64,000 bases of DNA from Synechococcus sp. PCC 7335 (GTDB lineage: Bacteria > Cyanobacteriota > Cyanobacteriia > Phormidesmidales > Phormidesmidaceae): the NCBI RefSeq assembly GCF_000155595.1, contig NZ_DS989905.1, positions 1 to 64,000 on the forward strand, in the 5' to 3' direction. The translations under genes and the position numbers were made by a program. Positions within the stretch are counted from its first letter, which is position 1. The number at the start of each line of letters is the position of its first letter. The notes under the pieces are model-generated. The model ran no database searches, was not told the DNA's origin, and was given only the letters and a program-made list of their open reading frames with translations. This document shows positions 1-64,000 of this stretch, one piece after another.

Positions 1-265
1 AGTTCTCTGATAGCAGTAGCTCCTTCGTCTGCTCAAAGTAGCTGGTCAACGTCTCTTGCTTAGCCCGTTCCGCCGCAATCTGCGCCTCTTGCTCATAACG
101 CTCAGCCGCAATCCTTTCCTGTCGTCTCTCTACCTGATTCTCTAAATAAAGCGCACCGCCTGTTAGGAACAACGGAATAAGCAGCAGTTTCATCCACTCC
201 CATGACGTTTTACCTGCTACACCCAAAGTAAACCATCTAATCGGTGACAGTATCCTCAACCGCAT
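1..265 (-). CDS. pentapeptide-repeat-type membrane protein, N-terminal part (runs off the window)
   Basis: Reading leftwards from an ATG at 263-265, preceded by a strong GAGGAGG ribosome site at 275-281, the frame stays open for 88 codons to the window edge. It shows a WEWMK motif near residue 21, a hydrophobic stretch (LLLIPLFLTGGALYL), then a charged helix rich in ERQQ/AAER-like residues ending in TSYFEQTKELLL. This N-terminal layout, a membrane anchor plus a short coiled coil, is the one I know from cyanobacterial pentapeptide-repeat proteins. The repeats themselves would lie beyond the window. Family is inferred from the N-terminus only. Confidence 0.6.
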   Translation of the reverse strand, partial: MRLRILSPIRWFTLGVAGKTSWEWMKLLLIPLFLTGGALYLENQVERRQERIAAERYEQEAQIAAERAKQETLTSYFEQTKELLLSEN

Positions 266-418
266 CCCTACCAACCTCCTCAACTGAAGTCGATTAACGC
301 ATAAATAGCGCGTTACTGGTAGTAACAGCCAAGGGGGGAAGAGAAGGGGCGATCACGCTCCTCAGCCTTCTAGCATGGTAGTCTTTATCAACTCATCACT
401 CCTTTCACTGACTTATAC

Positions 419-1027
419 ATGAACCAGAGAAACAATCAGCCGCTGATCAACACGTTGAAATGGTCTGCTGGGATTCTAGCTACAGTAATTTCTGGAGTAG
501 TAATTTTTTGGCTAACAGAAGGATTGAGAGCATCAAAACCGACACAACCAGTATCACAGACTAGCCCAGTAGAACAATCCAATCCGCAGCAGTCTGAACC
601 AGAGACACCTGTAATATCTGGAACTCAATCAGAAAGGGAGCTAGATGGAATTTGGGACATATCAATAATAGGGAACAGACGAATCAGCAGTGACGGTTTT
701 ATAGAAGAAGCTACTGGAACAATAAATCGGGTTTGGAGGCTTAGCTTTACTGACAATATTGTGACTGGAGAAATGCTTGGTTCTAAAGGGACAGCGTTAC
801 AAAACCCCTGTAACAACGCCACTTTGAGTGGAGAAAGAAGTGAGGAAAATATTCAGCTGACACTAACTTTCAATGGGTCTTGCTGCCCTGAAGAACAATC
901 TTTGTATTTACTAACTCTAGAGCCAAGTTCGGATATATTCAGAGGCACGATGAAGCCACAAGACGTTCCAGAAGGAGGCTGTACACTCTGGTACGGTGAT
1001 CTAGTAGGAGAAAAACGGACAGACTAA
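419..1027 (+). CDS. hypothetical membrane-anchored protein, 202 aa
   Basis: The protein starts with a short polar N-terminus followed by one hydrophobic segment at about residues 15-33 (SAGILATVISGVVIFWL), so it is probably a signal anchor with the rest outside the cytoplasm. Residues 35-70 are a Ser/Thr/Pro/Gln-rich linker. The C-terminal ~130 residues start at LDGIWDISIIG and alternate hydrophobic and polar residues in the manner of a small beta-barrel. Cysteines lie in an NPCNN motif and a GSCCPE motif and may form disulfides. I do not recognise the family. It is a single gene with no clear partner. Confidence 0.6.
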   Translation: MNQRNNQPLINTLKWSAGILATVISGVVIFWLTEGLRASKPTQPVSQTSPVEQSNPQQSEPETPVISGTQSERELDGIWDISIIGNRRISSDGFIEEATGTINRVWRLSFTDNIVTGEMLGSKGTALQNPCNNATLSGERSEENIQLTLTFNGSCCPEEQSLYLLTLEPSSDIFRGTMKPQDVPEGGCTLWYGDLVGEKRTD

Positions 1028-1535
1028 GAAGATTCCAGAGAATTAGCACAGTGAGTAATTTGAGTCTTGAGAAACAAACGTTTTTATACCCAAAAGGGGA
1101 AAATAGTCAAAGCAGTAACCACGTCGCGGCCACTACTTGTGCTCGCTGTTCGGTTTGGGTCGCCGTCTATCAGCAAAACTGTAGCTATGGTCGCTGATTT
1201 AGATTGCCTGGTGAATAGCCGGGGTTAAGCTAGTGACGCCTTCCCTATAGCCAGGTACTGTAATTAGTTTCAAGTCACTTAGCTACATTCGTGCGCCCAG
1301 TATTAGTAAGACGCTTTTACTTTGACCAGACCAGCAATTCAGCTCTCACTATACCGGCACCTAACCTGAATTATGAACCCTTCCCACGCCTCGATGAATT
1401 TATTCGTGTCGTTTTTTATTATGACAATTTAAGTGACACGAATGACTACTGGAAGATAAGAGACCGTGATGGGGCAATAGCGATCGCAATACTAGAAAAG
1501 CAGTCAACAGGCGATGACAGCACTCAAAGGCGAGG
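1028..1535. other. non-coding stretch with one decayed gene fragment
   Basis: No gene supported. Positions ~1318-1420 translate (+) to a fragment, FDQTSNSALTIPAPNL and onward, that resembles a second decayed fragment at ~24724-24825 (FDHTSLSVLTITAPSL). Both end next to an ATTCGTGT motif. The open frame over 1291-1677 is otherwise featureless and overlaps the coding 3' end of the NACHT gene. Confidence 0.35.
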
Positions 1536-1643
1536 CTATTGTTTGCCTTGTTGTAGCAATCTCTCGCAATCGCGATTAGGGTCTAGGCTAATGCCATTAG
1601 GTAGGCGGGTATTGCATAAAAAGGCTTCTGTTAGCTGTTCCAT
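1536..1643 (-). pseudogene. shifted second copy of the terminal module of the adjacent pentapeptide protein
   Basis: Directly behind the NACHT gene, in another frame, 36 codons read MEQLTEAFLCNTRLPNGISL and then DPNRDCERLL. This nearly repeats the last residues of the upstream protein (EQLIEALLCNTCLREGISL, DPDRDC). The copy starts inside the upstream 3' end, so the two are a tandem duplication of roughly 108 bp that has slipped out of frame. It is probably not translated separately. It suggests the natural C-terminus was longer (ERLLQQGKQ). Confidence 0.55.
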
Positions 1644-4324
1644 CGTCTCCCGCAATCACGGTCAGGATCTAGGCTAATACCTTCACGAAGACAGGTGTTG
1701 CAAAGTAGCGCTTCTATTAGCTGCTCCTTAGTAACGTTCCTAGCTTCACGCAGATTGGTTTTGAGCAGAATGGCTCCGCGCAGGTTAGCTAAGCGCAGGT
1801 TGGTTTCGCGTAGGTCAGCTTCACTCAAGTTGGCTTCACTCAAGTTGGCTCCGCTCAGATCGGCTCCGCGCAAGTTGGCTCTGCTCAAGTTGGCTTCGCG
1901 CAAGTTGGCTTCGCGCAAGTTGGCTTCGCGCAAGTTGGCTTCACGCAGGTCGGCTCCCATTAAATCTCGGTTGATAAGAACCGAACTAGATAGGTTTAAA
2001 CGTACTAGGCTGCAAAGAGATGCTAGATTCTCAACATCTACTCTCTGTCCCTGCAAACGTCCTATCCACGCCCCAAACGATACCCGAGTAGGCCACTCTA
2101 CTGTTGAAATGTCTTTAGTCACTGAAGAACAAATACCCAACACAGCTAGAAGTGCCTCTTCCGCATGAATCGCTCTTTGATTCGCTTCATAGAATCTAAG
2201 TGACGGCTCAATCTTCTCCATCGGCATTCCCCGCCGAAGCATTACGGCGATTAGCTCACTAAACGTTTTCTGCCACTTAGCTACCTGTTTCACAGGACAC
2301 AAAGCCACCTCATCTCTTAAGAAATCCAACAGATAAACGTCTATACGAGTTGGGCCACATACCTCTGCCCAATGCTGCAAAGCGTCTCGCTGACTCCATC
2401 CTTCCTCTATATCTTCAGCGCGGCGCGCTAGCTGCTTTTGAATTCGAGACACCGCCCGGACAATCCGTCGAGCAGTCAGATACTCGCTAAAGCTTTTGTG
2501 GGTGAACTCAAATGTTCTCTGATCGCTTCGTTGGCCACTTTGTCGAAAGTAAAAGGCAACAAGTAGTCGAGTAACACCTAGCTCAGCGCCTTCCTCAAAA
2601 TCGCTCAGAAGCTTACTCAGACCGCTGCGCTCGCAGTGCAATTCGATTTCTTGAATAGTGGTTGTACGGCCACCGCCATGCCACGCCGCCAGCGCGATCT
2701 CTTCTAACACTCGTATAAAATGCGCTTTTGACATCGAGGTGAGCGCACGGTGCCGACCGCTGTCTTCGTAGCCTCGTTCATAGACCGCATCCAGCAAATC
2801 CGCATAGACAGTATTTAAGTTTGTCGCCGCCGAGAGGGTAAGCTTTCCTGCTACATAACTCAGGGCCACTAAGTAATTTAATAGAGGCTGCGCTGTTATC
2901 TCAGTCAAGCTGGCCGTTTTTAACACTCCTGGCATGGCAGAATAGTTTTGCTTTACCGCCACACCATACTTGCTCCACCAATCGCCTCGCTGATCTCTTG
3001 ATAGCAAGCCGTTAGGGTCAATGTAAGGCTCACCTTTTACTTCCTTTCGTTCGTTCTTTGGAAGAAGGTACGGCAAGACATGCAGAATTTGATGCTGCTC
3101 TCTGAAAGATTCTTGGACAACGACTTCTCTGCCGGTGATAATCACCTGAAGGCGGGTCGTTCGATAGTTAAATCGACTGACCTTGTCCTGCACTTCTCGA
3201 ACAAAGGACTGCGCTGTTTCTCTTGCTATTTTCCCTTGCAGCGCCAGCTCGTCTAAACCGTCGAATATTACCAGCAGTCTGCTCCCCTCACTCTCAGGAT
3301 CAAGGGGGTTATGTTTCAGATAGTGGTCGTATCGGATAAACTCATCTACTGCTTTAACTAGGTCTCCAGTAGGTGTGAATTGGTGAAGTGGAACAAACAA
3401 AACTGGGAACTCACCTCGTTGAGCGTGTTCAGCCGCATAGACTTTGGCAAACGACGACTTTCCAGCGCCTGGACCTCCGCTGATTACTCGAATCGCATCT
3501 TGCTGTTCCGCCTTGCGCAGCCACCCCCTCAGCTCAGTAGCGAGGTCTACCACTACACGTTCTGGTTTAGGTTCCGCACTCTCATATGCTTTGGCTATCG
3601 AGGAAGACTCTTGGCTAGGCTGCTGGCGCTTGTAGTAGCCTCTGAGCGGAATATAGACATCTTTGAGACCAAAGGCCTCGAACATCATGGGTTCCTCGAT
3701 CTGCTTTTGCAGCCAGGAGGCGTACAGTCGCCAGCCTTGTTCTCGCTCTGTCGCCTCGGTGAAGGGCGTTTTTACGGCGGCGGTGATACTACTATAGGTT
3801 TGAGAATGGCGTCGCCACTCTTCGTGCAAGGCGAAGGTGAAGTAAGCGGGTAAGCGATTGCTAACGGTTTCTGATTGAACCGCATCCAGGCCTACACCCA
3901 TCAGCCACTGCTTTACGGGGGTTTGTAGACGACTAACAACGCTCAACTGCTCTGGATGTTCAAAGAAGTTAGCTGTAATTTGCAGCTCGCTCGTTTCTAG
4001 CGATAGATCCAGTTGCTCGGTAAGCGTGGCGATGTCTACAGGCACCTCTTTCATCAAAAACTGACTCTCGGCTACCAGTTGGAAGGTCGCTCTGCTCAAT
4101 GAATTATAGATTAGTGCCCAGGACAGTTCTGCTGGGTTCTTACTATCTAGACCAATTGCGGACAGTACATCGACAGCGTCTTTCCCCAGTCCTATCCATT
4201 GCCCGGTTGCCGCATCTACCCCGGCTTTGCCTAGCGCTTTAAACAAGTCTTTGAAGTTTGTCTTTAACGGTTTATTCCAGACAGAGATAGGTTTGGTAAC
4301 CGTCAGACCAGATGAGCTTGACAT
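1631..4324 (-). CDS. NACHT-domain NTPase with C-terminal pentapeptide repeats (NLR-like)
   Basis: An 897-aa STAND-type ATPase. A helical N-terminal region (1-260) of unrecognised type is followed by Walker A GGPGAGKSSFAK near residue 285 and Walker B LLVIFDGLDEL near 355, the extended acidic motif typical of NACHT proteins. A sensor-like region follows (IITGREVVVQESF). Residues ~650-760 form a helical spacer, and from ~800 onwards at least twelve A(D/N)LRxxN pentapeptide units (LREANLREANL and similar) build a quadrilateral beta-helix, ending in a cap with two cysteines. NACHT plus a repeat sensor is the bacterial NLR layout, often anti-phage, but cyanobacteria also have many such proteins of unknown role. 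Defence is inference. The 3' end is altered by a tandem duplication. Confidence 0.8.
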   Translation of the reverse strand: MSSSSGLTVTKPISVWNKPLKTNFKDLFKALGKAGVDAATGQWIGLGKDAVDVLSAIGLDSKNPAELSWALIYNSLSRATFQLVAESQFLMKEVPVDIATLTEQLDLSLETSELQITANFFEHPEQLSVVSRLQTPVKQWLMGVGLDAVQSETVSNRLPAYFTFALHEEWRRHSQTYSSITAAVKTPFTEATEREQGWRLYASWLQKQIEEPMMFEAFGLKDVYIPLRGYYKRQQPSQESSSIAKAYESAEPKPERVVVDLATELRGWLRKAEQQDAIRVISGGPGAGKSSFAKVYAAEHAQRGEFPVLFVPLHQFTPTGDLVKAVDEFIRYDHYLKHNPLDPESEGSRLLVIFDGLDELALQGKIARETAQSFVREVQDKVSRFNYRTTRLQVIITGREVVVQESFREQHQILHVLPYLLPKNERKEVKGEPYIDPNGLLSRDQRGDWWSKYGVAVKQNYSAMPGVLKTASLTEITAQPLLNYLVALSYVAGKLTLSAATNLNTVYADLLDAVYERGYEDSGRHRALTSMSKAHFIRVLEEIALAAWHGGGRTTTIQEIELHCERSGLSKLLSDFEEGAELGVTRLLVAFYFRQSGQRSDQRTFEFTHKSFSEYLTARRIVRAVSRIQKQLARRAEDIEEGWSQRDALQHWAEVCGPTRIDVYLLDFLRDEVALCPVKQVAKWQKTFSELIAVMLRRGMPMEKIEPSLRFYEANQRAIHAEEALLAVLGICSSVTKDISTVEWPTRVSFGAWIGRLQGQRVDVENLASLCSLVRLNLSSSVLINRDLMGADLREANLREANLREANLREANLSRANLRGADLSGANLSEANLSEADLRETNLRLANLRGAILLKTNLREARNVTKEQLIEALLCNTCLREGISLDPDRDCGRRWNS

Positions 4325-4696
4325 TGAACAGGAACAACCAAAGTGAGGGTAGGCTTTCAGATTACCGAAAGCTTAGCAGACCAGCGTTCTATCCATTACC
4401 CAGAGTGCAGTCACTGATGTGGCCTCACACTTAAGCCACACCTAGGGACTGTTCCAACTGCTTTTGCAGCACCTCTTTGTATAACCACCTCATCACTGCT
4501 AAGGCGATCTCTCTCTTGGAAGATAGAACAGCTGATGGCGCAGACACGGCCACTAGCAAGACCATTGAACCAATTACCTCGTGTACACCTCGCTCTTACC
4601 ATTACCAATGACGACTCAATATTTAGTAACTGGTAGCTTGGTCAGGTACTAAGGACTAAAGCTTCCATATAACTAACAGAAAACGGCTACTATTTA

Positions 4697-6013
4697 TCAT
4701 TTATCAGAAGAATCCAGTACTGCAGTTAGTTCTTGAGCAAAGTGACCTTCTGGTTCAGCTTGAAGCAACTTAGTTACAAAGGTACCAAGCTTTGTCTTGC
4801 TACTGATCTCAGTGTCCTCCTCAAATAAAGCGACCAGCTTATCCACAGCTGCGCTCCGGTTAAGACAGTAGTGCATATTCCTATCAATGGCCTGTTTTCT
4901 TTCCTCAAATCTTTCGCTAATCCGATCTTGAATCTCGGCTTGTAGTTGAGACAGTTCATTCTCTAAGCCTTCGTCTCTACCTAGAAACTCAGTACGCCAT
5001 TTGTGTTCAATCTCACACAACCAAAAGTTTAAAGGGGCATCATAGGTTGCTTTTAAAATTATTCGTAGTAAAGCTTTCCGTGACTCGGCGCTCTCCAAGG
5101 AAGAAGACCAAAGCAGTTTGCAATATTTCTGAGCATCCGGCTCAATGTCAGGCTCCTTATCAGGCTCAGTCTCGATAGTTTGGCTCCAGTGACTACGAAA
5201 AGAAAACCATCCTTCATGAACAAGACTACGAATCTGTTCTATGGTAAACGCCATTCCTTGAAGCGCGTATATCTGCTGAATCTGAGCTTCGGTAAAGCCT
5301 CCAATATACTTAAGACGTAAAGCTGTCAGCTGATGAGAAAAGCTAGCATCTTTTAGATGACTCATTCCATATCCAATCTGATTTAGACAACCTTCTACTT
5401 TCTTGCTTTCTATTGAATTATTGTCAAACTCGTCTCTATCTTGATCAGAGAACCATTCATCTGCTAAACCAGCCTGGTTCAGCAGGAGACAGTAATTAAT
5501 AAGGCGACTTAAAGCACTGATACTATTGACATAGCGATCAGGACGAATATAACAATGTTGAAATATTACTGATAGCGATGTGAGTAAATTATCACTCAAC
5601 AACTCAGAAAAAGCTTTGTTTTCTTTCTGTGGTAGTTTTTGAGAGATCGCATAATTAAACCCTACCAAAGATCTTAAGACGTCACCATGTGGGTCGAAAA
5701 GCCCCATTATACGGCGATATATAAGAATGTCCTTCAAAGACGAGCTGCCAGATGAGCTTTCAGGGTGTGAAAGCTCTACCTCTCTTCGACCAATCTTCTC
5801 TAACAACTCGCTTTTGGAAGTATAACCAAGGTCATTTGCTAGTTTGTCTAACCTGTCCCAGGCTGTATCAGAGATTGAAACATTACGTCGCTTCCTCTTT
5901 CTCTCTTCACTCAAAGTCGGCGGCCGCCCGCGCTTCGCTTTATAAGAAGAAACTAAAGAAGGTCTTTCAGGAATTGCAAGTTCCTCAGGATCAGTTTTTG
6001 CAACGATCAACAT
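4697..6013 (-). CDS. ribbon-helix-helix DNA-binding protein with large helical C-terminal region, 438 aa
   Basis: Residues ~25-75 are very basic (KAKRGRPPTL, RKRKRRNV) and then show a ribbon-helix-helix-like segment: NVSISDTAWDRLDKLANDLG followed by YTSKSELLEKI. The remaining ~350 residues are mostly helical and charged, with no recognised enzymatic motif. They include HLKDASFSHQLTALRLKYIGG and an acidic EPDKEPDIEPDAQ linker near 285. The family is unknown to me. RHH proteins of this size are often plasmid-borne in cyanobacteria. Start at ATG 6013; no strong ribosome site is visible. The upstream region contains short palindromes such as CGTAT-AGAA-ATACG that could be operators, which is inference. 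Confidence 0.65.
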   Translation of the reverse strand: MLIVAKTDPEELAIPERPSLVSSYKAKRGRPPTLSEERKRKRRNVSISDTAWDRLDKLANDLGYTSKSELLEKIGRREVELSHPESSSGSSSLKDILIYRRIMGLFDPHGDVLRSLVGFNYAISQKLPQKENKAFSELLSDNLLTSLSVIFQHCYIRPDRYVNSISALSRLINYCLLLNQAGLADEWFSDQDRDEFDNNSIESKKVEGCLNQIGYGMSHLKDASFSHQLTALRLKYIGGFTEAQIQQIYALQGMAFTIEQIRSLVHEGWFSFRSHWSQTIETEPDKEPDIEPDAQKYCKLLWSSSLESAESRKALLRIILKATYDAPLNFWLCEIEHKWRTEFLGRDEGLENELSQLQAEIQDRISERFEERKQAIDRNMHYCLNRSAAVDKLVALFEEDTEISSKTKLGTFVTKLLQAEPEGHFAQELTAVLDSSDK

Positions 6014-6161
6014 ATGGAAAGTACCTAGTGCAGGACTCTATTTAAGTTACGTACATAAATACATATAGCAGATAAAAAGCATTGTCGCCTACTGCCATAA
6101 GAGTATCATAGCAAAGGCTTCTAACTACTTTTTATGATTTAACAATAATATTAATTTATTA

Positions 6162-6175
6162 CGTATAGAAATACG
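6162..6175. promoter_or_regulatory. short palindrome upstream of the RHH gene
   Basis: CGTAT-AGAA-ATACG is a perfect 5-bp inverted repeat about 150 bp upstream of the RHH gene start, in a very AT-rich stretch (6014-6200). A related TTACGTACATAAATACATA lies at ~6045. Either could be bound by the RHH protein, but I see no proof. Confidence 0.25.
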
Positions 6176-6306
6176 ATTGTGCCTCAACATAACGTGGGTT
6201 ATGTGGCGATATCATGCCAAACCCAAGACCGTGTCAATAATCCAGCTTTTCGTGCAGCAGTATCTTTGAGCACTTCGTTATGCACGAGCCGGGCTCTGTA
6301 GCTAGG

Positions 6307-6558
6307 CTAGCGAACGATGTCCACGACGGTGCCGTATGCCCGCTTTCCAATTCTGCTAATTCCGCGTAAGCTGCTGCCTTCAACGTAGGTCTGTAAGATC
6401 AGTTTTACCTGCTCTGAGGTTACTTGGCGTCGATCGTACAGCGTATCAAAGGTTTCGGTAAACGTTCGACGACAGGCTGTACAACGATATCGCTGACTAC
6501 CTTTACTGGTCTTACCGTGCTTGTGGGGTGTGGGATGATCGCAGAAAGGACAATCCAT
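6307..6558 (-). pseudogene. IS1-family InsA-like zinc-ribbon fragment
   Basis: 83 residues with two CxxC pairs (CPFC and CTAC), then RRTFTETFDTLYDRR and a helix-turn-helix-like end (GSSLRGISRIGKRAYGTVVDIV). This is the N-terminal, DNA-binding part of IS1-type transposases (InsA). The catalytic InsB part is absent: the frame ends at 6307 and the flanking sequence shows no continuation. A different IS1-like stump lies at 38550. Confidence 0.7.
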
Positions 6559-6831
6559 TGCTCGTTGTCTAACTCAATAACGTAGACGACGTTTCCCACG
6601 CTTCTTTAGTTCACGACCAGAAACACTGTAGCTTCTAACACAGTCACGTAAGTAAGGTGTGCGTAATACTGATAAAAAGTAATGCCAAAGATTCTATAAG
6701 CCTTCATGGAGATATAAAGCTGTTAAATGATACTTTATGCGCATATTCAGACATATCCAAAAATCTAAAAACGTTTTTGTACGTATTACTGATTTATATG
6801 ATACTATTATCTTACGGAACACTCAATGAAT

Positions 6832-6942
6832 ATCCCCGCCGCAAGCGGACGGGGTATCACTTCTCGAAGCTCACACGCTATGTGGCTCGTCGTCGCTCAG
6901 CAGAGCCCTTCGGACACTGTTTTTCTTGGATGCCACATAGCG
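6832..6942. repeat. hairpin-rich stretch, possible IS end or small RNA
   Basis: Two inverted repeats follow each other: an ATCCCCG...CGGGGTAT hairpin at 6832-6857 around CCGCAAGCGG, and CGCTATGTGGC at 6876-6886 paired with GCCACATAGCG at 6932-6942. GC-rich hairpins of this kind are found at the ends of IS200/IS605-type elements, but no transposase is attached here. The open frame over 6657-6989 shows no coding character. Confidence 0.35.
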
Positions 6943-7196
6943 GCGGGGAATTGGACCTCAAAGAGATGAAGGCCGTTCTCTATAGTTAAGTTTTCCTTAG
7001 AGTGATTGATGTGAGGACTGTTTAGTAAAGCTGTTCATCGACGGTTTTAGGGCAGGGCAGAAGCATGCCCGTGGTCCGTGCCATGTGTAGTTTGGTCCTA
7101 CGTGGCTTGTCTTAGTGATAGTTCTGTATTCAAAAGCCTTCGCTGAATGAATAGCAAGGTACGCATACGAAGAAGATATGCTGCAACCAAGCGGCG

Positions 7197-7223
7197 AAGG
7201 TCTTCTGATCTTTAGAAGACCTT
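7197..7223 (+). promoter_or_regulatory. 10-bp perfect hairpin in the cassette leader, copy 1
   Basis: AAGGTCTTCT, loop GATCTTT, AGAAGACCTT: a perfect stem with a 7-nt loop, about 100 nt upstream of the leader ORF, and not followed by a T-run. The identical structure is at 10077-10103. It may be part of the 5' UTR structure. Confidence 0.55.
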
Positions 7224-7325
7224 GTTGGGAAACTAAAGATGGCTCAATCTCAAAAACCAGGGATCGCTAATTCTGTCTGTAAAAAGTGAATAATGCCTAA
7301 CGCTTATAGGCAAGGAGTTTGGTTT

Positions 7326-7376
7326 ATGAACAACAACACCAACATTTCTCAGTACTTTGGAAATAGCGATGAATAG
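7326..7376 (+). CDS. 16-aa leader peptide overlapping the next gene, copy 1
   Basis: The frame MNNNTNISQYFGNSDE has a good ribosome site (AAGGAG, 8 nt before the ATG), itself flanked by a small stem (TGCCTA 7294-7299, TAGGCA 7307-7312). Its stop overlaps the ATG of the 153-aa gene (GCGATGAATAG), which has no ribosome site of its own. That arrangement is the usual sign of translational coupling. The peptide is identical in copy 2. It has no recognisable RiPP signature; whether the peptide itself acts is unknown. Confidence 0.55.
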   Translation: MNNNTNISQYFGNSDE

Positions 7377-7830
7377 AGTCTATTCCGTAGAGGATGGAGT
7401 GTACGTCCTAGTGAAGCAGTTTTCACAAGATCTGTTTCAGGCAAGCAAAGTAGTTTCCAAAGAAGAGTGGGACTTCCAGATTAGAAGTGCGAAGGCTGGT
7501 CAGGGCCTAATTATCCTGAGATTGGACTACTTCCCACTTCCTTCCTATACATTGTCACTAGGCGACATCAGCAATTGGGAAGATCTAAGATCGAGTCGAG
7601 ATCAACTGACTTGTATCTGGCGTAAAATGCCTTCTCATGTTCAATCAGCCTTTTCTCAGGAGGAAATGATTGCTCTGTTTACGATGATATTGGAGAGGCT
7701 TTTGCTTAGCTGGACACAGGGTAGCTATGGTGACTTTGAAGTGACGATCAATCGTTTAAAAAATCGGTTGAGGATCGTTGTTGGTGGTACACCTAGCAAC
7801 ATTCAGTACATTCATATCTGCCAAAAGTAG
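7369..7830 (+). CDS. cassette protein of unknown family, 153 aa, copy 1
   Basis: Starts at the ATG overlapping the leader stop (MNRVYSVEDGVYVL); a longer frame from a TTG at 7357 is less likely. No signal peptide or membrane segment. It looks like a small alpha/beta cytosolic protein: LIILRLDYFPLPSYTLSLGD, a helical AFSQEEMIALFTMILERLLL, and a closing strand pair LRIVVGGTPSNIQYIH. The copy-2 protein is about 74% identical by hand count. Its position before a membrane oxidase in both copies suggests an accessory, sensor or regulatory role for that oxidase. I do not recognise the family. Confidence 0.75.
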   Translation: MNRVYSVEDGVYVLVKQFSQDLFQASKVVSKEEWDFQIRSAKAGQGLIILRLDYFPLPSYTLSLGDISNWEDLRSSRDQLTCIWRKMPSHVQSAFSQEEMIALFTMILERLLLSWTQGSYGDFEVTINRLKNRLRIVVGGTPSNIQYIHICQK

Positions 7831-7896
7831 CCCTGATCTAGCAAAGGCTCCAACTGAATAAGAACGGCTCAGCCGGAGAGCAGATACCTGTTACGA

Positions 7897-7942
7897 CGCT
7901 GTATTGAGATGACTTATCTCGATGCAGCGTTTTTTGTTTTTT
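7897..7942 (+). terminator. intrinsic terminator/attenuator between the cassette genes, copy 1
   Basis: A 14-bp stem with two G-U pairs (CGCTGTATTGAGAT, loop GACTT, ATCTCGATGCAGCG) followed at once by TTTTTTGTTTTTT. It lies between the 153-aa gene and the oxidase gene, 26 nt before the GAAAGAGGA ribosome site. The same structure stands at the same place in copy 2, so it probably sets the ratio of the two products or acts as an attenuator. Confidence 0.75.
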
Positions 7943-7967
7943 GTTTAATCGAAAGAGGATAAATTCA

Positions 7968-9191
7968 ATGAACGTCTCAGTAGAAGATGCCATCTCAAAA
8001 ACAGAAACCTTGGTCAATTCCGATAGTTGCGATAATCCACGCGAAGCTGTCAAGCGCAAAGTTTTCTCAGATAGAAAGTGGTTTCAAAATTTGTTTACAG
8101 AGCTAAGTGGGAAGCCCTACGCAGGCCAGCAACCAGCTTTCCAAAAAACGTCAACCAACCAACTAATCCAAAAGGCGTTCGTCTTTTGCTGTTCAATTTG
8201 CGTGATGTTTTGGTCGACAACGAGCGGTTATATCTGGATGACCTTCCTAGGACAGCTGCTATTGCTTCATAGTTTTCGGTGGTTTCGTCTGACGTTCATG
8301 CATGCTTGTAGTCACAATGCAGGCATTAGATCCAATCGACATGCGAATGTCTTATTGGGTTCGCTTGTCGCAGTTCTTACGCTGTCTGGCGACTTCGATA
8401 CTTACTGTAAAGACCATCGTCATCAGCACCATCAAATTGGTTCGAGGCCAGGCCATTTATCGCTGCTACAAAAGAATGACGAGACATATCGATATCTACT
8501 GGAGGCGGCGGGTTTCCAGCTCGGTGCAACAGTCAGTGAATCTTGGCAACATCTCATCAAGACACTGTGCTCACCTACTTTTCACGCTGAACGCCTATGC
8601 TCAAGACTACAAGCTACCTTTCTATCTCCTAACAAAGCTCATGATCTAGCTGCGGTGGCTATTTGGCTAGTGCTAATGTTACTCATTTACATCGAGCACA
8701 ATCCTTCATTTGCGATCGCATACCTAGTCACAGTGACTATCCTGTTTGAATGCAGTAGTCTACTTCGACAGTGCGTAGAGCACCGTTGGCCTGTGCCAGA
8801 TACGGGTGATCGCGGTCGGACAACTCTAGGCGTAATGACAAGTGCAATTATTCTCTGTGAGTCACCTCCGTGCCATACAGGTGAGGAATCACAATTAGAG
8901 TACTGGTTGTCGTGGGTGTGTTGGTGGGCACGAGTTTTCTTTTATCACTTACCTAGTCGGCTGTTGATTCTCACTGGTGATTCTCCTGTTCACGACTGGC
9001 ACCACCGTAACCCGTCTGGTGATTGGCCTAATAGCATTTACCACCGTCAAGCTGATGCGGAGCTGCCTGTAAATGAATGGGGCAAGTATCAGGAGACATT
9101 TGGCTTGCTTAGAGCAATTCAGATGACGTTCGTTACTCTAAGCTTCCAGTCTCCCAGAGATTTAAGCGACCAGTGCTCTGCAAAGGGCTGA
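7968..9191 (+). CDS. membrane fatty-acid-desaturase-like di-iron enzyme
   Basis: From ATG 7968, after AGAGGA at 7954-7959, a 407-aa integral membrane protein. The three histidine clusters of membrane desaturases/hydroxylases are visible: HACSH near residue 110, HRHQHH near 152 and HDWHH near 338, separated by hydrophobic segments at about 65-105, 118-140, 225-260 and 320-340. The substrate could be a fatty acyl chain, a carotenoid or another lipid; the sequence does not decide. The first ~20 residues (MNVSVEDAISKTETLVNSDS) match the start of the copy-2 oxidase although the bodies differ. It follows the 153-aa gene behind a terminator. Confidence 0.75.
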   Translation: MNVSVEDAISKTETLVNSDSCDNPREAVKRKVFSDRKWFQNLFTELSGKPYAGQQPAFQKTSTNQLIQKAFVFCCSICVMFWSTTSGYIWMTFLGQLLLLHSFRWFRLTFMHACSHNAGIRSNRHANVLLGSLVAVLTLSGDFDTYCKDHRHQHHQIGSRPGHLSLLQKNDETYRYLLEAAGFQLGATVSESWQHLIKTLCSPTFHAERLCSRLQATFLSPNKAHDLAAVAIWLVLMLLIYIEHNPSFAIAYLVTVTILFECSSLLRQCVEHRWPVPDTGDRGRTTLGVMTSAIILCESPPCHTGEESQLEYWLSWVCWWARVFFYHLPSRLLILTGDSPVHDWHHRNPSGDWPNSIYHRQADAELPVNEWGKYQETFGLLRAIQMTFVTLSFQSPRDLSDQCSAKG

Positions 9192-9253
9192 AGGTATGTG
9201 ATCACTTAGACTTGTGATTAATCAGCTCATGCCTAGTCCAAAGCGGTCATGCC

Positions 9254-9325
9254 GTTGCTTATCGCCAATATCTGAGTCAATGAGATCACGCAGCTTACTT
9301 AGAGGCTGAATACAGCACTCGAATT
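9254..9325 (+). pseudogene. decayed thermonuclease-family C-terminal fragment
   Basis: Translation gives VAYRQYLSQ, a stop, then DHAAYLEAEYSTRI. It matches the fragment at 58590 (VAYRQYLSN and AYLEAEAIA), a typical C-terminal part of staphylococcal-nuclease-like proteins. It is cut off by the end of an IS6-like remnant at 9326. Confidence 0.6.
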
Positions 9326-9722
9326 TGTCAGATATGGGTAGCCAAATATCGACGTATCATCACGAATGCGATCGCACCTTTCTCTATCTGTTTAAGCGGT
9401 CTGGAATAATGCTTGCAGTTTCTCACAGCTTGCTATGAAATGTTTTCTTCGGTCATGTAGAGACACGAGTTCTGTCATTCGCGTCCGAGGTCTTAAAAAG
9501 TTACTCACTTTATCCACTGCTCGACAGAATCGCTGCGCCGCATCAAATTCCCCAAAGCCCAGAGTAGGGTGATAGCGATGCTTGATACGCCGATGGTTTT
9601 GTTCGACTGGTTGGCGGTGCAGGGTCGCACCTCGTGCTCGACTTCCTCACCCAGTTCTTCCTCGATTGCTCTTGGATAGGACGCTAAACCATCAGTCGCC
9701 ACCTTCAATGCCAGAGCAGCAC
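9326..9722 (-). mobile_element. IS6-like transposase remnant with one intact end
   Basis: The terminal repeat TGTCAGATATGGGTAGCCA at 9326-9344 matches the ends of the copies at 55631 and 60800. On the minus strand, VATDGLASYPRAIEEELGE and EHEVRPCTAN are followed, after a frameshift, by the equivalent of PTLGFGEFDAAQRFCRAV and the C-terminal KLQALFQTA stop at 9392. The 5' half, including the zinc ribbon and first catalytic Asp, is missing. Not functional. Confidence 0.8.
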
Positions 9723-9788
9723 CGAATCTCGAATACGCAATCAAAAAGGACAAACAGAACGAAAATACTAGGGAATCAAAACTAGTTA

Positions 9789-9818
9789 CTACTTTTGGGA
9801 AATTTATCCCAAAAGTAG
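9789..9818. promoter_or_regulatory. palindromic operator, copy A
   Basis: CTACTTTTGGGA, 6-bp spacer, TCCCAAAAGTAG: a perfect 12-bp inverted repeat. The same sequence with the same spacing stands 50 bp before the RHH gene at 13295. It is followed here by a TATAGTATAATAG promoter-like stretch and an ATG at 9850 that stops after five codons, so the gene it once controlled seems to be lost. Confidence 0.65.
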
Positions 9819-9912
9819 CACACATATCAAAAAACTATAGTATAATAGTATGGTGTTACTAAATAGTGCTTTTGCCTTCTAATTGAGCTTTCCTTTGCGG
9901 CTTGTCAAAGAC

Positions 9913-10290
9913 GTTCATCGACGGTTTTAGGTCAGGGCAGAAACATGCCCGTGGCCCGTGCCATGTGTAGTTTGGTCCTACGTGGCTTGTCTTAGTGATA
10001 GTTCTGTATTCAAAAGCCTTCGCTGAATGAATAGCAAGGTACACATACGAAGAAGATATGCTGCAACCAAGCGGCGAAGGTCTTCTGATCTTTAGAAGAC
10101 CTTGTTGGGAAACTAAAGATGGCTCAATCTCAAAAACCAGGGATCGCTAATTCTGTCTGTAAAAAGTGAATAATGCCTAACGCTTATAGGCAAGGAGTTT
10201 GGTTTATGAACAACAACACCAACATTTCTCAGTACTTTGGAAATAGCGATGAATAGAGTCTATTCCGTAGAGGATGGAGTGTACGTCCTA
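9913..10290 (+). repeat. cassette 5' element, copy 2
   Basis: Second copy of the 378-bp element described at 7033, with four mismatches and no gaps. The hairpin is at 10077-10103 and the leader ORF at 10206-10256. Confidence 0.9.
10206..10256 (+). CDS. 16-aa leader peptide overlapping the next gene, copy 2
   Basis: Identical at DNA level to the copy-1 leader, with the same AAGGAG ribosome site and the same overlap with the downstream ATG at 10249. Conservation between copies whose downstream coding sequences have diverged favours a role in coupled translation. Confidence 0.55.
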   Translation: MNNNTNISQYFGNSDE

Positions 10291-10710
10291 ATGAAACAGC
10301 TTTCGCAAGATTTGCTTCAGGCAAGCGAAGCAGTTTCTAGAGAAGAGTGGGCCTTCAAGATTAAAAGCACGAGGGGCAGCCAGGGCCTGATTATCCTGAC
10401 ATTAGGCTACTTCCCATGTCCTTCCTATACATTGTCACTAGGCGACATCAGCAATTGGGAAGATCCAAGATGGAGTCGAGATCAACTGACTCATACCTGG
10501 CATAAAATGCCTCCTCACGTTCGAGCAGTTTTTTCTCAGAAGGAAATGGTTAATTTGTTCACGATGATTTTAGAAAGGCTTGTGCTTAGCTGGACGCGGG
10601 GTAGTCATGGTGACTTTGACGTTACGGTCAACTGTTCAAAAAATCGGTTGATGATTGTTGTTGGTGGTACACCTAGCGACCTTCAATACATCCATAGCTA
10701 CCAAAAGTAG
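10249..10710 (+). CDS. cassette protein of unknown family, 153 aa, copy 2
   Basis: Paralogue of the gene at 7369, the same length with no gaps and about 40 substitutions. Invariant stretches include MNRVYSVEDGVYVL, PSYTLSLGDISNWED, LFTMILERL, SWT and IVVGGTPS. The substitutions are mostly conservative, so the protein has been kept under selection. No known domain recognised. It is followed by a conserved terminator and the sterol-desaturase/SDR gene. Confidence 0.75.
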   Translation: MNRVYSVEDGVYVLMKQLSQDLLQASEAVSREEWAFKIKSTRGSQGLIILTLGYFPCPSYTLSLGDISNWEDPRWSRDQLTHTWHKMPPHVRAVFSQKEMVNLFTMILERLVLSWTRGSHGDFDVTVNCSKNRLMIVVGGTPSDLQYIHSYQK

Positions 10711-10772
10711 CGCTGCTTTAGTAAGGTTCCAACTGAATAAAAGGCATAGCCAGAGAGCAGTACCTGTTACGA

Positions 10773-10818
10773 CGCTGTATTGAGATGACTTTCTCGATGC
10801 AGCGTTTTTTGTTTTTTC
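10773..10818 (+). terminator. intrinsic terminator/attenuator between the cassette genes, copy 2
   Basis: CGCTGTATTGAGA, loop TGACTT, TCTCGATGCAGCG, then TTTTTTGTTTTTT: same stem and position as in copy 1, with one base deleted in the loop region. Confidence 0.75.
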
Positions 10819-10842
10819 TTTTAATCGAAAGAGGATAAATTC

Positions 10843-12207
10843 ATGAACAACTTAGTAGAAAATGCCATCTCAAAAGCAATGGCTTTAGCTGATTTTGATG
10901 ATCGTTTAATGACACCTATTGCTACATCTTCACACATCCAAAGCACAATTCTCTTTATCGTCTTAACAGCTATTTGGGCAGCAGCTACAAGACTATGTGT
11001 TGAGATAGCAAGAGATGGTTTCCATGTTCTTTCCCATTACATTCCCCGGTTATCACGGCACCATAACTGGCACCACAGAGTCTTTAAGCGTGATATGTCG
11101 AAAGTAAGCTCTGCACTGTATCAACGCTCTCAATGGCATCATGATGTGCCTGAGTCAGTGATAATGCTCATGATTGCTTTCTCGATATCTATCTCTTCAT
11201 TTCTGATTTCTGGCTGGTCTTCTTCATCAATTGGCAGTTTCTTATGCTTACTCTTCACTCTACATAGTCTTCTAATGGCTATTCTTAGGGGACTAGGATA
11301 CAAGTGGGCAATTGAGCAAGATCTGAATCATAAGCAGACAGAAAGTGTGGCTCATCCCGGTAAGTGGTGTGTCAACTGGAGCTACCATCAGCGTCACCAT
11401 TTTGAAAACCCTAACGCATATTTCAGTGGTATCTTCACCTTAGTAGATCGACTGCTCGGAACTGCTCTCTCCTTGAAAAGAAAAACTGTTGTCGTCACCG
11501 GAGCCTCCGGTAGTTTGGGCAAAAGCCTAATTGCTAGACTTATTCTAGAAGAGGCCAAAGTCATCGCACTCACTTCTTCACACACAAACCCTATAGAAGT
11601 AGAAGTTGATGGCAGGCTGGTACAGCTAAAGACAGTCCTTTGGAGTGTTGATAACCTAGATGCTCTAGACGAAGTTCTAAAGTCCGCTGACATCCTAGTT
11701 CTCAACCACGGAGTTAATCGTCGGGAACTTACAGAAGCAGCGGTGCTTGATTCTATTCGTGTGAATGCATTGTCATCATATGCTCTTCTAGACCGGTTTA
11801 CTCATACCGTCAAAACCGCTTTCGACGCAGCATGTAAAGAAGTCTGGGTAGTAACTTCAGAGGCGGAGGTGGCCTCTGCTAACAGTCCTGTCTACGAATT
11901 GAGTAAGCGGCTTCTTGGTCAGCTTGTGACATTCAAGCGAATTAATTCGCCATGCATTATTAGAAAGGTAGTTCCAGGTGGGTTTATCAGCAAAATGAGC
12001 CATGACAGTCGGCTCTCGTCTGACTGGGTGGCACAGCGAATCATTGAAGCTGTTAAGAAAGACGGGCGAAACATTGTGATCTCGCCTTATCGACCTTGGG
12101 TATATCTCTACTATCCTATGCACGAATGGCTAGTTTCAGCTTACGCTGAACAGTGGAGCAAGAGCCAAATTTCGCACGACGAATCTACAGATGGCTTGGA
12201 TGTGTAG
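10843..12207 (+). CDS. bifunctional sterol desaturase / short-chain dehydrogenase
   Basis: A 454-aa fusion. The N-terminal half is a membrane protein of the sterol desaturase/fatty acid hydroxylase family, with HVLSH near residue 60, HHNWHH near 73, WHH near 98 and HQRHH near 180, and hydrophobic segments around 35-55 and 105-150. From about residue 210 a cytosolic short-chain dehydrogenase begins with the nucleotide-binding motif VVVTGASGSLGKSL, an NHG motif (LVLNHGVN) and YELSK, the Tyr-x-x-x-Lys active site. The family is known in cyanobacteria; its substrate is not settled. The first ~20 residues (MNNLVENAISKAMALADFDD) match the start of the unrelated oxidase in copy 1. Confidence 0.85.
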   Translation: MNNLVENAISKAMALADFDDRLMTPIATSSHIQSTILFIVLTAIWAAATRLCVEIARDGFHVLSHYIPRLSRHHNWHHRVFKRDMSKVSSALYQRSQWHHDVPESVIMLMIAFSISISSFLISGWSSSSIGSFLCLLFTLHSLLMAILRGLGYKWAIEQDLNHKQTESVAHPGKWCVNWSYHQRHHFENPNAYFSGIFTLVDRLLGTALSLKRKTVVVTGASGSLGKSLIARLILEEAKVIALTSSHTNPIEVEVDGRLVQLKTVLWSVDNLDALDEVLKSADILVLNHGVNRRELTEAAVLDSIRVNALSSYALLDRFTHTVKTAFDAACKEVWVVTSEAEVASANSPVYELSKRLLGQLVTFKRINSPCIIRKVVPGGFISKMSHDSRLSSDWVAQRIIEAVKKDGRNIVISPYRPWVYLYYPMHEWLVSAYAEQWSKSQISHDESTDGLDV

Positions 12208-12267
12208 CTCCAATTGACTCAGTAGACTCGGGTGTAATCGGCAACCGCTGTTAATACTAGTTTCTTT

Positions 12268-12312
12268 GCCCCTGCGTCTGATCTCTAAAGAGATCAGACG
12301 CAGGGGCTTTTT
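12268..12312 (+). terminator. strong intrinsic terminator
   Basis: A perfect 19-bp stem (GCCCCTGCGTCTGATCTCT, loop AA, and its complement) followed by TTTTTC. It closes the second cassette about 60 bp after the stop. The stretch before it (TTTCTTT) is also consistent with weak use from the other side. Confidence 0.85.
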
Positions 12313-13217
12313 CAATCGGTAGGAGGCTGAAAAGCCGAAAAACAAAAATTACAAAATCGTGATGAGCCGATATCACTACATTGGGGCGATCGCTACCAAT
12401 CACAGTTGTCGCGGCTGCTCACTGGGAGCTATTTGTGTCAATCCATAAAATCATATGTAACTGGACAATCCAACAAAGTCTACCACTCAGTAAATACATA
12501 TGAAGGCTAATCAACTGACCAAAGGACTAGCGCTGCGATGCTCGCACTGCTAGTATTGGGACTGGCTGGCAATGACGTGGGACGGCTGGAAAGCATCATG
12601 GCAATACTGGATCTCACTATGCAGCTTACGCAAAGGGACGACGATGAGTAAATGACTGAGTATCGCGTTACCATTAACCGCTGAGGTAATGGGTTGCTGT
12701 CTCTCGTTTCATTAGTCAACGTACCCAGATTATGTCTTATTCTTAAAGAAACCCTTAGTAAGTTAGGTGCCTACTCTGGTCCTAACACCCCACGAATGAA
12801 GAGGCGATCACGCTAAGAGAGGAAAGCATAATGGCGATCACTCCTGTAAGCTTGAAAACCCCAACTCGACAGTTAGGGCTGAAGCAGTAAAAAAGCACTG
12901 CTTTGAGGATACCTAGGTATTTGCATCCTTCATCCGATAGCTTCCTCACTCGCTGTCAGTGGCAGTCGTGCTTCACTGAACAACAGGGGGATCGCGCTGA
13001 TAGAGAAGTAATTGTAGAAATAGCTCTGGGCCGCTCTCGTGAAGTATATTCGAGTTCTACAGAGTCTGGAACCTCCTACCACTTTTCAGGCAAGCTCTCA
13101 AGTCAACTGTGAGGTCAAGGCCCAATCCAGGACCATCCCAGCAGCAATTCCTTCAAATCTCAACTATGAATGGGATCAAAGAGCACTAATTCAAATTCTA
13201 TCTTCACAAAACGTATG
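12313..13217. other. long stretch without a supported gene
   Basis: Frames here are short and in conflict. The best small candidate is a 37-codon frame at 12538-12651 (+), MLALLVLGLAGNDVG and onward to QRDDDE, without a clear ribosome site. Several GCGATCAC-type motifs and decayed repeats are present. The frames at 12903-13338 look non-coding. Confidence 0.3.
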
Positions 13218-13245
13218 CTACTTTTGGGAGGATATTCCCAAAAGT
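13218..13245. promoter_or_regulatory. palindromic operator, copy B
   Basis: CTACTTTTGGGA, 6-bp spacer, TCCCAAAAGT: same core and spacing as the site at 9789. It ends 49 bp before the ATG of the RHH-like gene at 13295, where an autorepressor site would be expected. Confidence 0.65.
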
Positions 13246-13294
13246 GATAGACTTTGGCTGAAAACGGATTGCCAAAGTGCGGAGATAAATAGTA

Positions 13295-13690
13295 ATGTCC
13301 ATAACCAAAGAAAACTCTGGCCTCGAGAATCTTCTTAAAGGTAGAGGAACCAAGAAAAAGCTAGGTCATAAGTCTTATAGTGTAAAGCTTTCACCAAGTG
13401 AAAAGAAAAGAGTAGAAGATATTGCTGAAAGTTTTGACTGTACTTACGGCAACAGCGGTTCAATTTCGTGTCTACTCACAAAATTAGCAACTAAGGAATT
13501 GATGGTTGTTTCTTCGCCTCCTATTTGGGAAAAATCTCCATGCCATAGTGAAGCTACTTCAGATAAAAGCAAAGTTTTGCCTGATCCTAAAAGTGTTATG
13601 CAAAGAAGTCTTCCAGGTATAAGTAAGGAGAAATTAGAGAAAGCCAATAGTGGTCATACAGACGAGGCTATTAGTATTAGGAAGAATTAA
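13295..13690 (+). CDS. small RHH-like DNA-binding protein, 131 aa
   Basis: After a basic N-terminus (GRGTKKKLGHK), residues ~28-65 read YSVKLSPSEKKRVEDIAESF then GSISCLLTKLATKEL, the strand-helix-helix order of ribbon-helix-helix proteins. The C-terminal 60 residues are polar and probably disordered (SEATSDKSKVLPDPKSV). A palindromic operator lies just upstream, so autoregulation is likely. A second copy of that operator at 9789 suggests it once controlled another gene near the cassette. I cannot tell whether it is a plasmid partition, replication-control or antitoxin protein. Confidence 0.6.
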   Translation: MSITKENSGLENLLKGRGTKKKLGHKSYSVKLSPSEKKRVEDIAESFDCTYGNSGSISCLLTKLATKELMVVSSPPIWEKSPCHSEATSDKSKVLPDPKSVMQRSLPGISKEKLEKANSGHTDEAISIRKN

Positions 13691-13712
13691 GATGGCTAGC
13701 TGTATCTAGATA

Positions 13713-13910
13713 AATGGCGTTGCTTAGTTAATCTACAGAATGAACTAAGCATGAATTAATCACGTACTATCGCTTATTTTATCACAAATGTCTTAAGTAG
13801 GTAGCTATATATAAACGCTGCTATAAGTTGCTGAAACCGTTATCAAGCGACGCTTGATAACCTCATTTAATTTAGGCTACCTACTTGTATCTCAGATTAG
13901 CAACGCCATT
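13713..13910. repeat. nested palindromic element, MITE-like
   Basis: Three concentric inverted repeats: AATGGCGTTGCT 13713-13724 with AGCAACGCCATT 13899-13910; AAGTAGGTAGC 13795-13805 with GCTACCTACTT 13876-13886; and GTTATCAAGCG-A-CGCTTGATAAC at 13839-13861. A further GCTTAGTT/AACTAAGC pair sits near the left end. The stretch could fold into one long branched structure. The end motif GGCGTTGCT is shared with the 90-bp element at 63833. Confidence 0.6.
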
Positions 13911-13998
13911 CATATCTTATTCGCTATTCAGAACTTAAAGAACTATCTACACCATCAAACCTTCTTTTGTTAGCAATTAGCTTATTATTACACTTCTT

Positions 13999-15673
13999 AT
14001 GCAACGCTCTCTAGCATCCCTCACGAAGCACATACACGTGATGATGGACCTCTCGACGCTGGCTCAGATTCTGTTGCGCTCAGGTCTGCCATCAAGTCAT
14101 ACTAGTATTGATGGCTTGAGATTTTCAGAGAAAAGCCTTTCTAACTTACTAGAGTTAATCAATTCAAATCATATTCTGTTAGAGGAGCCTTCCTACACTT
14201 ATGTGAGTATGCGTGACTATATAGAATTATTAGAAGAAGATCTAGGTACAGAAGAAAAGACAGCCATAATCAACGCTTCAAAAGATTTAATAAGAATAAG
14301 TGATAAAATTTCTTATGAACTGTTAAGAGATCAAGCCAATAAACTTCAATTGCTTTCTGAGAATAGGCAACTGAAGCATCGAGAATACATAGACTTAGTT
14401 CTAGCAAGCGTCTCAAATACAAAATTCTACATTACTAGTAACAAGAAAGATGTTGAGTCGTTCGTTTCTTTCTTTAAAAGGCATAAGAAAAAGCCTGAAT
14501 GTCAGAACGAAATACCTTACGAAATTGATGAGTTACAAATTCATGATATAGACAGTTTTGTTAATTACATTGAAAGCGAAACAAGTTTTTTTGATATAAT
14601 TGCTAATCAGGATACAATTACCGTCTACACGAGTTTAGACAAACCAATTACTATCAAGAGAGGCTCAACTCCTGTAGACTTTGCTTATAAGATACATACA
14701 GAATTGGGGCATTCCTGCTATCGTGCAAAGGTAACTCGCAACTATGGTCAAGGTCCAGAAAATTGGGAAATCATAGAGTGCGAACTAAGTTTTATGTTGG
14801 AAAATGGAGATAAGGTTGAAATTATAAAGAGGGATGGCGGCGAGAGAAAACCTGATATTGCTTGGAAAAAGTTTGTTGTTACTACTAAAGCGGGGGGATT
14901 CTATCAGTTCTTTTTGGCATAAAGAAAATATAAAAAGAGGAGCTACTATTCTTAAACGAGAGTTTAGTAAATGCTACTTAGGAGGGAACAAGTTTGAATA
15001 CATTTCTCGGTGCCTTAATTGCGGAAGTATTGAAGAACTTCAACAGCAGTTAGGCTTAGGAAGAATAAGAATTGAAGATATTCGAAAAGCAGAAAAACGT
15101 TACTCAGACACGTTTATAAGACCTCAGATTGGCGTGTCAAAGTCATTTGGTTTAAATGAGCATAAAGATGTATCTGACATTCCTGCTGTTCAGGGTTTAA
15201 CTAGTAGCTTTTCAGGTATGCTTTTAATTTCAAAATGTTGCTATCCAATGCCAAAAGATCGAATATGTGGAGTGGAAGGCGAAAGGTCTGTTCACATCCA
15301 CAAAATAGGCTGTTCTGAAATCTCGGAAGTTGATTTCGAGAAGAAATTGCCTCTAACTTGGAACTCTGATGAATGTACAGCTGTTCTTAAACTTAAATTG
15401 AAAGATAGGGAAGACATTCTCAGATACATTCTTAACAAGTGGGCTGAAAACAACAATGTACGCGTGAATGTATCAAGCGTTTTACCAGATAAAAGGCTAT
15501 ATCCAACTTTGGATGCAACTTCTATTGTAAATGTTTGCGTATTGTTTAGCTCTATACGGCTCCTTAAATCAATGATTAAAGAGATTGAAGATATTCCAGA
15601 TACAATTCAAGTTACTATTAGAAGCATATTTCCAGGTCCTGCCGCATTTTTAGACCCAGAAAGGTTTATATAA
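13999..15673 (+). pseudogene. Rel/SpoT-like TGS-RIS-ACT protein without catalytic domains, frameshifted
   Basis: Two overlapping frames (13999-14922 and 14834-15673) read as one protein if one G is removed from a run of six at 14892-14897. The N-terminal ~190 residues are helical and unrecognised, and show no HD or synthetase motif. Next comes a TGS domain (ITVYTSLDKPITIKRGSTPV, DFAYKIHTELGHSC, LENGDKVEII), the KKFVVTTKA stretch that follows TGS in Rel enzymes, a cysteine-containing region like the Rel zinc-finger/RIS domain (LLISKCCYPMPKDRICGV, VHIHKIGC), and an ACT-like end. It therefore has the regulatory half of a long RSH enzyme and not the enzymatic half. The DNA is more AT-rich than its neighbours. 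Confidence 0.65.
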
Positions 15674-15854
15674 CTTTTGTATAAATGGGAAGATCTATGT
15701 ACAGGACAAAAAGTGAACAAATAGCTGAATGTCCATCCACCGCTTTGGTGCTTCTCTCTGCTTACCAGCCAGCGCCTTCATCCAGTCCGACACATTCTCA
15801 GCATGAGAGTACGAGCACCGAGACTAGCTGGCCGAGTGGCTTAGACGTTATCTA

Positions 15855-17263
15855 GTCGTCCCTGAAAACTAATGAAAGGCTTGACAAGAGTAGGCTTCAA
15901 GCTTTAGAGGGCAAGCTAGAATTGTCGGATAAGTCGCTCTTGCTCCGAAAAGCTTGCAAAATGAAGCCATCATTATCGCCCTCAAATAGGGACTCGTCGC
16001 TATCAGCGCTAGCGAGTCAGTTGAACCTAAGTCATCCGCTTGTCCAATTGGCCGAAACGATAGCCTGGCAGGCGTTCGAGAAGAAGTTCGGATGTGTTGT
16101 CAAAGCGAGTGGCGGACGACCAGCGTTGCCAACTCGATTGTTGGTAGGGCTGCACTATCAGAAGGCGTTGTACGACGAAAGTGATAAGAGTGTGGCGGCA
16201 AAGTGGGTCGAGAATCCATACTGGCAGCATTTCTGCGGCGAGCAGGTGTTTCAACATGAACTGCCATGCCATCCAGCGAGTCTAGTGAAGTGGCGAAAGC
16301 AGATTGGTACCGATGGATTTGAACAGTTGCTCAGTCAAATTATCCAGACCGCGATGCGTAGCGCTGTGATGAAACCGAAAGAGATTGGGCGAGTGAATGT
16401 GGATACAACAGTGCAAGAGAAAGCGGTGGCTTTTCCGACTGATGCGAGACTTTACAACGAGGCCAGAATAACGCTGGTGCGGGCGGCGAGAAAGCGAGGT
16501 GTCAAGCTCCGTCAAAGCTATGTAAGGATTGGAAAGTATGCTTTCTTTAAGCAGAGTCGCTATCGAGTTGCAAGGCAACTCAAACGAGCCAGAAGGCATA
16601 CTCGCAAACTACGCACTTACTTGGGTCGTATGATTCGAGATATTGAACGAAAGCTACCGCAGCCAGATGCAGAAATGGCTGTGTTGTTGAACCGGGAAAA
16701 CAGATTGAGCAACAGAAACGAAGTGATTCTAACAAGCTCTACAGTATGCATGCGCCGGAAGTCGAATGTTTGGCAAAGGTCAAGGTTCATAAGCGCTACG
16801 AGTTTGGCTGCAAAGTGGTGTTTGTGACGACCAGTGCGAGCAACTGGATTGTAGGTACGGCTGCGGTTCACGGCAATCCCTATGACGGCTCCACACTGAG
16901 CGACGCGATAGCGCAAACTCATCGGCTCAGTGGCGTTTTGCCCAAGCAAGTAGCGGTGGACAGAGGCTTTCGAGGCAGCAAGCATCATCCAGAGGGCCTA
17001 CAGGTGCTCGTGGCAGGCGCCAGAAAGTTCAAAGAGGTGCTCAAACGCTTGGCCAAGCGGCGCAGTGCGATTGAGCCGGTCATTGGTCATCTCAAACATG
17101 ACCATGCTCTCAAGCGTAACTTCCTCAAAGGTAAGCAGGGTGACTGTATAAACGCTTTGATGGCTGCTTATGGCTTCAATTTGCGTAAACTCTGCCGTTG
17201 CCTTTCTGATGACAGTTTTTCGCGATCGTCTGTGCTGTCTATATTGTGTTTTTCAGGGACAAC
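15855..17263 (+). mobile_element. IS5-like insertion sequence with 6-bp target duplication
   Basis: The ends GTCGTCCCTGAAAA (15855) and its near-complement TTTTTCAGGGACAAC (ending 17263) form the terminal repeats. TATCTA directly precedes and follows them (15849-15854, 17264-17269), a clean target duplication. The element carries one transposase in two frames and has split a minus-strand gene (see 17264). Confidence 0.75.
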
Positions 17264-17354
17264 TATCTACCGCTCTGGTTTGGTTATTCGAGTGCGCCAA
17301 CCAAACCTTTTGAATATCGTCAACCGCCTTAGTCTGGTTGTTCAGCTGCTCTAA
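15961..17354 (+). pseudogene. IS5-type transposase, frameshifted
   Basis: Frame one (ATG 15961) has LVKWRKQIGTDGFEQLL and VNVDTTVQEKAVAFPTDARL, with the first catalytic Asp, and stops making sense after LLNREN near 16700. Frame two resumes at NKLYSMHAPEVECLAKV, then KYRYEFG-type residues, VDRGFRGSKHHPEG (second Asp) and RRSAIEPVIGHLKHDH (Glu). A -1 slip on the AAAA of GGGAAAACAG would join them in a sensible order (EKQIEQQKRSDSNKLYS), so programmed frameshifting is possible, but a simple mutation is as likely. The second frame runs through the right end of the element. Confidence 0.75.
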
Positions 17355-17486
17355 GCGAACCTTTTGGATATCATCAACGAACTTAGTTGCCGTATCGAGT
17401 ACTTCCAAGCGACGTTGTTGGATAGAAGCAGATGGGAAGGTCTCAGTTGCGTTCGCAAAGGGTGCAAACGTTAGCGTATTAGGCAT
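17264..17486 (-). pseudogene. 5' part of a coiled-coil (phasin-like?) gene cut by the IS
   Basis: From ATG 17486 the protein MPNTLTFAPFANATETFPS is followed by a two-fold repeat: TKFVDDIQKVRLEQLNNQ and TKAVDDIQKVWLAHSNNQ. Heptad-like helices of this sort occur in phasins. Beyond the IS, on its left side, minus-strand DNA encodes ENVSDWMKALAGKQREAPKRW, which may be the C-terminal end of the same gene in another frame. Family assignment is tentative. Confidence 0.4.
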
Positions 17487-17560
17487 TGTCAAGTTAAACT
17501 CGATGAGCCAATTTATAGGACAGTCTTGCTCAGCAAGTGTCATCTGATCAGTATATGCGA
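17487..17560. mobile_element. IS6-like end fragment
   Basis: The sequence CATTGTCAAGTTAAACTCGA and onward through GATGAGCCAATTTATAGGACAG to AAGTGTCATCTGATC matches, with few differences, 38760-38830, the boundary of another IS6-like remnant. It abuts the start codon of the truncated gene at 17486. Confidence 0.45.
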
Positions 17561-17670
17561 TCGCTCAGACTACTTAGAGGCAGAACAGAGCGCTCAGCAG
17601 ACACAATCCGCTTTCTGGTCCAATCCAAACCCTGTCATGCCTTGGAAATTTAGACGGCAACGCCGATGAG
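17560..17670 (+). pseudogene. decayed thermonuclease-family C-terminal fragment
   Basis: Reads DYLEAEQSAQQTQSAFWSNP then NPVMPWKFRRQRR and a stop: the end of a staphylococcal-nuclease-like protein, the same module as at 9254, 58590 and 62650. No upstream catalytic part is present. Confidence 0.65.
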
Positions 17671-17694
17671 TGGACAGACTGGAGGGCGATCGCT

Positions 17695-18027
17695 TTGGAA
17701 GGTGGAGGGATAGAAGCTTGGCTAACGCTGCTCATAGAGTTGATGTGGGACAAGCAGCGGATCTTAGAAATGTACTTGAACATTGCCCAGTTTAGCGAGC
17801 GTACCTTCGGCGTAGAAGCCGCTAGCCAACAGTTTTTTCAACTCCCTGCCCGAGACCTCACCTCACAAGAAGCTGCCCTACTAGCTGCTGTACTACCTGG
17901 GCCAGAACTTTACCGCATCGAAGCGCCTTCCCAGGAAGTACTAGACCGACAAAGCTGGATTCTGGTTCAGATGAGTCAGCTTGGCGGCACAGCCTATCTT
18001 CAGCAGCTGCAAAGAGAAAGTGAATAG
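17695..18027 (+). pseudogene. C-terminal half of a GT51 peptidoglycan glycosyltransferase (MtgA-like)
   Basis: 110 residues beginning LEGGGIEAWLTLLIELMWDK then QRILEMYLNIAQF, FGVEAASQQFF, LTSQEAALLAAVLPGPE. These are the later conserved motifs of the family 51 transglycosylase domain in monofunctional MtgA proteins. The first half with the catalytic Glu motif (EDxxFxxH) is missing, so it should be inactive. It directly follows a nuclease fragment, and both may have come from one recombination event. Confidence 0.75.
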
Positions 18028-18111
18028 TGATAGGAAGAAGAGCTCAGGCCACCCTTGAGACTCAACATCAATAATTTACGTTATAGTATCATTATTGATA
18101 TTACCTGCGAA

Positions 18112-18357
18112 ATGGCTAGTATTCAGAAGATTTTGGCAGACATGGAGAACAATCCTAAGGGGGTAAAATTCTCTGATTTGTCTAAGGTTTGTGATCATTT
18201 CTTCGGTAAGCCCCGTCAATCGGGCGGCAGTCATCGAGTTTATCGCACCCCCTGGCAGGGCGAACCCTATGTCAATATCCAGTCAAAAAAAGGAAAGGGT
18301 AAGCCTTATCAAGTCAAACAGGTACTAGCAGCGATTAGAAAGATGGAGGCGATGTAA
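18112..18357 (+). CDS. hicA: HicA-type mRNA interferase toxin
   Basis: From ATG 18112, 81 residues: MASIQKILADMENNPKGVKF, DLSKVCDHFFGKPRQSGGSH, then RVYRTPWQGEPYVNIQSKKG and KGKPYQVKQVLAAIRKM. This is the small double-stranded-RNA-binding-like fold of HicA; the active His lies in GGSHRVY. A start further upstream is possible in frame but adds residues not found in the family. The stop overlaps the hicB start by one base (TAATG). An AT-rich promoter with TATAGT lies at ~18082. Confidence 0.85.
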   Translation: MASIQKILADMENNPKGVKFSDLSKVCDHFFGKPRQSGGSHRVYRTPWQGEPYVNIQSKKGKGKPYQVKQVLAAIRKMEAM

Positions 18358-18683
18358 TGGACGCTCAGTTTTACACCTATCGTGTGTTTTGGTCGGAAGA
18401 AGATGAAGAATTTGTCGGTCTGTGTGCCGAGTTCCCTGGGCTAAGCTGGCTCGACGAGAATCAGCAAACTGCTTTCTCTGGCATCATCAACTTAGTTCAG
18501 GCTTGTATCAACGATTTAGAAGCGCACGATGAGGCTGTGCCAACACCGCTATCGAAGAAACTCTACAGCGGTAAGTTTATGGTCAGAATTCCACCCGAAC
18601 AGCATCGGGAACTGGCTATCCAAGCGGCGGAGCAAGGCGTTAGCTTGAACCGACTGGCGAGTAAAAAGCTTTCAGGTGACTAA
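18357..18683 (+). CDS. hicB: HicB-type antitoxin
   Basis: 108 residues. The N-terminal half is the HicB fold (YTYRVFWSEEDEEFVGLCAE, FPGLSWLDENQQTAF). The C-terminal half ends in a ribbon-helix-helix (GKFMVRIPPEQHRELAIQA, EQGVSLNRLASKKL). It neutralises HicA and represses the operon. Translationally coupled to hicA. Confidence 0.85.
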   Translation: MDAQFYTYRVFWSEEDEEFVGLCAEFPGLSWLDENQQTAFSGIINLVQACINDLEAHDEAVPTPLSKKLYSGKFMVRIPPEQHRELAIQAAEQGVSLNRLASKKLSGD

Positions 18684-19392
18684 CGTAGCCAGTATTGAAC
18701 AAGGCGATCACCCTTCTTAGGGACTATTCATAGAGCGATCACTTTCGCTAACCTCTCCATCAGCTAAACTCATTGTGTAGTGGTTTTAGAATTTGCTTGG
18801 TAGAAAGCACTCATGGAAAATCACTTCCCTTTGCGTCACGAGAAACAAGCGCAACAGAGAGTCTGAAGCGATCGCTGCTCGGAGACTTCTCTAGGATAGA
18901 GCACTAACACGAACTGGTATGCGCTGTATCTGCTAGCACTACCAATTGATGCCGCTATCGTGATGCTTAAGCACATCAGCCAGTTCCTACCTGCGCCCCA
19001 CCACACTTATCGTGATTGTTGTGTGTGTATAGTGCTTATGACTTTGGCTATGAAGATCTGGCCGAACGTTCTAGGTGAGTTAGTTTGGTATAGATTGCTT
19101 TTTCTCGTCCCGTTAGGAATTTTAGTGCTTTCCTTAGTTAGTTTCTAGGGTTAGCCCTTGCAGAAAAACAAGACTTAATTGAACGGGGCGCAATCTTCGA
19201 CAAGGCAGCAGTGTTGTCTACTCTTTGAAATCCATGGGCTTCCTCCCAATCCTTCAGAGCACCTCAGCGCTGCCTCAACTCTCGGGCGATCGCTCTGGCA
19301 GTAAACCAACGCAGGCGATGGAGCGATCGCTCTCTAGGAAAATTAAGTACTGTGGTAGACATAAGTCTCCACAGTAGTGACTGCACTCTCTT
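18684..19392. other. stretch without a convincing gene
   Basis: Several HIP1-type octamers. A 62-codon frame at 18960-19148 (+) has a hydrophobic second half (YRLLFLVPLGILVLSLVSF) but no ribosome site and no context. I would not annotate it as a gene. Confidence 0.3.
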
Positions 19393-19676
19393 TTAAACTT
19401 CTTCACATTCTTCCACCCAACCAGGGTAGAGATCTTCCAAACGGCCTACCACTTCTGCATAAGTACCACTGCCAACAGTGCCAGGGGCGTAGCTCTCGAA
19501 CTGCTGCATTGTGTAGTGAACAGCCGCTCAGCCTGCGCCTTCGTCAGCTCGGTCATATAGATAACTCTCGACTTGCAGGCGGAACGAAATGCTACAACTT
19601 TCGATAGATCCGTACCTTTGTTTATGTTATCAAACGATACGTCGATAACAATCTGCCATTCTTCTACCGCATTCAT
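19393..19676 (-). pseudogene. small hypothetical gene with one frameshift, ~94 aa
   Basis: ATG 19676 follows GAGGA by 6 nt. Frame one reads MNAVEEWQIVIDVSFDNINK then GTDLSKVVAFRSACKSRVIY and LTKAQAERLFTT. Frame two continues sensibly with MQQFESYAPGTVGSGTYAEV, VGRLEDLYPGW and VEECEEV to a stop at 19393. A one-base change near the ACACAA at ~19505 explains the break. The function is unknown; both halves have normal coding character. Confidence 0.5.
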
Positions 19677-19923
19677 CTCTATATCCTCGACTAACTTCTA
19701 GCTCTTCAAGGCACTAGCCGCTCTCATAACAGCGGCTAGGCAGACAATACGGAACACACTGATGCTGCTCAAACTAAACAGGTCTCTCCTAATATTTTTT
19801 AATTTCTATCTGGAATCCGAAAAGATAGGAGGCGATCGCTCTGTTGGTTAGTCCCAAGCCTGATGGTAAATATTCGTGTTACTTACGTTGACTAATTCAA
19901 AAACGACACGAATACTGTTAAGG

Positions 19924-20202
19924 CTATCCGCCTGTAGAACACTGGCGATCGCCTCCTATTAATTTTTTCGGCCACGAGTAGATCTGACTCAATCCCCATT
20001 GATCGATCAGGGGTCTCTCTTCTGCTATCCTACATAGCCCTTCAGACATCAGCTCTAAGCAAAACTGAGCGTATTCATATGGTCCCTCAGCTGTGACCGC
20101 AATCCCTTCGTGACTACCACGCCCGTTGAACGTTCCGAAATACTCAACAAACGGACTCGCCGTAGCTATCTTCTCAAACTTTTTCAGAGTCATATTTTTC
20201 AC
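19924..20202 (-). CDS. hypothetical protein, ~92 aa
   Basis: Starts at GTG 20202 or ATG 20193. The residues MTLKKFEKIATASPFVEYFG, TFNGRGSHEGIAVTAEGPYE and YAQFCLELMSEGL look like a compact alpha/beta domain. Not recognised. It lies behind a pair of GTGTAATCG repeats (20216-20231) of the kind seen around parA, so it may belong to the same plasmid-maintenance region. The C-terminal GGDRQCSTGG overlaps a HIP1 site and may not be original. Confidence 0.45.
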   Translation of the reverse strand: MKNMTLKKFEKIATASPFVEYFGTFNGRGSHEGIAVTAEGPYEYAQFCLELMSEGLCRIAEERPLIDQWGLSQIYSWPKKLIGGDRQCSTGG

Positions 20203-20215
20203 TACAGAGGTTTAT

Positions 20216-20239
20216 GTGTAATCGTGTAATCGCGTTATC
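20216..20239. repeat. GTGTAATCG direct repeats, outlying members of the par repeat set
   Basis: GTGTAATC at 20216-20223 and again at 20224-20231, followed by GCGTTATCAC. Same family as the cluster at 21862-22935. The IS630 insertion between them separated this one from the rest. Confidence 0.5.
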
Positions 20240-20315
20240 ACTACAAGATTAGTTTGACTTAGGGTATAGCTTTTCCAGAAGCCGACCATGTTGGATATGG
20301 TGCAAGGACAAACTA

Positions 20316-21540
20316 GTAGTCTGTCAGCCCTAAATTTTCGGGCACCCTAACTCTCGAAAAGATTGTTCTAGAGAGAGTTGAACGTTCATGAGCAGAAAAC
20401 AGCATCGAGTCAAATTGCAGCCTGAAGAGAGAGCGGAACTAGAAGCACTTGTCTCGAAAGGGAAAGCGGCCAAGTGGAAACTGACCCGCGCTCAAGCTCT
20501 ACTGAAATGTGACGAGAGCGAGGCTGGCCCGGCTTGGTGTGACCAGCTGATTGCGGAAGCCTATGGGGTGACGACCCGAAGCATCGAAAGTTGGCGTAAG
20601 CAGGCAGTCTTTCAAGGGCCATTGTCTTTGTTGTCTCGCAAGCCGCCATCCCAACTGCCCAACCCACCCAAGTTTGATGGTGAGCAGGAAGCTCGTTTGG
20701 TGGCCTTAGCTTGTTCTCAGCCGCCACCAGGATATGCCCGTTGGAGCCTACGGCTGCTCGCAGACCAAGCCGTCGTCTTAGACATCGTCGAGCCGGTTAG
20801 CCATGAAACGGTTCGCCAAGTGCTGAAAAAAATGAATTGAAGCCTTGGCGACGTACCATGTGGTGCATTCCACCCAAGCAGGATGCTGCTTTCGTCTGCC
20901 AGATGGAGCAAGTCTTGGATATTTACCAGTTGGCGTATGACCCGGCCCATCCAATCATTTGCATGGACGAGCAACCCAAACAGTTACTGAAGGAGAAACA
21001 CCTCCCACACCCTGTCAAACCTAATACCCCTGAACGGATTGACCACGAGTACATTCGCGAGGGAACCTGTACGGTCTGGATGTTCGTTGAACCGTTAGCC
21101 GGGTGGCGAGACGTACGTGTTAGTGACCGACGAACCGCCATTGATTGGGCACAGCAACTGCGGCAACTGATTGACCTCCCCCGCTACGCCACAGCTGAAA
21201 CCTTGACATTAGTTTGTGACAATCTCAACACCCATACCGTTACCTCGTTATACCAAGCCTTTACGCCACAGGAAGCTCGCCGCATTCGAAACAAGGTGAA
21301 GATTGTCTACACGCCTAAGCATGGCAGTTGGCTCAATATGGCAGAGCCTGAACTAAGTGTGTTGACCCGACAATGTCTCAGCCGACGCATTGATAACGTG
21401 ACCGAAATTGAACAAGAAGTTCAGGCTTGGGCAACACAACGGAACCATCAACAAACTGGGATTGATTGGCAATTCTCCACTGATGATGCACGCATCAAAC
21501 TCAAGCGCCTCTACCCGAAAGTTCAATCATGACTGACTAC
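20316..21540 (+). mobile_element. IS630-family element inserted at a TA
   Basis: The ends GTAGTCTGTCA and its near-complement TGACTGACTAC are flanked by TA on both sides (20314-20315, 21541-21542), the TA target duplication of IS630/Tc1 elements. The TA belongs to the TAG stop of the RHH gene at 21540, which stays intact because the insertion regenerates it. Confidence 0.8.
20388..21532 (+). CDS. IS630-family transposase in two overlapping frames
   Basis: ORF A (20388-20840) has the paired HTH region (AYGVTTRSIESWRKQAVFQG). ORF B (20837-21532) has the DDE domain: IICMDEQPKQLL (Asp), LTLVCDNLNTHT (Asp), and HGSWLNMAEPELSVL (Glu). The frames overlap at an A7 run (CTGAAAAAAATGAATTGA), a classical place for -1 or +1 slippage in this family, so the element may make a fused transposase by programmed frameshifting. 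All catalytic residues are present, so it could be active. Confidence 0.8.
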
Positions 21541-21830
21541 TAGTCGGGTTGCTTTCCAGCAATCTGAGGTAGGCCACGCTGCTCAAACAATAGATCTAGC
21601 GCCTCCCCGACGAGTGCTTCTACGCTCGTATCTTCATCTAGCGCTAGCTGTCTCACTTGTTTTGAGACTGCCGGGTCGAAGTAGCCGATAATGGCTTTCT
21701 TACCTGATCGACTCGGGCGATAGTGCGGGCTCTTCTTATTGTCAGGCTTAGCAGGTGCAGCCGATTGTACTTTGCCAGTCGCGGCTTTGCCATTTCCCAC
21801 TTGCTTAAGCCGATCTCTTAGACCAGACAT
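21540..21830 (-). CDS. RHH partition protein (ParB/ParG-like)
   Basis: 96 residues. The first ~45 are basic and flexible (MSGLRDRLKQVGNGKAATGK, PHYRPSRSGKK). Then comes a ribbon-helix-helix: KAIIGYFDPAVSKQVRQLAL, DEDTSVEALVGEALDLLFEQ. A flexible N-terminal tail plus RHH downstream of a small ParA is the layout of type Ib partition centromere-binding proteins. It follows parA on the same strand with repeats between the two genes. The stop codon TAG is formed exactly at the IS630 insertion site. Confidence 0.7.
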   Translation of the reverse strand: MSGLRDRLKQVGNGKAATGKVQSAAPAKPDNKKSPHYRPSRSGKKAIIGYFDPAVSKQVRQLALDEDTSVEALVGEALDLLFEQRGLPQIAGKQPD

Positions 21831-21861
21831 AGCAACACTTCTCCTATAAAAAATTTGTACC

Positions 21862-22935
21862 GTGTAATTGTGATATCACGCTATCACAAGACGATAGCTT
21901 TGGGTGTTCACCTTTCGGCAATCCTATGGTTGTGATTTCCTTATTACGTACTTACGTGATGAAGTGTCATTGTGATTACACGTTAGCACATAACCACTTG
22001 TACAGTTGCTTGATCTCCTTCGCGGCCTTTCCAGTCGGCGAGTATTCAAGCACACCTAGACCATCAACGACTGCTTTCGAGTACTCAGTTCTATCCCATA
22101 GTGCTATCGGGCAGATCTGTCGGTTCGTGTCGGTTTCCGCTAGATCTTTCAGAACGCTAGTCGCTTCGTACAGCTGCGGACGTGACTTAACTGCGTTTAG
22201 TAGCAACCCTACTTTTGCGCCTGCCGCTGAGCATAGGTCAAGTGTGGTTGTGATCGCTGAAAGATCCAGGATTGATGGACGACACGGCACAACGCAGATA
22301 TCGGAGAGTCGCGCCGCCGTCAGAATCCCTTCTGAGTTAAAAGGAGCTGTATCTATGATGACTAAATCTGTGTTGTCCTCTTGAGTAGTGGCGATCGCTT
22401 GGGTAAGACGGCTGGGCGGTATAGCGACAACGATAGGTTCGGTGATGCCTTCCCCTTCTCGGATATCGCCCCACTGACTAATAGAACACTGCGGATCGGT
22501 GTCTAAGACAGCGACACTTTTGTCCGACAGGTGGGCGGCGACGGCTAGGTTCATCGATACCGTGGACTTACCTGGTCCGCCTTTCTGCGAAATGACGGCT
22601 GCAATTGGCATGACTTTATAGACCTCTCCAATGATATGTATTGACAAATGATTGGGTGCCAACGTGATTACACTACTGCATGCTAACGTGTAATCACTTA
22701 TCAGCATACTTCAATACCCAATTGTTGCAGCGTGATATTTTGATATCGTGATTTTGTGATTACACAAACTTGTCGGCATGAGTATGGTGAGCAGATGCTT
22801 GTAATGTCCTCTATGTCTTAGTTTTGGCTGGTTAAGGTGGTGTGATATTGTGATTACACATTATCGCATCGACGATATCAAACGAGGGAAAGCAGCGCCA
22901 GTAGTATTAGTGTGTATGCGATTACGTGTAATCGC
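21862..22935. repeat. iteron-like repeat cluster around parA (putative centromere/origin)
   Basis: The 10-mer GTGATTACAC (or complement) occurs at 21972, 22664, 22688 (complement), 22756 and 22850, and related GTGTAATT/ATCACG motifs at 21862-21888. A palindrome GCGATTAC-GT-GTAATCGC lies at 22918-22935. The copies sit in the parA-RHH gap, over the parA stop codon, and upstream of parA. Chance would give well under one copy in this window. They are likely RHH-binding sites acting as both centromere and operator. Confidence 0.7.
21976..22611 (-). CDS. parA: ParA-type partition ATPase
   Basis: A 211-aa ParA of the short type Ib kind. From ATG 22611: MPIAAVISQKGGPGKSTVSM, the deviant Walker A with the signature Lys, here KGGPGKST; then LDTDPQCSISQWGDI (Walker A'), and VIIDTAPFNSEGILTA (Walker B). 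The upstream in-frame residues starting at 22707 lie over the repeats and are unlikely to be translated. It segregates the replicon together with the downstream RHH protein. Its stop codon overlaps one of the iteron-like repeats. Confidence 0.85.
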   Translation of the reverse strand: MPIAAVISQKGGPGKSTVSMNLAVAAHLSDKSVAVLDTDPQCSISQWGDIREGEGITEPIVVAIPPSRLTQAIATTQEDNTDLVIIDTAPFNSEGILTAARLSDICVVPCRPSILDLSAITTTLDLCSAAGAKVGLLLNAVKSRPQLYEATSVLKDLAETDTNRQICPIALWDRTEYSKAVVDGLGVLEYSPTGKAAKEIKQLYKWLCANV

Positions 22936-23115
22936 GTTTGCGTGATGGGGTGTTAAACTTATGGCTGATCAGTCTATGCCGATGCAATCTGATGCCTGCC
23001 ATATAAAAAGGGTTACTCATAGCGCTTAGTTAGCATTTTCCTAGTAGCAGAATAGCCGCACTCAGACTAAACTCAGACTACGTTTCGTTCGCTTTGCCAT
23101 TAGCTCCAAAAAAGG

Positions 23116-23235
23116 ATGTCCTTTGGCAAACCCGTCTCTTTATTAGCTAGTGCGTTTGCCGCCGCCGGTGCTTTGCTCAGTGCTTCTCTCCTGACAGTGG
23201 GCCTTCTTGCTACGTGGAATGAAAAACATGACTAG
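23116..23235 (+). CDS. possible 39-aa single-pass membrane peptide
   Basis: Frame MSFGKPVSLLASAFAAAGAL and then LSASLLTVGLLATW, ending NEKHD, with AAAAGG just before the ATG. One hydrophobic helix. It overlaps the next small frame by a few bases (AACATGACTAG). Too short for certainty. Confidence 0.3.
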   Translation: MSFGKPVSLLASAFAAAGALLSASLLTVGLLATWNEKHD

Positions 23236-23514
23236 CCCACACCATCTTGACTGGCTCCATCGATCGGAGACGTTCATAGAGGCGCAGACAGCGCCTGGGC
23301 GCGTCATGGTTGCCTGATTAACCAGGACGACTCTACTCTGTTCTTGTCTTTTGAAGATGGTAATCTCTATCAGACGTTTGATGAATCCGTTGTGGTGGCA
23401 CAGGCTAAACCTGGCTGGCAGGGGCGAACCTGTCACTCTAGGCGTTCTTACTATGCCAAGCATTCACTCAACAAAGCTAAAAAAGCGATCTCGCCAGCGC
23501 AGTCAGCGGACTGA
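23228..23514 (+). pseudogene. small hypothetical gene with a frameshift
   Basis: Starts MTSPHHLDWLHRSETFIEAQ and stops after VMVA. In another frame the sequence continues CLINQDDSTLFLSFEDGNLY, QTFDESVVVAQAKPGWQG and ends KKAISPAQSAD at 23514. The second part has clear coding character and no start of its own. Function unknown. Confidence 0.35.
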
Positions 23515-23587
23515 CAGCATTGATATCCCGCTCTTAACTACGTATCGCCACCAGCGGTGCTAATCACCTTCTATCGCAACCGTACCG

Positions 23588-23824
23588 ATGGCTCATTCAT
23601 GCGCTCGCTCTTTCATACCACTCATCGAGGATGCGGCAAAAACGATAGAAAGGGGAACTCCTATTCATCTAAAAGGAGTTCCCCAAGCTCAGCTCAGACG
23701 CCATATTCGGACGGTTATTGGTATTCTTCAGGCTAAGTTCGGCCAAGACGTTACCATCACTCAAGACCGACAACCCGCTGCCGCCTGTCCCTTCTGTCTG
23801 CTGGAGAATACAATAGATGGCTGA
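23588..23824 (+). CDS. hypothetical plasmid-type protein, 78 aa
   Basis: MAHSCARSFIPLIEDAAKTI, ERGTPIHLKGVPQAQLRRHI, then a CPFC near the C-terminus. It overlaps the next gene by 8 bp (23817), so the two are translationally coupled. I do not recognise the family. Confidence 0.55.
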   Translation: MAHSCARSFIPLIEDAAKTIERGTPIHLKGVPQAQLRRHIRTVIGILQAKFGQDVTITQDRQPAAACPFCLLENTIDG

Positions 23825-24314
23825 GACCACAACTAGACTTAATGCTCAGCAATGGCAGCAGGCACAAGCCAAGGCTCAGCGGTTTCGTGCTCAACTCATA
23901 GCACTCTCTCGCAAAAATAACCCGCATAACTTCTACCAAGAACTCTTTGCGATCGCTGCCAGTCGCATTCAGGCCGATACCGATGCATTCTGTGGCTTCG
24001 CTGAACAAGTCTTCGAGGAGATTGAGGCGTATGGCCAAGAACCTACCCTCGATGAAAGTTGGATGGCTGAACTAACTGGCGATAAAGATACTTTCTACTT
24101 CTCAACTCAGGCGTTGGTTACTCAGCCAATACCCCTGCCGAGACAACAGAGGCAGAAGCCTCTTCCTTTACCTGATGGACCGTCAATAGCGAACGCCGTT
24201 ACACAGGCGGTGCAGTCCGCTGAAGAGGCGCTTAATGTCGCTCATGCAGAAAAACGCCTGGATTCAAACCATTCAATCAGCGCTCTCTTGGCTCACACAA
24301 CCTGCTTCCTTTGA
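23817..24314 (+). CDS. hypothetical protein, 165 aa
   Basis: Mostly helical, rich in Gln/Ala: MAETTTRLNAQQWQQAQAKA, FRAQLIALSRKNNPHNFYQE, FCGFAEQVFEEIEAYGQEPT. A proline-rich segment (TQPIPLPRQQRQKPLPLPDG) precedes the end. The last ~27 codons overlap the following gene by 80 bp, which is unusual; a frameshift that once joined the two cannot be excluded. No known domain. Confidence 0.5.
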   Translation: MAETTTRLNAQQWQQAQAKAQRFRAQLIALSRKNNPHNFYQELFAIAASRIQADTDAFCGFAEQVFEEIEAYGQEPTLDESWMAELTGDKDTFYFSTQALVTQPIPLPRQQRQKPLPLPDGPSIANAVTQAVQSAEEALNVAHAEKRLDSNHSISALLAHTTCFL

Positions 24315-24450
24315 CCAGCTTCAACTGGCTACTCACCTACAGCCCGGTGAACTCTGGCTCGCTCTCCTGCTTGGACAGCAGCACTGGTCTATCCATCAAC
24401 AAGTCTTCTATGGCGAAATCTCGGTTTCTCTCAATCAACTCAGTGAGTGA
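24235..24450 (+). CDS. hypothetical protein, 71 aa
   Basis: MSLMQKNAWIQTIQSALSWL, FDQLQLATHLQPGELWLALL, QHWSIHQQVFYGEISVSLNQ. GAAGAGG precedes the start. It may be a separate gene or the shifted C-terminal half of the preceding one. It resembles a small winged-helix (QLATHLQPGELWLALLLGQQ could be a recognition helix region), but this is inference. Confidence 0.45.
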   Translation: MSLMQKNAWIQTIQSALSWLTQPASFDQLQLATHLQPGELWLALLLGQQHWSIHQQVFYGEISVSLNQLSE

Positions 24451-25122
24451 AATACTTTCCATGTCACTTTTTAGGGGAGGATGCAAAGGAAACGAATAAA
24501 GAGTGGTAATGCGATCTCGTAGCTGGAAATGACTATTGGGCGATCGCACCGCTACCGCTACTGCTCTAGCATCCACTATCTATACTCAGAATTCTGCTTT
24601 CTTAAGACTCCAAATAGATATGATAGCGTTGGTGTTTGAGAACTAGATACATGTCTATGGGCAGGCGAGCACCCTTTCATACCCCTCATCGATGAAGCGG
24701 GCTGAGAGCTGATGTCCTTTGACTTTGACCACACCAGCCTTTCAGTACTCACCATAACTGCACCTAGCCTAGATAAAGCCCTCCCACTCCCCAATTGAAT
24801 TATTCGTGTTACTTTTATAAGGCTTTCCAGGGCACACCGAATCTCCGACTGGACAAAATCGCTTTATAGCAGTGGCTAAAGTGTAAAGTACATAAGCTTT
24901 GATAGGTTGACTAGTGAGGCTCACAAATAGCCACCAACAGAATATGCGAAAAAAGGAATGTAATTGCAAGCCATTACAACTACTGTTGTATAGCCACAGT
25001 CAGCAAATAAATAGCAATTGCTTCTTTATAAATTCTTCATTGGTATTCGTAGTATCTAAAGGCAGGATGTAGAAGGTAATAAACCGCTTAGCCCTTGATA
25101 CGCTGTCTCTCCTTACCTGCTG
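24451..25122. other. intergenic stretch with decayed repeats
   Basis: Contains a 75-bp sequence (24583-24652, CTATACTCAG... AATAGATATGATAGCGTTGG ... GAACTAGATAC) that recurs at 58835-58905, and the gene fragment at 24724-24825 that resembles 1318-1420. No gene supported. Confidence 0.45.
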
Positions 25123-26043
25123 ATGCGATTCTACACCTCTGTTCTTAGCGCTTTACTAGCTGCTAGCGGCCTGATATCTAGCCAAAGTCTGGCTACCGCC
25201 AGTGGATTAAGGGAAGAATCAGCTGATGCAACAAGCTACACACCACAGCTCATTGCTCAAGTTGAACCAGGTATCGTCGAAGGTAGGCGGGTGTTTGGGT
25301 CTGAAGTTATAGACGCAATGCGGGTGTGTGCTCAACTCGTCTCAAACCTGCACTTGATGACCTGTATAGACCAACCGGCTATATGGGATGGTTCCATCGC
25401 TTCTTTTAGGATGAGTCTTGCGCCGGGTGATTACTATTTCTTTTCTTATCTAGAAGAAGATGATGGCTACTTCTTCTATTACGCACCATCTATGTTTGGA
25501 AGCGCGAATAGTAGACCAATTGTTGTAAAAGTACGAAGTGGTCAGACGACAAGCGGAATTATAGTAAGTAATGGCAGTACTTGCTCCAATTATCCTCAGT
25601 TCTGTATTGCTCCTCCTAGCTCCGGCACTCCGGCTACTTCGTCTTCGCAAAGCGGCACTGCGGCTGATTCATCTTCGCAAAGCAATGATGTGCCTCCAGA
25701 TCTAATCCCTGCTGCTTATTACAGAGGAGCTTACGTCAGCGTGTTTGAGCACAATGGTCAGTTCTGCTACGTCGGGTTTAGTCGTAATGGTCAACTGATA
25801 GCTTCTATCTCTGAAGACTCTGAGCAACCTAATATCTACCGTTTTGATGACCCAGATCATAGAGATACACGAATTTTCCAAGTGGATGCCACCACTTTGA
25901 GCTATGGAGGTGGTGAGTATGAAAGAGTCAATGATGTTCAGCCTTTCAGCCAAGTAGGCTCTAACATACAAGCCTGTCTGACTTCAGAAGTACCTTACTT
26001 TGAAGCTGAGGAGCATACAGGCAGGCAGAGACCTTCGAGGTAG
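25123..26043 (+). CDS. secreted hypothetical protein, 306 aa
   Basis: A typical Sec signal peptide: MRFYTSVLSALLAASGLISS then a cut near ATASG. The mature part has two regions separated by a Ser/Thr-rich linker (~165-190, SGTPATSSSQSGTAADSSSQ). The second region reads YYRGAYVSVFEHNGQFCYVG and FSRNGQLIASISEDSEQPNI. Paired cysteines (CAQL/CIDQ, CSNYPQFC) suggest disulfides in the periplasm or outside. The family is not recognised. Single gene with ATG start. Confidence 0.6.
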   Translation: MRFYTSVLSALLAASGLISSQSLATASGLREESADATSYTPQLIAQVEPGIVEGRRVFGSEVIDAMRVCAQLVSNLHLMTCIDQPAIWDGSIASFRMSLAPGDYYFFSYLEEDDGYFFYYAPSMFGSANSRPIVVKVRSGQTTSGIIVSNGSTCSNYPQFCIAPPSSGTPATSSSQSGTAADSSSQSNDVPPDLIPAAYYRGAYVSVFEHNGQFCYVGFSRNGQLIASISEDSEQPNIYRFDDPDHRDTRIFQVDATTLSYGGGEYERVNDVQPFSQVGSNIQACLTSEVPYFEAEEHTGRQRPSR

Positions 26044-26955
26044 ATGGTATATTCTGCTGGTCTGCGTAACCTTTTTTACATAGATAGATTTCCTTTGAAC
26101 CCGTCTGAATATAAATTAGAGAGTAATCAGAGATTTTCCGGAATTTTCTACGCTTCTTTATCTCCCATAATTCTCTTCAGCTCTCACCAACAGCGCGGCA
26201 GCTTTAACAACGATAGAAGATGGCGATCGCTGCTTTAACAATATCCAGAAAACTAGAAAAGCAGCAAAGCAGACGCTAGCGATCGCTCCTCTGCCTTTTC
26301 TGCTTCAGTCCTCTGAGCTTCCTTATCAGTCCCATCTCGTCTACCTCATCACTCAAGGCAATTAACTCATAGGATGGGACGCTAGCGAGCGAAGAGAGAG
26401 GGCGATCGCTCCCTGTAAAAAAAGACTGGTATCAGTAGCTAACCCTAACAACCGGAAGGGCAATCTCAGCACAGAAACAGAAGCACCATTGGCACCACTG
26501 ACACCACTGAGACCATTGACATTAATGAAGCAGTTAGACGGTGGGGTTGCTTCATCTACGTTTCTCACAGCGTTCGCTGGTAGGGAAGGTTTTGCTTTGA
26601 ACCGGGGCGATCGCTTCTTTAAGAAGAACCAAATCTGGGGGAGTGCGCTCGTCTGCTCACCAATTGCATCGTCTACTACAACATGGTGATCCTCTCTAAG
26701 CTCTTTACTCACAGTGAGCGTCAGCAGGATGGTGACGGGATGGAACTGCTCAAGCTGGTTTCGCCCATCGCTTGACAGCACCTTATCTTTCATGGCCGCT
26801 ATGAGTTCTACAAAGCACCTGAATTCATTGATATGGAGGCGATTCTACAGCAGCTGATGCACAGGCCGATTCAGTAAGTCTCACTCGTCTCGATCTGTAT
26901 TGCGACGTTTCAGGGGGGTATGCAAAGAGCCCCAATATACGTGTCTGAACGGAGG
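26044..26955. other. stretch without a supported gene
   Basis: Frames on both strands between 26362 and 26793 overlap one another and show no domain. The short ACCATTGGCACCACTGACAC periodicity (26487-26525) would encode GxY-like triplets on the minus strand but is too short to be meaningful. HIP1 sites are frequent. Confidence 0.35.
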
Positions 26956-29900
26956 TTATATGGAGTCAGAGCTGTGATCCCGGAGCGTATCAAAATCACG
27001 GAGTAATCGCATCACTGCCGGAACGATCGTCGGAGTCAGTAGCGTTGAGAACGCTAACCCCCCTACCAAGACGATGCCTAACCCCTGGTAAAGTTCCGCG
27101 CCCTTGCCAGGAAAGGTCGCTAGCGGCAACATGCCTAATATACTGGTTCCGGCTGACATAAAAATAGGTCGCAGGCGATCACGCACAGCCTCATAAAGCG
27201 ACCTATCTAAATCTTGCCCTTGCTGCTGAAGCTGAAGTGTTCGATCCACTAGCAAAATTGCGTTGTTCACCACAATTCCTGTCAAGATGACAAAGCCCAA
27301 GCCAGCAATCATATCCAATGGCACAACGACACCCGGAATGAGATTTGCGATCGCAAACTCAGCAGCGCACCCGTTAGGCCAATGGGAACCGTCACCATAA
27401 TCACCAGCGGGTATATCAAGGAGCGATAGAGCGCGACTAATAGTAAATAAGTGATCAGCAGTGACAGTAGAAAAGTAGCACCCAGTTGGCGCAGCGTTTC
27501 TGACAACACATTGGCAGAGCCAGCCAGTTCAGCACGGTATCCTGATGGCAAAGTTGCTCGCAAGGGCTGTAAAATCGTTTCTTCAGTCTGCTCTAGCAAC
27601 CCGCCCAAAGGCGCTTCTTGAGAAAGCGATACGGTCAGTGTGATGGCCCTTTCTGTATCTACATGGCCGATTGAATTTGGCCCGGTCGTTTCAACCATGT
27701 CGGCAACATCTAATAGCTGAACTTGTTGGCTACTGCCACCACCCCCTACATAAAGCGGCATTTGTCGAAGCTGAGCAGGCGTTTCAGCCGTAGCATCTTG
27801 CAGTTTCACGGTTACGTCAAGGTCTCGCCTGCCATCAAAAAAATCAGAGGCACGTACGCCCCCCAGCGCTGTTTCAACAGCAGTCCCCAAGTCTAGCGCT
27901 GAGAGGCTAACCTCAGCGAGCCGTTCTCGATCGGGAACAATCTGTAGTTCGGGCGCACCTGTTAGAAAGTCGGGACGAACATTCTGTACACCGTCCAGCA
28001 CTTCCAAAGATTCAGCAACCTGACCTTGAATTTGATTGAGGTAGTCTAAGTCTGGGCCAATGAGCTTAACCTCAAACTCTTTACCAGGATTACTGAAGAT
28101 AGAGGCTCGCCTGAGACCAACAAATCGGTAACCTGGAAACTCGCCGCTTGCCGCCCGCATCCGCTCTTCCAGGTTACTTAAGGTTCGAGCGTTAGTCTCT
28201 TCTAGCTTGAGAAAAACACCGATGATGCTACCAGCAGGCCGATGAACCAGAATATCTCCTAACACTTCTGGCTGCGCTTGAGCGAACGCATGAGGTTTTT
28301 CGTATAGCTCTATCGCTTCAGGAATACTGGTTCCTGGAAATGGCTGGGTGATCCATATAATTAGATTGCGATTACCTTCTGGCAGATAGTCCATAGCAGG
28401 TAGTAGCTGATAGCCGACAAAGAGTAGCGCTATTGGAACGCTCAACACTGCAAACCTGCGACTACGATGTCCTTTTCCTAAGGACCATTTTACGGTTGCT
28501 AGCAAGCTTTGTTCTAAGCGACTCTGCACTTGCGTAAAATATCTAGAAACTTGAACGATAGCCTGTTCAATTGAGTTGCCTTTGATGTGAGTCTTTCCTT
28601 CCAGCATTTGCTGGGCATCGGCTTGAGTCAAAAACAGCCCTGAGAGCATGGGCACCAGCGTCAGTGCGGCGAAAAGAGAAAAGAGAACGGAGGCAGAAAG
28701 GGCGATGCCTAAATCGAAAAAGAGCTGTCCGGCTTCTCCCTCTACAAGTACAATCGGCATAAATACGGCTACATTTGTCAGCGTAGATGCCAGCATAGCT
28801 CCGCTAACTTCCTGGGTAGCGTCAACAGCCGCTTGAACCGTCGTCTTCCCCTTTTGAATATGAGTAAATATATTCTCTAATACAACAATGGCATTATCTA
28901 CAATCATGCCAGAGGCGAAGGCGAGTCCCGCCAGGCTAATAACGTTAAGCGATCGCCCCAACAGCGCAAAGACAATGAATACCGAAATGAGCGTCGTCGG
29001 AATAGTAATCGCAATGACAGCAACGGTTCTCAGCGAACCTAGAAAAAGAATCAGTACAAAAGCGGCTAAAACAGCACCAATAATCAAACTACTCTGGACG
29101 AAAGAGATCGATTGACTGATGTAGTCATTTTCGTCGTATGGGATGATAAAGCGAACGTTTTCTCCCTGTTGTATAAATCTCTCTTCGATTTCTGCGAGCG
29201 CCGCTCGGATACTTTTAGAAATCTCAGGAACATTTCCTCCAATCTGTCGAACCGCGCCGATGGTAATGGCGGGTTCACCATCGCGTAAGAAAGCCATCTC
29301 AGGGGTCGCTCGCCCAATTTTAGCCTCGGCGACATCTCCTAAGTAAACCGTGCCTGACGTATCTCGACGGAGTATCAGCCCTTCTAGCTGTTTGACGTCG
29401 TTTGCACGACTGACTGTTCGTACTCTGTATTCACGCCGACCGACGACCATGGGTCCGCCTCGAATGTCGCGATTGCTGCTGCGCAGTGTATTGATCACAT
29501 CATCAATAGCCAGATTTCGATCGGCTAGCGCCCTTGGATCGACAATCACTTCAACTTCTCGTGCTTGCCCGCCTTCTATAGAGAGATCGCCAATCCCTTC
29601 AATGTGACGCAGACGCGGCCCAATCACATCGTCTGCCAAATCGCGGTAGTGGTTCAGATCAGCGGTAGCTCCCTCAGCAGGCACTAGGTGAATTCGCAGC
29701 ATAGGACTATCGGTGTCACCGCTGACAATTTGCACTTCTGATTCACTTGCTTCAGCGGGCAAGTCATCAGCCTGTTGCAACTTACTGAGCACATCTACAA
29801 ATGCCTGATTGATATCTACATCCCAAGCAAATTCTAGGCTGATGCTGCTTTGCCCATTACCGCTGGAACTTGTCATCTCTTGGACACCCTGAACCCCTTC

Positions 29901-30113
29901 AAGGACTTCTTCAATTGGGCGCGTGATCAAATCTTCGACTTCTGCTGGGCTTGCCCCTGGATAGTTTGTTTGGATAGTTACCTCCGGGCGATCGCCCCCA
30001 GGCCGCAGCTCCGAGGGCAGGCTGAACAATGCCAATATGCCAAAGAGCGCAATCAAACAAAACAGAACAATCGTGCCATGCCGCCAGCGAACAGCCATTC
30101 TAATCAAATTCAT
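26956..30113 (-). pseudogene. RND efflux pump inner-membrane subunit (AcrB/MdtB-like), one frameshift
   Basis: Frame one (30113-27309) gives 934 residues: the TM1 start RMAVRWRHGTIVLFCLIALF, FPGASPAEVEDLI-type porter motif (NYPGASPAEVEDLITRPIEE), GLAFASGMIVDNAIVVLENI in TM4, and a second half with the same order. It ends wrongly in QISFRVSLCHWI. Frame two resumes at VVPLDMIAGLGFVILTGIVV, VNNAILLVDRT, to the natural end at 26956. A single missing T in AGTTTGCG (about 27345) would restore SFAIANLIPG. The pump would export drugs or lipophilic compounds with the adaptor gene upstream. It is about 1050 residues when repaired, normal for the family. Confidence 0.85.
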
Positions 30114-30136
30114 GATAATGCCAGTGCTTAGTGAAC

Positions 30137-31446
30137 CTATTGATCTATTACCTGAACTGCTGCGCCCGCTCGTAGTGCCGACGCACCTCGCACCACCACA
30201 GATTGTCCGGAGCGTAATTGCTCTGAAGCGATCGCCACCGCTTCGCCCGTATCTGCAACCAGTTCCACGGCTATCTCATTCGCTTGTCCATCAGCAACCG
30301 TAAACACAATCCACTCGCCCTCCTGCTGCACCAGAGCATCACGAGAAATAACAAAGCTGGGCGTATCGCTTGCTCTCTCTAAAGTGCCTTGAACAGACAT
30401 ACCCGGCAATAGACCTGCCGGAGTATTTTCTATTTGAAGGCGTACTCGCTGGCGACGAGAGGTTTCGTTCGCAGTTGGAATTACCCCATCAATTGTCGCT
30501 TGCCCTTGCCAGCCAGGCAGCGCTCGCGCTGTCAGCATAACGGTTAATCCAGGTGCTATCTGACCGCTAAGTTCTTCAGGAATCTCTAAAAACACATCAA
30601 GATCTTCACGATCAACTAACGACAACACAGCTTACCTGCTTCCATATAATCTCCGACGTTAGCGACTCTCTCTTCTACAACGCCGCTGATTGTTGTCTGA
30701 AGGCGAGTACGACTCAAGCTCAGCTCAGCTTGCTCGACAGCGGCCCGCCTCGCCGTCACAATCGCTCGCTGAGCGGCGAGTTCTTCAGCGGTGGGGCCTG
30801 CGGTTGCTTCGGCGAGGGTTGCCGACGATTCTAGTTTTGCTGAAAGAGCAGCATCTACTGCTGTTCTAGCTTCAATCAGCGATCGCTCAGAGAGTGCTCC
30901 TTGTGCCACTAATGCTTGAGTGCGCTGAAGATTATCCCGTGCTTCTTGCTCTCTGGCCTCAGCAGATTGTAAAACTGCTGTTCTCTGCTCAATAATCTCT
31001 GGCCGAGTTCCCGTCTCTAGCTCTGCTAAATTACTCTGCTCAGAAGCAAGATTGGCGATCGCCTGTGAGAGAAGTAGCTGCTGGTCGGCATCATCTAAAA
31101 CAGCAACCGTCGTACCAACATCAACTCTATCGCCTGATTGAACCAGGATTTTCTGAACAACTCCCGATGTTTGCGATCGCAGTGTTGTGTTTGTTCTGGC
31201 TTCGGCTTGACCAATCAGTTCAACAGAGCTAACGCCCTCGCCGACAGCGAGTCTGGCAACTTCGACAGGGCGAGGCGGTGGCGCTTGAGAAAGCGCCTGT
31301 GAGTCAGAATTTCTACGATTGAGAACGACCCAATAGCCAAAGCTACCGCTCAGTAAGACGCTTGCTAGCAATATCCCTATCAGTCGGCGATGACTCTGCG
31401 CATTTTGTTCTTTCTCTTTATTTACTGAGCCTTCAGAACTATCCAT
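30137..31446 (-). pseudogene. RND periplasmic adaptor (membrane fusion protein), one frameshift
   Basis: Frame one (31446-30616): membrane anchor RRLIGILLASVLLSGSFGYW, biotinyl-lipoyl half (VVQKILVQSGDRVDVGTTVA), a long coiled-coil hairpin rich in Ala/Glu, and the second lipoyl half (GVVEERVANVGDYMEAGK). It then runs into LCCR and a stop. Frame two continues VLSLVDREDLDVFLEIPEEL with the beta-barrel and membrane-proximal domains. One missing base in GGTAAGCTGTG near 30640 explains the break. It pairs with the RND pump 23 bp downstream. Confidence 0.85.
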
Positions 31447-31472
31447 AATCTTGTGAATAAAATGACCTCAAC

Positions 31473-32381
31473 TCACTGCTCGGATATACCAAAGACAAAA
31501 GCTGGATCGCCTGTGAAACACTGAACAGACTCTCCATCAACAGTAACCTCAACTGGACTGGCTTCTACCACAATCTGACTAATACTTTCTCCTTCAGGCA
31601 CACCCAAAGCGCTCAGATCGACAGTAGCGGTGTGAAGATGCAAATGATTGAGTACGTTTCGTTCTGATGCCGGGTAGTTTTCAAGGTCAGCAACTGAGGT
31701 AATCAGCGTTCCTTCTCTGAGCTCTTCTTTTCCGTAATAACGCATGACCCCGAGCGGCATCTGTTGTGTGTAGTCGCCAGATTCAACTGTCGTGGAAGTC
31801 CCGTCATCTAGTCGTACCCTAAGATTATCGCCACCCGGTGAAGGGGTATCAGGACAGCCTGAACGAGTACTGCCCCTGGTAGCACTCATTTCACCAATTA
31901 GTAAATCAACGCCGGGAGCATTGACTAAAGGAGGACTAAAACGCATCGCAAGTCCATTTCCCTCACTGCCAATATCAAAGAACACCGAGTTAATGGCGCT
32001 ATCTGTCAGGTAATTCTTCGCTGCCAGACGAACATCCTCACTTACAGGACTACCGGTGTCGTCATTTATTTCAACGATCTCAGTTCCAGGCGTTACTGGA
32101 TGCGCATAAAGAGCCGGTGATGAGCCAGAATTTTGATACCCTATCAGCTCAGGTTTTTGTAAGTCTTGATAGGTAAGTTGTCGAACCACAGTGCCTTCAT
32201 AGATGACGACTTCATCTAGAATGATTGTGCCTGATTCGGCCTCTAGCGTTGTGTTGAGCAGCACCTCTGCAGGTATTCTAGATTCTGTAGGATTCGTCTG
32301 AGCTTGTGCAAAGATCTCAGCACCTTTCAATAAAGGCATCATGACAATCAAAGATAAAACAGTTCTGTTTAAGTGGGGCAT
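31473..32381 (-). CDS. secreted hypothetical protein, 302 aa
   Basis: Signal peptide MPHLNRTVLSLIVMMPLLKG AEIFAQA-like start, then a beta-rich body: NSVFFDIGSEGNGLAMRFSP, GVDLLIGEMSATRG, and a C-terminal SQIVVEASPVEVTVDGESVQ. Cysteines in SGCPDTP and VQCFTGD. It sits between the efflux adaptor and the MRJP-like gene on the same strand, so it may be in their operon. The function is not recognised; extracytoplasmic location is likely. Confidence 0.6.
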   Translation of the reverse strand: MPHLNRTVLSLIVMMPLLKGAEIFAQAQTNPTESRIPAEVLLNTTLEAESGTIILDEVVIYEGTVVRQLTYQDLQKPELIGYQNSGSSPALYAHPVTPGTEIVEINDDTGSPVSEDVRLAAKNYLTDSAINSVFFDIGSEGNGLAMRFSPPLVNAPGVDLLIGEMSATRGSTRSGCPDTPSPGGDNLRVRLDDGTSTTVESGDYTQQMPLGVMRYYGKEELREGTLITSVADLENYPASERNVLNHLHLHTATVDLSALGVPEGESISQIVVEASPVEVTVDGESVQCFTGDPAFVFGISEQ

Positions 32382-32468
32382 GTTTCTCCTGAACAGGTTT
32401 ATTGACTAACGACTTTCTAACTCGAACAATCTTGTGGAGTAGCAGACTGCTTTGCTATCGGGCAAAGC

Positions 32469-33662
32469 CTACCTTCCAACCTGGCCTTCTGTTCCTGTCC
32501 AAATTCGAGCAATTAGAAAGGGAAGCTCTACCTGACTTTCTCCATTGTTGAAGTTAGGTGCGCGGTGAAGCTGATTGACAGAAGCGTATAGCCAGGAATC
32601 TGGGCCGAATCGAACGCTGTCTAACCAAAGAAATCTAGGATCTTGGGCTAAGCGTACAGTCCGTCCATCCGGGGAGAGCATATCAACCGCATTAGCTGCG
32701 ACGTTTGTAAAAAAGTGATTGCCCTCAGCATCAGTGCTGACGCCATCCGTGACGGGCTTTGAACCGGCGACTTCAATCGCTTCTCCAATCTCTTGGTCCG
32801 ATGCGCCGTTGCGAAGAAGCTGGGTAGGCAGGCTGTACCAAGTTAAACCTCTGACTGCGCCAAAGAACAACGTCTCGCCGTCTGCTGAGAGCGTAATGGG
32901 GTTCATCGGTGAGCCTGCTGGAAAGCTCCTGCCATCTGGCGTAGTGACCGTCCAAACCTCTCCTTCTACCATCACGACGACACGATCTTCATTCAGAAAT
33001 GAAGGATGATTTTCAAATCGTCTTACGGTGTTTTGGTTAATATCTACTGCTACGATGGCAGGCCGCTGTGCAGAACTATCTGCAATATAAACAAAGCCGC
33101 GCTCTGCGTCCACAGCCAAATCTTGCATGAACTGCCCTTGCGGGAACTGTCCAGGCGCTTCTGTTTCGTCGAAGTCATAGCGATAGAGCAATTCGCGAGT
33201 ATTGATATCGAAAGATAGCAGTTTTGGACGTTGCGCTTCGGGGAGCCAGTTGCCATGGTCAATGACCCAAAGGCGATCGCGCGAATCAATCACGACTCCA
33301 TGAGGCGTGTGCAGCACATCAGACCCGCTACCTGGTGGCGCATTCCAGGCCTCGTTCGGAAATGCTTCCCAGGTCGTTCGTCCCGTAACTTCGATCAGCT
33401 GCGCATCTCCACGCCCTCTGCCATGTACCGTTGCAAAAATTCGTCCGTCTTGAGAAACGGTGACATTTCCGGGCATAATGTCAAGCTCTGCAACAATCTC
33501 TACCTGCCCTACTTGAGTATCAACAGACTCGTCGTCCGCTGCTTGCGCAGCTAATGGGTTAGCCGGAATCTCTAAAACAGCATCTTGAGGAGTCTGCGAG
33601 TAGCTAGAACTAGCAAATCCAAAAACGAAGAGTAGTGTAAAAAGTAATGCTTGATTTCTCAT
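32469..33662 (-). CDS. yellow/major-royal-jelly-family beta-propeller protein
   Basis: 397 aa with a Sec signal peptide (ALLFTLLFVFGFASSSYSQT). The body is a six-bladed propeller of the MRJP/yellow type: DGRIFATVHGRGRGDAQLIE, HTPHGVVIDSRDRLWVIDHG, FMQDLAVDAERGFVYIADSS, NPITLSADGETLFFGAVRGL, and DGVSTDAEGNHFFTNVAANA. Bacterial members are exported and bind small ligands; some are annotated as dopachrome-conversion-like, but activity is rarely shown. Intact in a block where most long genes are frameshifted. Probably co-transcribed with the secreted 302-aa gene. Confidence 0.8.
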   Translation of the reverse strand: MRNQALLFTLLFVFGFASSSYSQTPQDAVLEIPANPLAAQAADDESVDTQVGQVEIVAELDIMPGNVTVSQDGRIFATVHGRGRGDAQLIEVTGRTTWEAFPNEAWNAPPGSGSDVLHTPHGVVIDSRDRLWVIDHGNWLPEAQRPKLLSFDINTRELLYRYDFDETEAPGQFPQGQFMQDLAVDAERGFVYIADSSAQRPAIVAVDINQNTVRRFENHPSFLNEDRVVVMVEGEVWTVTTPDGRSFPAGSPMNPITLSADGETLFFGAVRGLTWYSLPTQLLRNGASDQEIGEAIEVAGSKPVTDGVSTDAEGNHFFTNVAANAVDMLSPDGRTVRLAQDPRFLWLDSVRFGPDSWLYASVNQLHRAPNFNNGESQVELPFLIARIWTGTEGQVGR

Positions 33663-33914
33663 CGGTGTTATAAAAGTCTTTTGTTCTCAAATATTCAAAA
33701 ATTTGGTTGCCCTTTTCGTTTCTGTTCAAGTTTGTGTCGCTGAATAATCTTGTTCTCCATTGCTTGTTGCTTCAACTGTTGAATACTTCAGTAGTATTGC
33801 AAAGGAATATCACAGAAATATGATATGACGTATCAGTGTCCAACAAGAAACCCGTTATACTGGTCAAACACGTTGCTTTAGAAGGCTAGAGTATCCTTGC
33901 GGGGGTCGTTCTGG
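33663..33914. other. short intergenic stretch
   Basis: AT-rich, no gene; it holds the promoter region of the MRJP-like gene and the end of the kinase gene. Confidence 0.3.
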
Positions 33915-35236
33915 CTAGCTTATAGGCAATCGAACCTGAAAAGTGCTGCCTTTGCCGACAGTACTCACGACGGTGATTTCTCCACTGTGGGCATGGATGA
34001 TTTGTTGAGTGATGGATAGACCGAGACCAAATCCGCCTGTGTGACGAGATCGCGCTGCATCAATTCGGTAAAAGCGCTCAAAAATTTTAGGCAGGTCTAC
34101 CTCTGGGATGCCTGTCCCATCGTCTTTAACCTGAATAAGAACACTGTGAGATTGAACCTGCAAGCAAAGTTCAACGATGCCATGCTTTTTTGTGTATTTG
34201 AAAGCATTGTCTAAGAGATTTGTAAAGGCGCGGCGCAGAAGCTGCGAATCGGCTTTAACGACTGTTTTGACCGATGGAATGTCATAAATAAATTGACGTT
34301 TTTTTTGAAATGATTGGGCTTTGCCGTATTCACAGAGCGATATCAGTAATTCTTGAATGCTCATACGTTGGCTGAGCGCAGCACCCTCAATTGGCCCCTC
34401 ATGGCGAGCTAAAAACAAAAGATTGTCAATCAGCTCGCTCATCGCCTTCGCAGCCGTTTCAATTTCTCTAACGCAGTTTGCTCGCGAGCTAGCCTGAACA
34501 TTAGGAATCAGAGCAACCTGAGCATTGCTAAAACCGCCGCTAAAGGATTGCGTAATTCATGAGAAGCATCGGCAGTAAAACGCTGTAGACGATCATAAGA
34601 CTGACGGATTGGCTGCATGGCAATGCCGCTTAAGACCCACCCCGTTAGGCCAATAATGCCGAGTGTAATCGGCACGCCAAGTGTCAAAACAACAAGCGCC
34701 TGATTAAGATCGGCTCGTAGCGGAGCCAACGGAGTAGCAGCTTGGATATAGCCAACAGTAATATTGTTGTACTTAATTGGAGCTGTTAGTTGACGCAGCG
34801 TCTGGTGTGTCAAGTCACGCTCTGAAGGCTCCTCGCCTGTGACATTATCGACACGAATAGTCTGAAAGTAGGGTGTCGTAGCTGTTAACTGTGGTTGGTT
34901 GGGCGAGCGGCCCGCAAACTGGATTAATTGCCTATCTATGTTGTACCAGCGGATGTAAACCAATTTATTCTGTGGGGGAGAAGCATTCTCACCAATGAGT
35001 GTGGTTCCGGGCTCGATAGAGAGAAGCCAATCGCCCTGTTCCGGACGGTAGTAGGCTCTATCTTCCGCTTGTTTCACAGCTGTATGCAGACTTTCATCAA
35101 AGGCTCGCAGCCGATCCTCAGCTTCGAGGTAGTAGACTGCGCCTGTGAACGCGATCAAGATACTCCCCATAGAGAGGGCAAACCAGTAAGCAAGATTAAG
35201 GCGGCTACGAGTGAACATTGCAAAAATGAAAGCCAA
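33915..35236 (-). pseudogene. OmpR-type sensor histidine kinase, one frameshift
   Basis: Frame one (35236-34508): an N-terminal TM segment, a periplasmic region, a second TM (VLTLGVPITLGIIGLTGWVL), and the H-box FTADASHELRNPLAAVLA with the phosphorylated His. It then breaks. Frame two continues SNAQVALIPNVQASSRANCV and MSELIDNLLFLARHEG, the N-box LLRRAFTNLLDNAFKYT, G1 VKDDGTGIPEVDLPKIFERF and G2 GGFGLGLSITQQIIHAHSG. A missing base in GTTTTAGCAATGC near 34535 accounts for it. All catalytic motifs are present once repaired. It partners the regulator directly upstream on the same strand. Confidence 0.85.
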
Positions 35237-35259
35237 ACAATGGGCACAGCGATATCTTG

Positions 35260-35937
35260 TCAGGGGACTTCTTCTGGATGCTGGAGACGATAGCCTGTAC
35301 CATAAACGGTTTTCAACCAGCTTTTGGCACCCAGCTCATTCAGCCTCTGCCGCAGTCGCCAAATAAGGGCTGTTACTGCGTTGCTTTCTGGCTCGGTTCC
35401 CCAGATCCACAAGGTTTGTTCAATGTTATCGCGGGTGATGACCTGGCCCGATCTTCGCATCAGGTACTCCATCAAATGGAATTCGCGACTGGAAAGACGA
35501 ATACATGATTTTTGACGCTCTAAAGTGAGGGTTGAAGTATTCAGATAGAGGTCACCAAAGCTGAGCGATCGCCATGCCACTGGGGAGATCGCCGACCCAG
35601 TGCCCTTACCCGAGCCAGCAACTCAGAATGTCCACGGGCTTTACTAGATAATCATCCGCTCGGCATCTAGCCCACAACCTTGTCGGCGTAGTATCTTTTG
35701 CCGTAGCATCATCACAGGCGCTATTTTGCCAAGCGTTCTGTAGTGTTGACACAAAGACACGCCGCTGAGTACAGGTAGCATCCAGTCCAAAATCAGCAAA
35801 TCGTAATCCTTATGGCTAACCAGCCATTGAGCCTCTTGAGCATTCTCGACCCCATCGACCAAGTGTCCCGACTCGGAAAGGGCAATGCATAGTGGCCGTA
35901 GCTGAGCCGGATCATCTTCAACAATCAGGATAATCAT
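35260..35937 (-). pseudogene. OmpR-family response regulator, several frameshifts
   Basis: The receiver domain starts MIILIVEDDPAQLRPLCIAL with the acidic pair, and LLILDWMLPVLSGVSLCQHY carries the phosphorylated Asp. After PVMML the frame is disturbed (the remains of a GLDAGADDYLVKP motif lie in other frames). A winged-helix output domain follows in the frame 35580-35260: LYLNTSTLTLERQKSCIRLS, SREFHLMEYLMRRSGQVITR and VTALIWRLRQRLNELGAKSW. At least two indels are needed to restore one frame. It probably regulated the neighbouring efflux block. Confidence 0.8.
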
Positions 35938-36062
35938 TGGTGATATTCAAATGCGGGTCAGTAGAAGTCACCACCCTTTATTTTGGGCAATAAATATAAC
36001 AGAAAGGTGATAGTGCTAATTGTCGGCTACCCTAAATGCATTGAGCGTTAGACAGTATCCAC

Positions 36063-36461
36063 TTGCAAAGATTGCGTCGTCTTTGGCTATCGAATTTTAG
36101 AAAGCTGCGGCCCTGGCTATCTCTGTTGGTGCTAGGGTTTGCCTTTTGGGCTTTTGGTCAGCTGATAATACTGCGGATACTAGAGCGCACCTATCAAACG
36201 CCTCGATATTTCATCACAGATACTGAACCCAAAGGCGGCTTTCAACAGGCAGTTGCAGTCATTCAGGTAAACATTAGCAACGAATCTAATACCTCAAAAG
36301 CCGAAGTTGTTTTTAATGATCCAGGGGTAGAATCTCGTCGGTTTCAGTTTGCGCTTACTAGACCCGAGGAGCTTGAACAGGCAATCGCGCAAGAACTCGG
36401 CATGTCATTGTCAGAAGTTCGCAGTCTGGTTCAATACAAAGTCCAAAACCAGAAGCTATAG
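36063..36461 (+). CDS. hypothetical single-pass membrane protein, 132 aa
   Basis: A TTG start is the only one available (a stop lies upstream in frame). A hydrophobic helix near 18-40 (PWLSLLVLGFAFWAFGQLII) is followed by an extracytoplasmic or soluble domain with AVAVIQVNISNESNTSKAEV and EELEQAIAQELGMSLSEVRS. I do not recognise it. Divergent from the response regulator. Confidence 0.55.
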   Translation: MQRLRRLWLSNFRKLRPWLSLLVLGFAFWAFGQLIILRILERTYQTPRYFITDTEPKGGFQQAVAVIQVNISNESNTSKAEVVFNDPGVESRRFQFALTRPEELEQAIAQELGMSLSEVRSLVQYKVQNQKL

Positions 36462-36492
36462 CCTTCGTCGGAGATTTTTACATTAAAAGGTC

Positions 36493-36969
36493 CTAATTTT
36501 CATTTTCACTAGCGTCGATAAAGTCGATACCCGTCGGTCCAAACCCCGTTTCTTGAGCGACAAGCTCTCCTTCTTTGGCCCACATGTAATGAAGCGTCCC
36601 AGCTGGTGTATACACAACTGAGCCAGCAGGATAAGCAACTGCTGCCTCTAGGTTCATCTGCTCGCTGGTATCCTCTTCCGCGACGCCGTAGTACATAATG
36701 CCCGAAATCACAGTGGTGATTCTGTCGTCAGGATGGTGATGCAGCGGAAAAACAGTGCCCTCATCCATTTTGCCGAGCAGGGCATAGAGTTCCGCCGTAG
36801 ATGGGTCACCGACGGCCACAGCACTCTTGACACCCGCAATTTCTGAATTTTCGCGCCACTGAACAGCGGCTGGCCCCATCAGCCGATCAGCCGGCTCTGA
36901 CGCAAACGCCTGTACACAAAACATCATCGATAGCAAAAAAGCGACAACAAGCGAGATTATTTTAAACAT
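36493..36969 (-). CDS. exported cupin-domain protein, 158 aa
   Basis: The true start is ATG 36969, after GGAGAG; the open frame extends further upstream but overlaps the neighbouring gene. A signal peptide (ISLVVAFLLSMMFCVQAFAS) precedes a single cupin domain: motif 1 FPLHHHPDDRITTVISG has the metal-binding His residues and Glu-equivalent region, and motif 2 SVVYTPAGTLHYMW. Such proteins bind a metal and small ligands in the periplasm. It lies 45 bp after a small membrane protein gene on the same strand. Confidence 0.8.
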   Translation of the reverse strand: MFKIISLVVAFLLSMMFCVQAFASEPADRLMGPAAVQWRENSEIAGVKSAVAVGDPSTAELYALLGKMDEGTVFPLHHHPDDRITTVISGIMYYGVAEEDTSEQMNLEAAVAYPAGSVVYTPAGTLHYMWAKEGELVAQETGFGPTGIDFIDASENEN

Positions 36970-37013
36970 CTCAAACTCTCCTTCAATAATTTCCTTCGGC
37001 ACCCCAACAGAAC

Positions 37014-37451
37014 CTATGGCGTCTGGGAATTCCTGAGCAGCCCAAGCGTCGTAAACACAACTGCAACGACCCACAGCGCAGGGCCAACCCATCCAGTCGG
37101 CAGCCAGGGAAAAGTACCCGGCAAGATGAATAACAAGAACAGACCAATCTCTGTCCAGGTAATCGCAAAGAGATTTATCCAGTAACCGATGCGACTGTTC
37201 CGCCAATTCAAGAAACCAACCGCGATCGCACAAACCGCAAAAAAGAGAATATGAAACGCACCTTGCTGAAGGCGAACGCCCACCCCAGCCGGTTCAGCTA
37301 GTGTTGCGCCAAACTGCCACAGACAAGCAACCACCCGTAAGTGCCACAGCCCCCAAAGAATATACGTGATCGCCCCCACCTTATACCAGGCAAATCGACC
37401 TACCCACCCCTGCTTCCGAACAGTCTGCTCATGAGAAGACATCATCTTCAA
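37014..37451 (-). CDS. four-helix membrane protein, 145 aa
   Basis: Four hydrophobic segments at about 28-48, 64-84, 90-108 and 116-137 (AITYILWGLWHLRVVACLWQ, AFHILFFAVCAIAVGFLNW, WINLFAITWTEIGLFLLFIL, GPALWVVAVVFTTLGLL). Size and layout resemble DoxX-like or DUF-type small membrane proteins. It is followed by the cupin gene and divergent from the tetR gene, with a palindrome between them, so the cupin/membrane pair is the likely TetR target. Confidence 0.65.
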   Translation of the reverse strand: MKMMSSHEQTVRKQGWVGRFAWYKVGAITYILWGLWHLRVVACLWQFGATLAEPAGVGVRLQQGAFHILFFAVCAIAVGFLNWRNSRIGYWINLFAITWTEIGLFLLFILPGTFPWLPTGWVGPALWVVAVVFTTLGLLRNSQTP

Positions 37452-37492
37452 CTACCTTTTTTCTTGATTTCCTAGTTTCACTTTACGGATTT

Positions 37493-37508
37493 TATACTTG
37501 CGAGTATA
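37493..37508. promoter_or_regulatory. TetR-type operator palindrome
   Basis: TATACT-TGCG-AGTATA is a perfect 6-bp inverted repeat midway between the two divergent genes. A second imperfect half (TACTCGCCGGTATA) follows at ~37540. The position fits a TetR-family operator controlling both genes. Confidence 0.6.
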
Positions 37509-37598
37509 GAAAAGCTTTTAGAAAAGCGCAAGTTTTTCTACTCGCCGGTATAATACTGTTGATAATAGATATGATGGAGGCCAGCGATAGACAGAGAC

Positions 37599-38177
37599 AT
37601 GGGACGACCAAGAAAATTTGATTCTGAAGCAGTACTGAACGTTGCTCTTCGGCACTTTTGGTCGAGTGGCTACACGGCTGCCAAACTAGACGACATTTGC
37701 CAGGAAGCTGGCATCACTAAGCCCAGTCTTTACAATGCCTTTGGCGACAAAAGCAACCTCTACACAGCAGCGCTAGGTTATTACGAGAAGGCATTCCAGG
37801 CCCGAGTGATGCAGGCGTTAAACGCTGCAGGGACCGCTGAAGAAGCTCTGGAACAATACTTTGATCAAACTGCTTCGATCCTGGCTGATCCCGCGTTTCC
37901 TAATGGATGCTTGAGGGTAAAAACGCTCTCTGAATGTGCAACCTCGCATCCCGAACTCATTAAAGTTGCCTGTACTCAGCGCGATGCCAGTATCAATGCG
38001 CTAGTAGCAGTGCTGGTCATACGGCTACTCTGGTGATCGCGCCAGAGAGATAGCCGATTTGCTGTTATCCTTAGCGATGGATTAGCCGCTAGCGCACTAG
38101 TCGTCTCGTCTAAGCGGCTAAAAAAGAATGCCTGTCTGGCGGCAAAGACCACGCAGACATTACTAGCTCCCGACTGA
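37599..38177 (+). pseudogene. TetR/AcrR-family repressor, frameshifted C-terminus
   Basis: The DNA-binding N-terminus is complete: GRPRKFDSEAVLNVALRHFW, SGYTAAKLDDICQEAGITKP, SLYNAFGDKSNLYTAALGYY, the canonical HTH. The ligand domain follows to NALVAVL, after which the first frame ends at 38036. Other frames continue with REIADLLLSL, SDGLAASALVV and KRLKKNACLAAKTTQTLL to a stop at 38177, so at least two indels are present. The HTH half could still bind DNA. Confidence 0.7.
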
Positions 38178-38549
38178 AACATACACGTTTTAGTATCTAA
38201 TTTACTATTCCTTTATCCTGCGCAAAAAAATTATCAGGTCGCCCTGGTTTGAGAAATCTAGTAGAGCTTCGCCGGGATGAGCATAGTCGGTAGAAAGGTA
38301 TCAGCTTTATCTAGCTTTACTAGCTAATTTTAGAAGCCTAGTTTGAGACATCTTCTCTGACTGCGTCAAATGTTTGTTGGTAGTCGATAATCTAATCGGA
38401 GTCGCATTACCTTATCCACTTTTAACGATGTAAGATCTGGCTGTATACTAAATCTGGCAAGCATTTAAGAATAGATGAACAATAACAAAGAGAAGTTAGT
38501 CCTCAAGCAGTAAGGATAGAATTGAACGTGGTGCTATCGACTCTGATTC
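38178..38549. other. intergenic stretch, nothing recognised
   Basis: No gene. Leads into an IS1-type fragment. Confidence 0.3.
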
Positions 38550-38757
38550 ATGTTAGACCATCAGCCGACCCGTCCTGCTTGTCACTCAAAGCAGGTCGTC
38601 AAGAACGGTAAAATTCATAATGGGAAACAGAATCATCGATGTAAAAACTGTGGTCGCCAATTTGTTAAAGACCCTCAGCAAAAGCGCATTAGCGATGCCA
38701 CTAAAGCCCTGATTGATGACCTCTTGCTAGAGCGACTGTCGATGAACAATCCATCAA
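38550..38757 (+). pseudogene. IS1-family InsA-like fragment
   Basis: PACHSKQVVKNGKIHNGKQN and HRCKNCGRQFVKDPQQKRIS: the zinc-ribbon start of IS1-type transposase, cut after LLLERLS. The following sequence belongs to an IS6-like remnant, so the IS1 copy was broken by it. Confidence 0.75.
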
Positions 38758-39400
38758 AGGGCATTGTCAAGTTGATCTCGATGAGCCAATTTTAGGACAG
38801 TTTTATTCGGCAAGTGTCATCTAATCGACCTATGCGATCACATAGGTCCCTGTCAGAGATCGCCAACTTTCCATCCGCTGGCGCATCGTTTCTCGATAGT
38901 CTGAAGCGGTTTGTTTGTGTTGATGGGGATGAAAATGACCGCGTATCGGTTCAAAGGCTGACAGAAAACGCTGTGCGTGACTCGCCGATTTGAATCGACC
39001 CATCCGCCGCTCTCTGATGCGAGTTGGTCTGTGTGAGTTCTCTGCTCGATTGTTCAAGCCCTTATGCTGCCTATGCTCTACACCCTTCAAGATGTCCTTC
39101 TTCGCAGCGCCACAGCTTTTGAGCTTATCGGTGATGATGACTCTGGGGGCAAAGCCGGTTGATTTGAGTAGCTTGCGGAAGAATCTGTAAGCAGCCGCTG
39201 TGTTGCGTCGGCGCTGCATCAGAATGTCGAGCACCATACCATGCTGATCAACGGCTCCCCACAAGTAGAACTGCTCGCCTTTAATCTTAATGACGAGATT
39301 CTTATTCGAGAATATCCGAACCATCACTGCTTGAACCATCACGCTGACCGGACTCGCTTCTACAAACTGCTCAAAGATAGCGTCAATCATTTTCCTGCCC
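38758..39400 (-). pseudogene. IS6-like transposase remnant
   Basis: Minus-strand frame 39390-38830: FYLWGAVDQHGMVLDILMQR, RFFRKLLKSTGFAPRVIITD (second Asp), GLNNRAENSHRPTRIRERRM (Glu region) and RFKSASHAQRFLSAFEPIRG. The N-terminal part with the first catalytic Asp is disturbed by stops near 39430. The left boundary (38758-38830) resembles 17487-17560. Confidence 0.7.
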
Positions 39401-39591
39401 CCTTCAGCTCATGCCAAGCAGTCGGGCTATAACCTTTGCAGATACTTGGCTGTACTCCCTTTCAGTGTATCGATCGCTAGTACAATTGGTCACCTTAACA
39501 GGGGTAGTTATAAAAGTTATGCAAGATCGCGCAATATCGTCCTAGACTCGCCTAATTGAGCTTTCCTAGCATTGTGAAGTATCAACGACCG

Positions 39592-40951
<1,360 letters not shown>

Positions 40952-41028
40952 GACATCGTCGACTTAACTATCGATCTCAATAGCTAGACACTACTGGTAG
41001 CTAGATACTACTGGGGGTACTGAAAGCG

Positions 41029-41589
41029 GTGCGATGTAGATAAGTCGAATGTGACAAAGAGGCAACCGCCAAGTACAAGAGTGGAATTAACAAATACTGT
41101 TTACCAGAGGTTGTTCTTTCTTGTTCTTCTTTCAAAGCAACAGATTTCTGTTCTCACTTGATGCAAGTATGCGAGTGCCTAGTTGGAAGGAAGCGTAGAG
41201 CTGTCTAATCGAACCAGAGTCTAGCGAGCGAATGAGACGCATGAGACAGGCTGAATCGGTTGGCTAACTAGCAGCATGAAACAGCTAGAGCCTTTGTAAG
41301 ACACAGAGAACGCGCTGCGTACATAATTCGACTAGTTGCCTATCGATGCAACTAACCGTCCAGTCGCAGCAAGGACTTTAGCCGTGTCTTAACCTGAGAC
41401 TCTGGACTAGATGGACTGAAGAGGGCTGCTCAGTCTCATCTCATTGCGAGCAGTTAAAGTATTATAGTGAGACTAAAGTGCCGTTGATGCTGTCTTGTAG
41501 GGAGTCTTTGTTGCTTGGTGTTGACTTCGTAGTCTTGTGCCTCACTACTGAAGAATTGTTGTTTCCAAAGTCACCCAGTATTCAAACTT
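41029..41589. other. intergenic stretch; possible group II intron 5' fragment B
   Basis: Begins GTGCGATGTAGATAAGTCGA then ATGTGACAAAGAGGCAACCG, a GUGYG-type start with AAGU/GAAU features of cyanobacterial group II introns. No maturase frame and no domain V hairpin identified. The rest holds no gene. Confidence 0.25.
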
Positions 41590-42036
41590 ATGCAGAGTCA
41601 AGTAGAACAGATTGTTCAACAGGTAACCTATTGGGCAGTTAGTCAGGAGTCCATTCTAGCAGCAGCCTTAGTCGGTTCGCAGGCTCGTGGCACGGCAACT
41701 GCTAAGTCAGATATCGATCTAATGTTTTTAGCTAGACAGCCTTTACACTTCAGAATGAGCACAGACTGGCTAAGCAAGATTAACTGGGGCGATCTCTATA
41801 TCGAGAGCTGGGAAGATAAGGTCTATGGTGTTGTGTGGTCGCGTCACGTACAACTAAACGCTAGTAACCCACATCGTATAACGGTCGAGCTAAGTTTCGG
41901 GCGACTAAGTTGGGCGTCTATCACGCCCTTAGATACGGGCACTCAGCAAGTTGTTCGCGATGGTTGCCGTATCTTGTATGATGCCGAAGGACATCTGTCT
42001 CGGTTAGTGCGATTTGTGCTGAGCCAGTATGGATAG
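41590..42036 (+). CDS. nucleotidyltransferase-fold protein (MNT-like), 148 aa
   Basis: The signature ALVGSQARGTATAKSDIDLM near residues 25-46 has the GS...DxD motif of the minimal nucleotidyltransferase fold (metal-binding Asp pair SDIDL). The C-terminal part is helical (HRITVELSFGRLSWASITPL). Many such proteins are antitoxins that AMPylate a HEPN toxin, but no HEPN gene is adjacent, so it may be an orphan or a small-molecule-modifying enzyme. Confidence 0.7.
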   Translation: MQSQVEQIVQQVTYWAVSQESILAAALVGSQARGTATAKSDIDLMFLARQPLHFRMSTDWLSKINWGDLYIESWEDKVYGVVWSRHVQLNASNPHRITVELSFGRLSWASITPLDTGTQQVVRDGCRILYDAEGHLSRLVRFVLSQYG

Positions 42037-42121
42037 AAAGGCGTCCGAAGCATAATCAGTTCGCAACTGCGATAAAGGGACGCAAGCGCAACTGCGTGTT
42101 GTATCTCTCTTTGTTCGCCTG

Positions 42122-42616
42122 CTAAAGTTCTTGAGCAAGCGTCAAGACGCGTTGATATAGCTGGGGACTGATACGAAACCCAGCTTCTTCGATTAAGCTG
42201 TCCATAACAGACTGAACTTGAGGAATGAGATTTCTTTGCTTAGCGACCAGTAGAACACCCAATATGCCAATGATAGATAGTCCAAGTCGAGCAGCTTCTT
42301 GTCTGCCCAGCCTTTCGTCAATCAGCAGATCGTCAGCTCGTAGCTCAAGCGCCAGAGCGATCGCATGAGCTTCTCCAGCATCTAGTCCCCGTTCCTGTTG
42401 CAGCTGATTAGCTAGCTGAGATTGAGAAAGGGCTTGAACCTTAATCCAGTCTAGTTGGAGAGTGGCTGAAATAGTAGGGTTGCTGGCGGCTGCAAGTTCG
42501 CTAGCAACAGCCTCAGGAATGATGACGGTTTGGTAGATGACTTCTAGCAGCCAGAGATGCTTAACAAGGGCTAGATTAGAGAGCGCAGAGGTATCGCTGA
42601 CAACGATCACAGCCAA
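42122..42616 (-). CDS. PIN-domain toxin (DUF3368 type)
   Basis: 164 aa, start VIVVSDTSALSNLALVKHLW with the first acidic residue, VIIPEAVASELAAA, then GLDAGEAHAIALALELRADD, LLIDERLGRQEAARLGL with the remaining acidic residues of the PIN RNase centre. C-terminal helix QVQSVMDSLIEEAGFRI. A ribonuclease toxin partnered with the UPF0175 gene upstream (10-bp overlap). Confidence 0.8.
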   Translation of the reverse strand: MAVIVVSDTSALSNLALVKHLWLLEVIYQTVIIPEAVASELAAASNPTISATLQLDWIKVQALSQSQLANQLQQERGLDAGEAHAIALALELRADDLLIDERLGRQEAARLGLSIIGILGVLLVAKQRNLIPQVQSVMDSLIEEAGFRISPQLYQRVLTLAQEL

Positions 42617-42858
42617 CCCCGCTCGCGCAGATGCTGAACATCTTGCTCAAAGTCTTCCACATCATAGTGAACGCAGATGCCGCGCTCGGCCAGCATCTTC
42701 TGAAAGTCCATCAGTTCGATACCGGCTATCTTGCTAGCGCGACTGAGAGACACACGCTCTTGTTGAAACAAGGCAAAGGCAATCTCTCGTAGCCAGTCGT
42801 TCTGGTTAAAGCCCTCTGTCTGGCTAAGGCTATCTGGTAGGTTCAGAGTAATTTGCAT
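42607..42858 (-). CDS. UPF0175-family antitoxin
   Basis: From ATG 42858: MQITLNLPDSLSQTEGFNQN then LREIAFALFQQERVSLSRAS, KIAGIELMDFQKMLAERGIC. A helix-turn-helix (RVSLSRASKIAGI) is typical of UPF0175 proteins, which neutralise DUF3368 PIN toxins. An upstream in-frame start at 42876 would add six residues. It overlaps the toxin gene, so the two are coupled. Confidence 0.8.
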   Translation of the reverse strand: MQITLNLPDSLSQTEGFNQNDWLREIAFALFQQERVSLSRASKIAGIELMDFQKMLAERGICVHYDVEDFEQDVQHLRERGWL

Positions 42859-42971
42859 GGAGCGGCCCTTACGCATCTACCTGCATTGTAGAGTTGGATG
42901 GGCTGTAGTTGCCTGTTCTGTATCGGTACAGATGAATCCGTAATCGGACTGCGTGACATGTGTCGTAATCA

Positions 42972-42999
42972 CCGTTTTTGGTACTATCTGGAAAAACGG
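42972..42999. promoter_or_regulatory. inverted repeat upstream of the resolvase gene
   Basis: CCGTTTTT (42972-42979) with AAAAACGG (42992-42999), about 95 bp before the resolvase start. It could be part of a res/recombination site or a terminator for the toxin-antitoxin promoter region. Confidence 0.35.
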
Positions 43000-43092
43000 C
43001 AAAAAAGCGGCTTTTGGGACTGTATTTGTGTGCCAAAACCTATGTCATAATCAAAGTGTCGAAAATGGAGGCGCTTTGCGAGTTTTGAACCA

Positions 43093-43671
43093 TTGAAAAT
43101 AGGATACGCCAGAGTTTCGACGGCTGACCAAAATTTAGAGCTGCAAACAGATGCTTTGAAAGCGGCAGGTTGCGAGAAGATTTTTAGCGATCACGGGGTG
43201 AGTGGCGCAAAGGCTGAGCGCCCTGGACTAGATAAAGCGCTGGAGCAGATCAGGAAGAAGGATACGCTGGTGATTTGGAAGCTCGACCGTTTGGGTCGTT
43301 CTTTGAGCGATCTGCTGAGTATTGTTGAGGGTTTGAAGGAGCGGGGTGCGAACTTCGCCAGTATTCAGGACGGCTTCGATACGTCTACTGCGTCAGGGAA
43401 GATGGTTTTCTCTGTGATCGGGGCGATGGCTGAGTACGAACGGAACTTGATCCGAGAACGGACGATGGCAGGTTTGGCGGCAGCTCGTGCGCGTGGTCGT
43501 AATGGTGGTCGTCCGAAGGTGTTGGACAAGAGCCAGGTGAAGGTAGCGATCGCACTCGCAGAAGCGGGCGAGCTGACGATCAATGAAATCTGCGAGCAGG
43601 TGGGTTGTAGTCGTTCTACTTACTATCGGCAGGTTGCGTCGCGTCTTGACTCTAGCAGGAATAGCAACTGA
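43093..43671 (+). CDS. serine recombinase (resolvase/invertase family)
   Basis: 192 aa. MKIGYARVSTADQNLELQTD contains the catalytic Ser in the ARVST motif; DTLVIWKLDRLGRSLSDLLS and GAMAEYERNLIRERTMAGLA carry the conserved Arg residues and the E-helix; a C-terminal HTH (LTINEICEQVGCSRSTYYRQ) binds the site. The start is TTG 43093; no ATG is available. It resolves or inverts DNA between short sites, as in plasmid dimer resolution or Tn3 transposition. No inverted gene segment is visible nearby. Confidence 0.85.
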   Translation: MKIGYARVSTADQNLELQTDALKAAGCEKIFSDHGVSGAKAERPGLDKALEQIRKKDTLVIWKLDRLGRSLSDLLSIVEGLKERGANFASIQDGFDTSTASGKMVFSVIGAMAEYERNLIRERTMAGLAAARARGRNGGRPKVLDKSQVKVAIALAEAGELTINEICEQVGCSRSTYYRQVASRLDSSRNSN

Positions 43672-43791
43672 GTTGACTTCGGCGTAGCGCCAGCGCGGTT
43701 GTGGATAATAAAAATTAGTAGCCCGCTGATACGATGCAAATGGCTGTAGAAGGTTCTCTTAGCCAAGTTGCAAACAAGGGCATAAGGCTGC

Positions 43792-44127
43792 ATGAAAGAT
43801 AAAAAAGTAGTAATCGTCGGTGCCTCTTCAGGAATCGGAAGATCGCTCACTAAAATGTGTTCTGAGCAAGGCGCTATAGTTCATCTACTGAGTAGAAGTG
43901 AGGCTAAGCTTGTCCAGGTACAGAAAGAGTTGAACGCTCCATCATATGTACACGAAATGAATATGTTAGATGAGGAATCTGTTAGTCAGACATTTGCTGA
44001 TATCGGAGAGTTTGACTACTTATCTTTTACAGCGGTAGCTGATGAGCTGAAACTGATGTCACCAGTCGAGTCGATGACGACCGAAGTCGCACATCGGGGC
44101 ATGGAAAAGTTTTGGGGCACGTTTAAC
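43792..44127 (+). pseudogene. short-chain dehydrogenase, truncated by an IS6 element
   Basis: MKDKKVVIVGASSGIGRSLT has the nucleotide-binding GxxxGIG motif; LSRSEAKLVQVQKELNAPSY and FDYLSFTAVADELKLMSP follow. The catalytic Tyr-Lys part is missing because the IS6 element begins at 44128. The frame continues into the IS to a stop at 44151. Confidence 0.75.
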
Positions 44128-44959
44128 GGCTGTGTTGCAAAAACTGCGTAGCCCTTTATTGGTATTCTGAGATGCCCAGTTCGCACCCTTGCTATGTCTT
44201 CGACAAACCCGTTCAAATGGCGTCACTTCCAACCGGGCATCATCTTGCTGACGGTGCGTCGGTATCTCCGCTATAGCCTCAGCTACCGGGACATAGAAGA
44301 AATGATGCTCGAACGGGGCGTCAACGTTGACCATACGACGATTTACCGCTGGGTGCAGGCCTATAGCCCAGAACTAGATAAGCGCTGTCGCCGCCATCTG
44401 AAGCCGACCAATGACTCGTGGAGGACTGACGAGACATACGTGAAAGTCCGAGGGAAGTGGAAGTATCTCTATCGAGCGGTCGATTCTGAGGGCAATACGT
44501 TGGACTTCATGCTCAGTGCCAAACGGGATGCCAAAGCGGCTAAACGCTTTTTCAACAAGGTACTCACTGCCTCGCATACGATTGCACCGAGGGTGCTCAC
44601 CGTCGATAAGAATGCAGCTTATCTACCTGCCATCAAGGCCTTAAAGAAAGATAAGTCTCTGCCTAAAGCGACGAAAACTAGGCAGATAAAGTACTTGAAC
44701 AACATAGTCGAGCAAGACCATCGCTTCATAAAACGCCGTGTTAAACCTGGACTGGGGTTTGGCTCCTTCAATACAGCTAGGCGAACGCTCAAAGGGTATG
44801 AAGCCATGAACATGATTCGTAAGGGACAGATTGAAGGAGCTGAGAAAGGAGATGTCATAGGACAACTCTGTTTCATCAACGGAATCTTTGGCGTGGCGGC
44901 ATAATGGAGGGCGGATGGATAGAGAAATTCTCTCTTCGATTACTTTTTGCAACAGAGCC
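44128..44959 (+). mobile_element. IS6-family insertion sequence (IS26-like ends)
   Basis: Ends GGCTGTGTTGCAAAAACT at 44128 and, complemented, GGCTCTGTTGCAAAAA ending at 44959: the classical IS6 terminal repeats. The flanking 8-mers (CGTTTAAC, GATTGAGA) do not match, so it does not sit in a simple insertion; it joins an SDR stump to a histidine-kinase stump. Confidence 0.85.
44194..44904 (+). CDS. IS6-family transposase
   Basis: 236 aa. An N-terminal helical DNA-binding part ([20 protein letters not shown]) is followed by the DDE domain: [20 protein letters not shown] (Asp), [20 protein letters not shown] (Asp), [20 protein letters not shown] (Glu). No zinc ribbon is present, unlike the copies at 55631 and 60800. 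Full length and probably active. IS6 elements move by replicon fusion and cause deletions. Confidence 0.9.
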
Positions 44960-45167
44960 GATTGAGATTGATGCTGAAAGTTTGACTGTGATGCCAGCAG
45001 CCTGGCGCAGTCAACTTCATCAAGCGGCTGTACGAGTAGATGCAGAAATCATTTACCAGCTAGTGGAACAGATTCCAGCGAATCATCACGCGCTTGCAGA
45101 ACGACTCTCCAAGCTAACCCAACGCTTTGACTTTGACGCCATCATTGAACTTTCTCAGCCCGAATGA
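44960..45167 (+). pseudogene. C-terminal stump of a hybrid histidine kinase
   Basis: EIDAESLTVMPAAWRSQLHQ, AAVRVDAEIIYQLVEQIPAN, LAERLSKLTQRFDFDAIIEL. This is the helical tail found after the receiver domain in cyanobacterial hybrid sensor kinases. The kinase body is missing, replaced by the IS6 element. Confidence 0.65.
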
Positions 45168-45306
45168 TTAAGAGCGACAGGCGGCACACTGATTGATTTG
45201 TACAGCCACTACCGCCGACCGTTTACAATATGCTTGAAAATGATGAATCAAACAGGGTGAGTTAAGCAGGGTGAATTAAGCTCAAGCAAGGGCTAGCAAG
45301 TGGCAG

Positions 45307-48300
45307 GTGTCAACGGTGAAAAAGCCATCTTTAAAAGTTTGTTTATTTGGCGGCTTTTGCCTGCTTAATCACGGTGAAAGTATCACTGGGCTGCATGGGC
45401 GATCGCAGCAATTACTCGCCTACCTCATTTTGCATCGTCAGGCTCCCCAGCTCCGCCGTCGCATCGCCGAAGCCCTTTGGCCAGAGACCCAGACTAGCCA
45501 AGCGCTCACAAATCTGCGTAAAGAACTCCACTATCTACGTCAGGTCAATGCGCCAGTTGATCAATTACTTGCAATCACACCTAAAATGCTACGCTGGCAG
45601 CCCCAAATCCCCTGTGATGTAGATATCGTTTACTTTGAAACCGCGCTGGCAAATGCTGAGAACGCTGAGGACGAAATGGCCGCTCGGAGGGTAGAAACAG
45701 CCCTCCTTGGATGCAAAGGCGAACTTTGGCCAGACTGCGACGCAGAATGGATTTACCCTGAGCAGCAGCGAATCAAACAAAGCTATGTTCGGGCCCTGGC
45801 CCGAATGACCCAGTTGCTGCATTCACTGGGAGAAATCGGTAGAGCCATTGTCGTTGGACAGCGTTGGCTACAAGCCGAGCCACTGGATGAAGGAGCTACT
45901 CAAAGCCTGATGAAACTCTACGGAGAGGCGGGCGATCGCGCTACTGCCTTACGGCTCTATCACCAATGCATGACAGCGCTACAGGCCGAACTGGGTGTGA
46001 ATCCGAGCCCAACAACTGCCAAAATTTATCAGCGGTTGCTAATGACTGAAGACGAAACCGAGAAAGTATCAAAAATATCTGAAGATATTTCCTTACAACC
46101 TCTTCTAACACCCCCACCGCTATCAGTGTCTGACCCTAGCCACACCCTGGTAGGTCGAGATGACCTATTAGAAACTCTGAAACAGTGGCTCTCCAGCACA
46201 ATCGATGACTCGGCCCCGTTACTATTGCTCATTGGCGAACCTGGCATCGGGAAAACCCGACTACTAGAAGCCTTGGCTGAAACCGCGATGCACCATCGTT
46301 GGCAATCTTGCTGGGGCCACGCTTTTGCAGCCGAGCAGCTACGCGCCTACGGGGTGTGGATTGATCTGCTGCGCTCAGGCCCTCAAGAGATCTTAGGTAG
46401 TCTGCTGGCTGAATTCGATGCGTCGGCTTCAGCCTTACAGACCTCAGAGCAGGATCACCTCCAACACCGTCCGCTCCAATACCGGACACAGCTTTTAGAC
46501 AAGATCACTGCGGGGTTACGCACATTAGCCACACCGCAGCAGCCCCTGTTACTGTTGTTTGATGATATCCAATGGTTAGACGAATCTTCTACAACGCTCT
46601 TGCACTACGTATTTCGGCTGCTGGGTAAAGGCTCATTAAAAATTGCCTGTGCCGCCAGATGGAAAGAATTGCAAGATAATTCAGCCGCACTTACCCTGAT
46701 CAAATCGTTAAAAAGAGAGAATCGGCTTCAGGAAGAAACTGTCTCGCCTTTGTCTGCGAAGGCCGTGATGGAATTGGTAAAGCCGTTAGACCCAGACAAA
46801 CTTTATGCCGACAGCGGTGGCAACCCACTATTTGCGCTGGAATCTGCGAGAGCTAGCACCCAAAAGGCCCATAATTTGTCAGGCTTAATTGACGATCGCC
46901 TGCAACGGTTAGACGGTGCTGCTAGAGACTTATTGCCCTGGGCGGCGGCGCTCGGACGACGGTTCAATCCAGAGATTTTAGCCTTGGCAGCTAGCTATCC
47001 GCCCATGCAATTTTTAAAGGCAATTGAACAGCTTGAACAACAGAAAATTGTTCGCCCGATTCAGTCCTCAGCTGCCCATGAACAAAGTAGCTATGACTTT
47101 GTTCATGATCTGATTAGGAAAGTTGCTTATGAACAACTCTCTGCGCCCCGACGCCGTATTGTTCATGGGCAGCTGGCCAAAACCTTAGAAGCTCAGATGG
47201 TCGAAGATGACCTAGCAGCTCAGGTGGCTTATCATGCTGGCATAGCGGGAAATCACTCCTTAGCGGCGCAGTCTTGCTTAGCAGCAGCCACTCGCAGCGT
47301 GCGATTGTTCGCTTATGAGGAAGCGATTCAACTCGTCTTCTTAGGGCTACAGCACGCCCAATCATTACAGACGCGCGATCGCCTTCTCTACTCAGCCAAA
47401 TTCTGGGAAACGCGCATTTTAGCGGGCATTTCCAAATCAGAAGCTACGAGTGTGAAACAGCAGTTGAATCAATTGCTCGGTGAAATGAACGGCCTGGCCC
47501 TTCCCGAAGCCGAACTATTCGTCCATCAGGCGATCGCCCTTTTGCACTACGAACAAGGCAACTTGAGTGACGTTCACCGACAGTGCCTAAAATCTTTAGA
47601 TGTGATTCCACCGACGCCTCAATTACAGGCTAAAACCTTGGCAATCAACGGTAGCTGTCTGGCCGCCATTGAACAAGAGATGGAACGGGCAGAGGCTCTA
47701 TTGCTAGAGGCTCAGTCGCTCGCCAATCGTTTGGGATTATCTCTCTGCGATGTTGACCAGGGGCTGGGCTGTATCCATCGCTATCGCGGCCGGTATGACC
47801 TCGCGATCGCCCATTTTCATCAGGCTCTTCAGCTCGCTCAAAATCAACAAGATCATTGGGCAACCGGTTGTAATCTTTCCTTTTTGGCGATGACGGCTTG
47901 GGACAGTCATCAGCCCGACCTGGACTATGCTCAGGCATTGCTAGCGTTATCCCCTCAATTGCCACGGGGTAGCGATGCAGCCTTTGCTCAGGCACTTATT
48001 ATCCTGCAAGGCTATGCTCAAGAGGCGAGCAAGCCGCCGCCAGCGCTAAACGAAGCTTTGCATCGGCTAGATGAGCTAGATGCCCAGCGAAAGATTGTTT
48101 TTGTGGCCAGCCATGCCTGCGAGCTTGCTTTGGCACAGGGAGATGCGATTGCGGCTATGAAGTATGCGACCACTACCCATCAGGCTGCTGAAAGGATTGA
48201 ACATCCTGGAGATATTGCGATCGCACAAGCCCTATGCTTGCTTAGCAACTTAGCAACAGAGCATAAAGCTAAAGAGAATTATGAAGCGATGCAGCAGCAA

Positions 48301-48420
48301 AAAAGGCTAAAAGCGCTGAATGCCAGAAGCTTCAGTGTTCGTGTTCAAATAGTATTGACTGAGGCTTTGAATCAATTACAGTTTCTCAATCCAGTACGAT
48401 CTAAAACCATGCCGTCTTAG
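45307..48420 (+). CDS. SARP/AfsR-type transcriptional regulator with ATPase and TPR domains
   Basis: 1037 aa from GTG 45307. Residues 1-95: an OmpR-type winged helix (LKVCLFGGFCLLNHGESITG, ALTNLRKELHYLRQ). 95-245: BTAD (WPDCDAEWIYPEQQRIKQSY, AVALRLYHQC-like TALRLYHQCMTALQAELGVN). ~275-530: STAND-type ATPase with Walker A LLLIGEPGIGKTRLLEALAE and Walker B LLLLFDDIQWLDESSTTLL. 560-1000: helical TPR-like repeats (AIAHFHQALQLAQNQQDHWA). AfsR-like regulators bind DNA and sense an unknown ligand. It heads the co-oriented cluster to 54490 and is the likely activator of it. Confidence 0.85.
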   Translation: MSTVKKPSLKVCLFGGFCLLNHGESITGLHGRSQQLLAYLILHRQAPQLRRRIAEALWPETQTSQALTNLRKELHYLRQVNAPVDQLLAITPKMLRWQPQIPCDVDIVYFETALANAENAEDEMAARRVETALLGCKGELWPDCDAEWIYPEQQRIKQSYVRALARMTQLLHSLGEIGRAIVVGQRWLQAEPLDEGATQSLMKLYGEAGDRATALRLYHQCMTALQAELGVNPSPTTAKIYQRLLMTEDETEKVSKISEDISLQPLLTPPPLSVSDPSHTLVGRDDLLETLKQWLSSTIDDSAPLLLLIGEPGIGKTRLLEALAETAMHHRWQSCWGHAFAAEQLRAYGVWIDLLRSGPQEILGSLLAEFDASASALQTSEQDHLQHRPLQYRTQLLDKITAGLRTLATPQQPLLLLFDDIQWLDESSTTLLHYVFRLLGKGSLKIACAARWKELQDNSAALTLIKSLKRENRLQEETVSPLSAKAVMELVKPLDPDKLYADSGGNPLFALESARASTQKAHNLSGLIDDRLQRLDGAARDLLPWAAALGRRFNPEILALAASYPPMQFLKAIEQLEQQKIVRPIQSSAAHEQSSYDFVHDLIRKVAYEQLSAPRRRIVHGQLAKTLEAQMVEDDLAAQVAYHAGIAGNHSLAAQSCLAAATRSVRLFAYEEAIQLVFLGLQHAQSLQTRDRLLYSAKFWETRILAGISKSEATSVKQQLNQLLGEMNGLALPEAELFVHQAIALLHYEQGNLSDVHRQCLKSLDVIPPTPQLQAKTLAINGSCLAAIEQEMERAEALLLEAQSLANRLGLSLCDVDQGLGCIHRYRGRYDLAIAHFHQALQLAQNQQDHWATGCNLSFLAMTAWDSHQPDLDYAQALLALSPQLPRGSDAAFAQALIILQGYAQEASKPPPALNEALHRLDELDAQRKIVFVASHACELALAQGDAIAAMKYATTTHQAAERIEHPGDIAIAQALCLLSNLATEHKAKENYEAMQQQKRLKALNARSFSVRVQIVLTEALNQLQFLNPVRSKTMPS

Positions 48421-48450
48421 CTGAGTTTTATGCTTGGAAGTGTTTTTGCT

Positions 48451-48726
48451 ATGGCCCTTATTGTTGTCGAAACTACTTACAATCCTCCAATTGACCAAGC
48501 TTTATGGGATGAGCTAGTAGAGCGTTCTGCCCCTTGTATGACAGAGCGAAATATTGTTTGGAAGCGAACGTATTTGTCGCGTGATCGCACGCGCAGCATT
48601 TGCGAATTAGAAGCCGCCGATGCCGACACCGTTCGCGCTGCCTACCAAAAGGGAAAAGTTCCCTATGACCAAATCTGGTCAGCAAATTTGATAGAGACGC
48701 TATCAGCGCCTATCAACGCTCTTTAG
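48451..48726 (+). CDS. DUF4242-type small protein, 91 aa
   Basis: The likely start is ATG 48451 (MALIVVETTYNPPIDQALWD). It is a short ferredoxin-like fold domain: ERNIVWKRTYLSRDRTRSIC, ELEAADADTVRAAYQKG. This is the DUF4242 (nickel-binding-like) family, of unknown role. It follows the SARP gene on the same strand by ~30 bp, so it is the first gene of the controlled cluster. Confidence 0.7.
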   Translation: MALIVVETTYNPPIDQALWDELVERSAPCMTERNIVWKRTYLSRDRTRSICELEAADADTVRAAYQKGKVPYDQIWSANLIETLSAPINAL

Positions 48727-48869
48727 CTTTGATGGACAATCGCTAACAACGCAATAGATGTTCCACAGAATGTCTAAAGAACGCCCAAGGAACGTTCAGG
48801 GAACGTCTAGGGAGCGCCTGCTTTTCTATTGTTGAATCATGACAAGTTCATTTCTCCCTTTTAGAGGTC

Positions 48870-49991
48870 ATGATGGCAACAGATACCCTAACTCAACCCG
48901 ATTTAGTTTTAGAAGGTCAGACCAACACGCCAGCCTTGGATGAAAAGAAAGCCGAGGCCTTTGGCGATCGCCTGCTAGGAATGCTCAACAGTGGCGCTTT
49001 AGCAAGTATGCTCTCCATTGGCCATCGCACGGGCCTGCTAGATACGATGGCCACACTCAGCGCCAGCACTAGCCTACAAATTGCTGAAGCTGCAGGGCTT
49101 AACGAACGCTATGTTCGCGAGTGGCTCGCTGCCCTAGTGACAGGCCGCATTGTTGACTATGACAGTGTTAGCCGCAGCTACTCCCTTCCAGCTGAACATG
49201 CAGCCTTTTTGACCCGCAAGGCCAGTCCAAACAATTTAGCCGCAACTATGCAGTTTGTTCCTCTGATGGGCGCTGTTGAAGATGCCATCATTGATTGTTT
49301 TTATCATGGTGGCGGCGTTCCTTATTCTGCCTATACTCGCTTCCATGAAGTGATGGCAGAAGACAGCGCTCAAACCGTGATTGCGGGGCTAGACACACAC
49401 ATTTTACCAATGGTGCCAGGGTTGATCGAAACGCTAGCTAGTGGGATATCCGTCGCGGATATTGGCTGTGGACAGGGCCGGGCAATCCAAAAGCTGGCAG
49501 GCATGTTTCCGAACAGTCGCTTTGTGGGATACGACTTCTCTCCTGGGGCGATCGCCTGGGCAAAGGCAGAATCCCAACGGTTGAACCTAGAGAATATTAC
49601 CTTTGAGCTACAGGACGCCGCGCAGATTTCTGAAGACAGCCAGTATGACCTGATCTTTGCTTTTGATGCCATTCACGATCAGGCCCAGCCAGAGACTGTT
49701 CTGCAAAATATCCATCGGGCACTGCGCCCCGAAGGGGTCTACCTTATGCAAGATATTCGAGCTTCTAGCCATCTAGAGAACAATCTAGACCATCCCGTTG
49801 CGCCCTTGCTCTATTTCATTTCTTGTCACCACTGTACGGCTGTTTCTTTGGCAGCGGGTGGCCCTGGCTTAGGAACTATGTGGGGAGAGGAATTAGCCCT
49901 GGAGATGATTGAGGCGGCTGGGTTTACTCGCATTGAAGTGAAACAGCTAGAACACGACTTTCAGAACAACTATTATCTGGCTCGTAAATAG
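48870..49991 (+). CDS. class I SAM-dependent methyltransferase with winged-helix N-terminus
   Basis: 373 aa. Residues 20-100 form a winged-helix dimerisation domain (LASMLSIGHRTGLLDTMATL, LNERYVREWLAALVTG). From ~185 the Rossmann methyltransferase starts: SVADIGCGQGRAIQKLA (motif I), FVGYDFSPGAIAWAKAES (acidic end of motif II), DLIFAFDAIHDQAQPETVL, and LRPEGVYLMQDIRASSHLEN. Related to the transcription-factor-like O-methyltransferases; substrate unknown. It is in the SARP-headed cluster. Confidence 0.85.
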   Translation: MMATDTLTQPDLVLEGQTNTPALDEKKAEAFGDRLLGMLNSGALASMLSIGHRTGLLDTMATLSASTSLQIAEAAGLNERYVREWLAALVTGRIVDYDSVSRSYSLPAEHAAFLTRKASPNNLAATMQFVPLMGAVEDAIIDCFYHGGGVPYSAYTRFHEVMAEDSAQTVIAGLDTHILPMVPGLIETLASGISVADIGCGQGRAIQKLAGMFPNSRFVGYDFSPGAIAWAKAESQRLNLENITFELQDAAQISEDSQYDLIFAFDAIHDQAQPETVLQNIHRALRPEGVYLMQDIRASSHLENNLDHPVAPLLYFISCHHCTAVSLAAGGPGLGTMWGEELALEMIEAAGFTRIEVKQLEHDFQNNYYLARK

Positions 49992-50068
49992 ACAGTTTGC
50001 AAACTAAGGCGTGCTACTGAAGGTAGCCTGACCTGTTCACGCTCAATAACTTAATTGGAGATAAAACC

Positions 50069-51256
50069 ATGATTTCTACTGTACAGAAACACACTGTGCT
50101 GGACTGGCGTTTGGCAGCCAAAGCTGTTGCTAAAAAGCTTAAGGAAACGGCAATAGAACGCGATCGCAAGGCGGGAGTTCCCGACTACGAAGTAAACCTG
50201 TTGCGAGAAGCTGGATTACTCCCCCTCATTGTCCCTGAATTATATGGTGGTCTGGGTTCAAGCTGGATAGATGCCATGGACACTATCAAGGAGCTGGCAA
50301 AAGGCGACAGCGCAACCGCCCAGCTCTACGGCTACCACGTGTTGCTGAGTGCTACGCCACAACTATCCGGCACTCCTGAACAGGCAGAGGCTTTTTATAG
50401 AGAAACGGCTCAGCACCATCTCTTTTGGGCAAATGCCATTAACATTCGCGATGCCCGCCTGAGCATTGTGTCCGATGGCGACCATTACCGGGTAAACGGT
50501 GTCAAATCTTTTTGCACCGGGGCGGCTGTAGCCGACCGGATTATCTGTACGGCAATAGAGAGTGGTAATCCGCTTCCTGTACTGTTTGTATTGCCACGCG
50601 ATCGCACGGGTCTTACCTACAATCACGACTGGAATGTTATGGGCCAGCGACGCACCGCCAGCGGCAGCTTCACTTTCGACCATGTAGCGGTTAAGGCGAC
50701 CGAAATCTTAGGGCCACCTGCGGACCCCGAGGGTGCAGCAGCGACACTACTAGGAATGTTCGGTCTGCTTCTGCTCTCTCACATTTTTCTTGGAATTGCC
50801 GAAGGAGCCCTTGAGTCTGCAATGGACTACACCCGCGCTCAGTCGCGTCCCTGGCTCACCTCTGGTGTAGACAAAGCCGTTGAAGATCCGCATTTACTGC
50901 GGCACTATGGCAAGCTATGGACGCAGCTTCAGGGGGCTAAGGCCCTGGCAGGACAGGCGACAGCGCAGGCTCAGTGGGCGTGGGACAAAGGCAATGCGCT
51001 CACGCATGAAGAACGAGGAAAGGTTGCGATCGCCGCAGCCGCTGCCAAAAGCCTGGCAACTGACGCTGGCTTGGCTATCACCAATCGAATTTTCGAGATG
51101 ATGGGGGCACGCTCCGCTGCTGCCTGCTATGATTTCGATCGCTACTGGCGAGACTTACGCACGCTTAGCCTGCATGATCCTTTGGACTACAAACTACAAG
51201 AGATCGGTGACTGGGTACTAAACGGAAAAGCACCTGTCCCTACACCGTATGCATAG
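50069..51256 (+). CDS. SfnB/DszC-like flavin-dependent monooxygenase (acyl-CoA dehydrogenase fold)
   Basis: 395 aa with the acyl-CoA dehydrogenase fold: an N-terminal helical domain (PDYEVNLLREAGLLPLIVPE, YGGLGSSWIDAMDTIKELAK), a middle beta domain (DGDHYRVNGVKSFCTGAAVA, WNVMGQRRTASGSFTFDHVA), and a C-terminal helical bundle (FGLLLLSHIFLGIAEGALES). The VNGVKSFCTG motif and lack of the catalytic Glu loop fit the SfnB/DszC branch, which hydroxylates sulfur compounds with reduced flavin. Substrate unproven. It follows the methyltransferase and precedes ridA. Confidence 0.8.
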   Translation: MISTVQKHTVLDWRLAAKAVAKKLKETAIERDRKAGVPDYEVNLLREAGLLPLIVPELYGGLGSSWIDAMDTIKELAKGDSATAQLYGYHVLLSATPQLSGTPEQAEAFYRETAQHHLFWANAINIRDARLSIVSDGDHYRVNGVKSFCTGAAVADRIICTAIESGNPLPVLFVLPRDRTGLTYNHDWNVMGQRRTASGSFTFDHVAVKATEILGPPADPEGAAATLLGMFGLLLLSHIFLGIAEGALESAMDYTRAQSRPWLTSGVDKAVEDPHLLRHYGKLWTQLQGAKALAGQATAQAQWAWDKGNALTHEERGKVAIAAAAAKSLATDAGLAITNRIFEMMGARSAAACYDFDRYWRDLRTLSLHDPLDYKLQEIGDWVLNGKAPVPTPYA

Positions 51257-51296
51257 AGACACTTCTTAGATTCAACAACAGAATGAGGTATTCAAA

Positions 51297-51683
51297 ATGA
51301 ACAAAGGTGAAATAATTGCCGGCTTAGCTCAAACGGCGAACTACCGATATGCTCAGCAAGTAGGTTCGCAGCTGTTCGTTGCGGGTCAGGTGCCCCACGA
51401 CGCCAATGCCAATGTAGTCGGCGTTGATAGCCCACGGGTTCAGGCGACCCAATGCCTCAATAATCTAGGCACTTTAATCGCACATTATGGATTCTACAAG
51501 CACGATATTCGACAGCTGACGATTTATGTTGTTGGAGAAAGGGAAAATCTTATCGGCGCGTGGCAGGCTATCACAGATTGGTTTAATCATGACGTGCCAC
51601 CTGCTACGTTGCTGGGGGTGACGCTGCTTGGATATGAGTCTCAGCTTGTGGAAATTGATGCAATCGTGGTTAGCGACCCATGA
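51297..51683 (+). CDS. RidA/YjgF-family protein
   Basis: 128 aa of the RidA fold: YRYAQQVGSQLFVAGQVPHD (the GQ motif), QATQCLNNLGTLIAHYGFYK, VPPATLLGVTLLGYESQLVE. Homotrimeric; it hydrolyses reactive enamines/imines or binds small ligands. The stop overlaps the next start (ATGA), so it is co-translated with the small methyltransferase. Confidence 0.85.
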   Translation: MNKGEIIAGLAQTANYRYAQQVGSQLFVAGQVPHDANANVVGVDSPRVQATQCLNNLGTLIAHYGFYKHDIRQLTIYVVGERENLIGAWQAITDWFNHDVPPATLLGVTLLGYESQLVEIDAIVVSDP

Positions 51684-52327
51684 GTAATCAGCTCTCAGTA
51701 GAAACATTTGACAAGTTCGCGATTGAGTATGACCAGAAGTATAAGAATTTTCGACCCTATACTGAAACATACGATAAGTTAGGTAGTTTGCTCTCAACAG
51801 ACCGTTTGTTGTCTGTTCTTGAAATTGCCTGTGGGCCAGCGCATGCCTCAAGCTACTTAATCAAACAAGGGTTCAGCTTAGATGTATTTGGATTCGATCT
51901 CGCGCCAAACATGGTTGATCTGGCGAGAAAAAACGTTCCTGGCGGAGTTTTTGAGGTTCTAGATTGCCAAAATCTGGATAGCCTTCCACACAGCTTCCAA
52001 CGAAAGTATGACGTTGTGATTTGTGGATTTTGTGTTCCCTATATGAACCCATCGGAATGTTTGAAACTCGTTAAAGATGTGAGCGATGCCTTAAAGCCTG
52101 GAGGAATAGCTTATTTGAGCGCTATTGAGGGCTATCAGTACTACTCAGAACAGAAAACATCGTCGTCAGGAGATGCTGTGTTTATGCATCACCACACAGT
52201 TGGTTTTTTGCGGGATAATTTTTCTAAATTTGGCCTCGACGTTGTACATATCACCCGCAAGAACCTGACCACAGATGGAAGTACTGACGATTCTGAAGTG
52301 TTTTTATATGCGCGAATGAAAAGGTGA
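51680..52327 (+). CDS. class I SAM-dependent methyltransferase, 215 aa
   Basis: Single-domain methyltransferase: LSVLEIACGPAHASSYLIKQ (motif I), VFGFDLAPNMVDLARKNVPG, DVVICGFCVPYMNPSECLKL, KPGGIAYLSAIEGYQYYSEQ. No N-terminal regulatory part. In the same operon as ridA by an ATGA overlap; it could methylate the product of the flavoprotein or act on a toxic intermediate. Substrate unknown. Confidence 0.8.
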   Translation: MSNQLSVETFDKFAIEYDQKYKNFRPYTETYDKLGSLLSTDRLLSVLEIACGPAHASSYLIKQGFSLDVFGFDLAPNMVDLARKNVPGGVFEVLDCQNLDSLPHSFQRKYDVVICGFCVPYMNPSECLKLVKDVSDALKPGGIAYLSAIEGYQYYSEQKTSSSGDAVFMHHHTVGFLRDNFSKFGLDVVHITRKNLTTDGSTDDSEVFLYARMKR

Positions 52328-52479
52328 CAAATCGTCAGTCGGTGAATTGGCTTGTACTTTCTCGATATCTTCTCGATTCCCTTTTATCCTGAAGTGAATA
52401 GCCCATCATCAAGCATCTTTCAAGGTTTCGAACGACTCAACGTAGATTTAATTGAAATAAAAAATTGGAGAATATCACT

Positions 52480-52791
52480 ATGATTTCGCATGGAAAACAA
52501 CTTTTGGGAATAGGTCTTGGTCTGGGCATTCTCGTGATGACCGCTCAGACTTCTCCACCGGGCGATCGCCCGCAAAAGCCAGTTGGGTTAGAAGGTCTAC
52601 AGCTAAACGGCTTACAGTTAAATACATCAAACGGAAATCAGCAGGCGACTCATGCTCTTGACCCAACGTTCCCCGACTGGATCGATCCAGCTAGGACGCG
52701 AGCCGTAGCCAATCACTCAGCTGCTGAAGGCGTTTTGACAGAACGCATTGTGCTCGAAGGCAGTCAGCTTACTCTCAGAGCTGCCGAATAA
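52480..52791 (+). CDS. small secreted hypothetical protein, 103 aa
   Basis: Start at ATG 52480, 10 nt after GGAG. The first 25 residues are a signal peptide (KQLLGIGLGLGILVMTAQTS). The rest is polar, with a short repeat (LEGLQLNGLQLNTSNGN) and ends in RIVLEGSQLTLRAAE. It sits just before the ADYC gene (11 bp), so the two are probably co-expressed. Not recognised. Confidence 0.6.
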   Translation: MISHGKQLLGIGLGLGILVMTAQTSPPGDRPQKPVGLEGLQLNGLQLNTSNGNQQATHALDPTFPDWIDPARTRAVANHSAAEGVLTERIVLEGSQLTLRAAE

Positions 52792-52801
52792 GGAGACAAT
52801 T

Positions 52802-53577
52802 GTGAGATACAGTTACCTAGCTTTGATTCTTGCCTTGACAGGGGGAATCGGTCTCGCAGTGCATTCTCTTCTAAAACGGGATAGTGTTCCCTCGTCCTGG
52901 TATGGCAATCGTATAACCGAGGTAACCCTCAATAGCTTTGATGAGCAGGGACAAGCTCGCATCCTCAGAATCAACGATGTGCAGCTTGACCCACAAGATC
53001 ATGAACAAGAGACCTATCTCTACACCGTTCTTTATCAAGGTACTCGTAGCAATAACGGCAACACCTGGCACAACCTGTGCCTACCCGATGCTGATGGTAT
53101 GGCCAAGGCTATTCCCCTTTCTGGCCGGTGGGATGCGACAGGGGCACATATCGACGATGGCAGCATTACGTTTGTACCAATGGTGCGATCGCGAAGTGCT
53201 TACGCTGGGGCTACAAACCCTGGAAGACGCTTAGAGGAGAGTCCTTACGTGACTACCACCAAGCCTGTACTCGCATGGTGCGGGCTGACTACTGTGGTAA
53301 CGGCACTAGCCACACGCAAAATGGGACAGCTATTGATGTATACGATCGTCTCGGCTTACAGCAGCGCACTCAACACAACGGTATGGCCCCAGAAGCATCC
53401 TGGGATGCTAACGGTGTCGCCCATCTCAAACGGACTCGCTTTCAAGGAACTTTTGAGAAACTACAGCAAGACTGTCCAGAGAAACTCTCTTCTACTACAC
53501 AGTTGAACCAGTCAAACACTCAAGCGCTGAAAAGCATCTCTACGCCTTTGTTGTTTAACGATTCGTTCATTCAATAA
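52802..53577 (+). pseudogene. exported ADYC-domain protein, one frameshift
   Basis: From GTG 52802 (AAGGAGACAATT before it): signal anchor SYLALILALTGGIGLAVHSL, then WHNLCLPDADGMAKAIPLSG and ITFV, where the first frame leaves the family. The frame starting nearby continues CTNGAIAKCLRWGYKPWKTL, TRMVRADYCGNGTSHTQNGT and IDVYDRLGLQQRTQHNGMAP to 53577. The RADYC motif identifies the ADYC domain, a small cysteine-rich exported domain of unknown function. A missing base in ACGTTTGTACC near 53168 explains the shift. Confidence 0.75.
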
Positions 53578-53587
53578 GGAACTGATT

Positions 53588-54490
53588 GTGATGAGCCACC
53601 ATGAACTTAGTAGCATTATGAAAATGCTAAAAGACTTTACCTGGGGTAACACGCCCGACGAGATGCGAAGGCACTTTCGTGAGGGGTTTTCGCTCCCATC
53701 CCATCCCACCGCCAAAATTCAGCCCGTTCACACCAATGGTGTCGCTGCCGAGCTAATTTCCATGCCCTCGGCGACGCCTGAACAAGTCATTCTTTATCTT
53801 CATGGGGGTGGATTTGCCGTGGGCTCTTGCGAAACCCATCGACGAATTGCCTGTGATATGGCCGAGGCCTCGGTTTGCGATGTTTTGTTGATTGACTATC
53901 GTCTGGCTCCAGAGCATCCTTTTCCGGCTGCTCTAAAAGATACCCTGTCAGCTTATCACTGGCTAATAGATACTCGTGGATACCAACCAGGTCAAGTGGC
54001 GATTGTCGGAGACTCGGCGGGCGGAAACCTAGCCCTAACGATGATGCTCTCATTGAAAGCAGCCGGAGCGGCATTACCCTCATCGGCAGTGCTGATTTCT
54101 CCCTATACCGACTTGGCTAGAACAGGCAAAACTATTAACACTCATGCTGATCTTGATCCGATGGTGTCCCCTCAACTTTTGGAGACGATAACCGCCTGGT
54201 ACACATCTTGCGAGCAGTTAAGGCATCCCCTCGTCTCGCCCCTTTATGCTAATTTATCTGGCTTACCGCCGCTTCTCATTCAGGTAGGGGCAACAGAACT
54301 ATTGCTTGACGATGCTTTGCAACTGTCTCGTCAAGTTGGATTGGCTAATGTTGCCGTAGAGCTTAAAGTTTGGCAAAACATGATTCACTGTTTCCAGCTG
54401 TTTGCACCGATTTTAACAGAGGGGCGGCAGGCGATCTCTGAAGCCAGTGATTTTTTGAATCGGCATTTTCAGCAGCCGGAATCATCTTAA
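53588..54490 (+). CDS. alpha/beta-hydrolase esterase of the HSL family
   Basis: 300 aa. The oxyanion-hole motif HGGGFAVGSCETHRRIACDM, the nucleophile elbow VAIVGDSAGGNLALTMMLSL, and the distal Asp/His region (LLIQVGATELLLDDALQLSR, NMIHCFQLFAPIL) are all present, as in hormone-sensitive-lipase-type carboxylesterases. It would hydrolyse short-chain esters. Last gene of the SARP-headed cluster, 11 bp after the ADYC gene. Confidence 0.85.
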   Translation: MMSHHELSSIMKMLKDFTWGNTPDEMRRHFREGFSLPSHPTAKIQPVHTNGVAAELISMPSATPEQVILYLHGGGFAVGSCETHRRIACDMAEASVCDVLLIDYRLAPEHPFPAALKDTLSAYHWLIDTRGYQPGQVAIVGDSAGGNLALTMMLSLKAAGAALPSSAVLISPYTDLARTGKTINTHADLDPMVSPQLLETITAWYTSCEQLRHPLVSPLYANLSGLPPLLIQVGATELLLDDALQLSRQVGLANVAVELKVWQNMIHCFQLFAPILTEGRQAISEASDFLNRHFQQPESS

Positions 54491-54595
54491 TGATGCATCT
54501 TCAATAAACCGTCCATTGCCCGTCATGGATTGTTACGCGGTTTTTAAACCACGCCTGAAAAGCTAACAGCCCTAGTGACTTACTGAAAAACAATT

Positions 54596-55549
54596 ATGGC
54601 TAATTTAAAGTTAATTCGTGATCGCATTAAGTCGGTCAAAAATATGCACAAGATTACCGAGGCAATGCGCCTTGTGGCAGCTGCCAAGGTTCGCCGTGCT
54701 CAAGCACAGGTTAATGCGACGCGTCCCTTTGCTGACCGTTTGGCCCAAGTGCTTCACGGTTTACAGAACCGCCTCAAATTTGAAGACACGTCTGACTTGC
54801 CGCTATTGCAGCAACGCGACGTAGCAAAAGTAGCGATTTTGGTCGTTTCTGCTGATCGCGGCCTTTGCGGTGGTTATAACGCCAACGTGATTCGTCGTGC
54901 GCAGACCCGAGCTAAAGCGCTTAAAGCCGAAGGCGTAGACTACACCTACGTATTGGTCGGTCGTAAGGCTATTCAATATTTTGAGCGTCGAAATGAGCCA
55001 ATTGACGCGACTTACATGGGCTTAGAGCAGATCCCGACAGCCGCCGAGGCTGCTAAAATCTCTGACGAGTTGTTGTCTTTGTTCTTATCGGAATCGGTAG
55101 ACAGAGTAGAGCTGGTCTACACCAAGTTCCTTTCTTTGGTGAGCAACAAGCCAGTGACTCAGACCCTCTTGCCTTTGGACATACAGGGTTTAGAAGCTCA
55201 GGATGATGAGATTTTTCGCCTCACGAGTCGCAAAGGTCGTTTGGCCGTAGAGCGTTCTGATGCCCCAGATGTAACCGTCAGCGAGTTTCCCAAGGATATG
55301 CTCTTCGAGCAAAATCCATCTCAGATTCTCGATGCGTTATTGCCTTTGTATCTCAACAATCAAATTTTGAGAGCGATGCAAGAATCGGCTGCCAGTGAGC
55401 TGGCCTCACGGATGACGGCGATGAATAGTGCCAGTGAGAACGCAAAAGAGCTAATGAAATCTTTGACGCTTTCTTACAACAAGGCTCGCCAAGCCGCGAT
55501 TACCCAGGAAATTCTGGAAGTTGTGGGTGGTGCGGCTGCACTGGGCTAA
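54596..55549 (+). CDS. atpC: ATP synthase F1 gamma subunit
   Basis: 317 aa, full length for cyanobacteria. Start [38 protein letters not shown]; middle Rossmann-like part [20 protein letters not shown]; the family insertion around 195-240 ([33 protein letters not shown]); C-terminal helix [20 protein letters not shown] ending [12 protein letters not shown]. It forms the rotor shaft of F1. In cyanobacteria atpC normally follows atpA in the atp operon; here it stands alone between an esterase gene and an IS, so it may be a displaced or extra copy. Confidence 0.95.
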
Positions 55550-55630
55550 TGCTTTTTGCCAGTAGTTTAACCACAACCTTTCCCAATTGTTAACATTCTA
55601 ATTTTCCACCATGCTAAAGTTTTTCTTAAC

Positions 55631-56624
55631 TGTCAGCCCTGAGTAGCCAAAATATAGCATCGGCCAGCTGACTGCTAGGCTGGGGGCGATCAGCTCATCC
55701 TTACCAATCGCTCATGGATTGCCCACACTGCCCATCGACTCGTGTCTCACCACTCCAGCGGAAAACCCATCTAGGCTATACCATGTTTCGGTGCAAGCAG
55801 TGTCGCCGGACTTTCAATGAGCGCACGGATAGCCCCTTCAATTTTATCGAAGTTCCCACCGATATTATCTTTCAGGTGTTGCTCTGCCGCGTCCGCTATA
55901 AGCTCAGCTATCGGGATGTAGCCGAGTTCTTTCTGCTGAGAGGCTTCCAATTCACCCATGAAACAGTGCGGTTTTGGGAGGAACGGTTTTTGCCTTATTT
56001 TACCGACCAAATACGGACAAAGCGAAAGGGTAAAGTCGGTAAGATCTGGTTGATTGACGAGACCTATGTTCGAGTAAAAAGAGCGTGGTGCTATCTCTAC
56101 AGGGGCATTGATGAGGATGGCAACCTGGTAGACGTCCGTCTCAGCAAAACTCGTGATATGGCTGGAACCAAAGCCTTTTTTGCCCAGGCCATCGGCCTTC
56201 ACGAGGACTCACCCGAGAAGGTAGCCACCGATGGTTGGGCATCCTATCCTCGGGCAATCAAAGAAGAATTGGGCAAGGGCACTGAGCACGAGGTTCGACT
56301 CTGCACCGCCAATCCTGTAGAGCAGAGCCATCGGCGAATCAAGCACCGTTATTACCCAACCCTGGGCTTCGGCGAGTTCGATGCGGCCCAGCGGTTCTGC
56401 CGAGCGGTAGATGAAGTGGGAAACTTTTTGAGGCCGCAATCGCGCATGACAGAGTTCGTATGTCTCAGTGAGCGTAGGCAAAGATTCGTCAAAGGGATCG
56501 AGGAATTAGAAGCGTTATTCAAGGCTGCTTAGGCCAGATTGAAGAGGGGGCGATGGCGCAGCCCGCTGTAGGCGATCGCAGCAATGCCAATTTGACTATA
56601 TTATTTGGCTACCCAGTTCTGACA
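55631..56624 (+). mobile_element. IS6-like element with zinc-ribbon transposase
   Basis: Terminal repeats TGTCAGCCCTGAGTAGCCA (55631) and, complemented, TGTCAGAACTGGGTAGCCA (ending 56624). The flanking 8-mers do not match. It begins 80 bp after atpC. Confidence 0.8.
55714..56532 (+). CDS. IS6-like transposase with N-terminal zinc ribbon
   Basis: 272 aa. Two CxxC pairs (MDCPHCPSTR and FRCKQCRRTFNERTD) form a zinc ribbon. The helical DNA-binding part VPTDIIFQVLLCRVRYKLSY is followed by the DDE core: KIWLIDETYVRVKRAWCYLY (Asp), KVATDGWASYPRAIKEELGK (Asp), NPVEQSHRRIKHRYYPTLGF (Glu). All residues present, so it could be active. A close copy is at 60868 on the other strand. Confidence 0.9.
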   Translation: MDCPHCPSTRVSPLQRKTHLGYTMFRCKQCRRTFNERTDSPFNFIEVPTDIIFQVLLCRVRYKLSYRDVAEFFLLRGFQFTHETVRFWEERFLPYFTDQIRTKRKGKVGKIWLIDETYVRVKRAWCYLYRGIDEDGNLVDVRLSKTRDMAGTKAFFAQAIGLHEDSPEKVATDGWASYPRAIKEELGKGTEHEVRLCTANPVEQSHRRIKHRYYPTLGFGEFDAAQRFCRAVDEVGNFLRPQSRMTEFVCLSERRQRFVKGIEELEALFKAA

Positions 56625-56897
56625 TTTTCAGTTAAGGAACTGCACTGCCGCAATTCGGACGCATTCTACCCCGCTAATCTGATGCTCAACCGCTACGCGC
56701 AAACTTGATAATGCATTCCATAAGACTTGACGGTAGAGCACAGCCATCACTCGCCATGGCAACGGTTTTAGCCCGCTGCATCCCTTTGCTTTGACCATGG
56801 CACCGATTGCACGTACATACACTGCTGACAGCGACTACCTTGCCACTATAGAAGCTGTGGATTATTGTCCGCGAGAGTGCAGGCTAAAGACTTTGTT
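56625..56897. other. intergenic stretch
   Basis: No gene is convincing. A minus-strand frame at 56628-56822 ends HQISGVECVRIAAVQFLN and could be the remnant of an unidentified gene. Confidence 0.25.
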
Positions 56898-56943
56898 ACT
56901 TCATTAGTCAGTATGCTAGAATTAGCATACTGACTAATGAAGT
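56898..56943. promoter_or_regulatory. perfect 46-bp palindrome before higB
   Basis: 21-bp arms ACTTCATTAGTCAGTATGCTA and its exact complement around a GAAT loop, ending 9 bp before the GTG of the toxin gene. It is much longer than a usual antitoxin operator and could also form a very stable mRNA hairpin just upstream of the start. Confidence 0.8.
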
Positions 56944-56952
56944 ACATGGTCT

Positions 56953-57342
56953 GTGACTCAAAAGATAAGCTCTGTTGAGTGGATAGGGAGTTCCCTCATC
57001 AGCTTGAAAACATTTCCTAAGGATGTTCAACAGTCCATGGGGTTTGCGCTTTACCGCGCTCAGCAAGGAAAAAAACATCCTGATGTAAAACCTTTGAAGG
57101 GCTTTAGAGGCTCTAGTGTTCTGGAAATTGTTGAGAGTTTTGATGGAAATGCTTACCGTGCTATTTACACGGTGAAGTTTGAGGGCATCGTCTACGTCCT
57201 TCATGCTTTTCAAAAGAAGTCAAAACGCGGTATTGCGACCCCTCAACAAGATATAGAGTTGGTGAAAAGAAGACTTAAGCGCGCGGAAGAGCACTACAGA
57301 ACCATTTCAAAGCAAAGTACACAGGACTATTCGAATGACTGA
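56953..57342 (+). CDS. HigB/RelE-like toxin (phage Gp49-like)
   Basis: 129 aa from GTG 56953. ISLKTFPKDVQQSMGFALYR, DVKPLKGFRGSSVLEIVESF, GNAYRAIYTVKFEGIVYVLH, AFQKKSKRGIATPQQDIELV is the typical Gp49/HigB toxin: a ribosome-dependent mRNA interferase of the RelE fold with basic active-site residues. It overlaps the antitoxin gene by 8 bp. Confidence 0.85.
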   Translation: MTQKISSVEWIGSSLISLKTFPKDVQQSMGFALYRAQQGKKHPDVKPLKGFRGSSVLEIVESFDGNAYRAIYTVKFEGIVYVLHAFQKKSKRGIATPQQDIELVKRRLKRAEEHYRTISKQSTQDYSND

Positions 57343-57664
57343 AAACATAGAGGTATACCCTAGTTGTGGCAATGTCTTTGAAGACCTCGGTTTACCTGAT
57401 TCTGATGAGCTGTTAGTTAAAGCAAAACTCGCCGATCAAATCAGTGACATTATCTCGAAACGCAAGATGACTCAGGCAGAAGCGGCAAGCTTATTAGGTG
57501 TAGATCAGCCCAAAGTCTCTGCTTTGGTTCGCGGTAAGTTATCCGGTTTCTCTATAGAGCGCCTCTTTCGATTTCTCAATTTACTGGGTAGCAGCATTGA
57601 GATTCGCATCATCTCTGATGCTCAGTCCGACAACAATGCAAAAACTCAGGTCGTCTCAGCATGA
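57335..57664 (+). CDS. HigA-like XRE antitoxin
   Basis: 109 aa with the helix-turn-helix KRKMTQAEAASLLGVDQPKV, SALVRGKLSGFSIERLFRFL. The N-terminal NVFEDLGLPDSDELLVKAKL is usual in this antitoxin group. It binds HigB and, through the HTH, the upstream palindrome. Confidence 0.85.
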   Translation: MTENIEVYPSCGNVFEDLGLPDSDELLVKAKLADQISDIISKRKMTQAEAASLLGVDQPKVSALVRGKLSGFSIERLFRFLNLLGSSIEIRIISDAQSDNNAKTQVVSA

Positions 57665-57702
57665 AATTCAGTTCTCTGTAGAATGCGCGACATAGTTATG
57701 AA

Positions 57703-58002
57703 TAGGACTTACGCAATTGAAAGATGTACTCCCGAAAACTTGGCATGACAAAATTGCCCTAACAAACTGTTAGCGCAAAACTCCTGCCCCAGAAGAAAGC
57801 TTGTATCGAAAGCTTTTTAGCGTTACTAGCTTTGTCAACCCCTCGATTCCTAGCTGGGATGTGATTCACTTCTTGATCCACATCCCAGTGGAAACCAAGC
57901 GTTATTCCACGCTGCGGGTGAGCAGCGGCCTGGAAAGGTTATCCAATAACGTTTCTGGCTTACTCTAAAACTATCAGCTTTTTGAGATATGCGTAAGTCC
58001 TA
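57703..58002. mobile_element. MITE-like element, ~300 bp
   Basis: TAGGACTTACGCA at 57703-57715 and its exact complement TGCGTAAGTCCTA at 57990-58002 form 13-bp terminal repeats, with no transposase inside. The interior holds ~58 codons without start (ESLYRKLFSVTSFVNPSIPS, VETKRYSTLRVSSGLERLSN) that look like a captured gene remnant. Confidence 0.65.
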
Positions 58003-58589
58003 GTGAAGCGACTTAGCTCCTCTACGACCTCTGTACAACACACATCTCTTAGGACGGAAGGTAGTAGCGTTGGCCTAGCCTCTCCGTAAAAAATCGCACT
58101 TCCCGCTTCACCAACAACTTGGTAACTGAAATGTTTTTCGACACTCAGGGCGCACCTCTAAAGGTCATCGATGGTGGACTTTGCAATGTGATCGCTCGGC
58201 AACCTGCCAACTGAGTCTGTGGTGAGGCGATTCTGCATAGCAGTAAGCACACAGCCGCATTGGAAAGTGAAGCTTTGTGCTTGAAGGCGATCGCATCATA
58301 CTCAGGCGCTCTGCGGTTACACCCGTCAAGTGCGATAGCTGCTGTCGTACAGACGAGTCTGGCTGACGGCGGCGAGAGGGCGGTTCTCAGTAGGACACGA
58401 TATACGCTCTTTGGTTGAGCCTTTCTTTCGTCGGGCTTGGTCAACCACCCGCAGTCCTGCTATCGATGCTCTAAGCGTAGCTACCATTGTAGTCACCAGT
58501 ACCTAAATCATCGGTTCAGTTCCAGTTCACTATAGACTCTTCTCAAGATGAGCCTGCTCTGCTGCGATTTCCGCCCGTATTTTGTCAAA
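58003..58589. other. stretch without a supported gene
   Basis: A minus-strand frame of 99 codons at 58145-58444 has no recognisable domain, a biased composition and no ribosome site, and I do not support it. Otherwise no structure beyond HIP1 sites. Confidence 0.3.
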
Positions 58590-58730
58590 CTGTTGCTTAT
58601 CGCCAGTATCTGAGTAACTGCAACCGCATTGCCTATCTGGAGGCTGAAGCGATCGCGCGGCAGAACAGTCTAGCGTTTTGGTCTCATCCTAATCCCATCA
58701 TGCCTTGGAACTTTAGAAGGCAGCGTTGAT
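58590..58730 (+). pseudogene. decayed thermonuclease-family C-terminal fragment
   Basis: VAYRQYLSNCNRIAYLEAEA, IARQNSLAFWSHPNPIMPWN and FRRQR to a stop: the best preserved of the nuclease tails. The upstream catalytic domain is absent. The sequence after it (GACTTCAAACAGGGGGTGAT and GCTCTGGAG) is also shared with other copies. Confidence 0.7.
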
Positions 58731-58832
58731 GACTTCAAACAGGGGGTGATCGCTCTGGAGAAGGAAAGCAGTAGTGTCAAAGGAAGCGATCCGCTCTACT
58801 GCTGTTTTACTATCATTACCTATCTATATCTA

Positions 58833-58905
58833 TACTCATAATTCCGTAATTGTTTTATACTCAAAATAGATATAATAGCGTTGTGAGTAAGAACTAGATA
58901 CCGGG
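58833..58905. repeat. promoter-like repeat shared with 24583-24652
   Basis: CTATACTCATAATTCCG, then AATAGATATAATAGCGTTG and GAACTAGATAC in both places. The AGATATAATAG core resembles a -10 box. Neither copy has a gene behind it. Confidence 0.45.
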
Positions 58906-58982
58906 CCTACCTTACTCGCACTATCGATATCGCTCTAGGCATGGACGCTAAGCAGCCGTACTATTAGGGTTAGAAATACACA

Positions 58983-59065
58983 GTCATTTATCTTGAGACG
59001 TGCGGTCATTTAATTTGAGACTCGACAACGTGGCACGGTCAAATAATGTGGCACACTGGGTCAAA
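58983..59065. mobile_element. possible Tn7/IS21-type transposon end with short direct repeats
   Basis: GTCATTTATCTTGAGAC (58983) and GTCATTTAATTTGAGAC (59005) are 22 bp apart; GTGGCACGGTCAAAT and GTGGCACACTGGGTCAAAT follow. Spaced direct repeats of this kind are transposase-binding sites in multi-repeat transposon ends. No associated transposase is in the window. Confidence 0.4.
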
Positions 59066-59651
59066 TCCCAACTCTAAAATGCCTTGAGATTTCAGGAGAT
59101 AGCCTTAACGACTTCAGACGGGTGTGAGCGCTCTGGAAGGTAAAGCAGTAGCGATCGCACCGTGGGAAAGCAGCGACCGCAAGGGGGACTCGCACTAACT
59201 GACCATACCGCTTCAGAATGGCGGCCCTCCCTCAATACAGGGAACTATCGATATCTAGATGCTCAACTATCGAATAGAGAGAGCTTTAGTCAACTGTTAG
59301 GCGCACCTTTGAACATCTCTCATTCATTAACCACTCACGCGGCTACAGGTTCTTTGAGGTGATGCCATATACAATTGCTCCTATACAATGCCAAATAATT
59401 TGTCATAGAGTCCTTTTAGCTTCTTTGAGACCTTAGCTTCTCTTAGTAGGCCCATAACGGCGTTCAGCAGAATCAACTTGCCTTCAGACAACAAGGGCGA
59501 TAACCACTTTAGACAAAGGGGCGATCACACCGGAGAAGAAAAGCAGTAGTGCGAAAGAAAGCGATCGCCTTATCAGCTTCGAGGGTGCGAAAAGCTCTTT
59601 GAAATGAGAAACTAGAAACACTCTGTGTTTGAGCTGTTCTAACGTATCGTC
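59066..59651. other. decayed repeats, no gene
   Basis: A very decayed nuclease-tail copy (ATGCCTTGAGATTTCAGGAG) at ~59079, and repeated phrases of the type CTCTGGA-GG-AAAGCAGTAG-CGATCGC at 58757, 59131 and 59530. A 66-codon frame at 59162 is not convincing. Confidence 0.4.
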
Positions 59652-60071
59652 GTGAGCTATTCGATATCAACAGACAAGCATAGGTTGGATGCAGCGACTA
59701 TCCATGACTTTCTTTGCAATCGTTCCTACTGGGCAAAAGGGCGGCAACTTGAAGCTGTTCAAGCATCTATCGAAAACTCAGTTTGCTTTGGAGCATATGA
59801 TAGCGGTGGCAATACTGTTGGTTTTGGCAGAGTCATCACAGATAAAACGACTTTTGCTTACATCTCAGATGTCTTTGTATTAGAAGAGCATAGAGGAAAC
59901 GGCATCGGGCAGCTCATAATCGAACACATGATGCAGCATCCTGAGCTTCAAGTTGAGCAGTGGATGCTTATTACAGCAGATGCTCATAGCTTATATCGAA
60001 GATTTGGCTTCAAGATTCCGAAGTCCGTTGCCAAATATATGAGCCAGCAAAGAGGTGCGTCGGACGGATAG
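59652..60071 (+). CDS. GNAT-family N-acetyltransferase
   Basis: 139 aa from GTG 59652. DSGGNTVGFGRVITDKTTFA, then YISDVFVLEEHRGNGIGQLI with the acetyl-CoA-binding R-G-x-G-I-G motif, and a C-terminal AHSLYRRFGFKIPKS. Small GNATs of this type acetylate amines or antibiotics. Intact, alone. Confidence 0.85.
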   Translation: MSYSISTDKHRLDAATIHDFLCNRSYWAKGRQLEAVQASIENSVCFGAYDSGGNTVGFGRVITDKTTFAYISDVFVLEEHRGNGIGQLIIEHMMQHPELQVEQWMLITADAHSLYRRFGFKIPKSVAKYMSQQRGASDG

Positions 60072-60227
60072 GTACAGCAACGGGTCTATTTGTTGTGTCT
60101 CTAAGGAAGGGTTTTAGTGCATCTAACATCTGCTAAAGCTGTTCGCTACCAGCATCTTGAACCTTTGCACAGTTTGCGTAATATATGACAGCGTAGAAGG
60201 TAGAAGAGGTAGTCACTCAGGTCGCAT

Positions 60228-60807
60228 ATGACTCACCGTATTGATGACCAGATCACGCTGAATGACAGCCGTACTCTTGCATACGCGGAGTACGGGATAC
60301 CCAACGGCAATGCAGTTCTACACTTTCATGGCTCTCCTAGCTCTCGGATAGAAGGCACCTTAGCCAGTGCTAACAGCATCGCTGAACGTCTCGGACTGCG
60401 TTTGATTTTCCCAGACCGTCCAGGGTTTGGACGCTCAGACTTCAAGGCTGCTCGAACGCTGCTTGACTGGACGGAAGATGTCGTTGAGCTAGCCGACCAG
60501 CTCAACATAGACAAGTTCGCAGTCGTTGGACTTTCAGGCGGTGTTCCTCATGCACTCGCCTGCGCCTACAAGCTTCCTCACCGTCTCAGTGTTGTCGGAC
60601 TCATAAGCGGTATCAGTCCACCTCATACGCCTAACCGCTTTGAAGGGGTTAGCCGCTCTAACAAAATGCAGATTCTGATTGCGCGTAGGTTACCTTGGCT
60701 GCTAAGGCTGCTTTTCTGGCAAACTAGGAAAGCACTGCTACGTGACCCGGATAGCGTCATCGACGAACTTATCCGTGAATTATCTAAACCGGATGAATTT
60801 GTCAGGA
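60228..60807 (+). pseudogene. alpha/beta hydrolase truncated by an IS6-like element
   Basis: NGNAVLHFHGSPSSRIEGTL (oxyanion HG), LGLRLIFPDRPGFGRSDFKA, and the nucleophile FAVVGLSGGVPHALACAYKL. The C-terminal acid and His are missing: the gene runs into the IS end at 60800 and stops inside it. Confidence 0.8.
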
Positions 60808-61761
60808 CTGAGTAGCCACAATTCACCTGCTCATCAGTAGTGTGATCGCACCTACCCCTATTTCTGTTTAGGAAGCTTGGAACAGATCTTCCAATTCTTC
60901 AACTCCCTTCAGTAACTGCGCTCTGCGATCGCCAAGGCACACGAATTCTGCCATTCGGCTACGAGGCCTCAGGAAGTTGCCAACTTCATCGACTGCTCTG
61001 CAAAATCTCTGCGCAGCCTCAAACTCACCGAACCCCAGGGTTGGATAATAGCGGCGTTTGATGCGCCGATGACTTTGTTCAACTGGATTGGCTGTGCAGG
61101 GGCGGACTTCATGCTGAACTTTCTCACCTAAGTCTTCTTCAATCGCCCGTGGGTAAGATGCTAAGCCATCGGTCGCGACCTTGTCAGGAGCGTCCTCGTG
61201 CAGATCGATGGCTTGAGCAAAGAAGGCTTTGGTGCCAGCCATGTCGCGAGTTTTGCTAAGGCGAACGTCTACCAGATTGCCATCTTCATCAATGCCTCGG
61301 TAGAGGTAGCACCACTGCCCACAGACTTTCACGTAAGTCTCGTCAATCATCCATAATTTGCCGACTTTGCCCTTTCGCTTTGTTCTAATCTGCTCTGTAA
61401 AATGAGGTAGGAAACGTTCCTCCCAATCCCTTGCAGTTTCGTGGGTAAACTGAAAGCCTCTAAGCAAAAAGAACTCAGCCACATCCCGATAGCTGAGCTT
61501 ATAGCGGACGCGGCAGAGCAACACCTGGAAGATAATGTCTGTTGGGACTTCCACAAAATTAAATGGCGTATCTGTGCGCTGATTGAACGTCCGGCGACAG
61601 CGTTTGCAGCGAAACATGGTATAGCCTAGATGGGTTTTGCGCTGGAGCTGCGAGATATGAGGCGAGTGGCAATGCGGACAATCCATGAGGTAGAGGTAGA
61701 GCTGATCGCACCTAGCCTATCAGCTGGCCGAATCCTTTATTTTGGCTACTCAGGGCTGACA
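60800..61761 (-). mobile_element. IS6-like element with zinc-ribbon transposase, second copy
   Basis: Ends TGTCAGGACTGAGTAGCCA at 60800 and TGGCTACTCAGGGCTGACA ending 61761. No matching flanks; it lies between a hydrolase stump and a DUF421 stump. Confidence 0.85.
60868..61686 (-). CDS. IS6-like transposase with N-terminal zinc ribbon
   Basis: 272 aa, closely similar to the protein at 55714: MDCPHCHSPHISQLQRKTHL with CxxC pairs, KLWMIDETYVKVCGQWCYLY (Asp), KVATDGLASYPRAIEEDLGE (Asp), NPVEQSHRRIKRRYYPTLGF (Glu). Complete and probably functional. Confidence 0.9.
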   Translation of the reverse strand: MDCPHCHSPHISQLQRKTHLGYTMFRCKRCRRTFNQRTDTPFNFVEVPTDIIFQVLLCRVRYKLSYRDVAEFFLLRGFQFTHETARDWEERFLPHFTEQIRTKRKGKVGKLWMIDETYVKVCGQWCYLYRGIDEDGNLVDVRLSKTRDMAGTKAFFAQAIDLHEDAPDKVATDGLASYPRAIEEDLGEKVQHEVRPCTANPVEQSHRRIKRRYYPTLGFGEFEAAQRFCRAVDEVGNFLRPRSRMAEFVCLGDRRAQLLKGVEELEDLFQAS

Positions 61762-62269
61762 GTATCGGCTGGGAAGGTATCGTCAAAGTTCACATTTCAG
61801 CGCCGATTATCTATGTAAGCATCATCCTGCTCGTTCGGATTTTTGGGAAACGCTCTACCTCTCAAATGAACAACTTTGACTGGGTAGTGACCGTCGCCAT
61901 AGGCTCTATTTCAGCCTCCGGAGTCATTTTAGCATTACTGAGTGTCTGTTAGCGATCATCCTGTTGTTACTATTTCAGTGGCTGCTCACTAAAGCCACCT
62001 TGCATGCAAAAGTTATGCATAAGATGATCAAAGCTCGTCCCGCCTTACTGGCGCACGACGGTAACTACATAGAGGACGCTATGGTCAAGGAAAGGGTTAC
62101 CAAGGACGAGATGCTAGCCGCCTTGAGAGAGGCCGGACTCTATGATATCGAAGACGCCAAGTGGATCATTCTGGAAACTGATGCCACCCTAAGCGTCATT
62201 CCTCGAAAAGACAAAGACTATTCAGATGCTCAGCTAGAGAGTGTCATTGGGTTTCCGCCAAAGGTATAG
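61762..62269 (+). pseudogene. DUF421 (YetF-type) membrane protein, broken
   Basis: Frame one after the IS end: GIVKVHISAPIIYVSIILLV, RIFGKRSTSQMNNFDWVVTV, AIGSISASGVIL, the N-terminal helices of DUF421. After a shift near 61945 the second frame gives LLFQWLLTKATLHAKVMHKM, IKARPALLAHDGNYIEDAMV and the C-terminal domain EMLAALREAGLYDIEDAKWI. The gene has lost its start to the IS and a short middle part. Not functional as it stands. Confidence 0.75.
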
Positions 62270-62649
62270 TGATTATTGAAGGGCGTCAACGCGAGGACTG
62301 AGAAATTCGACAGCGCTAAGGTGGTGCCGGTAGGCTGGGCACTCTGAACTCACTCAGCTTGCGTCTTTCACTCATATGCGAATAAGCGATGATTACTTAT
62401 CCCTGCCCTGTTGTTCCCTAGCCTACTAGCAGTGCCATAGCTCGTCCTCTGCGCATTCTGGGCGTACCAGCAGCAGGCGGGTGCCATACCAATCGCAGTA
62501 CAGGCGATTACCACTGTCATAACGGCGGCTCGTCTAGCTCAGAAGCTTCGAGGCCCAGTTAGTTCTTCGGAGGGCAACGACAATAGACGGTTATATCGGT
62601 GGGAAATGGTGACACTATCAGAGTGAAACGCAACGGCGAGTCAACTATC
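62270..62649. other. stretch without a gene
   Basis: No coding signal. Leads into a nuclease-tail remnant. Confidence 0.3.
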
Positions 62650-62775
62650 GCCAGTATCCCAGCCAATGTGATCGCATTGCCTATCTGGAGGCTGAAGCGA
62701 TCGCGCAGCATAACGCTCTGGTGTTTCGGTCTCATCCCAATCCGATAATGCCTGGGACTTTAGAAGACAGCGTTG
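62650..62775 (+). pseudogene. decayed thermonuclease-family C-terminal fragment
   Basis: VNYRQYPSQCDRIAYLEAEA, IAQHNALVFRSHPNPIMPG, then the frame drifts. Same module as at 58590. Confidence 0.65.
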
Positions 62776-62896
62776 ATAAGGACTTCAGACGGGAGGCGAT
62801 CGCTGCTCGTCCGAAGGGCAATCTCCTACTAGAAGAAACCATAGCTCAGAGAACACAGCCATAATAGTGACATCAGCGTCACGCTAGAAATTGACC

Positions 62897-63226
62897 ATGT
62901 TGGATACTAACCCTCCCCGCTCGACCCAATATCCTCATATCGTCCTGACGCCAGAAGACGTGCCGATTATTGAGGGCACAACGATGAAGGTAATCGAGGT
63001 TGTTTTGGCGCAGAGAAGCTATGGCTGGACAGCAGAAGAGATTCAAATCAACCACCGTTATCTGAGCATGAGTCAGATCTATGCCGCGCTGGCTTACTAC
63101 TGGGATAACCGCCAAGCGCTAGATAAAGATATTGAACGCAGGGAAGACGTTATTCAAAAACAAGAGCAGGTTACCGGAGAATCAGCGTTTGCTGCTCGGC
63201 TGCGCTCTCAGGGATTACTCAAGTGA
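62897..63226 (+). CDS. DUF433-type antitoxin
   Basis: 109 aa from ATG 62897 (TTG 62891 possible). TPEDVPIIEGTTMKVIEVVL, SYGWTAEEIQINHRYLSMSQ, IYAALAYYWDNRQALDKDIE is the DUF433 helix-turn-helix fold found in VapB-like antitoxins, here with a longer C-terminal tail (VIQKQEQVTGESAFAARLRS). It overlaps a truncated toxin frame. Confidence 0.75.
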   Translation: MLDTNPPRSTQYPHIVLTPEDVPIIEGTTMKVIEVVLAQRSYGWTAEEIQINHRYLSMSQIYAALAYYWDNRQALDKDIERREDVIQKQEQVTGESAFAARLRSQGLLK

Positions 63227-63273
63227 CACTTCCTATCTACATGGATGAAAACGTCCATGGCGCTATTCTTTAG
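63223..63273 (+). pseudogene. truncated DUF5615-like PIN toxin
   Basis: GTG overlapping the antitoxin stop (AAGTGACA) begins TLPIYMDENVHGAIL and stops. The YMDENV start is that of DUF5615 PIN-like toxins that accompany DUF433. Only 16 codons remain; the toxin is lost. Confidence 0.55.
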
Positions 63274-64000
63274 TCGAGAGCAGCGTCGCTACTAGCTGTT
63301 TACGCCCAGTAGCTCCAGCCTCGATACGTCAAGCACTGCTTAGGTGCTTGAGCAGGCATAGCTGTCGGCACTCTGCGCTTGAAAGAATGGCCCATAAATT
63401 TTAATTCAGTATTAGTTTAAACAGTATCGATGGCAGCGGAAGAAGCAGTGTAACGTTGGCCGAGGTAAGTCAGTTGCATGGATTTGTTTCCTTTGCTGAA
63501 CGTGTTTGTAGTATGTCTGTTGGGGAGATTCAACCCTTTCCAACGAAGGAAGGCCAGAAAAAAGTTCTTTCCAACTTTGGAAGGTTGACCTTACAATAGG
63601 GGTGTTGCAGTTAGCTAGGCAAAGGCATTCACAGAACCCTGTCCGCCTTCAGCACCGTGTCTGAGTCTTTCGGAGTACACAGCGGCTTCGTCCCGTTTCC
63701 TGGATGCTAAGGACACGATGGAACTACCCCAGCTCGTCCCATCGTGTTTCGCGGTGATGACAGGTCGGATGTAACGCTTGCAGATTGTCGTACATATCTC
63801 AACCACCTTTAGCTGTCGGCCAAAGGTAGTCTGGCGTTGCTGAATGGCGGTATGAATCCGTGAGGTTCAGAATGTGCCTTCTAGCGTTCGGCCATCAGTT
63901 CATACTCTGAATCAGCAACGCCGGTAGTCTTTCTCTATGGAAGTGCTGTCCGCTGCTATTCATGGAGTGTGGCATCTGAAGTGAACCCCCCTGAATTTGG
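63274..64000. other. terminal stretch, few signals
   Basis: A 20-codon minus-strand frame at 63417-63479 (MQLTYLGQRYTASSAAIDTV) resembles the start of DUF4278 proteins. An inverted repeat with TCAACC and GGTTGA arms lies at ~63528-63590. A 63-codon minus frame at 63615-63806 is not convincing. The rest is the MITE at 63833. Confidence 0.35.
63833..63922. mobile_element. 90-bp MITE with 8-bp target duplication
   Basis: Terminal repeats GGCGTTGCTGA (63833-63843) and TCAGCAACGCC (63912-63922), with an inner pair TATGAA/TTCATA. GGTAGTCT stands directly on both sides (63825-63832 and 63923-63930), a perfect target-site duplication. Too short to code. Confidence 0.75.

What the first reader, a model, noticed from the sequence alone, without database searches (positions are those of the whole stretch)
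7033..12207. Duplicated cassette that swaps its membrane oxidase
Two neighbouring copies carry the same parts in the same order: 378-bp 5' element, 16-aa leader ORF, 153-aa unknown protein, terminator, then a membrane di-iron oxidase. The two oxidases belong to different families (fatty-acid desaturase type, and sterol desaturase fused to SDR), yet both have histidine clusters for a di-iron centre. It looks like a module that pairs one unknown protein with interchangeable lipid-modifying oxidases. I know of no described system with this layout.
Basis: partly seen in the sequence, partly recalled or inferred. Interest (0 to 1): 0.8.

Follow-up and report, generated by a model that had tools for sequence, protein, structure and literature searches.

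The report
Small-protein cassettes paired with membrane oxidases
Two neighbouring gene cassettes in a cyanobacterium pair an undescribed small double-domain protein with two different membrane oxidases, and distant relatives of that small protein often sit next to immune-receptor-like signalling ATPases and small membrane proteins.

Summary
The duplicated cassette is real and as described. The 153-aa protein is a tandem repeat of a ~70-aa alpha-beta-beta-alpha domain with no significant match in the Pfam, NCBIfam, PHROGs or PADLOC scans. With window rows left out, a profile of cyanobacterial relatives still finds both copies (E 1e-8, 4e-11). Relatives occur in 21 of 387 other genomes of the class. 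Of 22 such loci examined, 13 (six genera) are divergent from an HTH-STAND NTPase (12 NB-ARC type, 1 NACHT); all 13 intergenic regions carry TGTGAG boxes, against 2 of the other 9. Ten of 22 are followed by a small membrane-protein gene, against 5 of 208 other genes. None of the 22 has a homologue of either oxidase nearby. A further locus found from the oxidase side (G176) may repeat the window's order: remote tandem-like protein, terminator, broken desaturase homologue. So 'one unknown protein with exchangeable membrane partners' is partly supported; 'interchangeable lipid oxidases' is shown only here, substrates unknown. The near-identical 5' elements and similar first ~12 codons of the oxidases suggest duplication plus gene conversion, with a second oxidase joined in frame. 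Best reading: a variant of a STAND-linked signalling module whose membrane output gene became an oxidase.

The parts
7033..7410 (+). 5' element, copy 1 (leader ORF 7327-7377 inside; extends into codon 14 of the 153-aa ORF)
   Evidence: 374 of 378 positions identical to copy 2, 247-bp perfect run 7164-7410; no full-length match in 230 other genomes
7327..7377 (+). 16-aa leader ORF MNNNTNISQYFGNSDE, overlaps start of the 153-aa ORF
   Evidence: sequence; identical in both copies; coding status not tested otherwise
7369..7830 (+). 153-aa tandem alpha-beta-beta-alpha protein, copy A (domains about residues 5-76 and 94-153)
   Evidence: domain bounds (profile contains these rows); independent test
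7895..7941 (+). intrinsic terminator between protein A and oxidase 1
   Evidence: fold -24 kcal/mol, z -6.7, U-tract
7968..9191 (+). oxidase 1: FA_desaturase-family membrane di-iron protein (407 aa)
   Evidence: PF00487 1.4e-8; H112, H116, H154, H155, H206, H272, H342, H345, H346 invariant with the G064 and G049 homologues
9505..9825 (-). transposase remnant between the cassettes (IS6-like; the name is recalled)
   Evidence: resembles the window's own transposases 55714-56532 and 60868-61686, by eye
9791..9816 (.). palindrome ACTTTTGGGA-N6-TCCCAAAAGT upstream of cassette 2
   Evidence: core CTTTTGGGAN6TCCCAAAAG occurs only here and at 13221 in the whole genome (plus their repeat copies); reversed-pattern control 0
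9913..10290 (+). 5' element, copy 2
10207..10257 (+). 16-aa leader ORF, copy 2
10249..10710 (+). 153-aa tandem protein, copy B
   Evidence: 74% identical to copy A; profile without window rows E 4e-11
10771..10816 (+). intrinsic terminator between protein B and oxidase 2
   Evidence: fold -23.6 kcal/mol, z -7.5
10843..12207 (+). oxidase 2: sterol desaturase-type membrane di-iron domain fused to SDR (454 aa)
   Evidence: NF005653 437 bits, PF04116, adh_short; most local matches to cyanobacterial homologues of both halves start at residue 33-51, a few at 19-27
12268..12312 (+). terminator after oxidase 2
   Evidence: fold -39 kcal/mol, z -10.7
13220..13245 (.). second copy of the palindrome, upstream of ORF 13295-13690
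13295..13690 (+). 131-aa protein, ribbon-helix-helix-like by eye only (no Pfam or NCBIfam match); candidate binder of the palindrome
   Evidence: assignment inferred
4697..6013 (-). 438-aa protein with weak N-terminal RHH match, on the divergent side of cassette 1
   Evidence: PF01402 E 0.0067, 16.8 bits, below cut-off 20.5
1631..4324 (-). NNH3-NACHT-pentapeptide STAND-type protein (897 aa), on the divergent side of cassette 1
   Evidence: PF22735 2.2e-44, pentapeptide 1.6e-24; NACHT 26.6 bits, just below the 26.7 cut-off

Best explanation
The cassette is a variant of a cyanobacterial signalling module. Its commonest form is an HTH-STAND NTPase, divergently transcribed from a small protein made of one or two alpha-beta-beta-alpha domains, often followed by a small membrane protein. 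In this genome no fused HTH-STAND gene is next to the cassette and the membrane partner is a di-iron oxidase. The unit was duplicated, and a second oxidase (a paralogue of a common sterol desaturase/SDR) was joined in frame to 12 or more N-terminal codons of the first. Proposed mechanism (inferred): a stress or invader signal raises transcription of the small protein; it is translated through the overlapping leader; most transcripts stop at the terminator behind it and a controlled fraction reads through to the membrane oxidase. The small protein acts as adaptor or regulator of the membrane enzyme, which then alters a membrane lipid, pigment or other hydrophobic substrate. Shown: tandem-domain structure, family, gene order, terminators, STAND linkage in other genomes. 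Not shown: physical interaction, read-through, regulation, substrate.
For: Family: a profile without window rows finds copies A and B at E 1e-8 and 4e-11 (Z 5000; best of 2000 shuffles of A 9.3 bits against 33 and 41); also without the G189 rows 3e-7 and 3e-10. A family domain of G176, aligned with 32 rows in all, is modelled with pLDDT 92.5. Layout: 13 of 22 examined loci are divergent from HTH-STAND; matches to the NB-ARC profile number 3-26 per genome in the 14 genomes searched. TGTGAG (either strand) in 13 of 13 STAND-linked regions and 2 of 9 others (p 2e-4). Small membrane gene downstream in 10 of 22 against 5 of 208 (p 1.6e-8). G176: 131-aa tandem-like ORF, terminator (-31.4 kcal/mol, z -8.0), desaturase homologue in two pieces, divergent HTH-like regulator by eye. 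G064: the desaturase homologue is divergent from an EAD4 protein followed by nSTAND1-WD40, and a second sterol-desaturase-like protein is divergent from a related pair (STAND genes 68% identical).
Against: No fused HTH-STAND is next to the window cassettes; the nearest STAND (1631-4324) is 3 kb from the first 153-aa gene, beyond a weak-RHH gene and an IS fragment, and the window has only one TGTGAG (7009), about what chance gives. The TGTGAG motif was found in the same regions on which it was then counted, so its p is descriptive. No oxidase homologue lies near any of the 22 family loci. The G176 131-aa ORF is weak: E 0.17 with profile A5 and 1.6 with A3 among 547 ORFs; hhalign 12% against A5 and 0.6% against A1; shuffles reaching its score 2, 6 and 0 of 1000, control proteins 0, 1 and 0 of 54, for A5, A3 and a tandem profile. 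Loci are not independent (5 of g65, 3 of g3, 2 of g91). Membrane neighbours of any size give a smaller contrast (10 of 22 against 35 of 208, p 0.003). Terminators within 330 bp are about as common behind family genes (8 of 22) as behind others (50 of 210). Of the 9 loci not counted as linked, L062, L123, L138 and L141 have no STAND or HTH-like divergent partner; L125 and L126 face unnamed large proteins, L130 an HTH-like one by eye; L122 is at a contig end; L136 has an 857-aa HTH/NB-ARC-type gene with IS remnants between.
Confidence: 0.42

Rival explanations
1. Promoter and 5' region capture. The 5' element, leader and 153-aa gene are only the expression head of a segment duplicated by IS activity at a plasmid end; two unrelated oxidase genes happen to lie behind it, and the small protein has no functional tie to them.
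For: Most homologues of oxidase 2 do not align to its first 32 or more residues, and its first 12 codons resemble those of oxidase 1 (31 of 36 nt). IS remnants at 6307-6558 (InsA-like zinc ribbon, below cut-off) and 9505-9825. The 247-bp identical run ends inside codon 14, not at a functional border, which fits gene conversion. The combination with oxidase 2 is seen only here.
Against: The 153-aa genes stay open and show purifying selection (dN/dS 0.46, p 0.006). Relatives elsewhere also lead membrane-protein genes. In G176 a tandem-like gene precedes a homologue of oxidase 1.
Confidence: 0.3
2. Conflict (defence) module: the oxidases are membrane-acting effectors controlled by STAND sensors, the small tandem protein being an effector-associated adaptor.
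For: STAND linkage in 13 of 22 loci; NACHT-pentapeptide gene on the divergent side in the window; EAD4 protein plus nSTAND1 beside the desaturase homologue in G064, and a related STAND module beside a sterol-desaturase-like gene there.
Against: PADLOC has no match at E 0.1 for copy A or either oxidase. Two conflict-system surveys contain no occurrence of 'desaturase' or 'NfeD' in the main text (term searches). STAND genes are numerous in these genomes, and the nSTAND1 count in G064 was not measured.
Confidence: 0.2
3. Specialised metabolism: the FA_desaturase-like oxidase hydroxylates or desaturates a small metabolite and the cassettes are parts of a biosynthetic plasmid locus.
For: The G049 homologue sits among an SDR-like, a cupin-like and other enzyme-like genes (by eye); weak GntB similarity.
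Against: No biosynthetic genes were seen between or next to the window cassettes (ORF list by eye; eight proteins scanned). No ORF of the G049 stretch around its desaturase matches the family profiles (best E 2.8).
Confidence: 0.1

Closest known systems
HTH-NB-ARC-WD40 STAND NTPases of cyanobacteria (AP-ATPase-like)
   Same: In 12 of 22 family loci a gene of this type is the divergent neighbour (in L128 and L129 the WD40 part is a separate ORF)
   Different: None is next to the window cassettes; the window has an NNH3-NACHT-pentapeptide protein and a weak-RHH gene instead
NF005653 / PRK07424 bifunctional sterol desaturase/short chain dehydrogenase
   Same: Oxidase 2 passes the curated cut-off (437 against 336 bits)
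   Different: Extra N-terminus not aligned by most homologues, preceded by the cassette; the own chromosome holds another copy (41% identical)
FA_desaturase (PF00487)
   Same: Oxidase 1 passes the gathering score (35.2 against 29.7); histidines conserved with two full-length homologues
   Different: A rare branch in the genomes searched (own, G049, G064 and a broken copy in G176), far below the NCBIfam equivalog cut-offs
EAD / nSTAND1 conflict systems (Kaur et al. 2020, PMC7159879; passages only)
   Same: STAND NTPases with partner genes in multicellular bacteria; an EAD4 protein and nSTAND1 beside an oxidase 1 homologue in G064
   Different: Neither window copy matched any Pfam model at E 0.1, and 'desaturase' does not occur in that paper's main text

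Membership tests
Cyanobacterial alpha-beta-beta-alpha small-protein family (defined here) | Significant match to a profile built without the window's rows | tested here: met
   E 1e-8 and 4e-11 at Z 5000, best shuffle 9.3 bits; as separate halves: C-terminal 5e-9 and 2e-7, N-terminal 39 (copy A, not significant) and 0.002 (copy B). The rows were collected with profiles that held window rows.
Cyanobacterial alpha-beta-beta-alpha small-protein family (defined here) | Divergent HTH-STAND with TGTGAG boxes between (commonest context, 13 of 22) | tested here: not met
   Window: one TGTGAG at 7009; the divergent side holds a weak-RHH protein and a NACHT-type protein
NF005653 bifunctional sterol desaturase/SDR | Score above curated cut-off over both halves | tested here: met
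   437 against 336 bits, model 7-410 of 414
FA_desaturase PF00487 | Gathering score and conserved histidine clusters | tested here: met
   35.2 against 29.7 bits; histidines
FA_desaturase PF00487 | Acyl-lipid desaturase activity | not testable with these tools
   substrate unknown
Known anti-phage defence systems (PADLOC) | Match to a system model for the small protein or the oxidases | tested here: not met
   0 families for copy A and both oxidases at E 0.1; copy B not scanned there
Known solved folds (PDB) | Clear structural match of the domain model | tested here: inconclusive
   model is of a G176 domain; Foldseek none at E 0.001; VIA best Z 4.3
Described RNA families (Rfam 15) | 5' element above gathering score | tested here: not met
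   0 matches in the window

The most novel reading that the evidence does not exclude
An undescribed cyanobacterial two-part output module: a small tandem alpha-beta-beta-alpha protein, controlled elsewhere by NLR-like HTH-STAND NTPases through a TGTGAG operator, couples the signal to an exchangeable membrane partner that can be a small membrane protein, an NfeD-like protein or a di-iron membrane oxidase, giving a receptor-controlled enzymatic change of the membrane.
Probability: 0.25. Interest if true: 0.8.

Novelty: new variant of a known kind. Interest (0 to 1): 0.55.

Why it matters
It exposes a small-protein family without a significant match in the searched libraries that marks a set of HTH-STAND loci in cyanobacteria, and gives a testable route from STAND sensing to membrane chemistry. 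If the oxidases are the output, the substrates of two orphan membrane di-iron enzymes could be found by studying one locus.

Tried and rejected
Single-protein searches for the 153-aa protein gave nothing useful in plasmids (one 27%-identity hit, E 7), viral contigs (none) and little in genome contigs (with profile A1, one locus, Leptolyngbya sp. FACHB-8). PHROGs gave copy B one weak hit (E 0.047), not used. The first AlphaFold model (3 rows) had pLDDT 45 and was not used. A hemocyanin match (E 9e-11, no stretch passing on its own) was set aside as spurious because of the very long repetitive target. Early hits G176:C115 (L010) and G035 (L058, one stop) were dropped as not family-like on reading. 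From the weakest hits (G127, G087, G142, G185) were dropped, while G068, G100, G230 and G169 (E 5e-4 to 3e-3) were taken into profile A3 because they looked family-like; their later strong scores, and those of the other A3 rows (G176, G210, G274, G318, G189), are by construction. Twelve genomes are new finds: G374 (a near copy of G318) at 6e-19, the other eleven at 8e-8 to 7e-4. Of the non-own loci I examined 22 and left out G176:C74, a 63-aa fragment. Only 8 of the divergent proteins were scanned (L124, L127, L128, L131, L137 STAND/WD40; L125, L126, L130 without a hit at 1e-5); the L013 NACHT protein was scanned. L129, L132-L135, L139 and L140 were assigned from their N-terminal sequences, L129, L139 and L140 also by profile. 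Gene calls in the loci are crude (ORFs of 100 aa or more, greedy). Codon positions 22/22/22 first suggested no selection; counting by sites gave dN/dS 0.46. The Asn-rich leader suggested attenuation; I did not test it. No VIA or Foldseek match is claimed as a fold relationship. Paper searches; no paper describing the cassette showed in those listings of an open-licence library; PMC7159879 and PMC8195603 were seen as passages only, the others as listing and abstract start. On checking, I corrected the 5' element to 4 differences (one search had used 5) and lowered the main confidence from 0.45 to 0.42 because the weaker controls for the G176 ORF are now told.


Full report
Observation. The two 5' elements differ at 4 of 378 positions, while the 153-aa ORFs differ at 66 of 459 (Fisher p 6e-14); a 247-bp run 7164-7410 is identical and ends inside codon 14. 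At 14% divergence such a run has a probability of about 3e-17, so either the element is under very strong constraint or it was homogenised by gene conversion. Since the run ends at no functional border that I know of and also covers synonymous sites, I prefer conversion. No full-length relative of the element was found in 230 other genomes (four gave matches of 27-42 nt), so constraint cannot be tested.

The oxidases. Oxidase 1 belongs to a rare FA_desaturase branch: 3 of 143 genomes at E 1e-10 (own, G049, G064) and 3 of 247 genomes with a profile at E 1e-15 (own, G064, and G176 in two broken pieces). Oxidase 2 belongs to a common family: 81 of 95 genomes at E 1e-20, own included, some matches covering only the SDR half, with a chromosomal copy in the same genome at 41% identity. 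Most local matches that cover both halves start at residue 33-51 (a few at 19-27), so the front of oxidase 2 is probably foreign; its first 12 codons match those of oxidase 1 at 31 of 36 positions, with fading similarity to about codon 20. This points to in-frame joining of a second oxidase to a duplicated head.

The 153-aa protein. Alone it has no significant library match (PADLOC for copy A only). Iterated profiles (A1, A2, A3, A5) show that it is two copies of a ~70-aa domain that occurs singly or in tandem in other cyanobacteria: 22 of 388 genomes, own included, at E 0.001 (14 of 159 genera). Nine of the 21 other genomes had given rows to the profile; twelve are new finds. With the window's rows left out, the profile still finds copies A and B (E 1e-8, 4e-11). 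The N-terminal domain of copy A alone is not significant, that of copy B is weakly so. The model of a G176 domain is confident (pLDDT 92.5) and has no clear match in the PDB.

Context of the family. I examined 22 non-own loci. Thirteen are divergent, 315-701 bp away by crude gene calls, from an HTH-STAND gene: L124, L127, L128, L129, L131-L135, L137, L139, L140 (NB-ARC type) and L013 (NACHT; its HTH match, E 0.015, is below cut-off). G049 (L136) has an 857-aa HTH/NB-ARC-type gene on the divergent side with IS remnants between; G210 (L122) starts at a contig end, and an HTH-NB-ARC gene of G210 lies at another contig's end (L173), so the two may belong together. L125, L126 and L130 face proteins without a P-loop motif. 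Matches to the NB-ARC profile number 3-26 per genome (14 genomes), so this linkage is far above chance, although only six genera contribute to the 13. TGTGAG boxes (either strand) are found in 13 of 13 linked regions and 2 of 9 others, a motif noticed in these same regions; in g3 loci they form palindromes such as CTCACATGAGTGAG. Of nine further HTH- or NB-ARC-type paralogues looked at from the other side (L172-L180), none had a family gene beside it (best stray match E 0.014); one of them, L173, breaks off about 400 bp upstream. Downstream, 10 of 22 family genes are followed within 250 bp by a co-directional gene of at most 160 aa with a predicted membrane segment, against 5 of 208 other genes of the same stretches; for membrane neighbours of any size it is 10 of 22 against 35 of 208. 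One of the ten is ferric-reductase-like (1.9e-4, below the cut-off) and one is NfeD (9e-8). No ORF in the 22 loci is a homologue of either oxidase (248 ORFs, E 0.01).

Oxidases beside the family or beside STAND genes elsewhere. In G176 the broken desaturase homologue is preceded on the same strand by a 131-aa ORF and a strong hairpin with a T-rich tail, and on the divergent side by a 346-aa protein with an HTH-like start (by eye). Sequence support for the 131-aa ORF is mixed: E 0.17 (A5) and 1.6 (A3) among 547 ORFs, hhalign 12% (A5) and 0.6% (A1), shuffles reaching its score 2, 6 and 0 of 1000 and control proteins 0, 1 and 0 of 54 for A5, A3 and a tandem profile. With its position, length and two-part pattern I count it as probable, not shown. 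In G064 the desaturase homologue is divergent from an EAD4 protein followed by nSTAND1-WD40, and a second sterol-desaturase-like protein (PF04116) is divergent from a 318-aa protein followed by a STAND gene 68% identical to the first. How often this would arise by chance was not measured.

Regulation in the window. The palindrome core CTTTTGGGA-N6-TCCCAAAAG occurs only upstream of cassette 2 and upstream of ORF 13295 in the whole genome, plus their terminal-repeat copies; this suggests that the 13295 product controls itself and cassette 2 (inferred). Cassette 1 has a weak-RHH gene and a NACHT-type gene on its divergent side, which may be a split form of the usual HTH-STAND partner (inferred, low confidence).

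Verdict. Function, substrate and coupling remain inferred.

Noticed in passing
window 1-41451: Contig C2 (774,507 bp) ends in a 41.45-kb terminal inverted repeat, 99.9% identical with 11 mismatches and 27 gap openings: a linear replicon or an assembly artefact.
   Followed up: partly
window 13999-15673: TGS-domain (RelA/SpoT-like) ORF split in the left repeat arm but one 557-aa ORF in the right arm; small indels between the arms look like sequencing errors.
   Followed up: partly
window 7252-7293, minus strand: 27-42-nt similarity to three genomes (L182-L184), perhaps a relic of a coding sequence reading IHFLQTELA (translated by eye; DUF2949 recalled, not searched).
   Followed up: no
L049 and L051 (G064): Two membrane oxidases of different families, each divergent from a related STAND module.
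   Followed up: partly
L050 (G049:C1:472000-488000): Oxidase 1 homologue in a cluster with SDR-like, cupin-like and other enzyme-like genes, flanked by transposase-like ORFs (by eye).
   Followed up: no
L131-L135: Family gene followed by an NfeD-like (by eye; Pfam only 0.06 for L135, none for L131) small protein ending VEDTSTLIIEV or close to it in one genus.
   Followed up: no
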